Shown here: in pieces, positions 1-64,000 of the stretch | Layout: each line of letters begins with the position of its first letter | Numbering within the stretch: the stretch's first letter is position 1 | From: an uncultured Lachnoclostridium sp. | Lineage (GTDB): Bacteria > Bacillota > Clostridia > Lachnospirales > Lachnospiraceae | Assembly (NCBI GenBank): GCA_947369165.1 | Contig: CANBKJ010000003.1 | Coordinates: 1 to 64,000, forward strand | Length of the DNA: 64,000 nucleotides | Direction: 5' to 3' | Program-made: the position numbers and the translations under genes | The notes under the pieces: generated by a model | The model's input: the letters and a program-made list of their open reading frames with translations, nothing else | Databases searched by the model: none | Told to the model about the DNA's origin: nothing

Positions 1-1068
1 ATATATTTTTTCAAAAATACCTTCCGCCAATTCTGCCATCTTTTTATAGTCTTTGTCTTCAAATACTCCCATAATACCAATTTTTTTATTTTTTTTATAA
101 TAGGATAACACCGATTCGCAAAAAGAATACATGGCGGCCGGATTGTGGGCACCGTCTGCCACCACCACCGGATCACAGCTGATCTTCTCAAACCGCCCCT
201 GCCATAAGGTGTGTTCAAATCCCTGCCGCAGCTGCTGTGGCGATATGTCATACTTCCCCTTTAGCTGTCCGATACACTCCAGCGCCAGACAGGCATTTTT
301 CACCTGAAAAGTCCCTGCCAGTGCAATGCGGATCCCCTGCCAGGAACCATAGTCAAAAAGAGAGCCTTCTGAATCCGTCTCCCGAATGCAGATCTGTTCC
401 AGACGAACTTCCGTCATAGTTGTATTTTTCTGTATACATGCGCGATGCAGGCATTGCTTCACCACCCTCTCTGTCTGGCACACCACCACCGGAACCTTCT
501 CTTTTATAATTCCCGCCTTTTCCATCGCTATTTTTTCCAACGTATCCCCAAGAAACTTCATGTGATCCATCGCCACTGGTGTGATGACGGAACAGGCTAC
601 ATTTTCCACTACATTCGTAGAATCAAGTCTGCCTCCCATCCCCGTCTCCAGAACCACAACATCACAATGCCATCTCGCAAAGGCAAGAAATGCGGCCGCC
701 GTCTCGGTCTCAAATTCCGTGGGCAGAACCTCTCCGCCCTCCTGCATACTATGGATCGCCGCCTGTACTCTGGAGATGATATCGTCAAACTCTTCCTGCG
801 ATATATACACGACTTTTTCTCCCTGCATCCAATGGATCTTTTCCCGCTCCTCAAAAACCGCCGGCGACACATATCTTCCCACTTTGTAACCGGCATATGC
901 CAGCGCTGTACTGACAAAGGATGCAGTAGATCCCTTCCCGTTAGTTCCCGCAATGTGAATAAACTGCAGCTTCTCCTGGGGATCTCCTAAAAGCTCCAAC
1001 AGCCGTTTTGTCGTATCCAGTCCCATCCGGATCCCCTCTCCAGCGGGTACGCTTTGATTATAATTCAT
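1..1068 (-). CDS. folC: Bifunctional folylpolyglutamate synthase/dihydrofolate synthase, truncated by the left window edge
   Basis: Minus-strand reading from ATG at 1068 gives MNYNQSVPAGEGIRMGLDTTKRLLELLGDPQEKLQFIHIAGTNGKGST..., with the Mur-ligase-like GTNGKGS motif. Open to window base 1, so absent from the ORF track. Confidence 0.88.
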   Translation of the reverse strand, partial: MNYNQSVPAGEGIRMGLDTTKRLLELLGDPQEKLQFIHIAGTNGKGSTASFVSTALAYAGYKVGRYVSPAVFEEREKIHWMQGEKVVYISQEEFDDIISRVQAAIHSMQEGGEVLPTEFETETAAAFLAFARWHCDVVVLETGMGGRLDSTNVVENVACSVITPVAMDHMKFLGDTLEKIAMEKAGIIKEKVPVVVCQTERVVKQCLHRACIQKNTTMTEVRLEQICIRETDSEGSLFDYGSWQGIRIALAGTFQVKNACLALECIGQLKGKYDISPQQLRQGFEHTLWQGRFEKISCDPVVVADGAHNPAAMYSFCESVLSYYKKNKKIGIMGVFEDKDYKKMAELAEGIFEKIY

Positions 1069-1120
1069 GGATTCCTCCTTACGCCTCTTTCTTTTGTTAG
1101 CCCAACGATGCCATTGAACT

Positions 1121-1158
1121 AAAAAGAGAACACCCCCTTATAAAGGAGGTGCTCTTTC
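1121..1158 (-). terminator. Rho-independent terminator after the ABC transporter operon
   Basis: Minus strand: AAAGAGCACCTCCTTTATAAGGGGGTGTTCTCTTTTT, an imperfect stem followed by a T-run, directly after the stop at 1158-1160. Confidence 0.75.
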
Positions 1159-1952
1159 TATGACAACAGCATTCTGTCATTGTCCATATCCTCACCGCTT
1201 GCCATGGCAAACTTGTGAAGCAGGTCATCCACCGTCAGTTTTTTCTTTTCTTCTCCAGAGATATCCAGGATGATCTTTCCACTGTTCATCATGATCAGAC
1301 GGTTTCCATTGGCAATGGCGTCCCGCATATTATGTGTGATCATTAACGTAGTCAGATTATCCTTTTTAATGATATTATTCGTCGTCTCCAGCACCTTGGC
1401 TGCCGTTTTGGGGTCAAGAGCTGCCGTATGCTCATCCAGCAGAAGAAGTCTCGGCTTTTTCAGCGTCGCCATAAGAAGAGTGACTGCCTGTCTCTGACCA
1501 CCAGACAGAAGTCCTACCTTGGAAGTGAGCCGGTTCTCCAGACCCAGATCTAAAATCTTTAAAAGGTCTCTGAAATGCTCCCTCTCCTGCTTGGAAATGC
1601 CTCTCCGAAGTCCCCTGCTCTTTCCCCGTCTCATGGCAAGGGCAAGGTTTTCATCGATTCCCATCGTAGCTGACGTTCCCATCATCGGATCCTGAAATAC
1701 CCGTCCAAGGAATGCCGCCCTCTTATTTTCCGGCATTTTGGTGACATCATTGCCATCGATAACGATATTTCCTTCATCCACATACCACACCCCGGCAAGG
1801 GCATTCAAAAGGGTAGATTTTCCGGCGCCGTTGCCGCCGATCACCGTCACGAAATCTCCTTCGTTTAGTTTCAGGGAGAGACCGTCCAGTGCCAGCTTCT
1901 CATTTACTGTCCCCGGATTAAAGGTTTTATAAATTTCATTTACTTCCAGCAT
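1158..1952 (-). CDS. ABC transporter ATP-binding protein
   Basis: Walker A GGNGAGKST, signature LSGGQRQAV, Walker B LLLLDEHTAALD. Confidence 0.93.
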   Translation of the reverse strand: MLEVNEIYKTFNPGTVNEKLALDGLSLKLNEGDFVTVIGGNGAGKSTLLNALAGVWYVDEGNIVIDGNDVTKMPENKRAAFLGRVFQDPMMGTSATMGIDENLALAMRRGKSRGLRRGISKQEREHFRDLLKILDLGLENRLTSKVGLLSGGQRQAVTLLMATLKKPRLLLLDEHTAALDPKTAAKVLETTNNIIKKDNLTTLMITHNMRDAIANGNRLIMMNSGKIILDISGEEKKKLTVDDLLHKFAMASGEDMDNDRMLLS

Positions 1953-1953
1953 G

Positions 1954-2886
1954 TCAGGCCACTCCTCTCTTCACTGGTTTTACCAGATATTTTTTCTTCC
2001 AGTAAGGAAGAGCAAGAAACAGTGCCACTACCACAGCGGAGAGCAGCTTCAGCAGGTCGGTATCCATACCAAACCAGATCACCACCTGAAGCACAACATA
2101 GTAGATCACCGCTCCCAAAACCACACTGAGCAGTTTCAGGGCAAAATTGCGGAAAATTCTTTCAAATACTACTTTTCCAATGATCACTGCCGCCAGTCCG
2201 ATTACAATGGCGCCACGGCCCATGTTGATATCTGCAAATCCCTGATACTGGGAGCAGAGTGCTCCCGACAGTGCCACCAGCCCATTGGAGATCATCAGTC
2301 CCAGAACTACATTCCAGTTTGTGTTGATTCCCTGGGCACGGCTCATATTCGGATTACAACCGGTAGCTCTCAGGGAGCACCCAAGCTCTGTGCCAAAAAA
2401 CCAATACAGGATACCGATGATCACAATACAGAAAATCGACACCACAAAGATGGAATTCTGATACAAGGGCACATTTTTCACATGCCGGAGAGATACCAGC
2501 AGATCATAATTCATAACACTGATCGCCTGATTTGCTTTTCCCATAATCTTTAAGTTGACAGAATACAGAGCAAGCTGGGTAAGAATTCCGGCAAGAATGG
2601 CAGGGATCCCCATAAACGTATGTAAAATTCCTGTCACCAGTCCGGCCAGCATTCCCGCCGCCAGCGCGGCCAGCATACTCACCCACACATTGTATCCGTT
2701 CAACATCATCATAATGCTTACCGCGCCGCCGGTACAGAGTGACCCATCCACGGTAAGGTCTGCTACATCCAGAATTTTATATGTGATATACACGCCGATC
2801 GCCATGATTCCCCAGATCAATCCCTGTGCTGCCGCACCGGGCATGGCACTCAGCAATACTGAAATATCCAAATCGCCTTCCTCCAA
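1954..2886 (-). CDS. ABC transporter permease (branched-chain amino acid/Trp-type)
   Basis: Polytopic membrane protein between the ATPase and substrate-binding genes. Confidence 0.88.
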   Translation of the reverse strand: MEEGDLDISVLLSAMPGAAAQGLIWGIMAIGVYITYKILDVADLTVDGSLCTGGAVSIMMMLNGYNVWVSMLAALAAGMLAGLVTGILHTFMGIPAILAGILTQLALYSVNLKIMGKANQAISVMNYDLLVSLRHVKNVPLYQNSIFVVSIFCIVIIGILYWFFGTELGCSLRATGCNPNMSRAQGINTNWNVVLGLMISNGLVALSGALCSQYQGFADINMGRGAIVIGLAAVIIGKVVFERIFRNFALKLLSVVLGAVIYYVVLQVVIWFGMDTDLLKLLSAVVVALFLALPYWKKKYLVKPVKRGVA

Positions 2887-2904
2887 ATCCCTGAGGAAAA
2901 AGAA

Positions 2905-3909
2905 TTATTCTTTTTCCTCGGTCTCTATTTTCTCATAGCCCTCCGGAATCTCCAAATTCAATTCCTTACAAATGCTTTCATTGTACTGTTTCGTCACCTT
3001 CGGAGCGTATTTTACCGGCATAGATGATACGTCGGTGCCATTTACAAGGATGTCATATGCCATCTCTCCTGTTGTGTATCCTAAATCATAATAGCTGATG
3101 GAAAGTGTCGCCACACCACAGCCTTTGCACATTCCCACTTCACCAACTACCACCGGAACTCCTGCCGGCACACAAGTGTTTTTCACTACCTCAGTATTGG
3201 CTGCCGCCGTATTATCGGTAGGGATGTAGATCACTTCACTGTTCTTGGCCGCATTGGCGATCACGGAAGCGATATCGTTGGAATCCACAAAAGAATAGTT
3301 GGTGCAGGTATATCCGTCTTTCTCAAGATAGGTCTTGATCGTCTCAACCTGATACAATGAGTTTGCCTCTGCTGAACAGTAAAACAATCCTATTTTCTTG
3401 GCATCCGGGAACAATTCCTTGATCATGGCTGCCTGCTCGTCCAAAGGCGCAAGATCCGAAGTTCCAGATACATTGATCCCTGTACTTCCCTTCCATTCCT
3501 TGATGTCAAGCGCTGTGGCATAGTCGGTTACGGAAGTTCCGAGAATCGGAATATCTACCGTACCAGAAACAGCAGCCTGCAGAGGTGCTGTGGCATTGGC
3601 AAGAATCAGATCTACATTTCCGGAAACAAAAGAATTGATGATGGTAGCACAGGTAGGTGAGTCTCCCTGGGCATTCTGTTCATCAAATGTAACCTTATCC
3701 CCAAGCTTCTCCGTCAGCGCATCCTTAAATCCTTTGGTTGCCGCATCCAGTGCGTCGTGCTGTACCAGCTGGCAGATACCGACGTTATAGGTCTTTCCGT
3801 CATCCCCACTGCCAGATTCTGAAGTTCCTTTTTCCGCTCCGCCACAGGCAGTCAGTGATAAGCTCATCACTGCCGTCAGTGCCATTGCGATTATCTTCCT
3901 ACATTTCAT
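2905..3909 (-). CDS. ABC transporter substrate-binding lipoprotein (ABC_sub_bind family)
   Basis: Lipobox LTACGG and a periplasmic-binding fold of the TrpX-like type (QLVQHDALDAATKGFKDAL...). Confidence 0.9.
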   Translation of the reverse strand: MKCRKIIAMALTAVMSLSLTACGGAEKGTSESGSGDDGKTYNVGICQLVQHDALDAATKGFKDALTEKLGDKVTFDEQNAQGDSPTCATIINSFVSGNVDLILANATAPLQAAVSGTVDIPILGTSVTDYATALDIKEWKGSTGINVSGTSDLAPLDEQAAMIKELFPDAKKIGLFYCSAEANSLYQVETIKTYLEKDGYTCTNYSFVDSNDIASVIANAAKNSEVIYIPTDNTAAANTEVVKNTCVPAGVPVVVGEVGMCKGCGVATLSISYYDLGYTTGEMAYDILVNGTDVSSMPVKYAPKVTKQYNESICKELNLEIPEGYEKIETEEKE

Positions 3910-4012
3910 TCTTATTCTCCTTTATATTTATTCCCGCACGGGCGATAAGAGATTTTGTCCCGCAAAATCTGTCCTATAGACTTCGCTGACACCGCACGGC
4001 ATTGATTACGGA

Positions 4013-5179
4013 TCACTTAATGATTCTTACCTTGATCACACCGTCAATGGCTTCCAGATCCTTCACAATCGCCTCTGTTGCCTCACTGCAGATATCGAAG
4101 ATCGTATAAGCGAAATCACCCCGGCTTTTATTGACCATGTTTTCAATATTAATTCCATCCTTAGCAAACACATTGGTAAATTTGGACAGCATGGAGTGTA
4201 CATTTTTATGTGCCACAGCGATACGTCCCTCCGTAGTACAAACCCCGGCATCACAGGTCGGATAATTGACTGAATTCACAATATTACCATTCTCCATAAA
4301 CTCCCGAATCTGTTTTACTGCCATTTTGGCACAGTTATCCTCAGACTCCTGTGTAGAAGCTCCCAGATGCGGTGTGACAATGGTGTTCGGTAGAGCTGCT
4401 GTTGTAGGATTCGGGAAATCCACCACATATTTTTTCACCTTGCCGCTCTCCAATGCCGCCTTCATATCCGGCTCATTGACCAGGGTATCTCTGGAGAAAT
4501 TCAGGAATACCACACCGTCCTTCATCTTATCAAATGCTTCTTTATCAAACATTCCCTTGGTGGAATCCAGTAGAGGCACATGAACGGTAATAAAATCACA
4601 CTCGCTATAGATCTCATCATAGGTTTTCACAAGAGTGATGTCCCTGGACATATTCAGCGCATTGTCCACGGAAAGATATGGATCACATCCATAGACCTCC
4701 ATGCCAAGGCGGTTCGCCGCATTGGCTACCAGCACACCGATAGCTCCCAGACCGATAATACCAAGTTTTTTACCGGAGATCTCAGTTCCGGCAAATGCCT
4801 TCTTCGCCTTTTCAGCTGTCTTGGCGATATCTCCATCCTCTTTATTGTCCTTCACCCACTCGATACCACCGACAATATCACGGGAAGCAAGGATCATAGC
4901 TGCCACAACCAGCTCTTTTACACCATTGGCATTAGCTCCCGGTGTATTAAACACAACAATTCCTTTTTCTGCACACTTCTCCAGCGGAATATTATTGACG
5001 CCGGCACCGGCTCTCGCTACGGCGGTCAAATGATCCGGCAGCTCCATATCGTGCATAGAGGCGCTTCTCACCAGCACAGCCTCCGCTGCATTTACATCCT
5101 CCACAATCTCATATTTATCATCCAGAAGATCCAGACCGCATGCCGCGATCGGATTCAGGCAGTTCACTTTTATACTCAT
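4013..5179 (-). CDS. serA: Phosphoglycerate dehydrogenase with C-terminal ACT domain
   Basis: LGIIGLGAIGVLVANAANRLGM NAD-binding motif; ACT tail; start overlaps the serC stop by 4 bp. Confidence 0.92.
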   Translation of the reverse strand: MSIKVNCLNPIAACGLDLLDDKYEIVEDVNAAEAVLVRSASMHDMELPDHLTAVARAGAGVNNIPLEKCAEKGIVVFNTPGANANGVKELVVAAMILASRDIVGGIEWVKDNKEDGDIAKTAEKAKKAFAGTEISGKKLGIIGLGAIGVLVANAANRLGMEVYGCDPYLSVDNALNMSRDITLVKTYDEIYSECDFITVHVPLLDSTKGMFDKEAFDKMKDGVVFLNFSRDTLVNEPDMKAALESGKVKKYVVDFPNPTTAALPNTIVTPHLGASTQESEDNCAKMAVKQIREFMENGNIVNSVNYPTCDAGVCTTEGRIAVAHKNVHSMLSKFTNVFAKDGINIENMVNKSRGDFAYTIFDICSEATEAIVKDLEAIDGVIKVRIIK

Positions 5180-6261
5180 GCTTTATTCTCCTCTTCAAAC
5201 TTCTTCATAAATTCAACCAGCTTCTCCACACCTTCCTTCGGCATTGCGTTGTAAATGCTTGCGCGCATACCACCTACCGTGCGGTGTCCTTTCAGGTTCT
5301 CAAAGCCCGCCTCCTTTGCCTCTTTGACAAATTTAGCATCTAACTCCTCATTTCCTGTCACAAAAGGCACATTCATCAGTGAACGGTCTTCTTTGCGAAC
5401 CGTACCCTTGAACATCTCACTGGAATCCAGGAAATCATAAAGAATTTTTGCCTTCTCTTCATTTTTCTCCTTCATCACAGCAAGGCCGCCCATCTTCTTG
5501 ATCCATTTGAATACCTTGCCGCATATATAAATGCCATATGCCGGAGGTGTATTGTAAAGGCTCTGGGCGTCAGAATGCGTCTTATACTGAAGCATGGTAG
5601 GAACCTTTTCATCCACGGTCTCAGGAATCAGGTCCTCACGGATAATAACGATCACAACTCCCGCCGGACCGATGTTCTTCTGAACACCGCCGTAAATCAC
5701 ACCGTACTTCTCCACATCCACAGGCTCGGATAAAAAGCAGGAAGAAACGTCTGCTACCAGTGTCTTGCCTTTTGTATTGGGAAGCGTTTTAAATTTGGTT
5801 CCATAAATTGTATTGTTCTCGCAGATGTACACATAGTCTGCATCTTCACTGATCGGAAGGTCGGAGCAGTCCGGAATGTAGGAAAATGTCTCATCCTCAG
5901 AAGAAGCGATCTTATTCGCCTTTCCGTATTTGCATGCCTCCTGGTATGCTTTCTTTGCCCACTGTCCGGTAACGATATAATCAGCCACACCGTTTTTCAT
6001 CAGATTCATCGGAATCATCGCAAACTGTTGAGATGCTCCTCCCTGCAGAAACAACACTTTGTAATTGTCAGGAATATTCATCAGCTCACGAAGGTCTGCC
6101 TCTGCGGTCTTGATGATCTCATCGTAAGCTTTGGAACGATGGCTCATCTCCATCACCGACATTCCGGTTCCTTTGTAATCCATCATCTCATCTGCTGCTT
6201 CCTTTAACACCTCTTCCGGTAAAACAGCTGGTCCTGCTGAAAAATTGTACACTCTAGCCAC
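5176..6261 (-). CDS. serC: Phosphoserine aminotransferase
   Basis: MARVYNFSAGPAVLPEEVL... and LFLQGGASQQFAMIPMN motifs. Confidence 0.95.
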   Translation of the reverse strand: MARVYNFSAGPAVLPEEVLKEAADEMMDYKGTGMSVMEMSHRSKAYDEIIKTAEADLRELMNIPDNYKVLFLQGGASQQFAMIPMNLMKNGVADYIVTGQWAKKAYQEACKYGKANKIASSEDETFSYIPDCSDLPISEDADYVYICENNTIYGTKFKTLPNTKGKTLVADVSSCFLSEPVDVEKYGVIYGGVQKNIGPAGVVIVIIREDLIPETVDEKVPTMLQYKTHSDAQSLYNTPPAYGIYICGKVFKWIKKMGGLAVMKEKNEEKAKILYDFLDSSEMFKGTVRKEDRSLMNVPFVTGNEELDAKFVKEAKEAGFENLKGHRTVGGMRASIYNAMPKEGVEKLVEFMKKFEEENKA

Positions 6262-6331
6262 TGCTAAAACCTCCTTAAAATATCATTATAAAATCATTGG
6301 TATATTCAGTCAGGGTTTCCCCCGGCGAAAT

Positions 6332-8008
6332 TTACTTTTTCAAATCTTCTTCGTTAAACGCTTCCTCGATTGGTGCCCCCGGTGCCACCATCGGCCACAC
6401 CTTATCATCCTGCGCCAGTGAACAACAGATTACCACCGGTTCCTCGGACTCCATCGCCGCCCTGATCACATCGTCTGTCTCTTCGCGCTTGGTAATGCGG
6501 TACGCCTTCGCCCCCAGTGCCTCAGATACCTTTACGTAATCCACCTTATCCTCTAATATTGTATTGGAATACCGTTTTCCATAGAACAATGTCTGCCATT
6601 GGCGAACCATACCAAGAGCATGGTTATCAAAGATCACCTGGATGATCGGGATACGATAACGGGAAGCGGTGGCAAGCTCATTCATATTCATACGGAAACA
6701 TCCGTCCCCGGCGATGTTGAATACATGCTTTTCTGGCATTCCCACTTTTGCCCCAATACAGGCGCCCAGTCCATAACCCATGGTTCCCATACCTCCGGAA
6801 GTAAGGAAAGTGCGCGGATTTTTATATTTAAAATACTGTGCCGCCCACATCTGATGTTGTCCTACATCTGTAGAAATAATAGCATCTCCGCCTGTCAGCT
6901 CGTTGATCCGCTCAATGATATAAGGTCCTGTCAGTACATCATCCCGGTACTGCATAGGCAGTGCCGCCTTTCTGGCAAGCACCTTGTCAACCCAGGGCTT
7001 ATGATACTGATTCTCCAGTTTTTTATTTAAGATCTCCAGAATGGATTTGAGGTCTCCTACAATGGAATAATCCACCTGAATGTTTTTATTAATCTCCGCC
7101 GCATCGATATCGATGTGGACGATTTTGGCATTGTAGGCAAACTTACTGGCGTTTCCAATTACGCGGTCGGAAAAGCGCACGCCCAATGCGATCAGGAGAT
7201 CGCACTCCGTCACACTGAGATTGGCGGTTTTGGTTCCGTGCATGCCAAGCATTCCTGTATAGTACTCTTCTGTACCGTCAAAAGCACCTTTTCCCATCAG
7301 TGTATCCGTAACCGGTGCATCTACTTTTTTAACAAACTCTTTCAGCTCTGCGCTGTCTCCGGATAAGATATTTCCACCACCCACAAAGATCATCGGCTTT
7401 TCCGAGCTGCGGATCGCCTGAACCACCGCTTCGATATCGCTCTCTTTGATGGTATCTGTCTTTCTCTGGATGATCTCTGGTGTCTGCGGTGCAAATTCTG
7501 TGACAGCCGCTGTCACATCCTTGGGGATATCTACAAGAACCGGTCCTGGTCTGCCGCTCTGGGCGATCTTAAAGGCACGTCTCACCACGCTGGCAAGGTC
7601 ATTGATATCCTTTACGATAAAACTGTGCTTCGTGACTGGCATCGTCACACCGGCGATATCCACCTCCTGAAAACTATCTTTTCCCAGAAGAGGAAGGGTA
7701 ACATTACAAGTGATCGCCACCATCGGAACCGAATCCATATAGGCGGTGGCGATTCCCGTTACAAGGTTTGTCGCCCCCGGACCGCTGGTCGCCATACAGA
7801 CACCGACCTTTCCAGTGGCTCTGGCATAACCGTCTGCTGCATGGGAAGCACCCTGCTCATGGGATGTGAGCACATGGCGCAATTTATCCTGATAACGATA
7901 TAACTCGTCATATACATTTAATATAGCACCTCCGGGATACCCGAATATGGTGTCAACTCCTTGCTCCAGTAAACATTCTATTAAGATTTGGGAGCCGTTT
8001 AACTGCAT
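6332..8008 (-). CDS. ilvB: Acetolactate synthase large subunit
   Basis: MQLNGSQILIECLLEQGVDTIFGYPGGAILNVYDELY; ThDP enzyme motifs GDGCFRMNMNELATA. Confidence 0.95.
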   Translation of the reverse strand: MQLNGSQILIECLLEQGVDTIFGYPGGAILNVYDELYRYQDKLRHVLTSHEQGASHAADGYARATGKVGVCMATSGPGATNLVTGIATAYMDSVPMVAITCNVTLPLLGKDSFQEVDIAGVTMPVTKHSFIVKDINDLASVVRRAFKIAQSGRPGPVLVDIPKDVTAAVTEFAPQTPEIIQRKTDTIKESDIEAVVQAIRSSEKPMIFVGGGNILSGDSAELKEFVKKVDAPVTDTLMGKGAFDGTEEYYTGMLGMHGTKTANLSVTECDLLIALGVRFSDRVIGNASKFAYNAKIVHIDIDAAEINKNIQVDYSIVGDLKSILEILNKKLENQYHKPWVDKVLARKAALPMQYRDDVLTGPYIIERINELTGGDAIISTDVGQHQMWAAQYFKYKNPRTFLTSGGMGTMGYGLGACIGAKVGMPEKHVFNIAGDGCFRMNMNELATASRYRIPIIQVIFDNHALGMVRQWQTLFYGKRYSNTILEDKVDYVKVSEALGAKAYRITKREETDDVIRAAMESEEPVVICCSLAQDDKVWPMVAPGAPIEEAFNEEDLKK

Positions 8009-8038
8009 AAATATGCACCTCTTTCCAGTATAGTATAA

Positions 8039-9709
8039 TTATTTCAATTCATTTTTCAGAATCGCTCCTGTATTTCCTGAGGTGACCAGGTTGGCATAAC
8101 GCGCCAGGTAACCGGTGGTAATCTTTGGTTCTCTCGGCTGCCAGTTCTTTCTTCTCTCAGCAAGTACCTCATCACTTACAGCGAGCTCCAGCATGTTGGC
8201 AGGAATATCGATCCGGATCTGATCGCCCTCTTCTACCAGCGCGATCGGACCGCCCACTGCCGCCTCCGGTGACACATGGCCAATGGAAGCGCCCCTGCTG
8301 GCTCCAGAAAAGCGTCCGTCTGTGATCAGTGCCACAGAGGATCCAAGTCCCATACCTGCGATGGCAGATGTCGGGTTGAGCATCTCTCTCATACCCGGAC
8401 CGCCTTTTGGTCCCTCATAGCGGATGACGACCACATCCCCTGCCACGATCTTTCCATTCTTGATGGCATCGATGGCATCCTCTTCGCAGTCAAAGACTCG
8501 TGCCGGTCCCTCGTGGACAAGCATCTCTTCTACCACGGCGGAACGTTTGACGACGGCAGAATCCGGTGCCAGGTTTCCCTTTAAGACGGCAATTCCTCCG
8601 GTCTCACTGTAAGGATTTTCCACCGGACGGATCACTTCCGGATTTTTATTAATACATCCCTCGATGTTCTCACCCACAGTCTTTCCTGTCGCTGTGATAA
8701 GATCTGTGTGGAGAAGTCCTTTTTTATTCAATTCGTTCATGACGGCATATACGCCGCCGGCTTCATTCAAATCTTCTATATACGTATGCCCTGCCGGTGC
8801 CAGATGACACAGATTCGGTGTCTTGGCGCTGATGGCATTTGCCTCATCCAGATTCAGGTCTACGCCTGCTTCATGAGCGATGGCCGGAAGATGCAGCATA
8901 CTATTGGTGGAACATCCCAGTGCCATATCCACGGTCAGGGCGTTCATAAATGCCTTCTCCGTCATAATATCCCTTGGACGGATATTTTTCTCATAAAGCT
9001 CCATTACTTTCATTCCCGCATGCTTCGCCAGCTTGATGCGCTCCGAATACACTGCCGGGATCGTTCCGTTTCCTTTCAGCCCCATACCGATGGCCTCCGT
9101 CAGACAGTTCATACTGTTTGCGGTGTACATACCGGAACAGGAACCGCAGGTCGGACAGGCATGGCTCACAAAATCATCCACTTCTTCTTCTGTCATCTTT
9201 CCCGCCGCGTGGGCGCCCACTGCCTCAAACATACTGGAAAGGCTTGTTTTCTTTCCCTGTACGTGTCCTGCAAGCATCGGACCGCCGCTGACAAATACGG
9301 TGGGTACATTCACTCTGGCCGCCGCCATCAGAAGTCCTGGTACGTTTTTGTCACAGTTTGGCACCATGACCAATGCATCAAAAGCATGGGCAAGTGCCAT
9401 ACACTCGGTAGAATCCGCGATCAGATCCCTGGTCACGAGAGAATATTTCATCCCCACATGCCCCATGGCAATTCCGTCACAGACCGCGATTGCCGGAAAT
9501 ACGATGGGCGTTCCTCCTGCCATCGCCACACCAAGTTTTACTGCCTCTACAATTTTATCAATATTCATGTGCCCTGGCACAATTTCATTATAGGAGCTGA
9601 CGATACCTACCAACGGCTTCTCCAGTTCCTCTTTTGTCATTCCCAATGCATTGAACAGGGAACGCTGTGGTGCTGTCTGCATCCCCTTCTTTACTGAATC
9701 ACTCTTCAT
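8039..9709 (-). CDS. ilvD: Dihydroxy-acid dehydratase
   Basis: [29 protein letters not shown]...; [19 protein letters not shown]. Start set at 9709, preceded by GAAAGGAGC (the ORF track starts at 9727). Confidence 0.95.
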
Positions 9710-9737
9710 ATCTAATGCTCCTTTCAAAAGCCAATTC

Positions 9738-9878
9738 TTCTATCCTACTTAATCTCTTCACAGATCGCGAAGCCATCCCGATCCTTCTATCCTAGTGTAT
9801 CTCCTCACAGATGGCAATGTGATCCCAATCCTTCCATCCTACCTAATCTCTTCACAGATCGCATTCCCCATCTCCACA
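9738..9878 (-). repeat. Three degenerate 47-bp tandem repeats overlapping the leuB 3' end and stop codon
   Basis: Units begin at 9738, 9785 and 9832, each with TTC[TC]ATCCTA...ATCTC[TC]TCACAGAT[CG]GC... The leuB stop is at 9839. Confidence 0.85.
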
Positions 9879-10924
9879 GTTCCCAGACAGGTTTTGCCCT
9901 CATCCATAATATCAATGGTCCGCAGTCCTTTTTTCAGCACTGCCTTTACCGCATTTTCAATGGCGTCGGATTCCTCAATCAGATTAAAGGAATACTTTAG
10001 CATCATAGCAGCAGATAAAATGGTAGCAATAGGATTTGCCTTATTCTGTCCGGCAATATCCGGTGCAGAACCGTGACTCGGTTCATATAGTCCAAGCGTA
10101 CCCTCGCCAAGACTCGCCGAAGACAGCATTCCGATGGAACCGGTCACCATACTGGCCTCATCGGATAAAATATCTCCAAACATATTCTCTGTCAGGATCA
10201 CATCAAACTGTTTTGGATCCTTCACCAGCTGCATGGCACAGTTATCCACCAGCATATCCGTCAATTCTACTTCTGGATAGTCCGCGCTGACTTCCTTCAC
10301 GACCTTTCTCCAAAGTCTGGAGGAATCCAGCACATTTGCCTTATCTACACTGCAGACCCGCTTACTCCTTTTCATCGCAATGTCAAAGGCCCATTTTGCG
10401 ATGCGCCGGATCTCAATCTCATTATATGTAAGAGTATCCGTAGCCTGTAGACAACCGTCTACCTCTTTCGTATATCTCTCACCAAAGTAAAGTCCCCCTG
10501 TCAGTTCCCTTGTGACGACAAAATCAAAACCGCCCTCGGTCAGTTCCTCTTTCAGCGGACAGGCTCCGCTCAGTTCATCAAATAGTACCGCCGGCCGAAG
10601 ATTACAAAAAAGCCCAAGGCCTTTACGAATCTTTAAAAGCCCTGCTTCCGGTCTCTTATCCGGTGGCAGCTGGTACCAGTTGCTCTGCCCCACATTGCCG
10701 CCGACGGCCCCCAGAAGTACGGAGTCACTGTTCTTTGCTCTCTCCAGGGTCTCCTCTGTCAGCGGTTCCCCATAAGCATCGATGGAACAGCCCCCCATCA
10801 GCAGTTCTTCGTATTCAAATGTATGTCCATAAACCTCACCAATTTTATTCAATACCTTCTTTGCCTCTCCCACGATCTCCGGCCCGATGCCGTCGCCCGG
10901 GATGACTGCGATATGATAATTCAT
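9839..10924 (-). CDS. leuB: 3-isopropylmalate dehydrogenase
   Basis: [25 protein letters not shown]...; start set at 10924 behind GGGAGGAAC (the ORF track starts at 10963). Confidence 0.95.
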
Positions 10925-10986
10925 AAATGTTCCTCCCAAATGGGTCAGTGTATAAAAACCCATATTTCTAAATTATTAACTTTTTT

Positions 10987-11016
10987 AGTATATAGCAAAA
11001 TGACTTGAACTGTCAA
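10987..11016 (-). promoter_or_regulatory. Sigma-A promoter for the leuB-ilvD-ilvB-serC-serA cluster
   Basis: Minus strand TTGACA-N18-TATACT; a short leader with ATGGGT/ACCCAT hairpin arms follows. Confidence 0.65.
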
Positions 11017-11510
11017 GTCCGCATACTGTTTTTTGCCCTCAGGCGGCAAGAAAAATTATGGAAAAGGAAGCGCCAGACCAGAATACCGAATCCTGCTCCT
11101 GTCGAATCGATCAGCACATCTTTTACATTTCCATCCCTGCCTGGGACAAATAATTGATGGATCTCGTCGCTGGCAGCATACATGATGCTGAGCAATAATG
11201 CCGCTGCCATTCTCTTCTTATTGGCCTTTGTCATACAGCCAAGAGGTACCACCCACAATACGGCTAACAATGCGTATTCACTGAAATGTGCCGCTTTGCG
11301 GATCGGAACATGCAGAGTTTCCGCCTTTTCTTCCAGCTCTTCTTCTTCCCAGTCCAAAAAGGGAAGCCCTGCCATCACCTTCACTATTTTATAAGAAATC
11401 CCGTCACTGGTCTCAGAAGATTCCACTGCCGGCGCAGCGGAAAAGGAAAAGATCAGAACCATCCACATCACCGCCGGCACAAAGGACAGGATACAAACAA
11501 TTTTTTTCAT
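11013..11510 (-). CDS. VanZ family membrane protein
   Basis: KAAHFSEYALLAVLW...DEIHQLFVPGRDGNVKDVLIDSTGAGFG is the VanZ signature. Confidence 0.88.
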   Translation of the reverse strand: MKKIVCILSFVPAVMWMVLIFSFSAAPAVESSETSDGISYKIVKVMAGLPFLDWEEEELEEKAETLHVPIRKAAHFSEYALLAVLWVVPLGCMTKANKKRMAAALLLSIMYAASDEIHQLFVPGRDGNVKDVLIDSTGAGFGILVWRFLFHNFSCRLRAKNSMRT

Positions 11511-11624
11511 ACTGCCACTCCATTTTTTTTAAATTTCTTTGATAATACTACAAATTTTACTTGATTTCAACCTATCTATATAATAAACTAAGATATATAC
11601 ATATTCGATTAGGAGGCATATAAC

Positions 11625-11990
11625 ATGGATGTAATAGAAAAAATTGACTTTGATAAAGTGGGAAAGCGTATGAAACAGCTTAGAAACGAGCAGGGAATCA
11701 CGCAGGAAAAAATTGCGAAGGATCTGGGCAGCACGATCGCTTTTGTCAGCAATATAGAAAATAACCGGACAAAGATCAACCTTCGTGTGCTGATGTACTA
11801 CTCAAAGCTCTGCCACATCTCCATCGATTCACTTCTTAATGCTGGAAATCCAGAATTAATCGAAGCAGATGACGATTCGGTTGTAAACCAGGAGATTTCA
11901 AGAGTTTTAAAACACTATACTATGGAAGAAAAAATCAAACTGCTTAAAATGCTTAAGATCGGAAAGGACCTTAAGCTGGAGGAAGAATAG
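11625..11990 (+). CDS. XRE-family HTH transcriptional regulator
   Basis: VGKRMKQLRNEQGITQEKIAKDLGSTIAFVSNIENNRTKIN is an HTH_3 motif; RBS AGGAGGC upstream. Confidence 0.88.
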   Translation: MDVIEKIDFDKVGKRMKQLRNEQGITQEKIAKDLGSTIAFVSNIENNRTKINLRVLMYYSKLCHISIDSLLNAGNPELIEADDDSVVNQEISRVLKHYTMEEKIKLLKMLKIGKDLKLEEE

Positions 11991-12018
11991 ACAGGGCGTA
12001 TGTATTAAGTCTTGACGC

Positions 12019-12071
12019 AGAAGGGGCTGTCGCTTTAACGAATAAAAATTCGTGAAGCGACAGCCCCTTCT
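12019..12071 (+). terminator. Strong terminator hairpin after the XRE gene
   Basis: AGAAGGGGCTGTCGCTT...AAGCGACAGCCCCTTCT, 17-bp arms, followed by TGTTTTC. Confidence 0.75.
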
Positions 12072-12218
12072 GTTTTCTAAGGAACAATATTTATGTATTA
12101 AAACTGGTAAACAAATGGAATAATGAAAACTGCCAGCAGCATAAGCCACTGGCAGGAAAAATCTTATTTTTTTCAGTTAATTCGTATTAGATATATACCC
12201 GCCTTCAGACAGACCCTG

Positions 12219-14033
12219 CTATTTCAACTTTTTCACGGAGCTGAAACTTCCGTAGATCTTTTTGCCCTTTGCTCCTTTTTGGAAAGCTCTCACTTTAAAG
12301 AAACAGGTCTTACCTTTCTTTAATTTTTTCACGGTATATGTCGTCTTGGTGGTTGTGATCTCCTTCACCTTTTTCTTCAGTTTTTTATCTGTCGAGTAGC
12401 GGATCTCGTATCCGGCTGCTCCTTTTACCTTACTCCATTTTACTTTGGCTTTGTTGCCCTTTAATGATTTGACGGACAAGCCTTTGACCTTAGCCACCTT
12501 AATCTTATCTGTATCGGTCCCTGTCTTTGATTCTGGTTCCGGTGTTACCACCGGAGTCTGAGTCACTGCCGGCGGAGGTGTCACAGATGGAGTCTGGGAA
12601 ACTGCTGGAGGTTCTGTCACAACCGGTTCCGGCTCTTTCTCAAAATACCAGTAATCAAACTTAAACAGCTCCTCCTCCGAAGAACCAGTAAAGCACAGGT
12701 ACAGATCATGAACTCCCGTAATTCTTTCTACATCAGTAGTAAATACCTTGTACTGCTCTGTACTTCCTGTATCAGCGATCTTTACTTCTCCAATCACTGG
12801 GCCATCCTCGGAATCCAAACGAAGTTCAATAGCTGCCTCTTTCTCTCCCTCACTGGCTGCTGACGCATGGAAGCGAATCGGTCCTTTCTCTCCAAAATCT
12901 ATATTTCTTACCTTTAAGCTGCTCCCGTTCTTGATATTGCACACATTGATGCCACCCTCCGGGCAATTCTCCGTCTCCACATCCGTTCCCCAGGAAAAGG
13001 TCTCTGCCTCCACCAGATCATAGGGATTTAATTCACGGATCGGCTCCGGACCTTCCTTGGTCATATTCATTTCCGGGAAGGTGCCATCTTCATTGTAAGT
13101 AAATTCTTCTACACAAACCGAGCGGTGATAACTTCCTCCGCCAGGCAGCGCCTGATTATGATAAAACAGGTAAGAGTGTCCCATAAAGTCCACGACACCG
13201 GGATGGTTTGTAAAGCATCCGCCTTGAGACGGCATGATGACTCCCTGGTACTTCCATGGTCCCGTGGGAGATGTACTGGTGGAGTAGGCGAGATGTTCCG
13301 ATCCTCCACCGGGAGCAAATGCCGCATAAACCATATAGTACAGGTTGCCACGTTTATAGAACCACGGTCCCTCTCCATAAGAACAGGTACGGTCCGAAGC
13401 CCCTTCCCCAAAACTCTCGACATTCATGTCAACATCGACGATTCCTGTCGTTTTATCATAAGAAATCATATCCTCATTCAATTTGACATAACGCAGCTTT
13501 GGGTTTCCAAAATAAAGATATGCCTGCCCATCGTCATCGATGTATACCGTGGGATCGATATTATTCCAGTCTCCCTGATCTACCAGCGGTCTTCCGATGG
13601 CATCCTCAAAAGGACCCTCAGGACTGTCACTGACTCCTACACCGATCACCATGCCGCCGCTTTTCTTGTGGATTGGAACATATAAATAGAACTTTCCATC
13701 CCGTTCCACACACTGAGGTGCCCATGCTCGGTCCTCAGCCCATTTAAAGGAGTCCCTGGACATGATCGTACCGTGGTCCGTCCAGTTTACCATATCTTTC
13801 GTAGAATAACATTTCCAGTCAAACATGGTGTAAAAATTATCTACCAGCTCATCCTCATCGTGGGAAGTATACAGATATAATGTGTCTCCATAGGCCATCG
13901 GCGCCGGATCCGCCGTATATATATTCTGTACGATGGGATTTTCAGCCGAGACTTTCTGCGGCAGAAGGGTAACAGTCAGACTTAACGCTGCCGTGATCCC
14001 CACTAATTTCTTAAAAAATGCTTTTTTTCTCAT
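12219..14033 (-). CDS. Secreted GH43-family glycosidase with CBM6-like domain and Lys-rich C-terminal Fn3-like domain
   Basis: Signal peptide; NPIVQNIYTADPAPMAYGDTLYLYTSHDEDE resembles GH43 (XynD-type); DYWYFEKEP end of a CBM6-like module; Pro/Thr linker; KVKGLSVKSLKGNKAKVKWSKVKGAAGYEIRYSTDKKLKKKVK Fn3-like repeat. Confidence 0.85.
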   Translation of the reverse strand: MRKKAFFKKLVGITAALSLTVTLLPQKVSAENPIVQNIYTADPAPMAYGDTLYLYTSHDEDELVDNFYTMFDWKCYSTKDMVNWTDHGTIMSRDSFKWAEDRAWAPQCVERDGKFYLYVPIHKKSGGMVIGVGVSDSPEGPFEDAIGRPLVDQGDWNNIDPTVYIDDDGQAYLYFGNPKLRYVKLNEDMISYDKTTGIVDVDMNVESFGEGASDRTCSYGEGPWFYKRGNLYYMVYAAFAPGGGSEHLAYSTSTSPTGPWKYQGVIMPSQGGCFTNHPGVVDFMGHSYLFYHNQALPGGGSYHRSVCVEEFTYNEDGTFPEMNMTKEGPEPIRELNPYDLVEAETFSWGTDVETENCPEGGINVCNIKNGSSLKVRNIDFGEKGPIRFHASAASEGEKEAAIELRLDSEDGPVIGEVKIADTGSTEQYKVFTTDVERITGVHDLYLCFTGSSEEELFKFDYWYFEKEPEPVVTEPPAVSQTPSVTPPPAVTQTPVVTPEPESKTGTDTDKIKVAKVKGLSVKSLKGNKAKVKWSKVKGAAGYEIRYSTDKKLKKKVKEITTTKTTYTVKKLKKGKTCFFKVRAFQKGAKGKKIYGSFSSVKKLK

Positions 14034-14043
14034 ACGAAACCTC

Positions 14044-17000
14044 CTATTCTACTGTTACAAATGCATCCGATTGGCTCAGTATCCCGCCTTTAGAATCCAC
14101 AATGGTTAATATATATCTGCCTGGCTGTGTCGGTGCTTTCATACTACTGCTGTCTCCCGCCGCCTTTGACATGGATGGATCCTTTTCATCGAAGGCGGAA
14201 AGACCGGATGGCGCAAGCCAGATCGTCTTCGTTCCGTCAGATAAGACACTCGAAAAATGGAATTCCTCTCCGCTGCCAACGGTAATGTCAGAATCGAGGA
14301 TCTGGTTCGCTTCTGTCACTGAGGTGGTAAACACGATCGTCTCGCTGTCCGCCTTCAGTGTCCAGGTTCCCGCAGTAGAGATCTCATACCCATTTTCAAT
14401 GGCTTTTCCATTGAGCGTATAGGAATATTCTGATGAAAGTTCCAGCACCAACGGCCTAATCTTGGACACATTGACATTCTGTCCCTCAGAGACATTTGCG
14501 ATATTAGATGCCTCCCCCACATAGAGCGTAAAGGTAGAGGCACCGGAAACAGAACCGTCTGCATAGCGGATATAGAGTTTGTATTCTCCCGCCTCCTTTG
14601 GAATATCCATAGTCTTTTCATTTCCAGCTGCCTTTGTCATGACATCACTCTCTGCAAAGGAGGACGTTCCCTCTTTTGCCAGCCAGACCTCATCCTCCTG
14701 TTTCAGCAGTCCTCGGCGTGGCAGCTTCTGTCCCGCTGCCAGTCTCACATTCGCTGCCAGCTCATAATCCGTATCCGGAATCACATCCTGACCCACCATA
14801 TAGACATAATCATCTTCCAGACCAGAATACAATACCGTTTCATACCCTTTCAGCGGCCAGATGTACTGCTCATTCACGTACTGATCCAGAGTACAGTTTG
14901 GTGCTGTGGTCTCCGACCGGTCTGTGTTGGAAAAACCATTGGTCACAATCATATCATGCTTCCTGCGCCAGTCATTTAATTCATAGACATTACGTATGAT
15001 ATTGGTCACCACATTGCTGTCAAATTTAATGTAGGCACTTCCTTCATCCGGATGGAATCCGTTGATCATCTTGCTTCCATTTGCAGTCTGTTTCTTACGT
15101 TTCGCATTGATATAGTTGAAACTCATTTCCGAATATTCTGTCCAGTCGTCATTTCCCTGTTTTCCCAGGGTATAGATTCCTCCTGCATCCTGCAGCAGGG
15201 AACAGATCTCCTCTACACGGTTGTAATTTACATGATTGTTCTTGGACGTATCTGTCGGAACGCCTGGCAGCTGTGAGTCACTTCCCGTCTCTCCATCAAA
15301 GTTGCACCATCCCCAGCCAATGCTCATGCCACTGTAGGAGCATTTATACACAAAGTTGTGAAGAACCTGCATATTATAGGTAAAGAAAGAAGTAATCGGA
15401 GAGTTGCCTGGGAAGAAGTAACAGTTCTCGTACAAATAATTGTTAGTGATCGTTATATTTTTCGGAACAGACTCCGTGCCATCCCGGAACTTCTCTTTCT
15501 CCGGTCCCGCTGCATTGTTTGCTTTTACATGGTGTATCTCGGTGTCATTTTCATAAACATGCTGAGGATGCCCCACGACGATTCCGGCTCCTCCTGTGTG
15601 GGCAATATAGTTTCCAGTAACCTCACAATCCCATACGTCATTTCCCAAATGGGCGCCAAGATAACCGGTGTGACGGATCTCTCCATTTAAAAACCGGATG
15701 TTTTTGGCGGAATTGATATGAATCGCTGCAGGCGGCACATCATAGGAACGATAGATGTCGTCATGCTGGTTGACGTTGGCAAATTTGGTAAGTACGATGG
15801 ATCCCTGAACCGAAGCATAACCGTGGGATCCCTCCAGCTCATATAAATTCCAGTCCGTATAGGCAAATCCCAGTCCATCAAAGGTAATATTCTGAACGTA
15901 ATCGGAAGTCGGCTTATCTCCGCACATATCAATGATCGTATCCGTCTCAGGAATGATCACTTCTGCACTGTTGATATCCTCTCCCTCTCTTGGTATGTAA
16001 TAGAGCATGCTTCCCGCCTGGTCAAAATAAAACTCACCGGGTTTCTCCAGCCATTCAAATACATTGGTCACATCATTGGATTTGGTTGGGCTGTATGCAG
16101 TTCCCCATCCAAGATTTTGTGCCAGCGCGCCATAAGGCATCTGCAGATTCACCTGGGTATCCCCCTCTTCCGTCAGGGAAAGAGATTCGGCACAAACCAG
16201 CTGCTGTGCCCAGGTAGAACCGGACTCCAGCTCAATATTCTGTGGATTTCTTGTATCTGCCGGCAATCCAAAAGATGCTGAAAATACAGCGCCGGTATAG
16301 ATCTTTGTCGTACTCGGAGCCCAGGCCCATTCTGCCTGCCCCTTGGCTACCGTATAACTGCCAAGGGCCTGGGCCGGTTTCTGCGATTTACTCGTCATCG
16401 AGGCACGCTCTCCATTCACATAGATGGCACGTAACTTCTCAGAGCGCTCCAAAGGAACTTTATATGCGGTCACTCCATCACGAAGCCAGTTCACATCTTC
16501 TGCTTTCTGCCACTTGCCTTCGAGTCTTTTACCTCCGCTGAATACAGGGGTTGCTCCTTTAGCCGCCCGGTAGATCACAGTGCCCTGTTCCGTTCCGGAA
16601 TCCTTTGAATCAAATACGATGGTGTCCTCCACTGGATAAAAACCATCTGCGATCTCCACCACGATATCGCCCTTTGACTTATCCAGACCGCGCACCGCCT
16701 CTTTGGCACGAGCCAGCGTCTTAAAAGGATGCGAGCTGGAACCATCACCGCCATCATCTCCATCCGCTGACACATAAAATGTCGGCTCTATCTTAACATC
16801 CGGTGCCGGCCCATGGGATACCACTGGCGGATTAGCGCCTGGAGTCACAGAGGGCAGCGCCGTAGGATTCGGCACTGGAACCGATGTCTTTTTATCTGGT
16901 ACTGTTTTTTTCTTCACCGTCACCTTCACCTTTCCAATAACCTTTTTCTTCTTTTTCTTTTTGACCTGATATGTTTCTTTTACCGTGATCACAGCTTTTC

Positions 17001-17253
17001 CAGCCTTTTTCCCACGAACCACCCCATTTTTGGTAACAGAGGCAATCTTCTTTTTGCTGGAGGAAAAGACATATTTTCTCTTTTTCTTTTTATTCTTGAT
17101 CTGAATCTTCTTCGTCTTTCCCGTGAGAACCGTGATTTTGGTCTGCTTCAGGGATGTTTTTTTCGCCGCTTCAGCGGTTGTACCTGGCGTAAAAAGGGAT
17201 ACTGTCAGAGCTCCCAAAAGCACACCACTAACTAGTTTGTTTAACATTCTCAT
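14044..17253 (-). CDS. Large secreted right-handed parallel beta-helix protein with Lys-rich N-terminal Ig-like (Big_2) domain; possible GH141-like enzyme
   Basis: Signal peptide; ITVLTGKTKKIQIK...KKIASVTKNGVVRGKKAGKAVITVK Big_2-like; TFYVSADGDDGGDGSSSHPFKTLARAKEAVRGLDK...SGGKRLEGKW beta-helix start. Confidence 0.75.
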   Translation of the reverse strand: MRMLNKLVSGVLLGALTVSLFTPGTTAEAAKKTSLKQTKITVLTGKTKKIQIKNKKKKRKYVFSSSKKKIASVTKNGVVRGKKAGKAVITVKETYQVKKKKKKKVIGKVKVTVKKKTVPDKKTSVPVPNPTALPSVTPGANPPVVSHGPAPDVKIEPTFYVSADGDDGGDGSSSHPFKTLARAKEAVRGLDKSKGDIVVEIADGFYPVEDTIVFDSKDSGTEQGTVIYRAAKGATPVFSGGKRLEGKWQKAEDVNWLRDGVTAYKVPLERSEKLRAIYVNGERASMTSKSQKPAQALGSYTVAKGQAEWAWAPSTTKIYTGAVFSASFGLPADTRNPQNIELESGSTWAQQLVCAESLSLTEEGDTQVNLQMPYGALAQNLGWGTAYSPTKSNDVTNVFEWLEKPGEFYFDQAGSMLYYIPREGEDINSAEVIIPETDTIIDMCGDKPTSDYVQNITFDGLGFAYTDWNLYELEGSHGYASVQGSIVLTKFANVNQHDDIYRSYDVPPAAIHINSAKNIRFLNGEIRHTGYLGAHLGNDVWDCEVTGNYIAHTGGAGIVVGHPQHVYENDTEIHHVKANNAAGPEKEKFRDGTESVPKNITITNNYLYENCYFFPGNSPITSFFTYNMQVLHNFVYKCSYSGMSIGWGWCNFDGETGSDSQLPGVPTDTSKNNHVNYNRVEEICSLLQDAGGIYTLGKQGNDDWTEYSEMSFNYINAKRKKQTANGSKMINGFHPDEGSAYIKFDSNVVTNIIRNVYELNDWRRKHDMIVTNGFSNTDRSETTAPNCTLDQYVNEQYIWPLKGYETVLYSGLEDDYVYMVGQDVIPDTDYELAANVRLAAGQKLPRRGLLKQEDEVWLAKEGTSSFAESDVMTKAAGNEKTMDIPKEAGEYKLYIRYADGSVSGASTFTLYVGEASNIANVSEGQNVNVSKIRPLVLELSSEYSYTLNGKAIENGYEISTAGTWTLKADSETIVFTTSVTEANQILDSDITVGSGEEFHFSSVLSDGTKTIWLAPSGLSAFDEKDPSMSKAAGDSSSMKAPTQPGRYILTIVDSKGGILSQSDAFVTVE

Positions 17254-17342
17254 AAGCCTCTTTCCTTTCTGTATTTTGTTTCATTATACAAAAATAATCC
17301 CCTCTTTTCAAGCATATCTATTCAAATTGCACAAAAGAAATA

Positions 17343-17384
17343 ACAAAAAACAAGAACTGACTTCCGTCAATCCTTGTTTTTCTG
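17343..17384 (-). terminator. Terminator after cysS
   Basis: Minus strand AAAAACAAGGATTGACGGAAGTCAGTTCTTGTTTTTTGTT. Confidence 0.6.
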
Positions 17385-17414
17385 CTTCCGGCATAATTGC
17401 ACCATCGAGCTGAT

Positions 17415-18830
17415 TTATTCTCTGGTCCACACAACGCCTTCTCTCGTATCCTTTATAAGAATTCCTTTTCCTTTCAGCTCATCCCGGATCTCATCCGCCC
17501 TGGCAAAATTTTTCTCCTTCTTTGCTGCTGCGCGCTCTGCGATCTTCTGTTCCACATATGCAGACAGTTCTTCATCCACCTCAGTCTCTTCTCTCTCCCA
17601 TGCCCGTTCAAGCCCCAGAGACAATACGCTGTCCATCTCAGTGATGATCTTCCGTTTAGCTGCTCCCGGCATATCTTCCTTGAGGACATCATACAACACC
17701 GTAAGTCCCATAGAGGTATTCAGGTCATTTCCCATAGCCTCAGCAAACTTTATGCGGTATGCTTCTACTTTTTTATCCTCTGGCACGCCTTCCTCTGACA
17801 CTGCCGCCACCCGCTTCATCAGCTTCTCATAGGCAGCCGCCACATTGTCCAGCCCCTCATAGGAAAATTCCAGAGGTTTGCGGTAGTGGGACTGGAGACA
17901 GAACATCCGGTAAACCATCGGATCATACCCCTTTTCTTCCAGAAGGGATACCGTGAGAAATTCGCCCTTGGATTTGCTCATCTTACCGCTCCTGGTATTG
18001 AGATGATTGACATGGAACCAGTAATTGCACCATTTATGTCCGAGATAGGCCTCACTTTGGGCAATCTCATTTGTGTGGTGTGGAAAAATGTTATCCACGC
18101 CGCCACAATGGATATCCATATACTCGCCAAGGTGTTTGATGCTGATGCTGGAACACTCGATATGCCATCCCGGATATCCAACACCCCAGGGACTGTCCCA
18201 TTTGAGTTCCTGGTTGTCAAATTTGGATTTGGTAAACCAGAGAACAAAATCTGTCTTATTTCTCTTATTGGTATCCTCCTCCACATCTTCCCTGACGCCT
18301 ACCTGGAGTTCCTCCTCCTTCTGGGAAGACAGAACATAGTAATCCGCCAGCTTAGAGGTGTCAAAATATACATTTTCCCCTGCCACATAGGCATAGCCCT
18401 TTTCCAGAAGAACTTCAATCATATGAATAAACTCACCGATGCAGTCCGTGGCCGGCTCCACCACATCCGGGCGTTTGATCCGCAGCTTTTCACAGTCCTG
18501 AAAAAATGCTTCGGTATAAAATCTGGCGATATCCATAACGGATTTATGCTCTCTTTTGGCGCCGGCCAGCATCTTATCTTCCCCGGTATCCCCGTCACTG
18601 GACAGATGTCCCACATCTGTAATATTCATAACCCGTTTTACATCATACCCGGCAAAACGGAGATATTTTTCCAGAACATCTTCCATAATATAGCTTCTCA
18701 GATTGCCTATATGGGCAAAATGATATACCGTCGGTCCACAGGTATACATAGCCACCTTTCCCGGTTCATTCGGCACAAATTCTTCCACCTTTTTGGAAAG
18801 GGTATTGTATAAACAAGTCTTAGCCCTCAT
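17415..18830 (-). CDS. cysS: Cysteinyl-tRNA synthetase
   Basis: MYTCGPTVYHFAHIGNLRSYIMEDVLEKYL; KMSKSKG. Confidence 0.97.
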   Translation of the reverse strand: MRAKTCLYNTLSKKVEEFVPNEPGKVAMYTCGPTVYHFAHIGNLRSYIMEDVLEKYLRFAGYDVKRVMNITDVGHLSSDGDTGEDKMLAGAKREHKSVMDIARFYTEAFFQDCEKLRIKRPDVVEPATDCIGEFIHMIEVLLEKGYAYVAGENVYFDTSKLADYYVLSSQKEEELQVGVREDVEEDTNKRNKTDFVLWFTKSKFDNQELKWDSPWGVGYPGWHIECSSISIKHLGEYMDIHCGGVDNIFPHHTNEIAQSEAYLGHKWCNYWFHVNHLNTRSGKMSKSKGEFLTVSLLEEKGYDPMVYRMFCLQSHYRKPLEFSYEGLDNVAAAYEKLMKRVAAVSEEGVPEDKKVEAYRIKFAEAMGNDLNTSMGLTVLYDVLKEDMPGAAKRKIITEMDSVLSLGLERAWEREETEVDEELSAYVEQKIAERAAAKKEKNFARADEIRDELKGKGILIKDTREGVVWTRE

Positions 18831-18874
18831 AACTCTCCTCCATTCTGGCTGACACTGATTTCTGTATGATTATA

Positions 18875-20419
18875 TTACTTTTTCTCCTGCAGGTCAAGGT
18901 CAGACAGGGATTCAAATGCCTCGATTACTGCATCCACAGACATCTTATCCACAAGAAAATAATCCATTCCATCCTTGTCAACCCGGTAAAAATTCGTACC
19001 GTCATAAGGCAGGTACCGGACTGTCACATCCCGCCCCTCCTCATGGTATACCGCAGTCAGTACAGGATCCTTACTTTCCGGTTTTACAGAATCCTTCGCC
19101 GCTGAAGTGAACTCCAGCAAAAATGCCTTGGAATATGGCGTCAGGAAGGTATCTTCTTTGTCCGCAGGCACAGTTTTTCCATTCAGCGTCCAGATATTCT
19201 TCTCCTTGCCGTCCTCCCCCTTTTCAGAATCATGAGTTACAGTGATCTTTTTACCAGAACGTCCTATCGTCACCTCATAGCCTTTTATATCTGTGGCAAG
19301 GGTAGAATATACACTGTGGTCCATATAAGTATAGGCGTCTGCCCCCATCATGCTCTCTGCCTTGTCTGCAGACAGGGTATACACATGCTCAGAGCCTTTC
19401 AAGCTCACATAATAATCGCCATTTTCATCCTTTTTTCCCACGTACAGGGTGTACCCTTTCGGATCCTGATATTTCTTCGGCACCACGTTGGCCTTGTTGG
19501 TACTCTTCCCGACGGTGGACACCGATTGGGAATCCTCTTTTTCCTCCGGAATCTCATAACCATCCTTCAGATCAAAATATCCCACCTGGATCTCCGCCGC
19601 CGGCTGATCCAGACCATATTTTTTCTTGTCCCTGCACTGATACTCCACCAATGCATCAAAAGATACCGTCGTATAGAAGCTCTGCAGTGTCGACCAGTCA
19701 TTGGTTGAGGAACCTGCCAGGGGTTTTTTATAAGGTTTTGTGATCACCCAGTTCGTATAGGCATCCACCTTCTTATCATCCGATACAATTTCTGCCAAAA
19801 AGGTAATTTTACTTTTATTCTTTATGGAAATCTTCGTCAGATAATCGGCGTTGATCTCCGCGATCTCTTCTTTGGAGATCAGAGAATTTTTTTCCACATC
19901 AAGGGAAGAATACAGCGTATCTGCAAAGGTATAGATCTTATCGCTGTCAGCTGTCATTCCATAATTACCACCGCCGACAGGAACCATATCGCCAAAATAG
20001 ATCTCATAGGACTTACCATCGGATGTGGTTATCTTTACTGTCATTTGTGGTTTTTCCAAACCATACTCTTGTTTGCTGCCTCCATCTCCCGCCAGTTCTT
20101 TTGTGGCAGTCACCGGACTCAAAGCCTGGAACATGCTCTCCACCGCTTCCTGGTCCACAGGAGCCTCTGGGAGATTCTCCAGTTTCCATCCCGCCTCCTC
20201 TTTGTGCAGAGAAATGGGTTCCTCTCCTTCTCTGGAGACGGAGATCGCTGTGATATTGTCCTTCTCCACCTGAAAAACCCGCACGGTCTCAGAGGTGCTC
20301 TCCTGTTCCCCAGTTTTCTCATCCTCTCCCTGAGGTACTAGAAAATACAGGACGATGGCTGCTGCCATCAAAACACAGAGCCCTGCCAGTGTGAACGCCT
20401 GCTTCTTTCCTTTTGACAT
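18875..20419 (-). CDS. DUF4340 domain-containing protein
   Basis: Single N-terminal TM; DUF4340-like repeats; TGATG stop/start overlap with the GldG-like gene. Confidence 0.8.
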   Translation of the reverse strand: MSKGKKQAFTLAGLCVLMAAAIVLYFLVPQGEDEKTGEQESTSETVRVFQVEKDNITAISVSREGEEPISLHKEEAGWKLENLPEAPVDQEAVESMFQALSPVTATKELAGDGGSKQEYGLEKPQMTVKITTSDGKSYEIYFGDMVPVGGGNYGMTADSDKIYTFADTLYSSLDVEKNSLISKEEIAEINADYLTKISIKNKSKITFLAEIVSDDKKVDAYTNWVITKPYKKPLAGSSTNDWSTLQSFYTTVSFDALVEYQCRDKKKYGLDQPAAEIQVGYFDLKDGYEIPEEKEDSQSVSTVGKSTNKANVVPKKYQDPKGYTLYVGKKDENGDYYVSLKGSEHVYTLSADKAESMMGADAYTYMDHSVYSTLATDIKGYEVTIGRSGKKITVTHDSEKGEDGKEKNIWTLNGKTVPADKEDTFLTPYSKAFLLEFTSAAKDSVKPESKDPVLTAVYHEEGRDVTVRYLPYDGTNFYRVDKDGMDYFLVDKMSVDAVIEAFESLSDLDLQEKK

Positions 20420-21867
20420 CAGTTCTTCCTCCTTTTGAACCAGATCACAAAACCAGCTGCCAGCAGAACAAGGGGAAGGACCACCACCAGAGCCACTGTA
20501 AAGAATACGATGTCTCCATTCTGGATCATTACCGTCTCCATATTCAAGCTTCTTGTCGGAATCGCCAATGTAGTAGTCTCACCTCCCGTGAGCCAGGTGG
20601 CAGACTGAAGCACCATCGAACGGTTTCCAAACTGGTTACTGGATATATAGGCATCCGCATTAAAATTGGATGAGGCAAACAACACGATCTTCGTCGCCTT
20701 TCCCTGCCCCTGGGTATTTTCTGCATACATGTCCGTAATGGCTGCTGCCACGGCAAAGGGCCCATTGATGTCCTTGTCTTCCTTTTCCAGCGTCGTAGTA
20801 TTGGCATTGGTCTTGGAAAAAGCGGAATCTGTCGTAGTCAGAAGGGGATCCACTGTCAAGGTGCTTCTCACATCGCTCTGAACCGTCAATCCCTTCGTTC
20901 CCTGAACAACCACCGGCGAACTTTCTGTAAGTTCCTCCGTGATCTCATGCTCTTTTGTATTTCCCACAAAGGCCGTCGGATTCTTTTCCGATATCGCCCC
21001 TTCCGCATCCAGCACAAATCCATCTGCCACATTGACTCCATAGTCCGCCAGAAGCTTATAAAAATTTGTCATTTCCTTTTCTGGCAGCGCATTGATATAA
21101 ATCATCGCCTTTCCACCATTTTTTAAGTATTCGGAAAGGAGATTATATTCCTCCTCGGTAAAATCATATACCGGGCCGTTGATCATCAAGATCCGGCAGT
21201 CCTCCGGAATACTTTTTGCCGAAGCTGTGGCAAGTTCTTCCGCTTCAATATTGGATTTATCCAGAATCTCCTGGAAACTGCTCCCGATCTCTCCCTCGCC
21301 GTGACCGGAGGTATAATAAAGCTTATTGGTTGTATCACTGGTCACGATCTGCAGTGCAGCAGTAATCTGTCCCTCCGCATCCAGTGTATTTGTATACCCG
21401 CCTGACATATAATCCATATCCTGCACCAACATCTTTGTCGCTGACACCAATCGCTTTTTATCTTTGGTCTCATTAACCACAATCACATCATTGTCCTGAA
21501 TTTCCTCATCCGTGAACTGTTTGGAAAAATTGGGATAAACCACGGGATCCTTGTCTACCACCTCAATATTTCCCAGTCCATTGTACTGCTCAAGAACCTT
21601 CTCAATCACACTCTGCTGGTTGCCCTCCTGGCACATATAATACAGCTTTACTTTATCTTTAATCCCCTGTGCCAGTTTTTTCGTATCCTCCGTCAGTGTA
21701 TATTTTTTGTCACTGCTGAGGTCCACTGAAATATTCATCTTATTGACTATAAGATTTAACACCACCACAAGCACGATGACGATCACCATAACAAGGGTCT
21801 GATAGCCGCCCATTTTGAACTTGCGGTCTTTAAAGCTCTTTTTTACATCTTTCATCTTATCCTCCAT
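20419..21867 (-). CDS. GldG-like ABC-associated protein
   Basis: N-terminal TM, GldG-type extracytoplasmic domain (YYTSGHGEGEIGSSFQEIL) and C-terminal TM. Confidence 0.83.
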   Translation of the reverse strand: MEDKMKDVKKSFKDRKFKMGGYQTLVMVIVIVLVVVLNLIVNKMNISVDLSSDKKYTLTEDTKKLAQGIKDKVKLYYMCQEGNQQSVIEKVLEQYNGLGNIEVVDKDPVVYPNFSKQFTDEEIQDNDVIVVNETKDKKRLVSATKMLVQDMDYMSGGYTNTLDAEGQITAALQIVTSDTTNKLYYTSGHGEGEIGSSFQEILDKSNIEAEELATASAKSIPEDCRILMINGPVYDFTEEEYNLLSEYLKNGGKAMIYINALPEKEMTNFYKLLADYGVNVADGFVLDAEGAISEKNPTAFVGNTKEHEITEELTESSPVVVQGTKGLTVQSDVRSTLTVDPLLTTTDSAFSKTNANTTTLEKEDKDINGPFAVAAAITDMYAENTQGQGKATKIVLFASSNFNADAYISSNQFGNRSMVLQSATWLTGGETTTLAIPTRSLNMETVMIQNGDIVFFTVALVVVLPLVLLAAGFVIWFKRRKN

Positions 21868-21870
21868 ACA

Positions 21871-22761
21871 CTAATTCCACCTTTTTTTCTTGATCCGCTG
21901 TATCGTAATAAATACGAACAGAAAACTGACACTGATATAATAGATCAATGCACTGACATCAAATATTCCCAGTGCAAAATTACTGTAACGGTCCACAATG
22001 GAGATCGAACTCAGCGTATTTCCAAGAAGATTATCAAATGCCTCTGTATTCAGTATAAATGTGGTCGCCAGCACCGCCTCGGCCACAATTCCGATCAGTG
22101 CCGAAAGCCATCCATTGTGAATCCACATGTTTAATACAAAAGCAAGGATCAGCACCAGTGCTGCCAGAAACCAAAATACAAAGGTATGTCCCGTGGGAAG
22201 CATCACCGCAAGGCTGCTCATCAGATACGTAAAAATCATAATGACACCAGAGGCCACTGCTGCGATCACCTGGCTCTCTGTCAGGGAAGAGATAAACATA
22301 CCGATGGCGATATAGGCAGAACCCAACAGGAAAAATCCTAACGCACTCCCATAAGCGATGGCAAAATCCACACTCTCTGTCCCCGTGGCGGCTCCCTTTA
22401 CCAGTCCCGATAGAATCAGAGGATACACACACAGGATCAGCATAGCAATAGCCAGCAGAGTCACCAGTGCGAGATATTTACCAAAAATAATCTTCGTCAC
22501 CGAGACCGGTGAGGTATACAATAACTGATCGGTCTTCTGTCGGTTCTCTTCTGCGATGATGCGCATGGTAAGCACTGGCACCAACAGAAGTATAAAGAAC
22601 ATCTGCATTCCCTGAAAGATAACAGAAAAATCTGTGTATCCGTTAATCAGGTTATATACCATAAAATACAGTCCGGCCAGAACTAAAAAGAAAGCGATAA
22701 ATATCCAGCCGATCATCGATGTAAAATAGGATCTTAATTCTTTTTTATAGATTGCCAGCAT
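21871..22761 (-). CDS. ABC transporter permease (GldF/ABC-2 type)
   Basis: MLAIYKKELRSYFTSMIGWIFIAFFLVLAGLYF; six predicted TMs. Confidence 0.87.
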   Translation of the reverse strand: MLAIYKKELRSYFTSMIGWIFIAFFLVLAGLYFMVYNLINGYTDFSVIFQGMQMFFILLLVPVLTMRIIAEENRQKTDQLLYTSPVSVTKIIFGKYLALVTLLAIAMLILCVYPLILSGLVKGAATGTESVDFAIAYGSALGFFLLGSAYIAIGMFISSLTESQVIAAVASGVIMIFTYLMSSLAVMLPTGHTFVFWFLAALVLILAFVLNMWIHNGWLSALIGIVAEAVLATTFILNTEAFDNLLGNTLSSISIVDRYSNFALGIFDVSALIYYISVSFLFVFITIQRIKKKRWN

Positions 22762-23803
22762 CTTGAACCTCCTCCTCTTCTCCTGACACAGCTTCTGTCT
22801 TTGGTTGATTTCGTTTGGCTTTCATCTTTTTCTTTTCATCCTTTGTCATCTTTCCACCGTACTGGCGTGTTCCCTCTCCCGTCAGACGCAGGAATACTTC
22901 TTCCAGGGTAGGAACTTTCAGATTCATCTCCAGAATCGGGCACTTTGCCTCGGCAAAGGCATAAAAGATCTCTTCCCTGGGATCAAACTCCGCAGGGCTG
23001 GAGAGTTCGATCTGATACACCTCTGCTTCTCCGGTGCCCAGCACTTTGGAGTAGGTAATATGCTCTATTTTTTCTATGACACTCTTGATCAGATCTTTAT
23101 TTCCCTTCGCCTTAAACGTAAGGTCATTGGTCTGTGCGATGTGCCCCGGAATGTTTTCCGGCACGTCAGAAAGGATCATTTTTCCCTGATTGATGATCAT
23201 GATCTGATTGCAGACTGCGCTTACCTCCTGCATAATATGGGAGCTAAGCAGGATGGTGTGCTCTTTGCTGAGTTCCCGGATCAGATTTCGGATCTCCAGA
23301 ATCTGCTTAGGATCCAGTCCCACCGTGGGCTCGTCCAGAATTAGGATTTCCGGATCCCCGATCATTGCTCCGGCGAGTCCCACTCTCTGTTTATATCCCT
23401 TGGACAAATGCTTGATCAGTCGTTCCGACACATCCTGTATCTTCGTCGCCCGCATGACCTTTCGCACCGTTTTTTCCTTATCACTGCTTTTCACGCCCTT
23501 TAGATTGGACACAAAATTCAGATATTCCCCTACCTTCATATCCGGATAGAGGGGTGGCTGCTCCGGCAGATAGCCGATACTCGCCTTCACCTTCTCCGGC
23601 TCATCATAAATATCATAACCGTTTACCGTTACTTCTCCCTCCGTCGGGGATATGTAGCCGGTGATTATATTCATGGTCGTTGATTTGCCGGCACCATTCG
23701 GTCCCAGAAACCCAACAATCTGTCCCTTCTCCACGGTAAAGCTCAAATGATCCACCACATCGCGGTCTCCATAACGCTTCACCAGATTTTTTACCTCTAT
23801 CAA
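22745..23803 (-). CDS. ABC transporter ATP-binding protein (GldA-like)
   Basis: GFLGPNGAGKSTTMNIITGYISPTEG; LSKGYKQRVGLAGAMIGDPEILILDEPTVGLDP. Confidence 0.93.
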   Translation of the reverse strand: MIEVKNLVKRYGDRDVVDHLSFTVEKGQIVGFLGPNGAGKSTTMNIITGYISPTEGEVTVNGYDIYDEPEKVKASIGYLPEQPPLYPDMKVGEYLNFVSNLKGVKSSDKEKTVRKVMRATKIQDVSERLIKHLSKGYKQRVGLAGAMIGDPEILILDEPTVGLDPKQILEIRNLIRELSKEHTILLSSHIMQEVSAVCNQIMIINQGKMILSDVPENIPGHIAQTNDLTFKAKGNKDLIKSVIEKIEHITYSKVLGTGEAEVYQIELSSPAEFDPREEIFYAFAEAKCPILEMNLKVPTLEEVFLRLTGEGTRQYGGKMTKDEKKKMKAKRNQPKTEAVSGEEEEVQDAGNL

Positions 23804-23935
23804 AATCTTACCTCCTTAACCAATAAGTTCGTTTTGCCCATTGTCGGGCCAGCCTGACGGTATCATTTATTGTACTATCTTTATGTTACCAAAATGTGAA
23901 CAAAACATCAGATGAAACTACTAAGCTTAAAAGGA

Positions 23936-24478
23936 TCAAGAGCGATACATCCATTGGACCAGAGGAACGTTGATTCGTGCCTCCAGCACGCAGCTGAGGA
24001 CAAACACCAGGAGAATCACAATGACCGCGGGCATCTGTTTCTCCCTTCTGCGTTCCAGGATCCGGTAAAAGGAATAGATATAGAGAGGGATCAAAAAAAA
24101 CAGATGGGGGACTCCGGTAATCAGCCAGAATAAAATGCCCTTTGTCCCCCGCATCATTACAAAAAAGGTAAGCAGAAAACCAGACTGCAGCCCGGTAAAC
24201 ATAATAAAGGCACGGATATAGAACTTATATATCTTCGTATACCCTGCCAGCCAGAGGACAGAAAACACCTTGCCCCGTTCCCATAATACAAACAAAAGAG
24301 CCTGAAGAAAGTCCTGCTCCTCCATCGCCCAGAGAAGCATATTTTCCTCCATGTGTGCCAGTGCCTCTCCCGCTGGCTTCTGACACATATAATATAATAT
24401 TCCACCGGAAAAAAAACCGGCCAAAAAAAACAAAACTGCTTTTTTCTTCCGGTTTTTTATAAATTCTTTAAAACTCAT
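23936..24478 (-). CDS. spoIIM: Integral membrane protein, probable stage II sporulation protein M
   Basis: MSFKEFIKNRKKKAVLFFLAGFFSGGILYYM...; length and topology fit SpoIIM; start set at 24478. Confidence 0.5.
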   Translation of the reverse strand: MSFKEFIKNRKKKAVLFFLAGFFSGGILYYMCQKPAGEALAHMEENMLLWAMEEQDFLQALLFVLWERGKVFSVLWLAGYTKIYKFYIRAFIMFTGLQSGFLLTFFVMMRGTKGILFWLITGVPHLFFLIPLYIYSFYRILERRREKQMPAVIVILLVFVLSCVLEARINVPLVQWMYRS

Positions 24479-24619
24479 ATCCTGTCCTCCCCCACAGACA
24501 GGCATAGTTCCACTTCCAATGCCTGCCATCTCTCTTCTATCTATATGAGAGGAAGGGTGCAGTTATGAACAATTGTTGCGGATCAAAATAATTCATTCAA
24601 TAAGATAAAGTATATAGAT

Positions 24620-25042
24620 TTAGATGGATTTAATAAAAAACATCTCCATCGGCTGTGCAAATTCAGGAATATCGATCACAAATCCTCCACAATCCTTATA
24701 TCCTAATTTTCGATAGACATGTTGTGCTTCTTCATCTACCTGTGTAGATGTTAACAGCATTTTATATCCTTGTGCTTTCATATCATGTTCCCAGTACTCG
24801 ATGAGCTGTCTGCCATAGCCCTTTCCCTGATATTCCCAGTCCACAAAAACCATGGTACAAAAAGGAGTATTGTCCCAGAACAGATTGTACCTTAATAAAC
24901 CGATAGGCTTATCATTTAACAATAAAATATATCCTTGTTTCATCTGTACTTTATGATCAAACTCCTTTTCCGGTAAATGCTGGTCCAGACGATACCAGAA
25001 TGTTTTGTCCGATGACTCTAAATATCTAATGGTTAACATCAC
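24620..25042 (-). CDS. GNAT family N-acetyltransferase
   Basis: VDWEYQGKGYGRQLIEYWEHDMKAQG is the acetyl-CoA-binding motif. Confidence 0.88.
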   Translation of the reverse strand: MMLTIRYLESSDKTFWYRLDQHLPEKEFDHKVQMKQGYILLLNDKPIGLLRYNLFWDNTPFCTMVFVDWEYQGKGYGRQLIEYWEHDMKAQGYKMLLTSTQVDEEAQHVYRKLGYKDCGGFVIDIPEFAQPMEMFFIKSI

Positions 25043-25091
25043 GTATTCCTCCTTACAGTATAATAGTTAATAGAAACTTTACTTTTCCTTG

Positions 25092-25120
25092 TTGACAAAC
25101 TCCAATAGGGAGAATATAAT
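25092..25120 (+). promoter_or_regulatory. Consensus sigma-A promoter for the TetR-antiporter operon
   Basis: TTGACA (25092-25097), N17, TATAAT (25115-25120). Confidence 0.85.
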
Positions 25121-25153
25121 GGAAACAAAAAAAGGGGATTTTGTTTCCATTAT
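25116..25153 (+). promoter_or_regulatory. Perfect 15-bp inverted repeat, probable TetR operator
   Basis: ATAATGGAAACAAAA - AAAGGGGA - TTTTGTTTCCATTAT, overlapping the -10 and the presumed TSS. Confidence 0.75.
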
Positions 25154-25643
25154 GAAAGACAAAATAATTCAGGCTTCTATCGAAGGTCTTAGAAATGAAG
25201 GGTTAAAATTTTCAGTCGATTTATTAGCCAATAAATTAAAGATTTCCAAGAAAACAGTTTATAAATATTTTCCCGACAAAGAAGCGCTTGCGGTAGCTTT
25301 ATATGAATCCTACTATTCGGACGCCACAGAACAGGCGAAGAAATTTATTGAAAAAAATACTAAGTCGTCCTATAAAGAATTGCTTCAGCTTTACTTTGAT
25401 TCAAAAAGAATGACACACAGTGATATTTTTAATAAATATACACTAAATCAAAGGATTTACGCATATACAACAGAAAAAGCTGATTCCCTTTGGGAGATCA
25501 TCGCTGCATCTTTTTATGGAGAACAATCCGAGACAGACAAAAAAGTGTTTCGGGTTATTGTTGATGGTTCATTTGAAAAGCTTTGCAGCGACTGCTCAGT
25601 ATTGGAAGCTGTGATAGAAAGGCTGGTGGATTTACTATGGTGA
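25152..25643 (+). CDS. TetR/AcrR family regulator
   Basis: MKDKIIQASIEGLRNEGLKFSVDLLANKLKISKKTVYKYFPDKEALAVALYESYY; the promoter position argues for the internal ATG at 25152 rather than the 25089 start. Confidence 0.85.
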   Translation: MKDKIIQASIEGLRNEGLKFSVDLLANKLKISKKTVYKYFPDKEALAVALYESYYSDATEQAKKFIEKNTKSSYKELLQLYFDSKRMTHSDIFNKYTLNQRIYAYTTEKADSLWEIIAASFYGEQSETDKKVFRVIVDGSFEKLCSDCSVLEAVIERLVDLLW

Positions 25644-26857
25644 TTGAACTGCTTCATATTTTTGCAATTATATGTACTGCTTTTGCCTGCGGAAAACTGG
25701 CATCCAAAATAAAACTGCCTGCTATTCTTGGCTGGTTGATTGCCGGTATCGTTTTTGGCCCTTACCTTGCCGGAATCATGACCTTAGACACCATAAATTC
25801 CCTGTGGTATAAAATCTTTATAAAATTTTTTGAGTGCTTTGCAGGCGTCATGATAGGCCGCGAGATAATCTTTAAAAAAATCGCAAAATCTGGCAGACAG
25901 ATTATCGTGATTACTTTTGTGCAGTCCATTGGTACATTTCTTTTTGTATATATTGTTTTTGCCATCGTATTTTTTATTTCAGATCTCCCTGTTTATCTGG
26001 CAGTTATATTTGGCGGCATTGCGCTTGCCACAGCTCCGGCGCCTGCATTGTCTATTGTAAATGAGTATCATGCAGACGGGCCGGTTACCAAAACATTGAT
26101 TCCGCTTGCTGCGATTGACGATATCATTGGGGTTATTGTTTTCTTTACCGTAATATCTTTTGTAAATGGCATGAACGGAAGCTCTTCCACTTCCCCTTTT
26201 ATAATAGTGGGAATGATTCTGCTTCCATTTGCTATAGGAATATTGGCAGGGATTTGTGCTGCATTTTTGATGAAGCGGTCAATTCATAATACCAAAAGGC
26301 TGATACTGCTGTTGACATTCCTCTGCATTTCGGCATTATGCGGCCTATTGACAGATAAGTACATTTTCCATTCTTTCAGCCTGAATTATCTGCTGATTGG
26401 CATGGCATTTAGTGCAACCGTTGCAAATAAGATCCCGGAACAGGAACTTGCCAATGTACTGAAACTGTATGATCCTCTTTTGAATCTCTCTTTCGTCATT
26501 GTCATAGTAAACCTTGGCATGCCGTTGGATTACCGTCTGATAGCAGGGGCAGGTTTATTTACAGCAATTTACATTCTTTCAAGGGCGGCAGGAAAAATCG
26601 GTGGGGCGTATTTGGGCGGTAAAATAACAAAAGCGGAACCCTCTGTCACAAAATATCTTGGATTTACATTATTGCCTCACTCCGGCGTGTCTTTGGTATT
26701 TACAGGTATCGCTGTTTCAACTTTAACTGTTATTGATGCATCCCTTGCGTCGATTGTATCAGGAACAATTGTTGCATCTGCTATCATCAATGAAGTTATT
26801 GCTGTTATTGTTGCAAAATTCGCTTTCAAACGGGCTGGAGAAATAGAGGAACGATAA
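25637..26857 (+). CDS. CPA2-type cation:proton antiporter
   Basis: 12-TM exchanger, MVIELLHIFAIICTAFACGKLASKIKLPAILGWLIAGIVFGP; start overlaps the TetR stop by 7 bp. Confidence 0.85.
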   Translation: MVIELLHIFAIICTAFACGKLASKIKLPAILGWLIAGIVFGPYLAGIMTLDTINSLWYKIFIKFFECFAGVMIGREIIFKKIAKSGRQIIVITFVQSIGTFLFVYIVFAIVFFISDLPVYLAVIFGGIALATAPAPALSIVNEYHADGPVTKTLIPLAAIDDIIGVIVFFTVISFVNGMNGSSSTSPFIIVGMILLPFAIGILAGICAAFLMKRSIHNTKRLILLLTFLCISALCGLLTDKYIFHSFSLNYLLIGMAFSATVANKIPEQELANVLKLYDPLLNLSFVIVIVNLGMPLDYRLIAGAGLFTAIYILSRAAGKIGGAYLGGKITKAEPSVTKYLGFTLLPHSGVSLVFTGIAVSTLTVIDASLASIVSGTIVASAIINEVIAVIVAKFAFKRAGEIEER

Positions 26858-26919
26858 CAATTAAATCTTTCATATAATGTGTCAACTCTATTGACTATTG
26901 TTCAATATTTCCCCACGCT

Positions 26920-27354
26920 TTACACAGAAACCGAAATATTACTGCTCTGCTCCCCCTGGCTCACTCCCCCTGTCTTAGTATAAATAACAGGTTCCTTGAC
27001 TGTAACTGGTTTTGCCGTATCCTCGCTTCCTTCCACGGTATCTGCTTTTGTATCCTTGCTTTCTGCCACTGTATCTTCCAGTTTTTCCTTTTCCTCCCTG
27101 CGTTTTTCGATTGCTTTCTCACGCTCTAACTTCTCTTTTTCTCTTGCTTCCTCCGCTTCTTCCTTCATGCCCTCATTGGCTTTTACCTGATATTTCTCTG
27201 CCCTTTCTGAGAAATCGCCAGCATACTCCATGGCACGCTCCATGGTGGCTGTATCACCTCTGCGCCTTGCCTCCTTAAAAACCCGCATAGGCGTATTTAA
27301 CAGATTCACGTTTGTACTTGCTCCTACTAATCCTTCCATTGTTTTTGTATGCAT
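26920..27354 (-). CDS. Hypothetical charged coiled-coil protein
   Basis: MHTKTMEGLVGASTNVNLLNTPMRVFKEARRRGDTATMERAMEYAGDFSERAEKYQ...; RBS GGAAAGGAG before ATG at 27354. Confidence 0.75.
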   Translation of the reverse strand: MHTKTMEGLVGASTNVNLLNTPMRVFKEARRRGDTATMERAMEYAGDFSERAEKYQVKANEGMKEEAEEAREKEKLEREKAIEKRREEKEKLEDTVAESKDTKADTVEGSEDTAKPVTVKEPVIYTKTGGVSQGEQSSNISVSV

Positions 27355-27495
27355 GATATTAATCTCCTTTCCGAAACGTATGCGAAAGGCCACGAGAAAT
27401 CTGAGAAGGAGATTTCTCGTCTGCCATCAATCCTTCATTTTCTTTTTCGTCAGACTCAATATTCCAGTTTAGATTTCCGTATTAAACGGTCTGTT

Positions 27496-28833
27496 TCATG
27501 ATATATCCGTCATTATCATGGGAATAAGAACAGATACTTCAAATACATGGTTCACAACCTTCATACTGACCGTGCCATCATACTTTCTGACAGTTTCATT
27601 AATATTAAAGATGCCCATCCCCTGCTTTATCTCCTTTACATTTTTCAGAACGGTTCCGTTTTTTATTACCAGAAGCAGGCATTTTTTAATCTGCTGAAAC
27701 TGCATATCCACAAAACGGTATTCCACATCTGTTATTTCCGTGCAGGCCTTTATCGCATTGTCTAAAAGATTTCCCAAAAGTACACATAGATCAAATTCAT
27801 CAACGGTACAATTCTTAGGGATCTGCATATCTGCCACCCATCGAATAGAAAGCTCCTCTGCTTTTTTCTTTTTGCTGAACAATAATGCATCTACAGCCCG
27901 ATTTCCTGTCACCTCATCGCTGCCGCCGATATTTCCATTCTCCATCATCTTTTTCAGATATTTTTCTGCCTTATCTAATTCCTTCTTTTCCCATAATCCA
28001 TACAATGCAAGCACATGATTTTTCATGTCATGCCGTAACCCTTCCATCTGCAGATACTGCTCATTCAGCATTTTATAAAACTCAATCTGTGAATCGTACT
28101 GTTCCTTCTTCCGCTGTTCCATGTAAATCTTATTCATGAAAAATACGAAACCTCCGGCAATACACACTGCCAGCACTGTCAAAAGACAAATTGAGATATG
28201 ACTGAAGATCTGATTATAATAAACATCCCAATATTCCGCTCCATTGGCATTTGATACTACCATAATTCCATTGCTTGCTCCCCAGTTCACAAGATCTACA
28301 ACGGCAACAATACCTGCGATGAAAACAGACATTAAAAAGTACCAGTTATTTATTTTATGTTCAAATACGGAACCAATCCCATTTCTTAAAATGTTCAATA
28401 CCAGAATAACTATACAATAAGCCGCAGCGCCAATTATATTTTCCAGTCCCGGTTCAATATACGTTACTTGTCCACCCGTAGTCCAATTTGTATAAACCAG
28501 AACGATACAAGAAAAAAAGGAACACCCAAAATTCAACACCAATGTCCTGACAGCAATCAGCAGCATCGCTGTAAAAATTTTCTTCGCTGGGTTATCTAAA
28601 AAAATGAGATAAAACAACCCCAAATATAGTATGTGGTTTATCATTACCAGTAAAATATACGAAATGCCGATACTTTCATTTAAAATGCCTATACCTGCTT
28701 CCAAAACTAACAAGAGAATAATAAATGCTTTTTTATCTATCTTAACATGATTCAGATATCTTTCGCTAAATCTGTACAATGATACTATATATCCTATATA
28801 GCAGAACAGGAATACCATAAATCCCCAGCTCAT
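27496..28833 (-). CDS. GHKL-domain sensor histidine kinase (AgrC-like)
   Basis: Six or more N-terminal TMs; LRHDMKNHVLALYGL H-box; LGNLLDNAIKAC N-box. Confidence 0.9.
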   Translation of the reverse strand: MSWGFMVFLFCYIGYIVSLYRFSERYLNHVKIDKKAFIILLLVLEAGIGILNESIGISYILLVMINHILYLGLFYLIFLDNPAKKIFTAMLLIAVRTLVLNFGCSFFSCIVLVYTNWTTGGQVTYIEPGLENIIGAAAYCIVILVLNILRNGIGSVFEHKINNWYFLMSVFIAGIVAVVDLVNWGASNGIMVVSNANGAEYWDVYYNQIFSHISICLLTVLAVCIAGGFVFFMNKIYMEQRKKEQYDSQIEFYKMLNEQYLQMEGLRHDMKNHVLALYGLWEKKELDKAEKYLKKMMENGNIGGSDEVTGNRAVDALLFSKKKKAEELSIRWVADMQIPKNCTVDEFDLCVLLGNLLDNAIKACTEITDVEYRFVDMQFQQIKKCLLLVIKNGTVLKNVKEIKQGMGIFNINETVRKYDGTVSMKVVNHVFEVSVLIPMIMTDIS

Positions 28834-29546
28834 ATACTGCCTCCGCTTCTTTTCATATATTCCATGATCTCCTGGCAGAATGCTTCATATCTTCTTTTTG
28901 CTATTGCTATTTTTTCCCCGGTATCCAGAAGTATTTCCTGTCTGTTATAACTGTCCACATATTTTAGATTTACGAGAAAGCTTTTATGGCATCGAAAAAA
29001 ACCTTTTCCCTTCAGCTCATCCTCAAGAGTTCCCATCTGCTCATAATAGTCAAAGCAGCCTTCCACGCCATGAACAGAAACAACTCTTCCTTTTATTTCA
29101 AAATAATAGATATCTCTTAAATACAGCTTTTTTTTCCTTCTATCCTGATGGATCATCATAAATTCCTGGGAATCGTTTTCCAGTTTTTTTACCGCTCTTT
29201 GCAAAACTCTTTCCAATTTAAGATGGTCAACAGGTTTTACCAGATATTGAAAAGCTTCTACATCATACGCTTGGAAAACATAATCCCTGCTTGCCGATAT
29301 AAAAACAAGTATTTTGTCAAATGACTTATCCCTTAAAAGCTGTGCCGTTCTCATACCATTTATCCCACACATCATAATATCCAGAAAAACGATGTCAAAA
29401 TTCTCTATGGCATTTAACAGATCCCTTCCACTGGAAAACTGACGCACAATAAAAGGAATGCCTGTCTCCTCTAAAATCTCTTTAATATTTTTTGCCATAT
29501 TACAGCAATCCAGCATTTCATCATCACATACTGCTACTGAAAGCAT
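28830..29546 (-). CDS. LytTR-family response regulator (AgrA-like)
   Basis: VAVCDDEMLDCCNMAKNI...FDIVFLDIMM receiver; FFRCHKSFLVNLKYVDSYNRQEILLDTGEKIAIAKRRY LytTR domain; 4-bp overlap with the kinase. Confidence 0.93.
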   Translation of the reverse strand: MLSVAVCDDEMLDCCNMAKNIKEILEETGIPFIVRQFSSGRDLLNAIENFDIVFLDIMMCGINGMRTAQLLRDKSFDKILVFISASRDYVFQAYDVEAFQYLVKPVDHLKLERVLQRAVKKLENDSQEFMMIHQDRRKKKLYLRDIYYFEIKGRVVSVHGVEGCFDYYEQMGTLEDELKGKGFFRCHKSFLVNLKYVDSYNRQEILLDTGEKIAIAKRRYEAFCQEIMEYMKRSGGSI

Positions 29547-29616
29547 CTATATCACCTGCCTGAAATCATTATAAGTTATATATCGGCAAAAAACAGCTTA
29601 TATATTTTTCCATGTC

Positions 29617-29646
29617 ACAAACGAGAGATATAAGGTATCGAACGGT
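29617..29646 (-). promoter_or_regulatory. Candidate LytTR binding direct repeat
   Basis: Minus strand ACCGTTCGA-N12-CTCGTTTGT, 71-100 bp upstream of the LytTR regulator start. Confidence 0.4.
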
Positions 29647-29679
29647 ACCTTATTATGGTTTACTCCGATAATCCGCACT

Positions 29680-29717
29680 GAAAAAGGACCTAAACGCTCT
29701 GTCTAAGTCCTTTCCAA
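29680..29717 (-). terminator. Terminator after the NUDIX gene
   Basis: Minus strand AAAGGACTTAGACAGAGCGTTTAGGTCCTTTTT. Confidence 0.7.
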
Positions 29718-29756
29718 ATGGATGATATTTCGTTTAGAGGGTACAAACTGCAGTTT

Positions 29757-30290
29757 TCATTTCTTAAGATTCTTATAGGCAAGCACCCCGGCAATGGTCT
29801 TGGCGTCGGTGATCTCTCCCGAATAGATCATTTTCTCGATCTCTTCTATGGAATGCCGCTCAATATTGACAAACTCATTTTCATCTAGTCTCTGTCTGGA
29901 AGGAATGAGGTTCTCCGCATAGTATACAGCGATCAATTCGCTGGTATATGCCGCCGCTGTATTGACATTGATCAGATGGCGGATGTCCTCAGAACGATAC
30001 CCGGTTTCTTCCTCCAGCTCCCTGGCGGCGCAGATCTTAAAATCCTCTTCCACGCTGTCTCTTCCCCCGGCAGGAATCTCAAGCATCATATCATCTATAG
30101 CGCCCCGGTACTGCCGTACCATAAGTATTTTTCCCTCTTCATCTACCGGCACCACCGCCGCTGCGCCCTTGTGCTCAATCAGATCCCATTCTGCAATATT
30201 GCCATTGGGAACCTTCACATCCATAGAATAAAAATCTACAATCTTACCCTTGTGCTCCAGCTTCTTACCAATAATCTCAAACTTATCCAT
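29757..30290 (-). CDS. NUDIX hydrolase (ADP-ribose pyrophosphatase-like)
   Basis: NUDIX box (GGRDSVEEDFKICAARELEEETGY); start set at 30290. Confidence 0.92.
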   Translation of the reverse strand: MDKFEIIGKKLEHKGKIVDFYSMDVKVPNGNIAEWDLIEHKGAAAVVPVDEEGKILMVRQYRGAIDDMMLEIPAGGRDSVEEDFKICAARELEEETGYRSEDIRHLINVNTAAAYTSELIAVYYAENLIPSRQRLDENEFVNIERHSIEEIEKMIYSGEITDAKTIAGVLAYKNLKK

Positions 30291-30407
30291 ATACGATCCT
30301 CCCTTTGCTGTCACCGCAGTTGTGGGATATGAAACCGACAACTGCTACACGGATATTCGCCATATACTTATTTCAAACAATATATGTCTTATATTCTACT
30401 AAATATA

Positions 30408-30513
30408 TCCTGACAGTTCTGCTTCACAGAACTCTTTTTTGCTGCAGAGCCTGTCATAAAGCAAGCTTCTGACAGGCTCTGTAGCAAAAGAGTACCTAAC
30501 GGTACTGTCAGGA
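30408..30513. repeat. Cloverleaf-like multi-hairpin palindromic element
   Basis: Outer arms TCCTGACAGT/ACTGTCAGGA (10 bp, perfect) enclose three hairpins: AGTTCTG/CAGAACT, a ~24-bp stem including CAGAGCCTGTCA/TGACAGGCTCTG, and GTACC/GGTAC. Intergenic. Confidence 0.8.
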
Positions 30514-30560
30514 ATCATATTCATAAATTGTTTCTTCGTGCATGGCTCAAAATCTTCGCG

Positions 30561-31967
30561 CTAATTTTTAAAGCTGTGAATTGGTGCGGGAATCCGTCCC
30601 CTGCGGTTTACAAAATCATCACAGCCAAAGGGATTCACCGGCATGATCGGCGCGTAGCCAAGAAGACCACCGAACTCTGCCTGATCTCCTACGGTTTTTC
30701 CTTGGACAGGGATGATCCTTACCGCTGTTGTCTTCTGGTTCACCATGCCGATAGCCATCTCATCCGCGATGATGCCGGCGATGGTCGTCTCTTTCGTATC
30801 TCCGGGAATAGCGATCATATCCAGCCCCACCGAACATACACAGGTCATAGCCTCTAATTTCTCCAATGTCAAGGCGCCCTCCGTCACCGCATCGATCATC
30901 CCTTGATCTTCACTGACAGGGATAAAGGCACCGCTGAGACCGCCCACATAAGAGGACGCCATTACACCGCCCTTCTTTACCTGGTCGTTGAGCATGGCAA
31001 GCGCCGCTGTGGTTCCAGGAGCGCCTGCCCGTTCCAGCCCCAGTGCCTCAAATATCTCTGCGATGCTGTCACCCACAGCCGGAGTGGGCGCCAGAGACAG
31101 ATCGATGATCCCAAAGGGAATACCGAGACGTCTGGAGGCCTCATAGGCCACCAGCTGTCCCACTCTCGTTATTTTAAATGCGGTTTTTTTAATGGTCTCG
31201 CAGACCTTTTCAAAATCCTTATCCTTTACTTTTTCCAATGCCGTCTTTACAACCCCAGGGCCACTGACGCCCACATTGATAATAGCGTCTCCCTCTGTTA
31301 CTCCATGGAAGGCTCCTGCCATAAAAGGATTGTCGTCTGGTGCATTGCAGAACACCACCAGTTTGGCACAGCCCAGGGAGTCGTTGTCACCGGTCAGTAC
31401 CGCAGTTTCTTTCACCATTTTCCCCATCAGACGGATGGCATCCATATCCAGCCCCGTCTTGGTGGAACCTACATTGACAGAGCTGCACACCCGCTCGGTG
31501 CAGGCAAGGGCCTGGGGAATGGAACAGATCAGGTTCTTGTCTGCGGTGGTCATTTTCTTTGACACCAGCGCCGTATAGCCGCCGATAAAATTCACGCCTA
31601 CCTGCTTCGCTGCCCGGTCCAGAGTCCTGGCGATCTCCACAAAATCCTCTGGCGTCTGACAGGCAGATCCGCCGATCAGGGCCACCGGTGTAATGGATAT
31701 CCTCTTGTTTACAATGGGAATGCCATACTCCATGCTGATTTCCTCACCCACTGCTACCAGTTTCTCCGCCATGGACGTTATTTTATTATAAATATTTTTA
31801 CATAAGCGTTGCAGATCACTGTCAATGCAGTCCAACAGGCTGATTCCCATCGTAATAGTCCGCACATCCAGGTTTTCTTTCTCGATCATGTTATTCGTCT
31901 CAATTACTTCATTTATATTTATCACAATATTTCCCTTTCCTCCACTATATTCTATGCATCTTGTCAA
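30561..31967 (-). CDS. PFL family protein (DUF711)
   Basis: [49 protein letters not shown]. Confidence 0.9.
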
Positions 31968-32229
31968 AGATATCCTCTCGCTGGACTTTTATGATACAAT
32001 GAATGCCTTTTCCCAGCTCTTCTAATTCTTCCGAAAGCTCCACGAACTTTTTAGTGGAAAGATCTGTATTTACCACCATCATCATATTAAAAAATCCATC
32101 TACGATGGTCTGGGAAATATCCAGAATATTGATTCCATTTTCTGAAAGATACGTACATACCTTTGCAATGATTCCCACGCTGTCTTTTCCTACTACTGTT
32201 ATAATAGTCTTTTTCATCTTTACCCTCAT
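31945..32229 (-). CDS. ACT domain-containing protein
   Basis: [45 protein letters not shown]; overlaps the PFL gene, the usual pairing. Confidence 0.92.
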
Positions 32230-32258
32230 TTCTATTTGGTGAACTTCGTTCCCTTTTT

Positions 32259-33062
32259 TTAATTTACAAATACCGGTGGTGTCGGTGCCAGCCGCCCTGC
32301 CACCCCGAGGAACAGCTCATCTCCTGCTGACAGTTCCTCTTGCGCCAGTTCATAGCGGACCGTCTCATAGGCGAGTTCAGGATAATTGTTTTCCTGGCTG
32401 AGATGACCCAGCAAAATATGTTTTAACCGGTAATGCACCAGCCTTCGGAGCAAACGCCCGCAGGCATCGTTTGAAAGATGTCCCTCCTTGCCGAGAATAC
32501 GCAGTTTCAGCTGATAGGGATAACTCCCCGCCTGTAACATATTGATATCATGGTTTGCCTCCAGAAGCATTCCCTCACAATCCTCCAGATGAGACAGGGT
32601 ATAGTCGGTGTACTCGCCCATATCCGTGGCCACAGCCACCTTCACATCCCCTTCACGGATCGTATAACACACCGGATCCGCCGCGTCATGGGAGATCGAA
32701 AATGGCATGACCTCCATACCGCCAATATTCACCGGGACATCGGGACTCACAGGTTGAAAGAGATCCGCATCCACCTTCCCGCATTTCCCATTTCTCAGGA
32801 TGGAATCGATAGTACCCTCTGTGGCATATACCGGAATGGCATATTTACGAAGCACCGGTCCCAGACCACAGATATGATCAGAATGTTCGTGGGTGATAAA
32901 AATCCCCTGTATATGATCCATGGTAACATGCTCCACCGCAAGCCCTTCCTCAATGCGCTTTTTGCTGATCCCCGTATCCACGAGAATCCCGCCGGAATTT
33001 TTCTCGGATCCGATAAATATACTGTTTCCACTACTCCCACTGGCAATGCTGTAAAGTTTCAT
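32259..33062 (-). CDS. MBL-fold metallohydrolase (YycJ/WalJ-like)
   Basis: MKLYSIASGSSGNSIFIGSEKNSGGILVDTGISKKRI...THEHSDHICGL. Confidence 0.92.
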   Translation of the reverse strand: MKLYSIASGSSGNSIFIGSEKNSGGILVDTGISKKRIEEGLAVEHVTMDHIQGIFITHEHSDHICGLGPVLRKYAIPVYATEGTIDSILRNGKCGKVDADLFQPVSPDVPVNIGGMEVMPFSISHDAADPVCYTIREGDVKVAVATDMGEYTDYTLSHLEDCEGMLLEANHDINMLQAGSYPYQLKLRILGKEGHLSNDACGRLLRRLVHYRLKHILLGHLSQENNYPELAYETVRYELAQEELSAGDELFLGVAGRLAPTPPVFVN

Positions 33063-33081
33063 TTTTCACTTTCCATCCTTC

Positions 33082-35283
33082 TTATTTTTCCCAATATAGA
33101 TCAATACTGTCATCCTCGTGGACTGCTGTCGTAAAGTCACTGATATCCCTGCTATTCAGACGGGATATCAGCCGCTTCCCGCCGGGCTTCGTAAGATCAA
33201 AGGGATATACGTCGAAAATATCCACAAAGGTGTGATTTCGTTTTTCCAGCAATGTTGTCTCTTTTCCATTGATCTTAACCCGGATACGCCGGCCGCCCCC
33301 GCCTGCTGAATATCCTGTCTGCCCCATCGCGGAACCCGGAGAGGAAGACACAGGCGGTACTGCCATACTCTGCTGGGGCCTCACAGCCGGATTGCTGATG
33401 GGCAGATCTGCCGCCCATGCCGGCAGAGGGCGGGCTGGTGCCAGCAGAGGATCCGGTCCCAGAGGAATATCCGGAACCGTCAGATCTGACATTACATTCT
33501 TTATCGGCTGTGCCGGTCTTTTCTTCTCTTCTTTTATGGGTTCAGGAAGAATCTTCTCCAGTACGGCTCCATCTTCCAGTCTGGCGCTCCTGTCCTGCTC
33601 TTTCCCGCCCACAAGCACTTTATCCTCCACAGGCCGTCCCATGAACTCCAGAAGCTCTTGCACCGAATAGGTATCCAGGATCTTCACCCGGTCTCCTTCC
33701 TGGATCACATAAGACCCTTTCTGGCTTTTCTGATTTACCTCTGCCATCACCGGGCAGAGCACAATTTTTCCAAACACCGTATACTGCAATTCTTTCCGGT
33801 ATTCGGGAATCCGTCCCAGAGTGAGAGAAGCAGCCTCTCCGCGGGTGGCCGCTTTGATCTGTATGACATCATTTTCATGTACGATCTCATTGAGACTTGT
33901 TTCTTTTCCGTTGAGCATGACCTCCGCCGCCTCACCAAGACGCCCCTTGGTCACCCGTTCTTCCCCGTTCACAAAGTATGTGAGACTGTCTCCTCTGGTC
34001 GGGAACAGGCTGCTCTGGGCAAACCCGGCATGGATGCAGGCATCCAGTATCGTCGCCTTGCCATTATCATATAGCTTGATGCGCTCATCGTTTACCCTTA
34101 CGTGAATAAAACTACCCTTCTGTTCATAATATTCCAGACAGATCCCAATGGGTGTCACAAGAGTAGAATCTTTTTTTACACCAGCTGCAGAAAAATCCAC
34201 CTGCTGGAGAACCTCTGCCCCTCGTATGCTGACGCGGTTTTCCGGCAGGGAAAGGCATTCTGACATTCTCTCTGTGAATCCTGGCATCTTACCGCCGCCA
34301 CCCACGACAAAGACCGCGCTTACAGAATTTCCGCCATTGAGTTCAATAATTTTTTCAGAGACTTTTTCTACAATAAGATGAATCGCTTCCTCCGCAGTCT
34401 CCCGAAGCTCTTCATATCCAACTTTATACGCTTCTCCCATAATATTTTTAAAGGATATAATCTTTTTTCTGGCAGCTGCTTTCTTTATCTTTTCGGCCAT
34501 CTCAAAATCCACAAGGAATTTGCGGGCAATCGCTTCTGTAATTTCATCTCCCGCCAGCGGTATCATGCCAAAGGCAATGATACTTCCATCCTTTACGATG
34601 GAAATATCCGAAGTCCCCGCTCCCACATCCACCAGCGCGATATTCAGCAGGCGGAAACGCTCGGGAATGGCTATATTGATCGCCGCAATGGGTTCCAGCG
34701 TCAGGCTTGCCACCTGCAGCCCGGCAGCTTCCACGGCAGAATAGAGTCCTTCCACCACTTCGTCCGGAAGAAAAGTGGCGATCATCTCCACACCGATGGA
34801 GGACGCCATGTGTTCTTCGATCATCTCCATTGGGTACCCGTTGAGATAATATTTTACCGGTGAATAGCCGACACAGTAAAAATGCTTGTCCTTGTGATCG
34901 GTTTCGGTACGGATTTCCTCATAGGCTTTCTCCACTGCAAGACTGTCCAGGGAATGAATGTGTTCCTGGCTCACTTTCGTCTCAGAAGGCATCTCATATT
35001 CTACATATACATTTTTTGTTTTCAACACACGTCCTGCCGCCGCAATGCTGGCCTGCCGGAGTGTTCCCCCAATCTTTTCTTCCAGCTTCGCCTTTACCTG
35101 GGCGATGGTCCGCGCCACCGTCGGAATATCGTGAATCTGTCCATCAATCACTGCTCTTGTCGTGTGCTCCACAGCAACCTGAGCCACAACAACAAAACGA
35201 TCCGTCCCCACCCGGTAACCCACGGTACCGACTATGCTTCTCGTTCCTATATCAAGTCCAAATACATAACCATCCTTACTCAT
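33082..35283 (-). CDS. FtsA-like actin-fold ATPase with a long C-terminal extension
   Basis: VFGLDIGTRSIVGTVGYRV...NIALVDVGAGTSDISIVKDGSIIAFGMIPLAGDEIT; ~350-aa C-terminal extension. Confidence 0.85.
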   Translation of the reverse strand: MSKDGYVFGLDIGTRSIVGTVGYRVGTDRFVVVAQVAVEHTTRAVIDGQIHDIPTVARTIAQVKAKLEEKIGGTLRQASIAAAGRVLKTKNVYVEYEMPSETKVSQEHIHSLDSLAVEKAYEEIRTETDHKDKHFYCVGYSPVKYYLNGYPMEMIEEHMASSIGVEMIATFLPDEVVEGLYSAVEAAGLQVASLTLEPIAAINIAIPERFRLLNIALVDVGAGTSDISIVKDGSIIAFGMIPLAGDEITEAIARKFLVDFEMAEKIKKAAARKKIISFKNIMGEAYKVGYEELRETAEEAIHLIVEKVSEKIIELNGGNSVSAVFVVGGGGKMPGFTERMSECLSLPENRVSIRGAEVLQQVDFSAAGVKKDSTLVTPIGICLEYYEQKGSFIHVRVNDERIKLYDNGKATILDACIHAGFAQSSLFPTRGDSLTYFVNGEERVTKGRLGEAAEVMLNGKETSLNEIVHENDVIQIKAATRGEAASLTLGRIPEYRKELQYTVFGKIVLCPVMAEVNQKSQKGSYVIQEGDRVKILDTYSVQELLEFMGRPVEDKVLVGGKEQDRSARLEDGAVLEKILPEPIKEEKKRPAQPIKNVMSDLTVPDIPLGPDPLLAPARPLPAWAADLPISNPAVRPQQSMAVPPVSSSPGSAMGQTGYSAGGGGRRIRVKINGKETTLLEKRNHTFVDIFDVYPFDLTKPGGKRLISRLNSRDISDFTTAVHEDDSIDLYWEK

Positions 35284-35335
35284 ATGTATCCCCCGTCTCT
35301 GAATTAACACTTAACTAACGCTAATGCTTATTTTA

Positions 35336-35956
35336 TCATATACATTTTGAATTTTCCAGCAGATTTTCCACTGCCGCACCGATCTGCACCTCCAGATCCC
35401 TCAGTTCCCCGTCATTGACCAGCACCCTTTTACATAAAGTCCGTAAGGCAGCATTGCTGTGCTGGTTCCTCATAATGCTCTCTGCTTTCTCTCTCGTATA
35501 GCCACGGGATTCCATCAGCCTCTGAATACGGATGTCATCCTCCGTGACCACCCCCCACACCTCATCGCACAGCTGGTCACAGCCGGTTTCAAACAAAAGT
35601 GCGGTCTCCAGAATAAACAATCTGCTTCGGTCCCTCCCGGAGATCCTCTTTCGGATCTCCGAGAGCACCAGAGGATGAACGATACCATTGAGACGTCTCA
35701 GCTGGTCCGGATCACGGTACACCTGGCGTGCCAAATGCTCTCTGTCGATCTCCCCCTCAGGCGAGAGTATCATTTCCCCAAAGGCCTCCCGTATTCTGTC
35801 AAAGCCTGCTGTCCCCGGTCTCATAACCTCATGTCCCAACTCATCCGCCATGCAGATCACCGCATCGTGCTTTCGGCTGAGGATATCCAATACCGTGGAT
35901 TTACCGCTTCCCACACCTCCGGCAACACCGATGACTTTACTGTTATTTTGCCTCAT
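35336..35956 (-). CDS. coaE: Dephospho-CoA kinase
   Basis: VIGVAGGVGSGKSTVLDILSRKHDAVICMADELGHEVM. Confidence 0.95.
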   Translation of the reverse strand: MRQNNSKVIGVAGGVGSGKSTVLDILSRKHDAVICMADELGHEVMRPGTAGFDRIREAFGEMILSPEGEIDREHLARQVYRDPDQLRRLNGIVHPLVLSEIRKRISGRDRSRLFILETALLFETGCDQLCDEVWGVVTEDDIRIQRLMESRGYTREKAESIMRNQHSNAALRTLCKRVLVNDGELRDLEVQIGAAVENLLENSKCI

Positions 35957-38669
35957 ACCAGGAATTTCCTCTCTTTACTTCTGCGATCAGCGGCACACGG
36001 AGGTCTGCCGCTGCCACCATCTCATGCTCCAGAATCTTCGTCACCTCATCTATTTCCGACTCCTTTGTCTCGATCAGGAGTTCATCGTGTATCTGCAGGA
36101 TCAGACGGGATTCCAGATTCCGTTCCCGAAGTTTCTGGTCTACATGGATCATGGCAATCTTAATAATATCTGCCGCTGTCCCCTGAATTGGCGAATTCAT
36201 GGCGATGCGCTCCCCGAACTGTCTCTGCATAAAATTTTTGGATACAAGCTCTGGGATCGGACGCCGGCGCCCAAACATTGAAGTGACATACCCCTTGCTC
36301 TTTCCCATATCCACCAGGGAATCCATATACTCCTTTACCTTGGGATAAGTATGAAAATAATCTTCAATGTACTGCTCTGCCTGCTTCTTCGTGATATTCA
36401 GGTCTCTGGAAAGCCCAAAGCCGCTGATGCCGTACACGATGCCAAAGTTCACCGCCTTGGCATTTCTTCTCTGGAGTTCCGTCACCTCTTCATAGGGGAC
36501 ATGAAAAACAAGGGCCGCCGTAGTCCGGTGAACATCCGCATTTTCCCGGTATGCCTCGATGAGTCTCTCGTCACCGGACATATGCGCCAGTACCCGGAGC
36601 TCGATCTGAGAGTAGTCGGCATCCAAAAATACACAGCCTTCCTTTGGCACAAATACCTTGCGGATCTGTCTGCCAAGCTCCATCCGGATCGGAATATTCT
36701 GCAGATTGGGTTCGGTACTGCTGAGCCTTCCTGTCGCCGTAATGGTCTGGTTAAAGGTAGAGCGTATCCTTCCATCCAGCTCAATAAAGGCAGACAGCCC
36801 ATCGGCATAGGTAGATTTGAGCTTGGTGAGCTGGCGGTATTCCAGAATCATCTCCACGATGGGGCTCTCAAAACGGAGTTTTTCCAACACCTCTGCCGAG
36901 GTGGAATAACCGGTCTTTGTCTTTTTCCCATAGGGCATCCGCAGCTTCTCAAATAGAATGACACCCAGCTGTTTCGGGGAATTGATATTAAACTCCTCCC
37001 CTGCCAGATCGTAAATCTCCTGCTGCAATACCTCTATGCGCTCCCCGAGTTTGTCTCCGTATTCCCGGAGTGCCTCCCGGCGCACCTGGATCCCCTCCTG
37101 TTCCATATGATAGAGAGTAAATACCAGGGGCATCTCGATCTGCGAGAACAGATCATAAGATTTCATCCTCTTTAACTTCCGGTGCAGGGATTTGCAGGCT
37201 TTGAGATTCACCAGAGCACAGTAACAGCCATACTTCACAAATTCATTCCTGGATCCCTGATAGGAGCGGTACTCGCTCATTTTTCCAAAATGCTGGCTAT
37301 AAGGGGACATCATTATCCCTGCATACTCTGTGGCGATATCTTCCTCCGCAAATCCCTTTTGTACCGGATCTGCAATATAGGCTGCCAGTGCCGTATCAAA
37401 TGCCTGGTCTGCACCGATCTCCGGCAGATAATCCAGCTGACGTTTCAGATCACTGGCGATCAAAAGTACTCCCTGTGACACCAGGCGCCCCAACTGTTCC
37501 CGTACCAGTTCTTCCGTGATCCACTCTCCTCCATGGCAGAACACAACATCCTCCTCAGAGGCGCAGAGCACCACGGCTGCCAGCCTTTTTTCTTCTTCCA
37601 TAAATAAAGACATCTGACCATCCTCACCAGATGTCATATCCTCTTTGTTTTTAAAAATGATCTTTACCGAGATACCGTCTGCCTTCTGACAGCCATCGAT
37701 CACTTTGATAAAATCTTCTTTCTTTTCCACTTCACGGAAATTCTTCTCGATGGACAGGTCGCCGCCGGTATCGCCCTGAAAACGGCTCATCATGGATTTG
37801 AACTCCAGTCTTTGAATCTGCTGATAAGCCTCCTGTGTAAAAATATTTGTGATCCTGCAGTCTGCCGGTTTGATGCCAAGCCGGCAGTCCGTCTTGATCG
37901 TCGCCAGTTTTTTGCTCAGCCGGGCAAGATCTATATTGTTTTTTACCGCCTGTCTGGCGCGGTTTGGCGTAATCTCCTCCACATGTTCAATGGCCTTTTC
38001 TACTGTACCAAACATCGTAAGTATTTTTACCGCCGTCTTCTGTCCCACTCCTGGTACTCCCGGTATATTGTCGGAGGCATCTCCCATAAGTCCCTTCAGA
38101 TCAATGATCTGAGACGGCGTCACTCCATACTCTTCAATGACCTGGGCGCTGTGATAGTCCTCCACCGTTGTTTTGCCGCCCTTTGTCTTCGGAATACGGA
38201 TCTTGATCCGGTCCGTGGCAAGCTGCAGCATATCCCGGTCCCCAGATACCACAGACACCTCAAACCCCTGGGCTTCCCCTGCCCGCGCCATGGTTCCCAG
38301 AATATCATCCGCCTCGATTCCTTCCTGTTCCTTCATGGGAATTCCCATCGCCGCAAGAACCTCTTTGAGAACCGGTATCTGCTCTCTCAGCTCTTCTGCC
38401 ATAGGCTTTCTCGTTCCCTTATAATCCGCATACATCTCATGACGAAAAGTCGGTGCCTTTTTATCAAATGCCACCATCAGATGCGTCGGCGCTTCCTCCT
38501 CCATCATTTTTAAAAGAATATTTAAAAAGCCATAAATCGCATTGGTATGGAGCCCGTCCTTATTAGTCAGTTCCGGCACCCCATAAAAGGCACGGTTCAC
38601 AATGCTGTTTCCATCGATCAAAACCAGTTTGTCCACTGTCTCATCCTCTCTTCCACCCAACTTCCGCAC
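35943..38669 (-). CDS. polA: DNA polymerase I
   Basis: 5'-nuclease N-terminus; DYSQIELRVLAHMSGDERLIEAY; QIHDELLIE. True start probably internal (VDKLVLIDGNS). Confidence 0.97.
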   Translation of the reverse strand: MRKLGGREDETVDKLVLIDGNSIVNRAFYGVPELTNKDGLHTNAIYGFLNILLKMMEEEAPTHLMVAFDKKAPTFRHEMYADYKGTRKPMAEELREQIPVLKEVLAAMGIPMKEQEGIEADDILGTMARAGEAQGFEVSVVSGDRDMLQLATDRIKIRIPKTKGGKTTVEDYHSAQVIEEYGVTPSQIIDLKGLMGDASDNIPGVPGVGQKTAVKILTMFGTVEKAIEHVEEITPNRARQAVKNNIDLARLSKKLATIKTDCRLGIKPADCRITNIFTQEAYQQIQRLEFKSMMSRFQGDTGGDLSIEKNFREVEKKEDFIKVIDGCQKADGISVKIIFKNKEDMTSGEDGQMSLFMEEEKRLAAVVLCASEEDVVFCHGGEWITEELVREQLGRLVSQGVLLIASDLKRQLDYLPEIGADQAFDTALAAYIADPVQKGFAEEDIATEYAGIMMSPYSQHFGKMSEYRSYQGSRNEFVKYGCYCALVNLKACKSLHRKLKRMKSYDLFSQIEMPLVFTLYHMEQEGIQVRREALREYGDKLGERIEVLQQEIYDLAGEEFNINSPKQLGVILFEKLRMPYGKKTKTGYSTSAEVLEKLRFESPIVEMILEYRQLTKLKSTYADGLSAFIELDGRIRSTFNQTITATGRLSSTEPNLQNIPIRMELGRQIRKVFVPKEGCVFLDADYSQIELRVLAHMSGDERLIEAYRENADVHRTTAALVFHVPYEEVTELQRRNAKAVNFGIVYGISGFGLSRDLNITKKQAEQYIEDYFHTYPKVKEYMDSLVDMGKSKGYVTSMFGRRRPIPELVSKNFMQRQFGERIAMNSPIQGTAADIIKIAMIHVDQKLRERNLESRLILQIHDELLIETKESEIDEVTKILEHEMVAAADLRVPLIAEVKRGNSWYEAK

Positions 38670-38765
38670 TCTGTCTGTCAGGAATTTCTTTCACCTCAAC
38701 ATTACTAAAGAGAGGTATGCTTTGACCTCTCTGGTCTCCCGGCGCACGCCTCTCCTCTGATCCTC

Positions 38766-40445
38766 TCATTCAACAGAAATAAAGTAATAATAAATCGGCT
38801 GTCCGCCATACTCTACTTCCACTTCGATCTCCTCATATTTCTCACAAACTGCCGCGGCAATCTCCTGGGCTTCCTCTTCGGAACTCTCCGCGCCATAGTA
38901 CAGTGTGATAAGCTCCGTCTCCTCATTCTTAAGGGCATCGATCAAACGGAGTGTCGTCTCCTTTACATCGCTGCCCACCACCTCGATGGTCTTATCACTC
39001 AGGCCCATGATATCCCCCTGTTTGATCTCTTTTCCGTCGATGGAAGTATCACGTACCGCGTAGGTTACCTGCCCCGATCTGATCTGCTGCACCGCCTCCG
39101 TCATGGCTGCCTCATTTTCTTCCGCAGAGTTTCCATCGATATAATTAATCATGGCTGTTATTCCCTGGGGAATGTTCTTCGTCGGGATCACCACGATATG
39201 TTTATCCTCCGTCAAATCCTTGGCCTGATTCGCTGCGAGAACGATATTGGAGTTATTAGGGAAAATGTATATCGTCTCTGCCCGGACCTGGGATATGGCG
39301 TCCAGTAGATCTTCGGTACTCGGATTCATCGTCTGTCCGCCCTCGATCACATAATCTGCCCCAAGCTCCCGGAAAATATTTCCCAATCCCTCACCGACGG
39401 AGACACTGATAAATCCCACCTTCTTCCAGGGAGTTTCCGCCTCGTTTTTCTCCCATGCCTTCGGTGCTGCCTCTGGTGTCGTCCCTGCCGCACTGCCAGA
39501 CTGGATCAGACGCTCATTATGCTCCTCCCGCATGTTATCAATCTTCATGCGGGACAGTTCGCCATAGGTAAGTCCCTTCTGGATCGCAAGTCCCGGATCG
39601 TTTGTATGAACGTGGATCTTCACCAGCTCCTCATCCGCCACACATACGATGGAATCTCCGATGCTCTCCAGATACCCTTTCAGACTCTTTTCATCCTGGG
39701 ATGAAAATTCTTTCTTTAACAAAATAATAAATTCCGTACAATAACCGAATTTGATATCTCCCGTGCTGATTCCATCCACATTTGCACCGTTTGACGTGTT
39801 TTTAATGGCAGGAGTCCCACCTTCTGCTTCATAATGGATCTCTTTTCCGGTAAGCGCATCATAAACACCCTCCAGAATTGTCACAAGACCTTCACCGCCA
39901 GAGTCTACCACTCCTGCCTCTTTGAGCACTGGCAGCATGTCAGGGGTACTGGCCAAAACCACCCGCATCTGCTCAATGACCTGACGCGCAAATTCTACGA
40001 TATCATCACAATTCTTTGCAATTTTACAAGCATGTTCTGCTCCTCCCTTAGCCACCGTGAGGATTGTCCCCTCTTTTGGCTTCATAACCGCCTTATACGC
40101 CGAATCCACTGCCTTTTGAAAGGATTGGGCAAGAATTTTTACATTGATTTCTTTTTCATTTCGGATCACTTTTGTAAGTCCGCGGAGAAGCTGGGAAAGT
40201 ATCACTCCCGAATTTCCTCTGGCACCGCGCAGGGAACCACTGGAGATCGCTCTGCATATCGTCTCCATATCTGGATCCTCGATGGCCAGAACTTCGTTGG
40301 CTGCCGACATGATCGTCATCGTCATATTGGTTCCTGTATCGCCGTCCGGTACCGGAAATACGTTTAAGTCATTTATATATTCCTTTTTAGCCTGAATCGC
40401 TGCCGCTCCCGCCAGAAAACACTTCTTCACCAGCAGCGCATCCAT
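38766..40445 (-). CDS. yloV: DAK2 domain-containing protein (YloV family)
   Basis: MDALLVKKCFLAGAAAIQAKKEYINDLNVFPVPDGDTGTNMTMTI; start set at 40445. Confidence 0.9.
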   Translation of the reverse strand: MDALLVKKCFLAGAAAIQAKKEYINDLNVFPVPDGDTGTNMTMTIMSAANEVLAIEDPDMETICRAISSGSLRGARGNSGVILSQLLRGLTKVIRNEKEINVKILAQSFQKAVDSAYKAVMKPKEGTILTVAKGGAEHACKIAKNCDDIVEFARQVIEQMRVVLASTPDMLPVLKEAGVVDSGGEGLVTILEGVYDALTGKEIHYEAEGGTPAIKNTSNGANVDGISTGDIKFGYCTEFIILLKKEFSSQDEKSLKGYLESIGDSIVCVADEELVKIHVHTNDPGLAIQKGLTYGELSRMKIDNMREEHNERLIQSGSAAGTTPEAAPKAWEKNEAETPWKKVGFISVSVGEGLGNIFRELGADYVIEGGQTMNPSTEDLLDAISQVRAETIYIFPNNSNIVLAANQAKDLTEDKHIVVIPTKNIPQGITAMINYIDGNSAEENEAAMTEAVQQIRSGQVTYAVRDTSIDGKEIKQGDIMGLSDKTIEVVGSDVKETTLRLIDALKNEETELITLYYGAESSEEEAQEIAAAVCEKYEEIEVEVEYGGQPIYYYFISVE

Positions 40446-40590
40446 CGTTTTTACTGTCAATTTTTTGTCCTCCAAATCGTCAATGATACAAGACACTCCC
40501 GTGTTAGTACAACATATATTAAGTAACTGACATTTTCACTTGTCTAATTGGCCAGCTACTGCTAACTGCAGCCACCAAATTTTAGTTGTT

Positions 40591-40971
40591 CTAGTTGACC
40601 ACTCTTACGCCCTCTACACACACAATTATTTTCCCAACTTCCATCCCGGTAAATTCCTCCACTTTATATTTTACATTATCTACCAGGTTCTGTGCCACGG
40701 TCATGATACTTACACCATAGGCAACAATAATATGCATCCCGATATACAACTTGTTTTCCTGTATTTTTACATTTACCCCGTGTCTTATATTATCTCTTTT
40801 TAAAAGCTGGACGATGCCATCTTTCATGCTGACGGATGCCATCCCCACAACGCCAAAGCATTCTACAGCAGCAGAACCAGCGTATTTCGCCAGAACATCT
40901 TCATCCACTACGATCTTTCCCATTTCATTATTTAACTGCCCTCTCATATGAACCCTCCAATCAAATTTCAA
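40591..40971 (-). CDS. Asp23/Gls24 family protein
   Basis: GKIVVDEDVLAKYAGSAAVECFGVVGMAS...VEGVRVVN. Confidence 0.92.
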   Translation of the reverse strand: MKFDWRVHMRGQLNNEMGKIVVDEDVLAKYAGSAAVECFGVVGMASVSMKDGIVQLLKRDNIRHGVNVKIQENKLYIGMHIIVAYGVSIMTVAQNLVDNVKYKVEEFTGMEVGKIIVCVEGVRVVN

Positions 40972-41056
40972 AATACATTATTACTAGTTTACACCAAAAC
41001 CTCGGAAAAATCAAACCTTTGGAACAAAGATTTTTACCTGCAGAACTTCAAGCACC

Positions 41057-41088
41057 AGCATAGCTCAATGACGCCATTGAGCTATGCT
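41057..41088. repeat. Perfect 14-bp inverted repeat between divergent genes
   Basis: AGCATAGCTCAATG-ACGC-CATTGAGCTATGCT. Confidence 0.85.
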
Positions 41089-41169
41089 TCTGTGTAACTA
41101 TTTTTTACACCACGCATAAAATAGAATATGAGTAATTTTATTTTCTAACAACCAGAAAGGAGTCAGTGT

Positions 41170-41310
41170 ATGAAACGTCTTCTTGGATTTATCCTGTTCT
41201 GGCTCGGAATCGGTATGACGATCATGCTTTTTATTACGAATGGTTTCCTCGCCATCATCATCATCATACTATGTCTGGTCATTGGATATAACCTGTTTAC
41301 ATCCTGTTAA
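41170..41310 (+). CDS. 46-aa hydrophobic small membrane protein
   Basis: RBS AGAAAGGAG; MKRLLGFILFWLGIGMTIMLFITNGFLAIIIIILCLVIGYNLFTSC; not in the ORF track because of its length. Confidence 0.7.
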   Translation: MKRLLGFILFWLGIGMTIMLFITNGFLAIIIIILCLVIGYNLFTSC

Positions 41311-41413
41311 GAACATCTTTCTCATTGTAAAACTTTTTTATACATGGTTGCCAGCTTTCGCCCCCATAGAGCTGGCGGTACTCAAAGATCATCAGGGAGT
41401 CAGATCACTAGAA

Positions 41414-44400
41414 TCATTTTAGCAGGGAGAGTACAGACTGGGTATTACGATTTGTCTGGCTCAGAATACTCACTCCCGCCTGCTGTAAAAGTTTTGATTT
41501 TGAATATTGTACCATTTCCGATGCCATATCGGTATCCCGGTCTATGGATTCTGAATTCTGCGTATTTTCAGCGGCAATATCGTCAACCTTGACCGCATAC
41601 CCGAGGCGGTTCTCCATTGCCCCATATCTGCTCCGCACAGAACTCAGATAATTCAATGCCTCATCGATCCTGTCCAGCGCTTTTTCGGCATATTTATGTT
41701 TGCTGATGGTAAGGGAATTAACACCCAGACTCATAGTACTCATACTATATCTTTTCAGTTCTATTCCTTGTCTGGCATTTGCGCCGATCTGAAGCCATTC
41801 GTCAACTGCCTGATCATAGCGTCCTCTGGTCTGATAAAACAATGCTGTTTTCGCCGGTCCCTGAATGTTCTCAATGGTATGCACCCCTAATTTGCTGTAA
41901 GCAAATTTCAGCATATTGCCCGACAGCGAGACTTTCAGACAGGAATCATCTGCTGCATCGGTAATCACCTTATTCAAGGCATCAACAAGCTCTTCGGCAG
42001 TATCGTAGCTTCCTTCTGGAATCTTATATGTATACGTCTTCCCATCCACATCAATGGAAAATTCATTTTCCCCATCTTTCACCTCCACACCGCCGGAAAT
42101 GTCCTTGGTCCCTGTCACATAGGCAGGAATGGGGTCTCCATCTGTCTTATAAAAGATACTGAACAATGCCTTTCCACTCAGGCCATCGATGGCGTAATCC
42201 CCCGGCGTCAGCTCCAGCTGCTTATTCAGATAGAAAAACAGTGCATTTTTGTCATCTGCCCCCTCTGCTCCACTATCATACACACCGACTCCGGCCAGAA
42301 TCATATTATCTGGAAGCCCATTTGCCTTCAATTGTTCGGATAATTTCTCCTGAATTTGTTTTACGAGAGAATCGGAATTATAAGTTCCCGGATCCAGAAC
42401 CATGTTCAGTGTCGTTACTTTACCGTTGACGGTAAGATCTACGTTCAGCTCGTCATTGTCTCCCTTTTGAATCGTAGTATTTTTATTTCTGATGTCCTTA
42501 CGTCCCACGATATATACGTCATCCACCACCAGCTTACCTTCTATATACGCTGCCTTATCATCTTCTTTGCGAAGGGCTGTTCCCATCATGACATTTTCAT
42601 AAAATCCACCATTAATACCATTGATCTCGTATTTCCCATATTTTTTTGACTCGAGGATAATCTGGTCACCAACTTCCACTTTCAGTCCCTCTCCCTTATG
42701 AACCGGATCATTTTCCAGACTGGCATCCAGTTTTTCCTGGAGCATCTTCTGCAGTTCAGCACGGGAAAATGTTCCTTTGTCCAGGTTGATCTCTATATCC
42801 TTTGTACTGCCATAGTGATATCTGTAGGAAAAACGCAGCGTCTTATTCGCATCGGTAATCGTAACAGAGCCCGGCATAACCGTGGGCCTTTTGGTTGTGA
42901 GATTACATTTTTTGGTAGTGTATTTCCTTGTAGTATAATAGGGATCCGAGCGCTCCGGATCATCTCCCTCAGCCTGTAGAACAGCAATTTTATTATATGG
43001 TATAGCGGCAAATTCGGAAGTGGAATTTAAGCCGATACTAATCGTCCCATCCGGGTTTTTCGTCAGACTGGCCTTCACTGTCGGTGTGGTACCATGGATC
43101 GGACCCGATTTTGCACTGGCGCTGATACTCTGACCGCTTCCCCTTGTGGTCGTAGCAAACTTGATTCGGCCTCCGGATGTCGAAACGGAAAAACCAAAGT
43201 CGGCAGGTGTTTTAGCGGTTCCTGTGTCGTTCTGTTTCCAAATTGCCTTATTCAATTCCGCCTGAAGCTGGTCAGCCGTAAAAGTCTTTTCATTGGAGGT
43301 ATCTGTGTTGGTCAGTGTTGCCGTATAAGTATTTCCTCCCATAGTTACTGTAAACTTAGCCGTTCCCGGTGTGGTAGCGCTGGCAGCCTTTGGTATCGTA
43401 ACTGACGACTGGTACATCGTCGCCGTGGCCGGTGATTTGAATATGATACTGCCCGCCGTACCACTGTTGTCTATATCCAGACTGACGCTCCCCGTCCCCG
43501 GCGTATCTCTCTCAAATCGCAGCCCACTTCCATGCGTGCTGACCGTAACCCCTTTGGCAGATAACTTATCATTCAGTTCCTTCTGAATATCGCCCAGACT
43601 GCTATAGGTTTTAGTTGTATCCAGCGAGACGGTCTCCGCCTTTCCATCTATCCGGATCGTAAACTGATTGTTCGAAGAATTAAGGGTAAAGGGATAGGTA
43701 TCGGAATAAATGGAAGAAGTAGTGGTATACCCTTTTGTTTTATTTGTATTGACACTGGCAAGAAAGGATGAGTCACACCCTGTTGTTGTCACCGTTTTCC
43801 CCTCTCCCACAGCAACGGTGGTAAACCTTAAATGACCACTGTTTACGGAAACTTTTACCTGATTTGCCTCCGATGTAACCTCTTTCAGCCTGTCCTCTAT
43901 CTCTTTCGCCAGCCCACTGGCCGTATAACCGGAACCTGTGCTGTTTTTTAGTGTTACTGTATATTTCTTTCCATTGATATTGATGGAAAACTGATTGTTT
44001 GAATTATCGATTTTCGTATAGGAACCCAGAGTTCCACCCAGCTGATGCCACCCCGATGTACCATCCTTGACCTGAGTGGAACCGTCAACTTTTCCGCCTG
44101 TTCCTGCCGCTCCTGAATTGGTGCAGGGACTCTCTTTCCCACTCTCTGTTGTAGCGCTGTTGGTCTTATAGACCGTCTTTCCGCTGTTGGTGGAAGAAGA
44201 ATAATTATTATATGAAGTCACCGGTTTTCCCTTTAGCGCGCTTTCATTCAGAAGCTCTATCACTTTTTCCGGGGTATAGGTCCCCGGCGCTATCGTCACC
44301 GTACGATACTCGCCCCCGATATTCACGTTCAGCTTATTGTTCAGAGACGTAAAGGTAATGTTGCCGGAAGTGTCCGGCTTGATCGGCAGCAGGGTAATGC

Positions 44401-46339
44401 TTGTACCTCTCGGATATGAAACCGTTTCTCCTACAAACAAAACATCGTATCCGCTGGTAACCCCTCCCGATACGTTGATCTTTGTCACCGTGTCATTGCC
44501 CGATTTTGTTGTCAGTTCGATCCTGTTACTACTCCTGACTGCCTGAATCTTCCCTGCATAATTTGTCTGGTCGCTGATGCGGTCGTTGATCTCCTTTATA
44601 ATATTATCCAGTGAAGAATATGTCTTTTCCGTCAATGTGATCAACTGCTTTTTAGGAGGTTCCCCCTCTTCTGTCACTTCCAGATAAAAGGATTTATTAG
44701 AACCATCGATCGTCAGCGGAAAATCAACGGTACTGTCAAATATCTTCCCTCCCATAAGATACGGAGCACTGTTCGACGTATACCATTCCCCGTCAACTAC
44801 AGTCGAAGCCTTACCAGGATCCGTATATCTGCGCTGGACAAACAACGTATCGTATGCGCTGCTGCCCGGCACATCAAACTCAATACTGCTTTCCTTTCCG
44901 ATCGTGTTTGTTGTCAGTGTCAAACCCGAAAACCGATAATTTTTGTTGCCGTTTGGCGTTGTCACCCCGGTGACCGTATGCTGGGTTACCTTGATGCCCA
45001 GGTTTTTTGCATCCAGTTTATTCTGGAGCTGTGTGACCATCTCCGTGATGTTGTAGCTTCCGGCATCCAACTGGATCGTCTCGTATGCGCCTCCGTCCAC
45101 CCGCAGCCGCAGAGTGTTATTTGTACTGTCAATGTCAAACCTGCTAAAATTCACATCCGAGGCATTCAAAACGTTGCCACCAGTAAATACCGCTGGCACT
45201 TCTTTTGCCGCCCCGTATTTCGTATTATCATAAAACACCGAGTCAAAATGTTTGTCATCGATGGCAAACATATTTCCTTTCAGTCCGGTGATAAGTCCTG
45301 TATCACCACCGATCTGAATCGATGCATCTCCATATTCACTTGCCTTGACTCCATAATCAATTAATGTTTTGCCATCTGGAAACCGATATTCATTCAGATA
45401 CTTTATCATGTCGTTCCGGCTGTAACCATCCTCGGCAACATCTATGTCGATCTCCTTCATCGTACCGTCAAAATATTCGATACGAAAATGCAGCTCATCG
45501 TTTTCGCCGTCCTTCACAACCAGCGGGTCGCCAGGAAAAAACACCGTAGTCCCGATGAGTGCCCCTGATTTATTGCCGCCATAACAGTCATAAAACAGAT
45601 AGGAAAGCCCACCTGAAACATCCTTGACTTCTTTTCCATTTTGAAGTACCATGTTGCACTTGTGATCGTCACTATATTCCACATATAGTCCGTCCGCCTC
45701 ATCTCCCAGCGCTGTCACCACATCATCCATCTCATCCATAAGTTCCTGGGTGGTATATGTTCCCTCAGGAATCGTAAGTGTTTTTTCCTTCTCTACTTCT
45801 GCCCCATCTGGTCCCACTGCAATATATTTCACAGTGAGAGAAGAATTACTGCTATCGATGGTATGGATCTGATCCTGGCTCCATACCCGGTTCCCCTCGA
45901 GCAGAGAATAATTATCCGTATAGTGCTCAAATACAGGTTTTTTATTAAATTCTGTCTGGTCGTTCACCCGGTCAATCTCACCCTGCAGCTGGTCAAATTC
46001 CATCTGCAGCGCCGCCCGGTCAGCTGGTTCGTACACCCCGTCATTCAGTGCCTGGACTGTGAGCTCCCGCATCCGGTGAAGCATAGCCCCAATCTGGCTC
46101 ATCGCTCCATCCCCGGTCTGTACAAAGCTAATCCCGTCCTGTGCATTTTGCGCTGCACGAGCAAGTCCTCGTATCTGCGCCCGTTTTTTCTCAGAAATAG
46201 CCATCGCTGCTGCGTCGTCTGCCGCCCGGTTGACCCTGTAACCAGAAGAAAGCCTTTCTGCTGCCTTTTTTAACTTATCATTCGTAACGCCAAGCTGTGT
46301 CATCGTATTAAGAGCGGCCATATTGTGCTGAATAATCAT
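41414..46339 (-). CDS. Giant flagellin (1641 aa) with expanded modular central region
   Basis: N-terminus MIIQHNMAALNTMTQLGVTNDKLKKAAERLSSGYRVNRAADDAAAMAISEKKRAQIRGL (D0/D1) and C-terminus YGAMENRLGYAVKVDDIAAENTQNSESIDRDTDMASEMVQYSKSKLLQQAGVSILSQTNRNTQSVLSLLK (D1/D0). One uninterrupted frame; RBS AAGGAG at 46348-46353. Confidence 0.95.
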   Translation of the reverse strand: MIIQHNMAALNTMTQLGVTNDKLKKAAERLSSGYRVNRAADDAAAMAISEKKRAQIRGLARAAQNAQDGISFVQTGDGAMSQIGAMLHRMRELTVQALNDGVYEPADRAALQMEFDQLQGEIDRVNDQTEFNKKPVFEHYTDNYSLLEGNRVWSQDQIHTIDSSNSSLTVKYIAVGPDGAEVEKEKTLTIPEGTYTTQELMDEMDDVVTALGDEADGLYVEYSDDHKCNMVLQNGKEVKDVSGGLSYLFYDCYGGNKSGALIGTTVFFPGDPLVVKDGENDELHFRIEYFDGTMKEIDIDVAEDGYSRNDMIKYLNEYRFPDGKTLIDYGVKASEYGDASIQIGGDTGLITGLKGNMFAIDDKHFDSVFYDNTKYGAAKEVPAVFTGGNVLNASDVNFSRFDIDSTNNTLRLRVDGGAYETIQLDAGSYNITEMVTQLQNKLDAKNLGIKVTQHTVTGVTTPNGNKNYRFSGLTLTTNTIGKESSIEFDVPGSSAYDTLFVQRRYTDPGKASTVVDGEWYTSNSAPYLMGGKIFDSTVDFPLTIDGSNKSFYLEVTEEGEPPKKQLITLTEKTYSSLDNIIKEINDRISDQTNYAGKIQAVRSSNRIELTTKSGNDTVTKINVSGGVTSGYDVLFVGETVSYPRGTSITLLPIKPDTSGNITFTSLNNKLNVNIGGEYRTVTIAPGTYTPEKVIELLNESALKGKPVTSYNNYSSSTNSGKTVYKTNSATTESGKESPCTNSGAAGTGGKVDGSTQVKDGTSGWHQLGGTLGSYTKIDNSNNQFSININGKKYTVTLKNSTGSGYTASGLAKEIEDRLKEVTSEANQVKVSVNSGHLRFTTVAVGEGKTVTTTGCDSSFLASVNTNKTKGYTTTSSIYSDTYPFTLNSSNNQFTIRIDGKAETVSLDTTKTYSSLGDIQKELNDKLSAKGVTVSTHGSGLRFERDTPGTGSVSLDIDNSGTAGSIIFKSPATATMYQSSVTIPKAASATTPGTAKFTVTMGGNTYTATLTNTDTSNEKTFTADQLQAELNKAIWKQNDTGTAKTPADFGFSVSTSGGRIKFATTTRGSGQSISASAKSGPIHGTTPTVKASLTKNPDGTISIGLNSTSEFAAIPYNKIAVLQAEGDDPERSDPYYTTRKYTTKKCNLTTKRPTVMPGSVTITDANKTLRFSYRYHYGSTKDIEINLDKGTFSRAELQKMLQEKLDASLENDPVHKGEGLKVEVGDQIILESKKYGKYEINGINGGFYENVMMGTALRKEDDKAAYIEGKLVVDDVYIVGRKDIRNKNTTIQKGDNDELNVDLTVNGKVTTLNMVLDPGTYNSDSLVKQIQEKLSEQLKANGLPDNMILAGVGVYDSGAEGADDKNALFFYLNKQLELTPGDYAIDGLSGKALFSIFYKTDGDPIPAYVTGTKDISGGVEVKDGENEFSIDVDGKTYTYKIPEGSYDTAEELVDALNKVITDAADDSCLKVSLSGNMLKFAYSKLGVHTIENIQGPAKTALFYQTRGRYDQAVDEWLQIGANARQGIELKRYSMSTMSLGVNSLTISKHKYAEKALDRIDEALNYLSSVRSRYGAMENRLGYAVKVDDIAAENTQNSESIDRDTDMASEMVQYSKSKLLQQAGVSILSQTNRNTQSVLSLLK

Positions 46340-46375
46340 AACATACTCTCCTTAAAAAATATATTTTATTATTTG

Positions 46376-46401
46376 AAGAATCCGTTCCAAATCGGATCCT
46401 T
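46376..46401 (-). promoter_or_regulatory. Leader hairpin with GGA in the loop, candidate CsrA-type site
   Basis: Minus strand AAGGATCCG-ATTTGGAA-CGGATTCTT, 9-bp stem (one G:U in RNA), upstream of the flagellin RBS. Confidence 0.5.
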
Positions 46402-46462
46402 TCCAGCTGCCGCATCTGCCTTCATCGGCTTACGGCATATGTTTCCCACCGCATCTAGAATG

Positions 46463-46506
46463 TGTAAGGAAAAAAGTACCGTTTGATATCCATTATTTTC
46501 CTTACA
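46463..46506 (-). promoter_or_regulatory. 5'-terminal leader stem-loop of the flagellin mRNA
   Basis: Perfect 11-bp arms TGTAAGGAAAA/TTTTCCTTACA, 22-nt loop, starting just downstream of the predicted TSS. Confidence 0.6.
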
Positions 46507-46514
46507 TATTTTCT

Positions 46515-46543
46515 ATTATAGCATGACCATTGGTCAGAAACAA
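46515..46543 (-). promoter_or_regulatory. Sigma-A-like promoter for the giant flagellin gene, with an internal palindrome
   Basis: Minus strand TTGTTT-N17-TATAAT; spacer holds TGACCA-A-TGGTCA (46524-46536). Confidence 0.55.
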
Positions 46544-46596
46544 CCAGGAGTATGACAATATATGTATATTTTCTTTTTATTGATAAGTTGTATATT

Positions 46597-46646
46597 AAAA
46601 AACAGATCCCTGCTCCAGAAATTATCTTCCCGGATAAAGGACCTGT
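46597..46646 (-). terminator. Terminator after rpmB
   Basis: Minus strand ACAGGTCC...GGGATCTGTTTTTT, separating rpmB from the flagellin transcript. Confidence 0.6.
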
Positions 46647-46676
46647 CATTATGTTCTGTCGTTACAGTATCGCAGA

Positions 46677-46862
46677 CTACGCACGCTCTACTTTGCCTGA
46701 GCGAAGGCAGGAAGTACAAACATACATTTTTTTTGTTCCGCCATTTACCTTTACTCTTACTGATTTGAGATTCGATTTCCACATTTTATTGCTTCTTCTG
46801 TGAGAATGGCTCACTGCATTACCGAAATGTACGCTCTTATCACAAACTGCACATCTTGCCAT
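46677..46862 (-). CDS. rpmB: 50S ribosomal protein L28
   Basis: MARCAVCDKSVHFGNAVSHSHRRSNKMWKSNLKSVRVKVNGGTKKMYVCTSCLRSGKVERA; start set at 46862. Confidence 0.97.
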   Translation of the reverse strand: MARCAVCDKSVHFGNAVSHSHRRSNKMWKSNLKSVRVKVNGGTKKMYVCTSCLRSGKVERA

Positions 46863-47009
46863 GAAAAGCACCTCCTTCTATCTTCAACTTAACTCATAGA
46901 CTTTGTTTATTCACACACAACACGACTATTTTACCAAAATTTGCAGCATAATGCAAGAAAAAAATAAATATTTTGTAATGTTTTTTGAAAATGTGTTCAC
47001 AGTGTCCCT

Positions 47010-47381
47010 CTACTTCTCTTCTTTGTCTCCCTCTGCCTCATCTTTCTTTTTAAATTTTTCCATAAATTCTGGAACCATATCCAACAGCTTAGTGATACCA
47101 TCCTGATTTTTTACATTCACAAGTTTGGAGTTTCCATCTTTGATGACAAGCACGGCACTTGGCTGGATCTTTCCACCCATACCACCTCCACCATTATTTT
47201 TCTTCGCAGTATCATCAGTAAAAGCTCCGGCAGCCACTCCAAAACTGACATCTACCAGAGGAAGCACAATGGTTCCATCCTCAAAGCGCACCGCATCACC
47301 AATCACCGTTTTTGTGGTGATAAAATTATCCATCCCTTTAAACAAAGATTCCACCGTATTGTTAAAACTATTTTCTCCCAT
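47010..47381 (-). CDS. ytfJ: Sporulation protein YtfJ/GerW family
   Basis: MDNFITTKTVIGDAVRFEDGTIVLPLVDVSFGVAAGAF...GGGMGGKIQPSAVLVIKDG. Confidence 0.93.
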   Translation of the reverse strand: MGENSFNNTVESLFKGMDNFITTKTVIGDAVRFEDGTIVLPLVDVSFGVAAGAFTDDTAKKNNGGGGMGGKIQPSAVLVIKDGNSKLVNVKNQDGITKLLDMVPEFMEKFKKKDEAEGDKEEK

Positions 47382-47408
47382 AATAATAACCTCACTTTCT
47401 AATCAGCT

Positions 47409-48212
47409 TTAAATCATTTTTAAAACGTGACGAATACATCGCTTTATGTCATCATCCATATATCCCCTCATGAATAACCTGAGAAAATAAACAGGGTGAA
47501 CCTTCCCTTTCACATATCCTTCTGCCACAAAAATTTTTTCTTCAAAATGAGGCAGGATCGTCAGCCCGTCGGTGTAAGCCACCCGGAACATGCTCACCGC
47601 TCCCAGGATCCAGCCTGTGGTACAGGGATCGCCTGTTCCAAAGGAAATCCTTCCATGGATCTTATCTGGCATCAGATAGCGAAATAGTGCAATAAACTCT
47701 TTTTTTATCTTGTTTAAGCCGGATCTATGTTCATAACTCCGGATAAATGTAATTATACTAGATATCTTATTAAATGAAAAGGACTTTTTATTCCTTTTGG
47801 AAGTTTTTGCCTTATAACCTTTTTGTTCTTTCCTGTAAGACTTCTCCTGTTTTTTTGCCTCGTTATTAAGGTCATTCACCAGCTCCACACGGCTTTTGCT
47901 GCCGTGACGTTCTTTATGTTCCTTCTTTTGCTTCTTTTCCCGCTGAAACAGTTTCTTCAGGCTCTGGACATCCATACCAAACAAATGAACATAGACCTTA
48001 TCTGCCGAAACGGATTTACGAATCTGGATCGCCCTCAGGAACCAGGAAACCCGGAAACCTAACCGGACCGGTTTCCCCTCCCGGAACTCCACCACATAAC
48101 GAACTGGAACAAAGAGCAGGGACGCACTGACAAACAATACCAGAGAAAGCACCACCAACAGCAGAATCCCCAAAAACTTCAATATCGCAAGTATAATTGC
48201 CAATCCATTCAC
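47409..48212 (-). CDS. DUF2953 domain-containing protein
   Basis: N-terminal TM; VHLFGMDVQSLKKLF; C-terminal GDPCTTGWILGAVSMFRVAYTDGLTILPHFEEK. Confidence 0.8.
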   Translation of the reverse strand: MNGLAIILAILKFLGILLLVVLSLVLFVSASLLFVPVRYVVEFREGKPVRLGFRVSWFLRAIQIRKSVSADKVYVHLFGMDVQSLKKLFQREKKQKKEHKERHGSKSRVELVNDLNNEAKKQEKSYRKEQKGYKAKTSKRNKKSFSFNKISSIITFIRSYEHRSGLNKIKKEFIALFRYLMPDKIHGRISFGTGDPCTTGWILGAVSMFRVAYTDGLTILPHFEEKIFVAEGYVKGKVHPVYFLRLFMRGYMDDDIKRCIRHVLKMI

Positions 48213-48592
48213 CTCCGGACTGTCTTACCTGGCTGAAAACACTCCCGCCGGAATAACTGCCTGGGATCGAATCCAACATCCTTTCTGTAACCTTCTGTCA
48301 TAATCCGGCGAAACATCTCTACGGCTCCCTCGTAATGCCTGGAGATGCCTATGATATATATGTCAGTATACCCATAATACCGAAAAAACATCTCACTTGT
48401 GTTCATGATTTCAAATAAATTTTCCCTGTTATTGGCAAGCATTATGATATAATAGCTCTTTTTCCAAGGCAGCTTCTGCCAGAAGCTTCTTTTCTCGATG
48501 GTTTTTCTGCACTTTTCTTCTTTTTCTCTGACAGGCTGATCCATATATAGATCGTCGTACCAATATATCATATCTTCCTCCATCACTGTCAC
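48209..48592 (-). CDS. Hypothetical protein
   Basis: 4-bp overlaps with both neighbouring genes. Confidence 0.7.
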   Translation of the reverse strand: MTVMEEDMIYWYDDLYMDQPVREKEEKCRKTIEKRSFWQKLPWKKSYYIIMLANNRENLFEIMNTSEMFFRYYGYTDIYIIGISRHYEGAVEMFRRIMTEGYRKDVGFDPRQLFRRECFQPGKTVRR

Positions 48593-49995
48593 AAACTATC
48601 TGGTCTCTGCCAATACTCTGCCTCACTCATCATCTGCTCCAGCTCCAGAATTGCCGCCGCTTTTTCCGAAACATCCTGACACCCAAATAAATTCGTGCGG
48701 ATATATTCCTCCACCTCTTTGGTTCCTGGAAAACCAGCGGGAAGTTTCTCCAAAACTGCTGCCATGACTGCCTTTTTCACCGGTCTCTTACATTCCGCCA
48801 GCTTACAGGAAAGCTCTTCCGTTAACTCTGCTGCGACCTGAGCTGCCTTTTGTTCATCCACGATTTTTTCTTGATTTCTCTCATCCAGATCCACAAACAG
48901 GCTGTCCGATAACAGATTTGCGATTCGGGTATAATCTTCAAATTCCTGTTCCAGATCCAGTTCCCGAAGGATCTCCTTACATGAACTCTTCACCTCAAAG
49001 AGCACCGCTTCCAGATAACTGGATTTTTCCACACATTCTTCGATTCTGCCCTCCAGTTTCTCCAGTTCCTCTTCCTCCAATTCTCCTTTTACCACAGCAG
49101 AGAGGATCCGGTGACTGAGCTTTTGTGTCTCTGTATTTTTGTCATTATGCAGCTTCACCAGGCCAAAAGCATAACATCCATTGACCACCTTCTGGAGAGA
49201 ATAATAAAAATCCGTAATCTCACAGATTCGTTCACTGACCTGCTCCAATTTGTCACAAAGCTTCTTATAGGTATCGGCATCCAGTTCCTTGAAGTCCGTA
49301 CTCTCCAGCTCCGTCAAAAATGAAGCGATCTCATCATCTGTACTCTCCTCCAGGGGATGAAGCATCGCTGCGGAGCGGATCATATACGCAAACCCCTCCA
49401 GGGAAGCTGCATCGCTTCCCTTATAGAGAGTTACCGTCTGCTCTATCTTTTCCAGCAGCTTATTTTTCGTCATATGAACCGGAAGAATTCCCATCAGAGA
49501 CTGCAGCCTGTCCCTGACGATACTCTGATCTTCATGGGCAGCGACAAAAGCCATAAGCTGTTTTATAAATTCTTCTTCCTGAATATCTTCCAGGCGTCCT
49601 TCGATCTCTTTATCCTCAGTAAAGCGCAATTTCATACGATCCAGCACATACTCATAGCAGATCAGCCGATCCGTATAAAATGTATACTGTTCCATCGTCT
49701 TCGTGATCTGGTCACGAACCTTCTGAATTTCCTCCAACACCTTTGATATTTCTTCCCTGGATATCCCGGTCAGCCTCCGCAGCTGGGAGATCACTTCCTC
49801 ATAAAGCGCTCTCTCTTCCGGTGAAAGGCCGTGATATTCTGGCAGGGAATCCACCAGCAGATAGCTGGAAAAAACCAATTCAACCGCCGCATAATCAAGA
49901 TATGTGTCTGCCAGCAAATTCCGGTATGCTGGCAGATTTTTCTGCAGATTCTTTCCCCGGTCAATATCCCGGATCAGTCTTCGTACATCGCTCAT
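48589..49995 (-). CDS. Hypothetical helical protein
   Basis: 468 aa, strongly helical, first gene of a coupled set; no family recognised. Confidence 0.8.
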   Translation of the reverse strand: MSDVRRLIRDIDRGKNLQKNLPAYRNLLADTYLDYAAVELVFSSYLLVDSLPEYHGLSPEERALYEEVISQLRRLTGISREEISKVLEEIQKVRDQITKTMEQYTFYTDRLICYEYVLDRMKLRFTEDKEIEGRLEDIQEEEFIKQLMAFVAAHEDQSIVRDRLQSLMGILPVHMTKNKLLEKIEQTVTLYKGSDAASLEGFAYMIRSAAMLHPLEESTDDEIASFLTELESTDFKELDADTYKKLCDKLEQVSERICEITDFYYSLQKVVNGCYAFGLVKLHNDKNTETQKLSHRILSAVVKGELEEEELEKLEGRIEECVEKSSYLEAVLFEVKSSCKEILRELDLEQEFEDYTRIANLLSDSLFVDLDERNQEKIVDEQKAAQVAAELTEELSCKLAECKRPVKKAVMAAVLEKLPAGFPGTKEVEEYIRTNLFGCQDVSEKAAAILELEQMMSEAEYWQRPDSL

Positions 49996-50025
49996 TCTTA
50001 AATTCCTTTCGTTCTACTCCTGTCC

Positions 50026-53000
50026 TTAGTATATCAATACCCAGTCCTTCAGCCACTTCAAACCGTCATTGACATAGTCCGCACTGACCGGTTGTCCCGA
50101 AAGTACCGGATAAAACAGGAGAAACAGGGCGATGGCCGCGGCACAGTATGCGAAGGCCAGCCAGCGCTTATTTTTATTTTCTCCAATAAAACAGTACATG
50201 GTATACCCAAGCATAAGCGCAACAAAGGGAACGCTTGGAAAATAGTGGTAAGAAAACGTACATCTTGGCACCAGTACCCACGGAAGATACTGCACCAGAT
50301 AGGCAAAGATCAAAAACAGGGAAATGCTGTCCTTCTTTGCAGCACAGCGGTAGATCATATAAATAAAGGCAAAGATTCCTGCCCACCACACCAGTGGGTT
50401 TCCAAAAGCACTAATTCCTTCCTTCAGTTCACCAGCTACGGTATTACAATAGTAGAACATTGGACGGATCATCGTCGGCCATTCATACCAGGTGGAAGAA
50501 TATGGATGTCCTTCCTTCAGCGAAGAATGATAATCAAACATCGACTGCTGATTTGCGATCATCCGGCTCCAGAGGCCCTCACCGACAGTATCCCCGCGGA
50601 ATGGAATATAGGACATCAGATAGATCACTCCTGGTATCACCACAAAAAACAGGACACAGAAAGCCAGCGTCTTCCACATATTTTTCTGGAACACCTCGAC
50701 AATATGGCTGTGGGAAATGCCGGCGGTCTCTCCTCTTGGATTATCCCTGGCGATCCGGAACTCCATATACCGCTTAAACAGGATAGCAAAGAAAAATACA
50801 GCAAGACCAGCTCCCGCATACATCGCGGTCCATTTGCTGGCGCAGCCAAGCCCCATCATCAACCCGCTCAGTCCAAGGGGGATCAGGGTCTTTTTGAAAT
50901 CCGTATCATAAAAGCTTGTCTGGGCATAACAGTACATAAAGTAAAACATCGCTATGATAAAAAAGGTTCCATAGACATCAATGGTGGCAATCCTCGTCTG
51001 AGTGAAATGCATAAAGTCAAAGGTAAACAACGCTGTCACCACGCCTGCCACCCAGGTTCTGCGAAACAGCCTCTTTCCAAACAAATAGATAAAAGGAATC
51101 ATACCAATACCAAAGAGAGTCCCTACAATTCTCCATCCAAATGGATTCATGCCAAATGCCCTCACACCCAGAGAGATGAAAATCTTACCAAGAGGCGGAT
51201 GGGTATTTTCATAGGAGCGGAGTCCATGGATCATTTCATACGCAGTTCTGGCATGATATACCTCATCAAAATAAGTTCCACTGCGGAATCCGAGCTCCGG
51301 ATCAAACTCATCCTGTTCATCAAACAACTCCGGATACTGGGAAGCATTTTGCGGCACAATATACTCTCCAGAAGTATCCTTAAATACCAGCTCATTGAGC
51401 ATCGCCTCATTGTGAAGCAGCGTCATGCGCAGATAGCGGGTATTCACCTGGAACGGCTGGGTCTCTGCCTCTTCCGTTTCTCCGACAAACCGCACATCGT
51501 TCCACTTAAACACATCCCCGGCGCTCATAGTTCCCGCCGTAGTATAGTTCATACCATCGTCGGACACCTCCACCTGGAAATTGCGCCCCTCATAAGTTCC
51601 CGTAAAGGAATACAAATTAGAAATATTTTTCTTATCTCCAAAATCCAGAATGATCTGGCTGCCATTCTGCGTGCTCTTCCAGGCAGTTTCCGGGGCACTC
51701 ATCCGGCCAAGATCGTACAGGGCAAAACAGGAATAAACGATCATAATCGCAAACAATACAATAAAATCTACTTTTCCCATCTTATCTGCCGCCCTGGATG
51801 GTGTAATGGTAAATTTTACCCGCTTATCTTCTTTTCTTGTATTTTCCTGGCTGTTTTTCCTCTTTTTCATCTTTCCCTGCTGAAGCTCTGGTTCATAGAC
51901 GATCTCTCCTTTGCGCAGCGAAGCATACAGAAGATAACCCGCCATAAAGATAGTGAGTACCGCCGTTGCTCCAATGGTATAACCTTCCGGCCCCGTGGTC
52001 CCCAGTTCCATGAAATAATGATATACATGTACGATATTCACAAACTGGGCGACAGAGAGTCCCACGTATACCCAGAACAGTTCTTTACAGGGACGAAGAA
52101 TAAATCCTGCCAGCACCAGCACAATACCCGGAAACAGATATCTTTCGTGCATACGCACGGAAAACAGGAATACGAAAGAGATCAAAACCGCCATGCTGAG
52201 GAAATACTTTGACTTGTCCTCTTTCATCTTATAAAAAACAAATCCACTAAGAAGCACCGAGGCCACAATGGCGATGCTTCCCCAGGTCTGGCATTTCACA
52301 AATAAAAACTTGTTGGTCTGCTCCACCCAGTTCTTTCCGACAATCGCCCAGAAGTTATAGGCATTTACGGTACAGTACTCAAACAAGCCAAGACTGTTTA
52401 CATATTTGGGTACCACCACATCCAGCCCAAAGGGCACGGCAAACAAAAACATAGAGGCAATGGCACCCAGTCCCCCTGCCAGGTCCCGGAGCATCTTTTT
52501 CACGGTAAAATCCCGGAGAAATACCTGCTCAATAATCGTAAATATCAGGATCGGTGCAAACATAATGGTCTGGAACTTTAAAAGAGCCCCCAGACAGAAT
52601 ACAAAATATGCCGGAATTCGTTTTTCTTCCATACAAAGCCAGCAGGTCAGCAGAATCGTAAGGGTAAACACACTATCTACCTGCCCCCACATGGACGAAT
52701 CTGCCACCACCATCGGATTCAGCACATAGATGGCACAGATCATCAGTGACATTCCCTCAGAGAAACGTCTCTTCGCCAGCAGATACAGCACAGCGCCAGC
52801 GCCGAGATCACAGAGCATCGGAAACAGCTTGATCAAGTACTCTGCCGTCTGGGATCCGGTGTCAACACCAAAAATATGCCGCACAACTGCCATCAGCCAG
52901 AGAACGAACATATACCCCGGCGGATATCCATTTCCTTCATCTACATAATAAAACTTGGATATTCCATTGTCGTAGATCATATCGGACCAGGCCCGGAAAC

Positions 53001-53214
53001 AACTCATATCCACACTGTACGCTTCAAATTTAACGGCAAAGATCGACTTGATCACCAGCGCCGCCCCTAACAACAGCAAAAGATTAAACCACTGGGGGCG
53101 CATATTCTTCCTGGCCAGTACCATCTTTCCCTTTACTTCATTATCAAACCATAGCAGATACAGTACCGCCAATACGGTGACCATGATCACCACAACTGTT
53201 ATCATATCATACAT
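50026..53214 (-). CDS. Phospholipid carrier-dependent glycosyltransferase (PMT-type), two GT-C-like modules flanking a discoidin-like domain
   Basis: ENTHPPLGKIFISLGVRAFGMNPFGWRIVGTLFGIGMIPFIYLFGKRLF (PMT motif); SAPETAWKSTQNGSQIILDFGDKKNISNLYSFTGTYEGRNFQVEVSDDG (F5/8-type-C-like). Confidence 0.85.
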   Translation of the reverse strand: MYDMITVVVIMVTVLAVLYLLWFDNEVKGKMVLARKNMRPQWFNLLLLLGAALVIKSIFAVKFEAYSVDMSCFRAWSDMIYDNGISKFYYVDEGNGYPPGYMFVLWLMAVVRHIFGVDTGSQTAEYLIKLFPMLCDLGAGAVLYLLAKRRFSEGMSLMICAIYVLNPMVVADSSMWGQVDSVFTLTILLTCWLCMEEKRIPAYFVFCLGALLKFQTIMFAPILIFTIIEQVFLRDFTVKKMLRDLAGGLGAIASMFLFAVPFGLDVVVPKYVNSLGLFEYCTVNAYNFWAIVGKNWVEQTNKFLFVKCQTWGSIAIVASVLLSGFVFYKMKEDKSKYFLSMAVLISFVFLFSVRMHERYLFPGIVLVLAGFILRPCKELFWVYVGLSVAQFVNIVHVYHYFMELGTTGPEGYTIGATAVLTIFMAGYLLYASLRKGEIVYEPELQQGKMKKRKNSQENTRKEDKRVKFTITPSRAADKMGKVDFIVLFAIMIVYSCFALYDLGRMSAPETAWKSTQNGSQIILDFGDKKNISNLYSFTGTYEGRNFQVEVSDDGMNYTTAGTMSAGDVFKWNDVRFVGETEEAETQPFQVNTRYLRMTLLHNEAMLNELVFKDTSGEYIVPQNASQYPELFDEQDEFDPELGFRSGTYFDEVYHARTAYEMIHGLRSYENTHPPLGKIFISLGVRAFGMNPFGWRIVGTLFGIGMIPFIYLFGKRLFRRTWVAGVVTALFTFDFMHFTQTRIATIDVYGTFFIIAMFYFMYCYAQTSFYDTDFKKTLIPLGLSGLMMGLGCASKWTAMYAGAGLAVFFFAILFKRYMEFRIARDNPRGETAGISHSHIVEVFQKNMWKTLAFCVLFFVVIPGVIYLMSYIPFRGDTVGEGLWSRMIANQQSMFDYHSSLKEGHPYSSTWYEWPTMIRPMFYYCNTVAGELKEGISAFGNPLVWWAGIFAFIYMIYRCAAKKDSISLFLIFAYLVQYLPWVLVPRCTFSYHYFPSVPFVALMLGYTMYCFIGENKNKRWLAFAYCAAAIALFLLFYPVLSGQPVSADYVNDGLKWLKDWVLIY

Positions 53215-53218
53215 AATT

Positions 53219-54166
53219 TTATTCCTTTCGCTCATTCGTGTCGTTTATTCCAGCCTCTCCCCGTCTTACGTGTTCATGGGTAAAGAGATGATCGGAACAA
53301 TATTCATAATTTCCCTCACATTTAGAACAGAAACGAAACTCCAGATTGGGAGAATCCTTCTCCGTCCGCCCACAGACAGCACACCGGTGTCTCGGTCCGG
53401 AAGAATGCTGCTGTGCCGTATTACGGTATACCACCCGTCTCTTTTTCTGCCGCATCGCTGCCCCAAATCCTTGAGGATTTCTGGCGATCAGATAAAAGAT
53501 AACAAAATCGACGAGCGCTGCTACAATCAGAAGCATACTCATAATACTCTGGAAATGCCCCCTCTGGATACATTTCACGATCTGTATAGCATTAAAGCCA
53601 AGATAGAGATATCCAAGCCACTTCGCCTTCACCGGAATGATAAAGTTAAAGTAAAACCTCGTCTCCGGAAATAAAAAGGCAAATACGAGAAACAGGGATA
53701 GATTCAGGTTGTCCAGACTGATCACCATGGCGAGGCCCATGCCAATAGCGGAGGCAAACACACTGCCGTTGGCATTCAAAAGCACCAGATAATAACCGAA
53801 AGCAGCCAGGATCGTCAGCAGAATTCCGGTAAAATAAAAAGCATTAAACCGGAAGCTTCCCCAGATCCGTTCCAGTACGCTTCCAATGCTGAAATAGACA
53901 TAGAGACTGATGGCATAAAATATAATATTGATAAAAGCCGTTCCACCCCCCTGCAGACTTATCGAAGGATAGAGTACAAAAGTCACCAGGCGCCACACCT
54001 GTCCATGCAGGATCTGGGAGATATCCAGACTCAGATAATTCAGATAGAGCCCCTGGTCAAACAGCCCCAAAAGGGTCCCCAGAATGCTGATGCCCACCAC
54101 ATACCGCATGAGGCCGCGAATGGCATACCTTCCAAACTTTCGTTCCATTTTTGCAAACCACTTCAT
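53219..54166 (-). CDS. Rhomboid-like membrane protein with C-terminal zinc-ribbon-like domain
   Basis: LHGQVWRLVTFVLYP (rhomboid L1-like); NANGSVFASAIG at the GxSG position; CAVCGRTEKDSPNLEFRFCSKCEGNYEYCSDHLFTHEH. Confidence 0.7.
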   Translation of the reverse strand: MKWFAKMERKFGRYAIRGLMRYVVGISILGTLLGLFDQGLYLNYLSLDISQILHGQVWRLVTFVLYPSISLQGGGTAFINIIFYAISLYVYFSIGSVLERIWGSFRFNAFYFTGILLTILAAFGYYLVLLNANGSVFASAIGMGLAMVISLDNLNLSLFLVFAFLFPETRFYFNFIIPVKAKWLGYLYLGFNAIQIVKCIQRGHFQSIMSMLLIVAALVDFVIFYLIARNPQGFGAAMRQKKRRVVYRNTAQQHSSGPRHRCAVCGRTEKDSPNLEFRFCSKCEGNYEYCSDHLFTHEHVRRGEAGINDTNERKE

Positions 54167-54189
54167 GTTTTATACCTCATTTCTTCACA

Positions 54190-55116
54190 CTAAAACAGAT
54201 TCTTCTTCTTGAAAAAGAGCACCACCAGAGATGTGACCACCAGGGTACAGGCCGTGATGATAAAAAAGCCAAAGGGACTGTGCCCCAGCGGAATATTATC
54301 AAAGTTCATTCCATAAAAACTGGCGATCATTGTAGGAATGGACATCACAATCGTAACCGTAGACAAAAATTTCATTACCACATTCAGATTGTTGGAAATC
54401 ACGGAAGCGAAGGCATCCATCATACCGCTGAGAATCCCACTGTATATGTTGGCCATCTCGATGGCCTGCTTATTTTCGACAATGACGTCTTCGAGCAGCT
54501 CCTCATCCTCAGGATATTTTTTTACTTTTTCCGTCCGCAGCAATTTTTCCAGCACCGTTTCATTGGAACGCAGAGATGTGGTAAAATACACCAGGCTCTT
54601 TTCCAGCTCCAGAAGCTCGATCAATTCTTTGTTCTTCTGGGAAATATGGAGCTTTTCCTCAATCTGTTCACTCTTGCGGTCGATGATCCTCAGATATCTC
54701 AGATAGGAGGTGGCATTGCGGTACAGGATCTGAAATACAAATCTTGTCCGCTTAAAAGTAAAAAATTCTTTCACCCGGTTATTCATAAATGCTTTGAGTA
54801 CCGGCGTCTCCTCTAAGCATACCGTCACGATCAATTGTTTTGTCATATAGATGCCGAGAGGAATTGTAACATACCTGTCCTTTTCGTCCAGTGATGGAAT
54901 ATCCACCAGCACGACTACATAAACATCCTCCAGTTCGATACGTGACCGCTCCTCATCATCCAGTGGCGCCCTCAGGTCATCGATGTCAATCCCCGTCTCC
55001 TGCACCACCTGCTGGAGCTCTTCGTTGGTAGGTTTGGTAAGTGCTGCCCAGCACCCTTCAGAAAACTGGTCACTTTCCTGGAGCTCATCCTCCACGGTCT
55101 GAAAAATCTGCAGCAT
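54190..55116 (-). CDS. corA: CorA family magnesium transporter
   Basis: C-terminal YGMNFDNIP and two TMs. Confidence 0.93.
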   Translation of the reverse strand: MLQIFQTVEDELQESDQFSEGCWAALTKPTNEELQQVVQETGIDIDDLRAPLDDEERSRIELEDVYVVVLVDIPSLDEKDRYVTIPLGIYMTKQLIVTVCLEETPVLKAFMNNRVKEFFTFKRTRFVFQILYRNATSYLRYLRIIDRKSEQIEEKLHISQKNKELIELLELEKSLVYFTTSLRSNETVLEKLLRTEKVKKYPEDEELLEDVIVENKQAIEMANIYSGILSGMMDAFASVISNNLNVVMKFLSTVTIVMSIPTMIASFYGMNFDNIPLGHSPFGFFIITACTLVVTSLVVLFFKKKNLF

Positions 55117-55240
55117 GTCCTCTCCTCCTTTACCAGTATTTTTATTCTGGCGGCAGTCAACTCTTCACTGCCGCCGGATTCTCTTCGCACAGATATTAAT
55201 ATTATACGTTTTCGCCCTCTCTTTGTCAAACATTAACCAC

Positions 55241-55945
55241 TTATCTCACTGTTTTTTTCGGAAGATATAGTACCACATCATCTCCGAGGACGATCTGGTC
55301 CAGATTATTATTCTTAATAAATTCTTCCCAGTTTACTCCATATTCTTTCAGTATGTCCCCAAGGCTGCGTCCTCCCGTGGTGATATAGATCTCCACGTCG
55401 TCGTCATCCCTGTCGTCTCTGTCATCCTGATCCAGCTTTTCTAATTCTTCTTCCTGGCATACCGGACAGCCTCCCTCACGAAATCCTCTGGAGTCCATCC
55501 GGGAATCCTCCGATATGTTTTGGCTTTCCATACGAGCCGAACTTCCACTTCTCTCCATGAACTCTTCCTGATTCATATTCTGGTTCATGTTCTGATTCAT
55601 GTTCCGACCCATCTCCCGGTTCATATCCCGGCTCATATCCTGGTCCATCCCACGGTCCATATTTCTCTCCATGTCGCGTTCCGTATTCATCGGCATCCTC
55701 TCTGGTTCTCCCTGCATACCTTCGTTTTCTCTCGGCATCGCCTGTACCGGCATACAGATCATTCCGTTGTAGGGCCTTACCACCGGGATGCAGATCTCCT
55801 GCCCTACCTGGAGATTGTAGACATCCACATAAGGGTTCGCCCGAAGGATCAGTGCCAGAGGCACCCGGTATCTTCTGCTGAGCTGATACAGAGTTTCCCC
55901 CTGTTTTATAACATGCACCATGCCATTACAGTAACGCTTATTCAT
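55241..55945 (-). CDS. LysM domain protein with Met/Asn/Arg-rich repeat region
   Basis: HVIKQGETLYQLSRRYRVPLALILRANPYVDVYNLQVGQEICIP LysM; repeat MERNMDRGMDQDMSRDMNREMGRNMNQNMNQNMNQ. Confidence 0.88.
   Translation of the reverse strand: MNKRYCNGMVHVIKQGETLYQLSRRYRVPLALILRANPYVDVYNLQVGQEICIPVVRPYNGMICMPVQAMPRENEGMQGEPERMPMNTERDMERNMDRGMDQDMSRDMNREMGRNMNQNMNQNMNQEEFMERSGSSARMESQNISEDSRMDSRGFREGGCPVCQEEELEKLDQDDRDDRDDDDVEIYITTGGRSLGDILKEYGVNWEEFIKNNNLDQIVLGDDVVLYLPKKTVR
55571..55690. repeat. Degenerate 12-bp tandem repeat inside the LysM gene
   Basis: Successive 12-mers on + such as ATTCATATTCTG, GTTCATGTTCTG, ATTCATGTTCCG, GTTCATATCCCG. Confidence 0.8.
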
Positions 55946-56065
55946 ATTTTCCCTCCATCTTTGCACCATTCACAGCGGCGCAGCAAATTTATTTTCATCT
56001 CTAACAATATATTCCGTCATAAAAAAAAGGTACCGGGCATACATTTATTGTTAATTTTTATTTTA

Positions 56066-56094
56066 TTTACAAATGACGAATTTTGTCGTATACT
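56066..56094 (+). promoter_or_regulatory. Sigma-A promoter of the dehydratase-activator gene
   Basis: TTTACA-N17-TATACT; spacer contains near-palindrome GACGAATTTTGTC. Confidence 0.65.
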
Positions 56095-56184
56095 ATAGTG
56101 TGGTTAAAATCTATTATAAATAAGAAAGAAAATGTTTCTGATCCAGAGCCAGACGCTTCGGATCAGATAAAATGGGAGGAAATC

Positions 56185-59100
56185 ATGAACAGAGTAGGTA
56201 TTGATATTGGTTCTACCACGGTTAAAACAGCCATTCTGGATGAATCAGGCGCCATCGTATTTTCTGCTTATGAAAGACATTTTGCTAATATACAGGAAAC
56301 ATTAAAAAACATAATCAGCCAGGCAAATGAAACTCTGGGAGATATCGAGATTGCTCCGATGATTACTGGTTCCGGCGGACTGGCCATTTCGAGGTATCTT
56401 GACATTCCTTTTGTCCAGGAGGTTGTTAGTGTGGCAACATCCTTAAAAGACTTTGCTCCCCAGACCGATGTTGCCATCGAGCTGGGCGGCGAGGACGCCA
56501 AAATCATATATTTTACCGGCGGTATCGAACAGAGAATGAACGGAATCTGCGCCGGCGGCACTGGTTCTTTTATTGACCAGATGGCAACACTCCTGAAAAC
56601 GGACGCTGCAGGATTGAACGAGTATGCCAGGGACTACAAAGCCATTTACCCCATCGCGGCGCGCTGCGGCGTATTTGCCAAATCCGACATCCAGCCCTTA
56701 ATTAATGAAGGAGCTTCCAAACCAGACCTGGCTGCCTCCATATTTCAGGCGGTAGTAAACCAAACCATCAGCGGCCTTGCCTGCGGCAAGCCGATCCGGG
56801 GCAATGTAGCCTTTTTAGGAGGCCCCCTTCATTTTCTGACAGAGTTAAAAGCCGCTTTTATCCGGACGCTGAATCTGTCAGAGGATGCAGTGATTGCACC
56901 AGAACACTCCCATCTCTTTGCTGCCAGCGGCGCAGCCATGAACTCAAAGGGAGAGGGTGCCACCACTCTCGGCACCCTTCTGCAAAAGCTAAGCAGTGAG
57001 ATCAATATGGAATTTGAAGTAACCCGTATGGAGCCACTGTTCGCCTCAGAAAAAGAATATGACAGTTTTCTTACAAGACACAGCCGCCACTCCGTGAAAA
57101 AAGAATCCTTATCGGAATATGAGGGCAATGTGTATCTTGGGATCGATGCCGGATCTACAACGACAAAAGTGGCTCTGGTAGGGGAAGACGGTTCCCTTTT
57201 GTATTCTTTTTACGACAATAACAACGGAAGCCCATTAAAGACTACGATAAAAGCCATCAAAGAGATCTACGAGCTATTGCCGGACAGTGCCAACATTGTC
57301 CGCTCCTGCTCCACCGGTTATGGCGAAGCACTGATCCAGTCCGCCCTGCTGTTAGACGAGGGAGAAGTTGAGACCGTATCCCATTACTACGCCGCTTCTT
57401 TCTTCGAGCCGGAAGTGGACTGTATACTGGATATCGGCGGTCAGGACATGAAATGCATCAAGATCAAAAACCACTCCGTTGACAGCGTACAGCTTAACGA
57501 GGCCTGCTCTTCCGGATGCGGTTCTTTTATCGAGACCTTTGCCCGTTCTCTGAATTATGAGGTAAAAGATTTTGCAAAACTGGCGCTCTTTGCCGAAAAC
57601 CCGATCGATCTGGGCTCCCGCTGTACCGTATTTATGAATTCCAAAGTAAAGCAGGCACAGAAGGAAGGCGCTACTGTTGCAGATATCTCAGCCGGTCTCG
57701 CCATCTCAGTCATAAAAAACGCGCTTTTAAAGGTAATTAAGCTCACCGATCCGAAAGATCTGGGAAAAAACGTGGTGGTTCAGGGAGGAACGTTTTACAA
57801 CGACGCCGTATTGCGGAGTTTTGAGAGAGTGTCCGGCTGTGAGGCAGTCCGCCCGGATATCGCCGGAATCATGGGCGCTTTTGGCGCGGCCTTGATCGCC
57901 AGGGAACATTATGATGAGGGGATGGAAACCTCCATGCTTCCTCTGGAAGACATTATCTCCCTGAAATTTGAGAGTTCCATGGCGCGCTGCAAGGGCTGTA
58001 CCAATCACTGTCTCCTGACCATCAACAAATTTACCGGCGGCAGACAGTTTATCTCTGGCAACCGCTGTGAGCGGGGTCTCGGCATGGAGAAACAAAACAA
58101 AGATGTGCCGAACCTCTATGAATATAAAAATTACCGGCTTTTTGAGTACTACAAACCGCTGCCGGCGGACCAGGCTTACCGGGGCAAAGTAGGTATCCCC
58201 CGGGTACTGAATATGTATGAGAACTACCCCTTTTGGTTTACCTTTTTCACGGAACTGGGTTACGAGGTAGTGGTCTCACCTAAATCCAGCCGCAATATCT
58301 ACTCACTGGGTATCGAGTCCATCCCCAGTGAGTCAGAATGCTATCCTGCCAAGCTGGCCCACGGTCATATCATGTGGCTTCTGAAACAGGATGTGAAATA
58401 TATCTTTTACCCCTGCGTACCCTATGAGCGAAAGGAATTTGACGGTGCCGGCAACCACTATAACTGCCCCATTGTCACCTCCTATGGCGAAAATATCAAA
58501 AACAATGTAGAAGAACTCTCGGAGGAAGATATTATTTTCCAGAACCCCTTCCTTTCCTTTGAGAGTGAAAAGATTCTGGCAAATGAACTGGTAAAATATC
58601 TTGGCAGGGAAAATGGCCTCCCCGAGAGTGAGATCCGCAATGCCGCCCATAAGGCATACAACGAGCTCACCGCTGTCAGAGAGGACATCAAGAGAAAAGG
58701 AGAAGAAGTTCTTCAGTGGATGAAGGATAATCACAAGCGTGGAATCGTACTTGCGGGACGCCCTTACCATATTGATCCGGAGATCAACCACGGCATTCCA
58801 GAGCTGATCACTTCCTATGATATAGCCGTTCTCTCCGAAGACAGTATTTCCCATCTGGCCCCTATTGAGCGGCCAACCATCGCCATGGACCAGTGGATGT
58901 ACCATTCCAGGCTTTATGCCGCCGCCACCTATGTACGCACCCAGGAGGATCTGGAAATGATTCAGCTGAACTCCTTTGGCTGCGGCCTGGATGCCGTCAC
59001 CACAGATCAGGTCAACGATATCCTTACAGGTTCTGGAAAGATCTGCACGGTTTTGAAGATAGATGAAGTAAACAACTTAGGAGCAGCCAGAATCCGTATC

Positions 59101-60408
59101 CGTTCCCTGATCTCAGCGGTCAAGGACCGTGCCAGAAAGGGCGTCAAACCACATGTGGAGGACGCTTCTTATAAACGGGTGGTATTTACCGAAGAAATGC
59201 GCAAAAATTACACCATTCTCACGCCACAGATGTCCCCGATCCATTTCGATGTACTCATCCCGGCACTGGCAGCCAACGGATATCAGATGGTCCAGCTTCC
59301 TACTGGCGGTGATGAACTGGACTACGGGCTGAAATTCGTAAACAACGATGCCTGCTACCCCTCGCTGATCGTGGTAGGGCAGATTATGAAAGCCCTGCTG
59401 TCTGGTGAATACGATCTGGACCGCACAGCCGTTATCATTTCCCAGACCGGCGGTGGCTGTCGTGCCACCAACTATATCGGTTTTATCCGCCGTGCCTTGA
59501 AAAAAGCGGGAATGGAACAGATCCCTGTCATCTCCCTGAGCGCCGGCGTGGAGACAAATCCCGGCTTCAAGATCAACTACCGGCTTATCAATAGTGCGAT
59601 CCAGGCGCTGGTTTACGGGGATCTGTTTATGCGGGTGGTATATAAAACCAGACCTTACGAAAAGGTGCCTGGCTCCGTCAACGCCCTGCATGACAAATGG
59701 AAAGAGATCTGTGTGGAAGCAGTAAAACATCCAAATAAATCGGAGTTTCACAAAAATATTCAGGGCATTATACGGGATTTTGACCAGATCGAACTGGACG
59801 AGAGCATCCAGAAACCAAAGGTAGGCATCGTCGGCGAAATCCTCGTGAAATACCTACCCGCCGCCAACAATCATATCGTGGATCTGCTGGAAACAGAGGG
59901 TGCCGAGGCCGTCTGCCCGGATATGCTTGATTTCTTTATGTACAGCGCTTATGACAGCGTATTTAAAGCAGATCATCTCGGTAAACCAAAGACCGGCAAA
60001 CTAATGGGGAAACTTGCGATCTGGTTCCTGGAGCGCTACCGCAAAGTTCTTCGGGAAGAACTGACAAAGAGCCGCCGTTTTGATGCACCTCCGGGAATCT
60101 ATACCCTGGTTGACTATGCGAAGCCCTTTGTATCCACCGGTAACCAGACCGGTGAAGGATGGTTCCTCACCGGTGAGATGATTGAACTGATTCACAGCGG
60201 CGTGCCAAATATCGTCTGTACCCAGCCTTTTGGCTGTCTTCCGAACCACGTGGTAGGAAAAGGTGTGATCAAACAGCTACGGCGTGCTTTCCCGGAGGCT
60301 AATATCGTGGCAGTAGACTACGATCCCGGTGCCAGCGAGGTAAACCAGCTAAACCGGATCAAACTGATGCTTGCCACTGCCAATGAAAATCTAAACAAAA
60401 AAGCCTAA
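56185..60408 (+). CDS. 2-hydroxyacyl-CoA dehydratase activator, tandem BadF/BcrD ATPase domains plus DUF2229/HgdB-like region
   Basis: [22 protein letters not shown] and a second [33 protein letters not shown]; start set at 56185 behind GGGAGGAAATC. Confidence 0.92.
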
Positions 60409-60428
60409 CCGAAAAGCGCCGGCTTCAA

Positions 60429-60447
60429 AGGTTTCCACAGGAAACCT
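60429..60447 (+). repeat. Small hairpin preceding the terminator
   Basis: AGGTTTCC-ACA-GGAAACCT. Confidence 0.6.
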
Positions 60448-60473
60448 GCTCCGCACCAGAGATCTATCTGCAA

Positions 60474-60515
60474 AAAACCCTGCTATAAGCAGCATGCCGC
60501 TTATAGCAGGGTTTT
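60474..60515 (+). terminator. Terminator after the activator gene
   Basis: AAAACCCTGCTATAAGC-AGCATGCC-GCTTATAGCAGGGTTTT, 17-bp perfect arms. Confidence 0.9.
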
Positions 60516-60561
60516 GCATATACATATCAGATCTCTATCTGGTCAGCCTGACGATGTCTGA

Positions 60562-61164
60562 CTACCCCATATTCGGCTGGCAGAGATTCAATCCTGAGGC
60601 ATCCACAGTAATATCCGCACCATCCGTCGCCACACCGGCTCCCTCACCCTCTTCATCCTCAAGAATGCTATCATATTTTTCCGGATCATCATTCTTTGCC
60701 AGTGCCTGCATGTTCTTGGCTCCCATATAGATATCCCTGTTAAAATCCATGAGAAACTTTTCATCCGAAGCGGGAACGATATCTCCATGCATCATTCTCC
60801 TGGCGATCTCCAGGGCACGCCCCAGATCCTCAAATCCTTCACCGGCAGCCTCCGCTGCTTCCTTCGCCGCCTCTAGATTCTCCTGGTACATCTCCTGAAG
60901 ATTTTTCATCTCCGCTTCCGCTCTCATCTTCTCCAGGTCTTCCTCTGTATAAACGCTTTCCGGCTGTTTTCCCGATAATTCCAGATCCACTCCCTGTACC
61001 CGGTATTGATCCAGAACAGTCTCCGGCCGGTCTGCTTTTACCGAAATCTGGCCACCCTTGACCGTCACCGTCTTTTCTGACTTTGTAGATTTCGCTGGCA
61101 GGGCGGAGCGAAAAACTTCCCGTCCCGCCACAGTACCTCCTGTACCTGTTTTAATTCCTGTCAT
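60562..61164 (-). CDS. Hypothetical protein
   Basis: MTGIKTGTGGTVAGREVFRSALPAKSTKSEKTVTVKGG...; acidic C-terminus; no family recognised. Confidence 0.7.
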   Translation of the reverse strand: MTGIKTGTGGTVAGREVFRSALPAKSTKSEKTVTVKGGQISVKADRPETVLDQYRVQGVDLELSGKQPESVYTEEDLEKMRAEAEMKNLQEMYQENLEAAKEAAEAAGEGFEDLGRALEIARRMMHGDIVPASDEKFLMDFNRDIYMGAKNMQALAKNDDPEKYDSILEDEEGEGAGVATDGADITVDASGLNLCQPNMG

Positions 61165-61269
61165 CCATGACACCCTCTTTCCAAACTGACATGCTGCTTT
61201 CAGCGGCACCTCCATATATAACAGTCGATTGCTTCATGCCCTGCACTTTCACACCCGGCTCTACTTTTA

Positions 61270-62967
61270 TCATGATTCTTCTTTTGTTCCCTCATTTGCC
61301 AGGAAACGATTGATCGCGCTAAATACCGCGCGGATCGAAGCTCTCGTGATATTGGAACTGATCCCCACGCCATGGGTCACGATCCCTTTTTCTTCATCCA
61401 TCAGATGGATATATGCCGCCGCCTGGGCATTGGATCCCATCTGCAGCGCGTGCTCCGTATAATCCAGCACCTTGACCGGCATGCTAAGTTCTCCCTGCAG
61501 TCCGCGCTGAACTGCATCGATGGGGCCATTGCCCAGTGCTTCAATAGTCCTCTCCTGTCCTTTGAAGGTATAGGTCAGATATACTTTTGTATCAAACTCT
61601 ATATTATCTATATCGTCTCCTAAGTCTTCCACCTTTAGTCTGCGGAAATGATAAGGTTCCTTTCTGTCAATATAATGCTTTTTAAACTCACTCATAATCT
61701 GCTCCGGCGCTACTTCGCCCTGACGCTCTGAGATCTCCTGAATGACATCGGCAAATTCCTTGTGCATACTTTTTGGCAGTTTAAATCCAAAGTATGTATC
61801 CATGACAAATGCCACGCCACCTTTGCCGGACTGGCTGTTGATACGGACGATAGGCTCATACTCTCTGCCAAGGTCGCTGGGATCAATGGGCAGATAAGGA
61901 ACTTCCCAATGCTCCTGATTTCTCTCATGCATCGCCTGTACGCCCTTGTTGATGGCATCCTGATGCGACCCGGAAAAAGCGGTAAATACCAATTTCCCGG
62001 CATAGGGATGCCGCATATCCATATCCATTTTATTGCAGCGCTCATATACATCAATGATCTCATTGACATTTTCGATCTCCAGCTCCGGATCGATCCCCTG
62101 TGAAAACATGTTATACGCGATATTGAGAACATCCACATTTCCAGTTCTCTCACCATTTCCAAACAGGGTTCCCTCGATGCGGTCCGCACCGGCCAGCAGA
62201 GCAAGCTCGGCAGAAGCCACTGCGGTGCCCCGGTCATTGTGGGGATGTATACTCAGGATCACCCGCTCACGGTCGGTAAAGTGGGTGGACATCCATTCGA
62301 TCTGATCGGCATAGACATTTGGTGTATTCATCTCCACCGTGGAGGGCAGATTGATGATCACTGGTTTATCTTTACTGGCTCCCCATTCATCCAGGACAGC
62401 CTCACAGACTTCCAGCGCATAGGGGAGTTCCGTCCCGGTAAAACTCTCCGGCGAATACTCAAGAACGACCTCGCCGTCATAATCCTTCATATATTTTTTT
62501 ACCATTTTAGTTCCGTCGATGGCGATCTGCTTGATCTCATCCTTGGACATATGGAATACCACATCTCTCTGAAGAGTAGAGGTGGAGTTATATATATGCA
62601 CTACCGCCCTCTTGATGCCTTTCAGGGATTCAAAAGTCTTCTCGATCAGGTGCTCCCGGCACTGGGACAACACCTGAACTGTCACATCATCCGGAATCAG
62701 CCGGCGGTCCACCAGCTGACGCAGAAAATCATATTCGATCTGGGAAGCACTAGGGAAACCGATCTCTATTTCCTTAAATCCTAATTTAACCAAAAGATTA
62801 AAAAATTCTATTTTTTCCTCCACAACCATCGGCTCAATCAAAGCCTGATTTCCGTCCCTCAAGTCAACACTGCACCACACTGGTGCTTTTTTTATCTCTT
62901 TATTTGGCCATGTCCGCTGTGGAAAATCCACCACGGAAACTCGTCGATATCTCTTATAATTTAACAT
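61270..62967 (-). CDS. leuA: 2-isopropylmalate synthase
   Basis: APVWCSVDLRDGNQALIEPM; SIHPHNDRGTAVASAELALLAGADRIEGTLFGNGERTGN. Confidence 0.96.
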   Translation of the reverse strand: MLNYKRYRRVSVVDFPQRTWPNKEIKKAPVWCSVDLRDGNQALIEPMVVEEKIEFFNLLVKLGFKEIEIGFPSASQIEYDFLRQLVDRRLIPDDVTVQVLSQCREHLIEKTFESLKGIKRAVVHIYNSTSTLQRDVVFHMSKDEIKQIAIDGTKMVKKYMKDYDGEVVLEYSPESFTGTELPYALEVCEAVLDEWGASKDKPVIINLPSTVEMNTPNVYADQIEWMSTHFTDRERVILSIHPHNDRGTAVASAELALLAGADRIEGTLFGNGERTGNVDVLNIAYNMFSQGIDPELEIENVNEIIDVYERCNKMDMDMRHPYAGKLVFTAFSGSHQDAINKGVQAMHERNQEHWEVPYLPIDPSDLGREYEPIVRINSQSGKGGVAFVMDTYFGFKLPKSMHKEFADVIQEISERQGEVAPEQIMSEFKKHYIDRKEPYHFRRLKVEDLGDDIDNIEFDTKVYLTYTFKGQERTIEALGNGPIDAVQRGLQGELSMPVKVLDYTEHALQMGSNAQAAAYIHLMDEEKGIVTHGVGISSNITRASIRAVFSAINRFLANEGTKEES

Positions 62968-62997
62968 TACACTTACCTCTTTTCATTTTCTATATTT

Positions 62998-64000
62998 TCA
63001 TTCTTCTTCGGATGTGGCAGCCGGCGGCACAGTTGATTCCTGTGGTTTCTCCCCCGACTGCGTAAGTAGGACTTCTACCCACACTTTGGATTTTAGTTTC
63101 AGAGCCGGTGGCAGATCAAATAGAATCTCTACCCGGTGTCTGCCTGCTCCCAGTCCCTCCACATCGATCGCGGCGCCAAGACTGGTAAGGGTAATTCCCT
63201 GCAGGTCTTCTTCATTGCCGCTGATTTGGATCGTATGGCGCTGGTTTTCATCTAAATAACTAAAATTCAAATCTTTTGGAAGATTCTTTACATTGATATC
63301 TGTATTGACAAAGGAAAATGTCCTCTTTCCATTTTTCTCAATCACACATCGGATGGAAACCGCATTAAATTCATCCTCCAGTTTACAGCCGGAAGGCTGG
63401 ATATATTTGGTCAGATCCACCTCCTGTTCCACATCCTTCTTTGCATCGCTGATGTCCACAGGAATGGTGATGGATTTAAGTTTGTCGAGATCCGCCTTCG
63501 TCCCCGATACCATAACGCTCTCCGGTTTGAAATCTGTCTGTATATGACGGTATCCCTCCGCCGGAGTTCCCGTCACGTCCACAAAGACAGGGATCTTCTT
63601 CGTAGGCACTACCTGTATCTTCACACGTATCTTATCCTTGCTAAAGGTCACATTACTGCTGTCGATCACATCCTTATCATCGTCATAAAGGATCGGCGTA
63701 ACATCCGCCTCAAAATCCTGGCTCTGTCCATTGAGATGAAGCATGGCTCCCACGCTGGCAACCCTCTTCACCTTTGACGCCCCTCCGGAGATGTCGATCA
63801 TATTGGGCTGTGTGATAATCTCTCCCAGCACATAAGATTCCGCCAGCTCTCCCTCTGTGGTGATCTGTATTTTAAACTGCCTGCTGTCTCTTTTCTCCAG
63901 AGAAACCCGGAGTACTTCATTGTTCCAGTCAAGTTCTACATTTTCTTTGGTGGTTTTATTTAATTTCACCTGGATTCCCGCCGTGTTCACTGTTGAAAGC
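62998..64000 (-). CDS. cdaR: YbbR-like (CdaR) domain protein, probably continuing past the right edge
   Basis: Repeated YbbR-like segments (VPTKKIPVFVDVTGTPAEGYRHIQTDFKPESVMVSGTKADLDKLKSI); the M at 63990 is a GTG and the frame stays open to the edge. Confidence 0.82.
   Translation of the reverse strand, partial: LSTVNTAGIQVKLNKTTKENVELDWNNEVLRVSLEKRDSRQFKIQITTEGELAESYVLGEIITQPNMIDISGGASKVKRVASVGAMLHLNGQSQDFEADVTPILYDDDKDVIDSSNVTFSKDKIRVKIQVVPTKKIPVFVDVTGTPAEGYRHIQTDFKPESVMVSGTKADLDKLKSITIPVDISDAKKDVEQEVDLTKYIQPSGCKLEDEFNAVSIRCVIEKNGKRTFSFVNTDINVKNLPKDLNFSYLDENQRHTIQISGNEEDLQGITLTSLGAAIDVEGLGAGRHRVEILFDLPPALKLKSKVWVEVLLTQSGEKPQESTVPPAATSEEE

Follow-up and report, generated by a model that had tools for sequence, protein, structure and literature searches.

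A giant flagellin carrying eleven tandem copies of one domain in a gut Lachnospiraceae genome

The window, as we call the whole 64,000-nucleotide stretch of DNA that was analysed, comes from a draft assembly in 123 contigs that is 92.6% complete. At positions 41414..46339 of its minus strand, a single uninterrupted ORF with an ATG start and an AAGGAG ribosome-binding site 8 nt 5' of that start encodes a flagellin of 1641 aa (178 kDa), about three times the size of the usual flagellin subunit and beyond the >1000 aa that defines a giant flagellin (Thomson et al. 2018). At the N-terminus, Pfam family PF00669 (Flagellin_N, D0/D1) matches residues 3-139 (45923..46333, minus strand) at 7.5e-40 and 136.6 bits against a cut-off of 26.6, and the same family scores 143 bits in the genome search. 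At the C-terminus, PF00700 (Flagellin_C) matches residues 1555-1640 at 2.7e-16 and 60.1 bits against a cut-off of 23, the corresponding region (residues 1555-1641) lying at 41417..41677 on the minus strand. The first 140 residues align with solved flagellins (best match 3.3e-39), and the C-terminal part that can be aligned with other flagellins begins at approximately residue 1513. These results bear out the preliminary description of this DNA, which had proposed an intact 4.9-kb flagellin ORF with terminal segments of about 137 and 125 aa, and its concern that the ends might fail to match the Flagellin_N and Flagellin_C profiles is removed by scores above both Pfam cut-offs. Comparison with NCBIfam places the protein nearer to flagellin Hag (2.3e-61) than to FlgL (1.1e-19), and a separate FlgL-like gene is also present in the same genome.

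What lies between the two ends? The insertion of ~1,370 aa noted earlier is indeed present as a large insert, but its tandem-repeat nature had been missed. Profile self-comparison and a unit HMM resolve it into a single ~110-aa beta-alpha-beta domain repeated eleven times in tandem, the copies having diverged, with unit cores of ~70-90 aa at a spacing of ~110-170 aa. On the minus strand, these cores are found at 45632..45874 (unit 1, residues 156-236), 45323..45529 (unit 2, 271-339), 44876..45145 (unit 3, 399-488), 44468..44725 (unit 4, 539-624), 44132..44368 (unit 5, 658-736), 43778..44023 (unit 6, 773-854), 43469..43696 (unit 7, 882-957), 43109..43372 (unit 8, 990-1077), 42614..42874 (unit 9, 1156-1242), 42224..42484 (unit 10, 1286-1372) and 41849..42097 (unit 11, 1415-1497). 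When each unit is left out of the profile in turn it scores 21-47 bits, and for every unit none of 200 shuffles scores as high (unit 1, for example, reaches 27.2 bits against 7.2 for its best shuffle). The units share just 18-31% identity with the last one, so the array is old. A search of the genome with the unit profile, which was built from these same units, finds no occurrence outside the giant gene, and no unit scores with the unit HMM in other flagellins, flagellinolysins or FliD, apart from one marginal match of 7 bits. Searches of Pfam and of PDB sequences return no family match and no homolog for the insert.

The fold of the unit was predicted with AF2, run on the protein as two halves. 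The unit cores are modelled fairly confidently (mostly pLDDT 70-94) as beta-beta-alpha-beta-beta domains with linkers of low confidence between them, and a pTM of 0.26-0.28 leaves the relative placement of the units unfixed. For the D0/D1 ends the models are poor, probably as a result of shallow alignments. The best Foldseek matches are to FliD (6iwy) and to FliD D2/D3 in 5xlj, followed by Vibrio and Pseudomonas flagellins including their D2/D3 domains (8erm, 4nx9) and by phage tail and baseplate proteins; some of the flagellin matches may be due to the modelled ends and not to the units. Unit 11 also matches a phage family of unknown function, phrog_19400, at 3.6e-11. Because the best structural matches are the D2/D3 domains of FliD and flagellin, which belong to the same fold class in Foldseek, the repeat unit is probably a multiplied D2-like domain, as judged from these models. 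Flagellin and FliD carry one or two such domains, whereas the window protein has eleven of them in tandem.

The gene is shared by related genomes and is under selection. Full-length orthologs of 1625-1643 aa with 46-95% identity are found in eight other genomes of the genus (G036, G015, G022, G023, G037, G035, G011 and G014), a further copy is split over two contig ends (G021) and three more are broken in frame (G027, G028 and G032), such that 13 of 39 genus genomes carry the gene when the window genome and the split and broken copies are included. The names of the public matches point to gut Lachnospiraceae metagenome assemblies, and we take the label MGBC to denote a mouse catalogue and 'Lapin' to denote rabbit. 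Comparison of the closest species gives a dN/dS of 0.07-0.09 for the full-length gene, with similar values for the ends and the insert. Neither the assembly error nor the frameshift for which the preliminary description had allowed is therefore seen in the window. The view that the ORF is an assembly artefact or a decaying gene could appeal to the 123-contig draft and to frame breaks in four relatives; with nine full-length copies across separate assemblies at such low dN/dS it is refuted for the window copy, and we regard it as extremely improbable. The window gene is a genuine, selected giant flagellin with its insert in a surface-exposed position.

In two rabbit-gut species (G028 and G032) the reading frame is lost close to residue 373, at a G8 tract (L054 7465-7472; L052 4342-4349); no other run in the coding sequence reaches eight. 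The frame of ~1235 codons that follows contains no stop, against 53-61 stops in the other frames, and has a dN/dS of 0.285 between the two species. This pattern suggests either slipping at the tract, that is, phase variation, or a recent break shared by both species. A -1 ribosomal frameshift was considered and rejected, given that the frames require +1 or -2. Elsewhere, the G027 copy is disrupted by a short deletion near residue 180 (L029 around 5430) and the G407 copy is broken near residue 140 (L094 around 5950). Since the frame is broken in all four of these genomes, the giant gene is dispensable in some lineages or states. G032 and G031 also encode large flagellins (1019 and 992 aa) that are unrelated and lack the repeat unit (L038 5641-8700 and L039 4883-7861).

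Beyond the genus, the insert was detected in 12 of 397 sampled family genomes, spread over 11 genera and always within a long flagellin frame. These proteins measure 1254-1814 aa and contain 8-11 units whose order is largely kept: eleven units are found in proteins of 1620-1680 aa, ten in one protein of 1519 aa and eight in each of three proteins of ~1255 aa. Across genera, units 1-2 and 9-11 mostly retain their identity, and it is the middle units that the eight-unit forms lack. In a tree of the flagellin ends the giants cluster (2 changes against 7.3 in shuffles), with no resolution of the deep branches. Some flagellin occurs in 82 of 150 sampled family genomes and most of the listed frames measure 260-720 aa, from which it follows that giant length is rare in this family, extending to it the rarity originally claimed for flagellins of this size. 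Conservation across genera under selection suggests a working surface structure and not an error.

Giant flagellins, including one from a Firmicute, are already known (Thomson et al. 2018, PMC6248924). Those of Bermanella marisrubri (1020 aa) and Oleibacter marinus (1190 aa) resemble the window protein in having D0/D1 ends and a large insert that arose via internal domain duplication. They differ in that their inserts consist of two DE units (plus a DX insert) and in that each is the only flagellin of its cell, whereas the window giant has eleven units of no recognised sequence family and occurs alongside other flagellins in a gut Firmicute. The Fig. 1 legend of the same study lists a giant flagellin from Eubacterium plexicaudatum, a mouse-gut Firmicute; this protein, named there in a tree legend only, is probably the nearest published relative. 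In the literature searched, we found no description of the eleven-unit family, of its spread in gut Clostridia or of its link to flagellinolysin.

The window gene is an orphan that sits between rpmB (L28) and asp23/fakA-like genes, outside the flagellar operons. Upstream of it lies a putative sigma-A-type promoter (46515..46543, minus strand), inferred from conservation, in which a weak TTGTTT -35 element (just 3/6 bases matching) is separated by 17 nt from TGC-TATAAT, a perfect -10 with a TG extension. This promoter is conserved in the species of the window and those closest to it, and the automatic promoter scan omits it because its -35 is weak. Between the two elements a short palindrome, TGACC-AAT-GGTCA (46524..46536, minus strand), whose arms are kept in 4/5 relatives, is a possible operator. 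No sigma-28 box was found 5' of the giant gene in the window, and the gene apparently has its own, non-sigma-28 promoter. The leader that follows (46340..46514, minus strand, with the ribosome-binding site at 46348-46353) folds better than shuffles (z -4.36) and shows little covariation in five relatives. It corresponds to no riboswitch or other known RNA, as no Rfam family reaches its gathering score and the best permissive match, cow-rumen-4, is a weak resemblance at 24 bits against a cut-off of 48.5. A CsrA site was likewise discarded, given a GGA loop that is not retained in all relatives and negligible covariation.

The same genome, in which genes for flagellar export and assembly are present, encodes FlhA, CsrA, FlgM, FliW, FliD, FlgK, FlgL and FliS, together with a second flagellin of 472 aa in a cluster of FliK-like, flagellin and FliS genes. 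This cluster (L024 2927-7671) consists of a DUF6240/FliK-like gene, the 472-aa flagellin and FliS, and the flagellin has 10 cysteines, which are uncommon in flagellins. Congeners additionally have a ~270-aa flagellin beside the fliD cluster, placed after an epimerase gene and carrying a clear sigma-28 box (TAAG-15-CCGATAT). This flagellin was not found in the window's own assembly, whose contig C17 stops 232 bp past the same epimerase gene. An assembly break is the likely cause, because in G036 the flagellin after the epimerase gene is a near-identical tandem pair, and judging from the contig end and the congeners the window strain would also possess it. The orphan locus, the missing sigma-28 box, the 472-aa flagellin and the congeners' ~270-aa sigma-28 flagellin are the reasons why, on sequence grounds, a minor flagellin, the alternative that the preliminary description had offered, fits better than a very thick filament built mainly of the giant subunit, for which that description had proposed roles such as adhesion, rigidity or immune shielding.

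That second arrangement has a precedent in Bermanella marisrubri, where the 1020-aa flagellin is the sole component of ~30-nm filaments (PMC6248924), and the giant described here could similarly be the principal subunit of a thick alternative filament to which cells switch. By a rough geometric estimate, a pure filament of the 1641-aa subunit would be ~39 nm wide if packed as in Bermanella (30 nm for 1020 aa) and ~53 nm if packed as in Salmonella. The separate promoter would suit such switching; however, the other flagellins in genome and genus, the location outside the flagellar operons and the patchy presence in 13 of 39 genus genomes argue against it, and we consider a thick alternative filament unlikely. 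An orphan gene with its own promoter might instead encode an exported or surface-bound adhesin or immune modulator that does not assemble, in the manner of Campylobacter FlaC or the Sphingomonas cell-surface flagellin, and the cell-surface flagellin 3k8v is among both the sequence and the structural matches. However, neither D0/D1 end is truncated, and purifying selection acts on both as strongly as on the insert, which a non-polymerising protein would hardly need, making this role very unlikely.

A further alternative involves a neighbouring gene. In four genus genomes (G021, G023, G035 and G037) a flagellin of 683-719 aa with an HExxH motif lies directly upstream of the giant gene on the same strand, and in G313, from another genus, a flagellinolysin-like gene likewise adjoins the giant gene and is co-directional with it (L030 6608-8767; L031 7343-9400; L032 6260-8329; L033 3633-5684; L091 9689-11407). 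Flagellinolysin (NF033876) carries a functional insert, an HExxH peptidase domain, in its variable region and is co-polymerised as a less abundant component; in Clostridium haemolyticum the protease flagellin accounts for as much as ~10% of the filament (Eckhard et al. 2017, PMC5595980). The window giant itself is not such a protease: the HExxH motif is absent from its translation, and its resemblance to NF033876, scoring 54 bits where the cut-off is 205, is confined to the vicinity of the flagellin C-terminus, with the best stretch at 1516-1571. Could the two proteins nevertheless form a two-part decoration, in which the arm of the giant spaces, shields or binds substrate for the protease? 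In favour are the adjacency in five genomes, the matches of the tested genus neighbours to NF033876 (2e-58 to 2e-51, with HExxH) and the giant/protease pair at the same rpmB/asp23 locus in G023, the sister of the window clade. On the other side, those neighbours score just under the 205-bit NCBIfam cut-off, and 9 of the 13 giant-bearing genus genomes, including that of the window, lack the protease, which occurs in 6 of 39 genomes, two of them without the giant. This co-occurrence (both genes in 4 genomes, giant only in 9, protease only in 2, neither in 24) is weak as a statistic, and adjacency alone is notable. Neither the window genome nor any of its four closest relatives has a match to flagellinolysin, and the window's upstream gap contains no remnant of it, the alignment to G023 there covering just 145 bp on the rpmB side. 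Given the pair at the same locus in this sister, it is simplest to suppose that the window lineage lost the protease, with gain in G023 as the alternative. A partnership since dissolved in the window lineage is quite unlikely.

We consider it fairly probable that this gene encodes a functional giant flagellin whose eleven multiplied D2/FliD-like units make it, most likely, an accessory filament subunit with an outward arm. The accessory role is favoured because the cell has other flagellins and because the orphan gene has its own, apparently non-sigma-28, promoter. According to this model, the two termini that form the core of the filament came to enclose eleven units through multiplication of a single D2/FliD-like beta-alpha-beta domain; the protein would probably be exported unfolded via the ordinary flagellar type III machine, and its D0/D1 ends would probably enter the filament lattice while the eleven units stick outward as an arm. 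Under separate control, the subunit could be mixed into the filament, form patches or build an alternative filament, and what it contributes would be adhesion, spacing or stiffness, as surface properties of the arm, and not propulsion as such. More speculatively, the giant of these gut anaerobes may represent a separately regulated and, in some lineages, phase-variable arm coating on ordinary filaments that was originally paired with a protease flagellin, an extension that we find rather doubtful.

The flagellins of gut Clostridia are major microbiota antigens, and an insert with ~five times the bulk of the normal flagellin core would alter how the filament looks to antibodies, mucus and phages. 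The natural series of 8 to 11 outer domains offers a probe for the limit on flagellin size in export and assembly, a question raised by the first giant-flagellin study (PMC6248924). If the arm coating is real, the result would be a composite filament whose surface could be switched independently of motility.
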